From positions 1 to 6,896 of the forward strand of contig JAUWYR010000066.1 of the NCBI GenBank assembly GCA_030615745.1: a stretch of 6,896 nucleotides of DNA, read 5' to 3'. Origin of the DNA: Candidatus Zixiibacteriota bacterium. Its GTDB lineage: Bacteria > Zixibacteria > MSB-5A5 > SM23-73-2. The notes under the pieces are model-generated. The model saw only the letters and a program-made list of their open reading frames with translations, was not told the origin of the DNA and did no database searches. Shown piece by piece: positions 1-6,896 of this stretch (within the stretch, counting starts at the first letter, position 1; each line of letters opens with the position of its first letter). The position numbers were made by a program, and so were the translations under genes.

Positions 1-854
1 CCGGAGAAGAATTTGAGGTAATTGTTATTGATAATGCCTCCCAAGATGGAAGCGTTGAGATGATAAAAAAGAATTTTCCTCAAGTGAAATTGATCGTCAA
101 CAAGAAGAATTTGGGCTTTGCAAAAGCGTGTAATCAAGGCATAAAGATTGCTCAAGGTAGGTATCTGTTTCTTTTAAACCCTGACACTGAGGTTACTAAT
201 AATATACAGGAGAAAATCATAAATTTTATGGAATCACATCCTGAGGTTGGAGTGGGGGGTTGCTATCTTTATTTCCAAGATAGAAGAATTCAAACATCTT
301 TTTATAAGTTCACTACTTTGGCAAGTCATTTAGGGAGGGCACTGCTTCTTTATTCTTTTTTACCAAAAAATCACTTAACAGCACCTTTTTTTCCCGATTA
401 CTTTAGACGAAGTCAATCAATAGAGCGGGTATGCGGAGGAGCTATGGTAGTGCGCCGAGAAGCTTTTGAGGAGGTTGGTCTTTTTGACGAATCGTTTTTC
501 TTATATTATGAAGATGAGGATCTATGCTACCGGATGAAGCAAGAAGGATGGAAAATCGCTCCAATTCCTAACACCAAGGTCATCCACTATCATAATCGTA
601 GTGGTGGAAAAAATATACGGAAAATCATTTTTTCATCCTATCAAAGTCAGCTTCTATTCTTTAAAAAATTCAATCCTTTTTATAAAGTTTTAATTTTCAG
701 AATCATTCAATTTGTTGGAGTTTCCATCAGGTTTTTTTACTGGTTTTTTAGGTTCTTAACAAATCCAAATGTAAGAGAGTTTTCAGAAAAGTTTTTAGGT
801 TATCTAAAAGTTTTACTCTCAAATTTTCATTATCCAAAATCTTTAATAAAATAA
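1..854 (+). CDS. Glycosyltransferase family 2, rhamnosyltransferase-like (5' partial)
   Basis: This is a GT-A fold glycosyltransferase that probably adds a sugar from a nucleotide-sugar donor to a lipid-linked glycan at the cytoplasmic face of the membrane. The reading frame is open from base 3, so the gene enters from upstream and the ATG at 60 is internal. The nucleotide-binding strand with its DNAS motif is encoded at 30-41. The metal-binding region reads NPDTE at 177-191. Further down come the CGGAMVVRREAFEEVGLFDE block and an EDEDLCYR segment (510-533), both typical of the WbbL/RfbF-like rhamnosyltransferase branch. About 283 residues are visible, and I estimate 30-40 are missing at the N-terminus. 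A hydrophobic, aromatic-rich stretch near 690-760 may anchor it to the membrane. It ends 5 bases before the next glycosyltransferase, which suggests co-transcription. The family is secure. The donor sugar cannot be read from the sequence, so rhamnose is only the commonest assignment for relatives. Confidence 0.93.
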   Translation, partial: GEEFEVIVIDNASQDGSVEMIKKNFPQVKLIVNKKNLGFAKACNQGIKIAQGRYLFLLNPDTEVTNNIQEKIINFMESHPEVGVGGCYLYFQDRRIQTSFYKFTTLASHLGRALLLYSFLPKNHLTAPFFPDYFRRSQSIERVCGGAMVVRREAFEEVGLFDESFFLYYEDEDLCYRMKQEGWKIAPIPNTKVIHYHNRSGGKNIRKIIFSSYQSQLLFFKKFNPFYKVLIFRIIQFVGVSIRFFYWFFRFLTNPNVREFSEKFLGYLKVLLSNFHYPKSLIK

Positions 855-859
855 TTAAT

Positions 860-1999
860 ATGCGCATTGCCATAGATGCAAGAAAGGTGGAATTTCCACT
901 TTCAGGAATAGGAAGATATACTAAAAATCTTATTACTCATCTCTCACTTATTGACAAAGAAAATGATTATGTAATTCTGCAAAATAAAAATTATCCTGTA
1001 GAAATAATTCAAGCACCTAATTTCAAAACTATTTCAGTTAACTACCCTGCCTTCTCTGTAAGATCTTTGTTTTTACTACAAAAAATTTTGTCTCGAGAAA
1101 AAATTGATTTATTGCACTCTCCGTTTATTTTTGCCCCTTTATTAGCAAAATGTAAAATTGTTTTATCTGTGTATGACTTGATACCTTTAAGGTTTTCAAA
1201 AAGCTTTAAAAAAGGCAAGGATTTATTTTGGCTCTTTCGCAAATTAATATTTAGATTGATTTTTCTAATGGTCGTAAAAAGATCTGATAGTATAATTACA
1301 CTTTCTGAGGCTGGTAGCGAAGAATTGAAGAAATTGGATAGATCTCTGAATAAAAAAATAAAAGTAATATATCCCGCCTCAGATGAAATATTTAGAAAAC
1401 TCTCTAATTATAAAAAGGTAGAAGAAGTTAGAGAAAAATTTAATTTTGTTGGAGAAATGATTTTGTATGTCGGGATGATCCGTCCACACAAAAACTTACT
1501 CAGAGTTCTTGAGGCCTTAAAATTATTGATAAATGAGGAAAACAGGCACTGCTTTTTGGTAATAGGAGGTGGTAAAGAAACAGATCTTTTTTTTCTTAAA
1601 GGTATGGCTAATAAATTTGGTATATCGAAACATGTTTTTTTTTCTGGGAGCTTGACTGATTCTGAGGTAGTTGCGCTTATGAATGCCGCTGACGTCTTTG
1701 TCTTCCCTTCCTTAGAAGAAGGCTTTGGGCTTCCTCCTTTAGAGGCAATGGCTTGCGGAACCCCGGTTATTACTTCTAATCTATCTTCCTTACCTGAAGT
1801 TGTTGGGGATGCAGCCTTGTTAGTTAATCCATACGATGTGCAGGAGATTGCTTCTGCTATTAAAAAAGTTCTCACTGATCCCAAATTAAGAGAAAGCCTT
1901 ATAAAGAAGGGATTTGAAAGGGTTAAAAGATTTTCTTGGGAAAAAACAGCAAAAAAAACCCTGCAAATTTACCAGGAGATAGCGGGAATGAAAAGATAA
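860..1999 (+). CDS. Glycosyltransferase family 4 (GT-B), mannosyltransferase-like
   Basis: This is a retaining GT-B glycosyltransferase of 379 residues, a normal full length for the family. The N-terminal domain opens with MRIAIDARK and a glycine-containing SGIGRYTKNL acceptor loop. Next come an HSPF segment and VYDLIPL, where relatives usually have HD at the start. The C-terminal donor-binding domain has LYVGMIRPHKN, then ADVFVFPSLEEGFGLPPLEAMACG. This carries the E-x7-E pair (Glu287 and Glu295) that contacts the nucleotide sugar. The start at 860 fits the family N-terminus exactly. No Shine-Dalgarno sequence is visible before it: upstream is only A/T, and the preceding stop ends 5 bases away, so translation may depend on coupling. 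The gene has very long homopolymers (T9 at 1635-1643, T8 at 1587-1594, A8 at 1951-1958). It most likely adds mannose or a similar sugar during O-antigen or exopolysaccharide assembly; the donor is not determined. Confidence 0.94.
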   Translation: MRIAIDARKVEFPLSGIGRYTKNLITHLSLIDKENDYVILQNKNYPVEIIQAPNFKTISVNYPAFSVRSLFLLQKILSREKIDLLHSPFIFAPLLAKCKIVLSVYDLIPLRFSKSFKKGKDLFWLFRKLIFRLIFLMVVKRSDSIITLSEAGSEELKKLDRSLNKKIKVIYPASDEIFRKLSNYKKVEEVREKFNFVGEMILYVGMIRPHKNLLRVLEALKLLINEENRHCFLVIGGGKETDLFFLKGMANKFGISKHVFFSGSLTDSEVVALMNAADVFVFPSLEEGFGLPPLEAMACGTPVITSNLSSLPEVVGDAALLVNPYDVQEIASAIKKVLTDPKLRESLIKKGFERVKRFSWEKTAKKTLQIYQEIAGMKR

Positions 2000-2028
2000 G
2001 GATAATTAAGTTATACTTATATTGATAT

Positions 2029-2042
2029 TTGATTTAAATCAA
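2029..2042. promoter_or_regulatory. Perfect 14-bp AT-rich palindrome in the gap before the GT9 gene
   Basis: The sequence TTGATTTAAATCAA is its own reverse complement over 14 bases and lies 22 bases before the GT9 start. It sits in the 65-base gap between two otherwise closely packed glycosyltransferase genes. A TATACT hexamer at 2012-2017 and a TTGATA at 2022-2027 are nearby, but I see no well-spaced -35/-10 pair. It could be an operator for a dimeric regulator, or chance in an AT-rich gap. It is too short and too AT-rich to be a terminator. Confidence 0.3.
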
Positions 2043-2064
2043 TACTTCCAGGCGAGAAGAAGTA

Positions 2065-3234
2065 ATGGATCAAGTAGATTTATTTAAAAAGATAGATAAA
2101 ATCATCGGCACACCTTTTTGCTTTTTATTAGGAGTATTGGACAAGCTTTTTTTTAAAAAAGACAATATTTCTCTAAAACCTAAAAGGATATTGGTGATTA
2201 AGCTTATCGCAATAGGTGACCTTGTAGTTGCTCTTCCAACATTACGTGCTTTAAAAAAAAGTTTTCCAGAAAGCTATATCGCTATATTAGTCACTCCGAG
2301 AGTGAGAGAAGTGGTTGAAGGCTGTCCTTATTTGGATAAAATAATTTATTATGATATTCTGGGCAAGGACAAAGGGATAAAAGGATTATTTAAACTTATT
2401 TGGCTACTTCGGAAGCTGAAATTTGATGTTGTTATTGAACTTGAGCAGTATTATCGAATTACCACACTGATTTCATATTTAGCTGGAATTCAAAACCGAA
2501 TAGGATTTGATTTACCTGGTCAGGGAAGGAGATGGTTGTTTACCATAAGGGTGCCCTATCCAATAAATAAGCATGAGGTTGAAGCTTTTTTAGAGATGGT
2601 CAAAATAATTGGTGCAGATACCTCTGAGAAGGAATTAGTCGAGATCTGGGTTTCGGATAAAGATAAAGAATATATAAATAAATTTTTAGATGAAGCTGGG
2701 GTACTCAAAAAGGATTTTTTGGTCGGGATCCATCCGGGGACTGGTCCCAGTGCTGTCTCGCGACGATGGCCACCAGAGAAATTTGGAAAATTAGCAGATT
2801 GGCTGGTTAAGAAATATAAAGCTAAAGTCCTATTTACTGGTGATTTTTTGGAATTGAAATTAATAAATGAATGTATAAAATCAATGACCGTTAAACCTAT
2901 TATAGCGGCGGGAAGGACCAATCTAAAGCAGTTTGCAGAAATTACCAAAAGATGCAAATTGTTCATAGTAGCAGATACAGGACCTTTACATATCGCTGTA
3001 GCTATGAAATCAAAAGTTATCGGACTTTATGGTCCGAACACTCCATCCAAGTGGGGTCCATATGGATCTGGACATCTCACTATTTATAAAACCTTAGATT
3101 GTAGCCCCTGCACCAAACTTTACCTTGGTCAAGTTTCCAGATGTAAAGACCCTATCTGCATGGAGAACATACAAGTTGATGATGTAAAAAAAGCAGTTGA
3201 AAAAATTCTCGAAGGCTCGGCTAATGCAACTTGA
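2065..3234 (+). CDS. Glycosyltransferase family 9, ADP-heptose:LPS heptosyltransferase-like
   Basis: This GT-B enzyme of 389 residues belongs to the heptosyltransferase family (WaaC/WaaF/WaaQ type), which builds the LPS core or related glycans at the inner face of the inner membrane. The first 40 or so residues are an extension with hydrophobic GTPFCFLLGVLD, probably a membrane-associated helix. The catalytic-domain opening follows at residues 42-63, with the family IGD motif; Asp52 aligns with the catalytic Asp. The donor-binding domain begins at HPGTG (223-227), followed by RRWPPEKFGKLADWL. ADTGPLH (303-309) and LYGPNTP then form the ADP-sugar site. Near the C-terminus are four cysteines (346, 349, 360, 365) in the CSPC...C...C pattern seen in many relatives. 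The ATG at 2065 follows a purine-rich GAGAAGAAG, a weak ribosome binding site. The enzyme may transfer heptose or another sugar; the exact substrate is not determined. Confidence 0.93.
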   Translation: MDQVDLFKKIDKIIGTPFCFLLGVLDKLFFKKDNISLKPKRILVIKLIAIGDLVVALPTLRALKKSFPESYIAILVTPRVREVVEGCPYLDKIIYYDILGKDKGIKGLFKLIWLLRKLKFDVVIELEQYYRITTLISYLAGIQNRIGFDLPGQGRRWLFTIRVPYPINKHEVEAFLEMVKIIGADTSEKELVEIWVSDKDKEYINKFLDEAGVLKKDFLVGIHPGTGPSAVSRRWPPEKFGKLADWLVKKYKAKVLFTGDFLELKLINECIKSMTVKPIIAAGRTNLKQFAEITKRCKLFIVADTGPLHIAVAMKSKVIGLYGPNTPSKWGPYGSGHLTIYKTLDCSPCTKLYLGQVSRCKDPICMENIQVDDVKKAVEKILEGSANAT

Positions 3235-3296
3235 ATTATTCTTATTTTTTATAAAAGGAAGTTTTCAAGGGATGGTTAAAATAGTGGAAAATCAAT

Positions 3297-3327
3297 TTGA
3301 GATAAACTTGAAGAATAATTTTAAAAT
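3297..3327 (+). promoter_or_regulatory. Possible weak sigma-70-type promoter before the phosphoglycosyltransferase
   Basis: A TTGAGA hexamer (3297-3302) lies 19 bases before TAAAAT (3322-3327), a near match to -35 and -10 boxes with a spacer about two bases too long. It would start transcription roughly 50 bases upstream of the coding start. In a gap this AT-rich such matches arise often by chance, so this is only a candidate for the internal promoter that the unusually long gap hints at. Confidence 0.15.
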
Positions 3328-3336
3328 AAATCTCAA
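3297..3336. repeat. Inverted repeat with AT-rich core in the gap before the phosphoglycosyltransferase
   Basis: TTGAGAT at 3297-3303 is matched by its exact reverse complement ATCTCAA at 3330-3336, with 26 bases between. Inside the spacer lies a second palindrome, ATTTTAAAAT at 3318-3327. The region is the middle of the roughly 150-base gap between the GT9 gene and the phosphoglycosyltransferase, the longest gap in the window. The arms could form a weak stem in RNA or mark a protein site. There is no GC-rich stem with a T-tract, so it is not a classic terminator. Confidence 0.3.
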
Positions 3337-3386
3337 TCGTCTCTTGAACTTAGTGTGCAAAATAAAAAAATGTTTTGTGGAAGACC

Positions 3387-5756
3387 ATGGGTTATTTTAT
3401 CACTTTTTTTAGTTCTCTAGGAGTGGTACTGGCGGTAATTCCAGTTATCATCAAAATAGCAAATAAATACAATTTCCTCGATTATCCTACCCATCTAAAA
3501 ACTCATCCTAAACCTACTCCCCTTTTGGGTGGTGTGGGTATATTTTTGGGATTTTTTTGTTCTTTAATACTTGGCTCTTTTATCTTTAATTTTGGATGGG
3601 GGAAAGACTTATATGGTTTGCTTTTGGGCGCTTTTATAGTAGTAATCATAGGGTTAATAGATGATAAAAAGGGTCTTTCTCCAAGTATAAAATTCTTTTG
3701 GCAGATTTTGGCAGCACTCTCTTTTATACTTATTAGTGGAAAGACAAATATCCTCACTGGAAGCGGGTGGGATGTTTTGATCCTTTTGTTGTGGATTGTA
3801 GGACTTATGAACGCTTTGAATTTTCTGGATAATATGGATGGACTTTGTAGTGGTATTACTTTTATAGGTTCTCTTGCTTTCTTTGTAGTGGCATTGTTTT
3901 CCAAGCAAAACTTTTCTATTCTTATCAGCTTAGCTCTTTTGGGAGCTTTGCTCGGATTTTTACGATATAATTTCTATCCCGCTAAAATATTTTTAGGGGA
4001 TGCTGGAAGTATGTTCTGCGGTTATATTTTAGCTTGCCTTGGAATTTTTTTCGCAGAAGCAAATCCCTCCCCATCCACTCTCCTTGTCCCGGTTCTTATT
4101 CTATCCTATCCGATTTTTGATATCTCTTTTGTAACATTGGTACGGATAAGAGAAGGAAGAAGAATATATGTTGGGGCACAGGACCACTCCCCTCGCTGTA
4201 TTCTCAGGTTAGGCTTGGATTTTGTCAGGACAGTTTTGTTCATTTATTTAATCTCTTTCCTCTTAGGAGGGGTGGGGCTTTTAGCTTTTTTCTTTTTCGA
4301 TTCTCCCTTCAAGATGCTTCTGGCTGTTTCAGTAGGTTTAACATTAATCATTTTAGGGCTTCACCTGCACCGAAGCTTTGTTAATGTTAAAAAGAAGGTC
4401 CTTTTGATTTTTTTTGACCTTCTCGCTATAAATTCCTCATTTATTCTCTTCTATTTGCTAAAGTTCAAATCAGGGATTTTCAGCTCAGATATTTTCATTC
4501 CGCTGGAGGAGCTTGTGGTTCCGATAATCTGGATTAATCTTTTCTGGCTCAATTTATTTGCCATATTAGGACTTTACGAATTTTTTTCTGACCGCTTTAT
4601 AAAAGAGGAATGGATAAGAATTTTGAAATCAGTAATCCTGGGAATATTAATCTTTGTTGTTTTAAACTTCAGTCCTTTTTATCTCTCTTTTAAATCACTT
4701 TTTTTGTTTTTAATTTATGGTTTAAGCCTTTTTGGATTTTTAGGTTTGGAAAGGAGTTTTTTGATTTTTTTGTGGAGGAGATTATTTTATAGAAAAAAGG
4801 CTTTTAGAAAGGCTTTGGTGGTGGGAACAAAAGAGAATGCTAAAAAGCTTTTTCAAAAGATAAACTCTGATCCTTTTTCAGGATACAAATTGGAGGGATT
4901 TATATCAGAATGGGAAAATCCTGTAAGTTCAGATTTAAAAGTCATAGGTAAAATAGACGATCTTGGTGAGGTCTCGAGGGAAAAACAGGTTGAGGAAATA
5001 TTAATTGCTTTAGAGCCAGATTGGAAAGGATCTTTGGATGAGTTAACAACTAAAGTATCCAATTTGGAGATCGATTTCAGAATAGAATCTAATATTTTGC
5101 ATTTAGCAAAAGGTGAAAGAACAGAGAACTTGAAGACTCCTTATCTTGTTAGGCTTTGCTTAAGTCAGATGAGAACCTGGGAATGGAGTATAAAAAGGTT
5201 TATAGATTTTTTTTCAGCCACGGTTTTTCTTTTAGGCCTTTTGCCTTTATGGTTTTTGATCTGGGCTTTTGTCAAAATTAGCTTGGGTTCTCCTCCCCTG
5301 GTTCAAATAGTTTGTGTTGGAATAAAGAATCGATTTTTTAAACTTTATAAATTCAGAGTCTCTCCGGAGGAGAAAAATTTATCTGAAGGTTTTATCTTTT
5401 CAGAAAAACCAAAAGGTTTTTTAGGAAAGTTTTTAAGAGGGTCGAAAATAGAGATGGTGCCAAAACTTTTGAATGTTTTAAAAGGTGAGATGAGCCTGAT
5501 AGGTCCAAAAGTTAATTCTTTTGAAGCTTTTAAAAAAATCTCATCTGAGATTCCTTTATACCAAAAAAGACTTTTGATTAAACCAGGTATCTTTAATCTG
5601 GCAGAGATAGAGGCAAATATAAAGGATGGTTTGGAAGGTGCAGAAAAAAGGCTTTATTACGATATTTTTTATGAGGAGAACCTCTCACTTTTTTTGGATC
5701 TAAAAATTCTTTTAAAAACTTTGTTTTTACCTATAATAGGAAGAAAAAATGCTTGA
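3387..5756 (+). CDS. Fused phosphoglycosyltransferase: WecA/MraY-like half plus degenerate WbaP-like half
   Basis: This membrane protein of 789 residues probably starts glycan synthesis by moving a sugar-1-phosphate from a UDP-sugar to undecaprenyl phosphate. Residues 1 to about 325 are a polytopic WecA/MraY-type transferase. They carry the Asp-Asp motif (D92, D93), N142-ALNFLDNMDG, the PAKIFLGDAGS block (D205) and DH at 266-267, but the second histidine of the usual HxxH is Arg270. About 330-470 are four further membrane helices. From about 475 comes a Rossmann-like domain (KALVVG). From about 600 comes a bacterial sugar transferase domain with KRFID, YKFR (654-657) and PKLLNVLKGEMSLIGP. That last domain has Glu-Met (689-690) in place of the catalytic Asp-Glu, and PGIFNLAE in place of PGITGWAQ, so it is probably inactive. 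I chose the ATG at 3387 over the in-frame TTG at 3375 because the protein then begins like WecA relatives. A GGAAG at 3379-3383 precedes it with tight spacing. It overlaps serS by 8 bases. Confidence 0.9.
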   Translation: MGYFITFFSSLGVVLAVIPVIIKIANKYNFLDYPTHLKTHPKPTPLLGGVGIFLGFFCSLILGSFIFNFGWGKDLYGLLLGAFIVVIIGLIDDKKGLSPSIKFFWQILAALSFILISGKTNILTGSGWDVLILLLWIVGLMNALNFLDNMDGLCSGITFIGSLAFFVVALFSKQNFSILISLALLGALLGFLRYNFYPAKIFLGDAGSMFCGYILACLGIFFAEANPSPSTLLVPVLILSYPIFDISFVTLVRIREGRRIYVGAQDHSPRCILRLGLDFVRTVLFIYLISFLLGGVGLLAFFFFDSPFKMLLAVSVGLTLIILGLHLHRSFVNVKKKVLLIFFDLLAINSSFILFYLLKFKSGIFSSDIFIPLEELVVPIIWINLFWLNLFAILGLYEFFSDRFIKEEWIRILKSVILGILIFVVLNFSPFYLSFKSLFLFLIYGLSLFGFLGLERSFLIFLWRRLFYRKKAFRKALVVGTKENAKKLFQKINSDPFSGYKLEGFISEWENPVSSDLKVIGKIDDLGEVSREKQVEEILIALEPDWKGSLDELTTKVSNLEIDFRIESNILHLAKGERTENLKTPYLVRLCLSQMRTWEWSIKRFIDFFSATVFLLGLLPLWFLIWAFVKISLGSPPLVQIVCVGIKNRFFKLYKFRVSPEEKNLSEGFIFSEKPKGFLGKFLRGSKIEMVPKLLNVLKGEMSLIGPKVNSFEAFKKISSEIPLYQKRLLIKPGIFNLAEIEANIKDGLEGAEKRLYYDIFYEENLSLFLDLKILLKTLFLPIIGRKNA
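5738..5743 (+). promoter_or_regulatory. Ribosome binding site of serS inside the upstream gene
   Basis: AGGAAG lies 5 bases before the ATG at 5749 and is the clearest Shine-Dalgarno sequence in the window. It is embedded in the last codons of the phosphoglycosyltransferase gene, and it fixes the serS start. Confidence 0.7.
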
Positions 5757-6896
5757 TGTGAAGTTTATTCGAGAAAATCCTGATTTAGTCAAAGAGGCGG
5801 TTAAAAACAAAGGTGAGAAGGTGGATGTTGATGAACTTTTGAGATCGGACAGAAAAAGAAGAGAGCTTATATCTGAAACAGAGGAGTTGAAGCATCAGAA
5901 AAATATTGCTTCAGAGAAGATCGCTGAGTTCAAAAAAAATAAGGAAGATGCCCAGCAAGAGATTGTGAAGATGAGGGAAGTTTCAGAAAAGATCTCTATG
6001 TTGGAGGGAAACCTAAAAGAATTAGACCAAAAACTTAAGTGTCTCCTGCTTCAAGTTCCAAATATTCCTCATCCTTCTGTTCCTAAAGGATTTGATGAGA
6101 GCTTCAATGTGGAGGTAAGAAGTTGGGGAAAACTTCCTGAATTCGATTTCGAGCCTCGTCCGCACTGGGAGATAGGAAAGATTTTGGGAATTTTGGACCT
6201 TCCGCGTGCTGCTAAAATTTCCGGGTCTGGATTTTTGATGTTCGTAGGATTGGGAGCAAAACTTGAGCGTGCCTTAATCAATTTTATGTTAGACCTTCAC
6301 ACGAAAAAACATGGGTATAAGGAGCTATTTCCACCATTTTTAGTAAACCGTCCAAGTATGACCGGAACAGGTCAACTACCCAAACTCGAAGATGATATGT
6401 ATATAGTGGAGAAAGATGATTTTTTCCTGATTCCAACAGCAGAGGTTCCGGTGACCAATATCCATAGAGATGAGATATTAAAAGAGGATGACCTTCCTTT
6501 GTATTATGCCTCTTATACAGCGTGTTTCAGAAGGGAAGCCGGAGCTTATGGAAAGGATACTCGAGGAATAATCCGGGTTCACCAATTTAACAAAGTGGAG
6601 TTAGTGAAATTTGTAAAACCTGAAGATTCATATCAGGAATTGGAGAGTTTGGTGAACGATGCTGAAGAGGTCCTAAAACTTTTGGGGCTACCTTATCGGG
6701 TGAGAAATTTGTGCACAGGAGATCTGAGTTTTGCAGCAGCAAAATGTTACGATATTGAAACCTGGGCTTCTGGATTGGGAAAATATCTTGAGGTTTCCTC
6801 CTGCAGTAACTACGAGGATTTTCAAGCAAGAAGAATCGGAATCAAATATAGAACAAAAAAAGAAAATAAGCTCCGATTTTTACATACCTTAAATGG
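5749..6896 (+). CDS. serS: Seryl-tRNA synthetase (3' partial)
   Basis: This class II aminoacyl-tRNA synthetase charges tRNA-Ser with serine, using ATP, in the cytoplasm. The protein begins MLDVKFIRENPDLVKEAV, the standard SerS N-terminus. A long Lys/Glu-rich antiparallel coiled coil follows, roughly residues 27-105, which in this family grips the long variable arm of tRNA-Ser. The catalytic domain then shows the motif 1 region (LFPPFLVNRPSMTGTGQLPK), the serine-binding TAE at 230-232, and motif 2 (FRREAG...GIIRVHQFNKVE, 260-284). TGDLSFAAAKCYDIE and SSCSNYEDFQARR come next. The window ends at TLNG, the first residues of motif 3, after about 382 residues. Roughly 40-50 residues are missing compared with a usual 420-430. 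The start is set by AGGAAG 5 bases upstream and overlaps the preceding stop by 8 bases. Sampled stretches are richer in GC than the glycosyltransferase genes. No key residue is missing in the visible part. Confidence 0.98.
   Translation, partial: MLDVKFIRENPDLVKEAVKNKGEKVDVDELLRSDRKRRELISETEELKHQKNIASEKIAEFKKNKEDAQQEIVKMREVSEKISMLEGNLKELDQKLKCLLLQVPNIPHPSVPKGFDESFNVEVRSWGKLPEFDFEPRPHWEIGKILGILDLPRAAKISGSGFLMFVGLGAKLERALINFMLDLHTKKHGYKELFPPFLVNRPSMTGTGQLPKLEDDMYIVEKDDFFLIPTAEVPVTNIHRDEILKEDDLPLYYASYTACFRREAGAYGKDTRGIIRVHQFNKVELVKFVKPEDSYQELESLVNDAEEVLKLLGLPYRVRNLCTGDLSFAAAKCYDIETWASGLGKYLEVSSCSNYEDFQARRIGIKYRTKKENKLRFLHTLN

Follow-up and report, generated by a model that had tools for sequence, protein, structure and literature searches.

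What does a phosphoglycosyl transferase (PGT) domain do once it has lost the residues of its own chemistry and is joined to a second, unrelated PGT? Polytopic PGTs (polyPGTs) and monotopic PGTs (monoPGTs) are structurally unrelated solutions to one reaction, and a single open reading frame in the window carries both. By the window we mean the whole stretch of DNA that was analysed, 6,896 nt of contig JAUWYR010000066.1 (GCA_030615745.1), from a genome of the uncultured Zixibacteria (G000) that is 98.6% complete in 74 contigs. The frame encodes 793 aa, with a polyPGT half in front and a complete WbaP-type large monoPGT behind. It opens with a TTG at 3375; an ATG at 3387, which has GGAAG ahead of it, gives 789 aa and is the more likely start as far as the sequence tells. 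Residue numbers here count from the TTG and are 4 higher than those of the original prediction, which counted from the ATG. The fusion is laid out as follows.

3375 to 5756, plus strand: fusion reading frame, polyPGT plus pseudo-monoPGT (ORF call; Pfam and TIGRFAM matches)
3375 to 4379, plus strand: WecA/MraY-type polytopic PGT half, residues 1-335 (PF00953, 4.7e-35; MraY fold, Z 34 over 284 residues)
4398 to 4799, plus strand: four-helix TM bundle of a large monoPGT, residues 342-475 (TIGR03025/TIGR03023 span; model helices)
4800 to 5159, plus strand: PF13727 cytosolic Rossmann-like domain, residues 476-595 (Pfam; predicted model)
5172 to 5753, plus strand: PF02397 monoPGT domain without its dyad, residues 600-793 (Pfam, phmmer, predicted fold, family alignment)

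The Pfam matches fall at residues 81-225 (PF00953, 4.7e-35), 397-570 (PF13727, 9.4e-14) and 607-784 (PF02397, 2.6e-34), and the large-monoPGT models TIGR03025 and TIGR03023 span residues 347 to about 792 with scores below the model cut-offs. A TM bundle and a PF13727 domain precede the PGT domain, which is the architecture of large monoPGTs (Lg-PGTs). In the predicted model of the PF13727 domain, strands 582-585 and 591-595 are candidates for the C-terminal beta-hairpin.

The original prediction held that the catalytic Asp-Glu dyad of the C-terminal domain has become Glu and Met (its residues 689 and 690, 693 and 694 here), that the PRP motif has become PKV and that the PGITG motif has become PGIFNLAE. 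We find each of these substitutions in place, the last against PGITGLAQ. The stretch RGSKIEMVPKLLNVLKGEMS of the fusion aligns on RSLSLDELPQLFNVLKGDMS of PglC without gaps (phmmer, structures 8e37/8g1n, 2.8e-21), which sets the following residues against the active site.

5451 to 5456, plus strand: position of the Asp-Glu dyad, occupied by Glu693 (GAG, 5451-5453) and Met694 (ATG, 5454-5456) (phmmer, family alignment)
5502 to 5513, plus strand: GPKV replacing GPRP, the position of Arg712 being Lys (family alignment)

In an alignment of 22 Zixibacteria fusion C-termini, 31 separate Zixibacteria PGTs and PglC, the dyad Glu is present in 0/22 fusions and the dyad Asp in 1/22; both are intact in 31/31 separate PGTs. 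The loss is thus a property of the family and no local decay, and a search of the 22 fusion C-terminal domains for a relative with an intact dyad found none. The single Asp belongs to a fusion fragment of G010 (L175:20-718, plus strand), in which Glu has become Lys (GLDKVP); this fragment may represent an intermediate or a reversion. A Glu is conserved at the Asp column in 12 of the 22 C-termini. Families f1, f2, f3 and f6 mostly have this Glu, with Met, Leu, Lys, Arg or Tyr as the next residue, and the nine fusions of f12 and f15 have a shortened or wholly rewritten catalytic stretch. The chemistry columns D693, E694, Q697, R712 (PRP) and T740 (PGITG) are gone in nearly all 22 fusions. The separate Zixibacteria PGTs conserve 44 columns at 95% or more, and eight of these are kept in 22/22 fusions: K607, D611, P624, G704, G710, G738, Y766 and S771. 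In PglC, K59, R88 and R111 are the substrate-orienting Lys, the substrate-orienting Arg and the PRP Arg (PMC12802240). The window protein keeps the first two, as K659 and R688, and has Lys712 for the third; across the family the three are kept in 9/22, 8/22 and 1/22. A replacement dyad elsewhere in the domain seems unlikely: the nearby EEN at 767-769 is the YxEN/S motif that active PGTs normally carry. Sequencing error, local decay and chance fusion are ruled out by 20 full-length fusions that lie in separate genomes and form one clade. Taken from the alignments, the C-terminal domain very probably performs no dyad-type chemistry.

It had also been proposed that this domain keeps its fold and its membrane anchor, and the predicted structure agrees. 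A DX12P motif and a helix-stabilising Asp define the monoPGT membrane anchor (PMC12802240), and the fusion has both.

5205 to 5246, plus strand: DX12P re-entrant helix motif, D611 to P624 (22/22 fusions)
5697 to 5699, plus strand: D775, corresponding to the helix-stabilising Asp of the re-entrant anchor (21/22 fusions)

In an AlphaFold2 model of the window protein, built from 19 relatives (mean pLDDT 82), residues 600-789 match the small monoPGT PglC (8e37, 8g1n) with Z 21.4 and 2.4 A over 174/185 residues. Together with the PF02397 match, the anchor residues and this PglC-like fold place the domain among the monoPGTs; unlike PglC, it has no dyad and is part of a longer protein. Residues 336-788 match WbaP with an rmsd of 13 A, the domains fitting singly and in no single rigid arrangement. 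Modelling of the G053 fusion, which has a shortened catalytic stretch and stands for the most eroded type, still gives a match to PglC (Z 16, 2.6 A, 150 residues), and as the two models rest on alignments with common members they are not independent.

In the front half, model residues 1-307 match MraY (Z 34, 284 residues), and the half carries PF00953 and the aspartates of the DD and NxxNxxDxxDG motifs. It shares its predicted fold and all catalytic aspartates with WecA, MraY and DPAGT1; unlike them, the window fusion has no second donor-loop His and bears a C-terminal extension of 450 residues that is a former PGT. The motifs are:

3651 to 3665, plus strand: GLIDD, with the Asp pair D96 and D97 (kept in 21/21 fusions)
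3819 to 3842, plus strand: NFLDNMDG, with D152 and D155 (both kept in 21/21 fusions)
3990 to 4007, plus strand: FLGDAG, with D209 (kept in 20/21 fusions)
4179 to 4199, plus strand: QDHSPRC, donor-recognition loop, with H271 kept and the second His changed to Arg274 (both His in 82/82 separate WecA-like proteins)

The window protein does not have the His motif of the donor loop (HIHH/DHSSHR-like), a departure on which the original prediction was silent, and the pair is altered in 11/20 fusions, with neither His in seven and the first alone in four; both are kept in 9/20. Histidines of this cytosolic loop are implicated in UDP-GlcNAc recognition by WecA, and His279Ser inactivated the E. coli enzyme (PMC5222938). 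Because the loop is altered in these 11 fusions, the window's among them, the WecA half should not simply be assumed to act on UDP-GlcNAc. The change would mean either a different choice of donor or recognition achieved in another way. The G057 fusion (L022) has GSTG for GDAG, losing D209, and NAFDFLD for NAxNFLD; its polyPGT half may be failing too.

The gene content of G000 bears on the same half. The genome has one other PF00953 match, a 404-aa protein that we take to be MraY, and one other PF02397 match, a 145-aa 5'-truncated remnant with an intact DELPQ and no membrane helix. This remnant (L180:3205-3639, minus strand, G000:C43) adjoins a glycosyltransferase gene. Since the one is presumably MraY and the other a remnant, the fusion would be the only evident candidate in G000 for starting a non-peptidoglycan lipid-linked glycan, although a gene could have been missed in a 74-contig assembly. 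We infer that the WecA half is an active enzyme that starts lipid-linked sugar assembly. If instead both halves were degenerate and the whole protein a non-enzymatic membrane factor, the altered donor loop, kept intact in all of the separate WecA-like proteins, and the loss of D209 in G057 would find a ready explanation. We regard this as improbable: the Mg-binding and catalytic aspartates are kept in 21/21 fusions, the WecA half is under strong purifying selection (dN/dS 0.07 in G000/G001, with dS saturated) and the sole other PF00953 gene of the genome is the presumed MraY.

Full-length fusions are present in 20 of 132 Zixibacteria genomes (one genome per species), and three more have pieces at contig edges. 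At E 1e-120, a threshold that 21 Zixibacteria genomes pass (20 full-length copies and one at a contig edge), there was no fusion in 124 Cloacimonadota, 237 Omnitrophota or 7 genomes around an Eisenbacteria record, and none outside Zixibacteria among the best 80 matching contig loci. Set against 30 separate large PGTs, the C-terminal halves fall into a single clade (support 100/100); the WecA halves do likewise when compared with 82 separate WecA-like proteins (SH-aLRT 97, in a quick tree with long branches). Both trees indicate that the fusion had a single origin. Using a simple counting method, we obtained dN/dS values for the PF02397 part of 0.19 (G000/G001), 0.10 (G005/G009) and 0.09 (G053/G027) at dS of 0.9 to 1.6; the closest pairs, with too few changes, were not used. 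These values point to purifying selection on the C-terminal domain. In two genera, this half is even the better conserved. Identity in the WecA half versus the C-terminal half is 54 versus 81% for G005/G009 (L005/L006) and 46 versus 73% for G053/G027 (L016/L019), and the two pairs show change points within the gene near residues 300 and 375. Additionally, G005 groups with G007 in the WecA tree and with G009 in the C-terminal tree. The simplest account of these patterns is that recombination swapped the WecA half in the two genera, with the dead C-terminal half staying in place.

This history weighs against the idea that the C-terminal half is a functionless remnant of an ancestral bifunctional fusion, now decaying. 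Several comparisons do show the domain diverging faster than the WecA half, and the catalytic stretch is progressively lost in f12 and f15. However, the dN/dS of diverged pairs is low, none of the 20 full-length copies is truncated, the anchor residues are invariant, the predicted fold is kept in the most eroded group, and in the two genera just described it is the WecA half that is less well conserved. We therefore consider decay quite unlikely. A fold that is retained, catalytic residues that are lost throughout the family and purifying selection are together what marks a pseudoenzyme, and the joining of a polyPGT to a dyad-less monoPGT in one protein would be a case of a pseudoenzyme inside a PGT fusion, both of them kinds already known.

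The genes around the fusion could suggest another role for the C-terminal half.

1 to 3234, plus strand: three upstream glycosyltransferase genes, GT2 (3-854, 5' end cut), GT4-type (860-1999) and GT9/heptosyltransferase-type (2065-3234) (Pfam)
5749 to 6896, plus strand: serS, cut at the contig end, its start overlapping the fusion stop by 8 bases (ORF and Pfam)

The loci of relatives hold more glycosyltransferases, NAD-dependent sugar epimerases, a polysaccharide deacetylase, a HAD phosphatase and an O-antigen ligase/polymerase-type protein. Directly downstream of the fusion, serS is found in 18/19 loci (the exception is G007). The half might do no more than recruit downstream glycosyltransferases or other partners, as a platform that leaves WecA chemistry unaffected; the fusion ends glycosyltransferase clusters, and the large PGT EpsZ of Myxococcus has a partner protein that acts on it (PMC12802240). 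Across families, however, serS is the sole constant neighbour and no glycosyltransferase is constantly next to the fusion, and we hold a platform to be an unlikely explanation.

Least of all do we expect the monoPGT domain to be an enzyme still, with Glu693 as nucleophile and a metal ligand supplied by another residue or by the WecA half: there is a Glu at the nucleophile column in the 12 fusions, over four families, and the window protein keeps K659 and R688, but the residue that follows this Glu is mostly basic, the PRP Arg is lost, and the domain persists in nine members that do not have even the Glu.

Based on these data, we propose that a working WecA-type half is joined to a monoPGT half turned pseudoenzyme, which serves dimerisation, sensing of uridine nucleotides or both, and we think this reading of the protein probable, if well short of certain. 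In the proposed mechanism, the WecA-type half would transfer a sugar-1-phosphate to polyprenyl phosphate, the initiating step. The monoPGT moiety, keeping its re-entrant anchor, TM bundle and PF13727 domain and without covalent-intermediate chemistry, would most likely hold the WecA half as a dimer at the cytoplasmic leaflet and couple it to the level of uridine nucleotides. UMP is a product of both polyPGTs and monoPGTs, and product feedback by UMP is possible. WbaP dimerises mostly through its PF13727 domain, which also responds to uridine nucleotides, and the enzyme is inhibited by UMP (PMC10942596). Because of this role in WbaP, together with the purifying selection, the single origin and the exchange of WecA halves against a constant C-terminal half, it seems to us on balance likely that the C-terminal half scaffolds or regulates the WecA half, in line with the original prediction of a sensor, scaffold or regulatory partner. 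A universal role in nucleotide sensing is less easily supported, as f12 and f15 show erosion of the PF13727 Rossmann glycine motif and the domain evolves fast between close relatives. The Glu conserved at the nucleophile column could also point to a residual role for a carboxylate. A bolder version, which we think improbable, is that the two PGT superfamilies have merged into a two-lobed enzyme, in which the polytopic half, with its eroded donor loop, would do the chemistry as an exchangeable cassette and the dead monotopic half would bind nucleotide-sugar or UMP and so set donor choice or rate.

The scaffold or regulator that we favor has partial counterparts among known systems. With WbaP and other Lg-PGTs (TIGR03025, PF13727 plus PF02397; 8t53), the fusion shares the order of TM bundle, PF13727 and PF02397, the DX12P motif and the helix-stabilising Asp; unlike them, it is without the Asp-Glu dyad, the PRP Arg and the PGITG Thr and sits behind a polyPGT. 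In Bi-PGTs, a monoPGT is likewise fused to another functional domain, but there the monoPGT is catalytically complete, whereas in the fusion it has no dyad and is paired with a PGT from the other superfamily. In the EpsZ-EpsW system of Myxococcus, an initiating PGT is controlled via PF13727 and the dimer state (PMC12802240), as we propose for the fusion, although EpsZ itself is catalytically complete and its response regulator is a separate protein. A separate large PGT of G044 (L115:415-2919, minus strand) combines an intact dyad with a response-regulator receiver domain at its C-terminus, an arrangement that parallels the EpsW-EpsZ pair in cis. In the literature searched, mostly non-subscription and with the monoPGT-fusion survey of O'Toole et al. 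2021 outside its scope, we found no fusion of a polyPGT with a dyad-less monoPGT, no pseudoenzyme PGT and no WecA-WbaP fusion.

If the proposed reading is true, Zixibacteria hold a long-lived natural fusion with a dyad-less module, and in large monoPGTs the accessory parts and the fold would have a function that can be separated from chemistry. The role of the large-monoPGT TM bundle and PF13727 domain would then become directly testable in the fusion.
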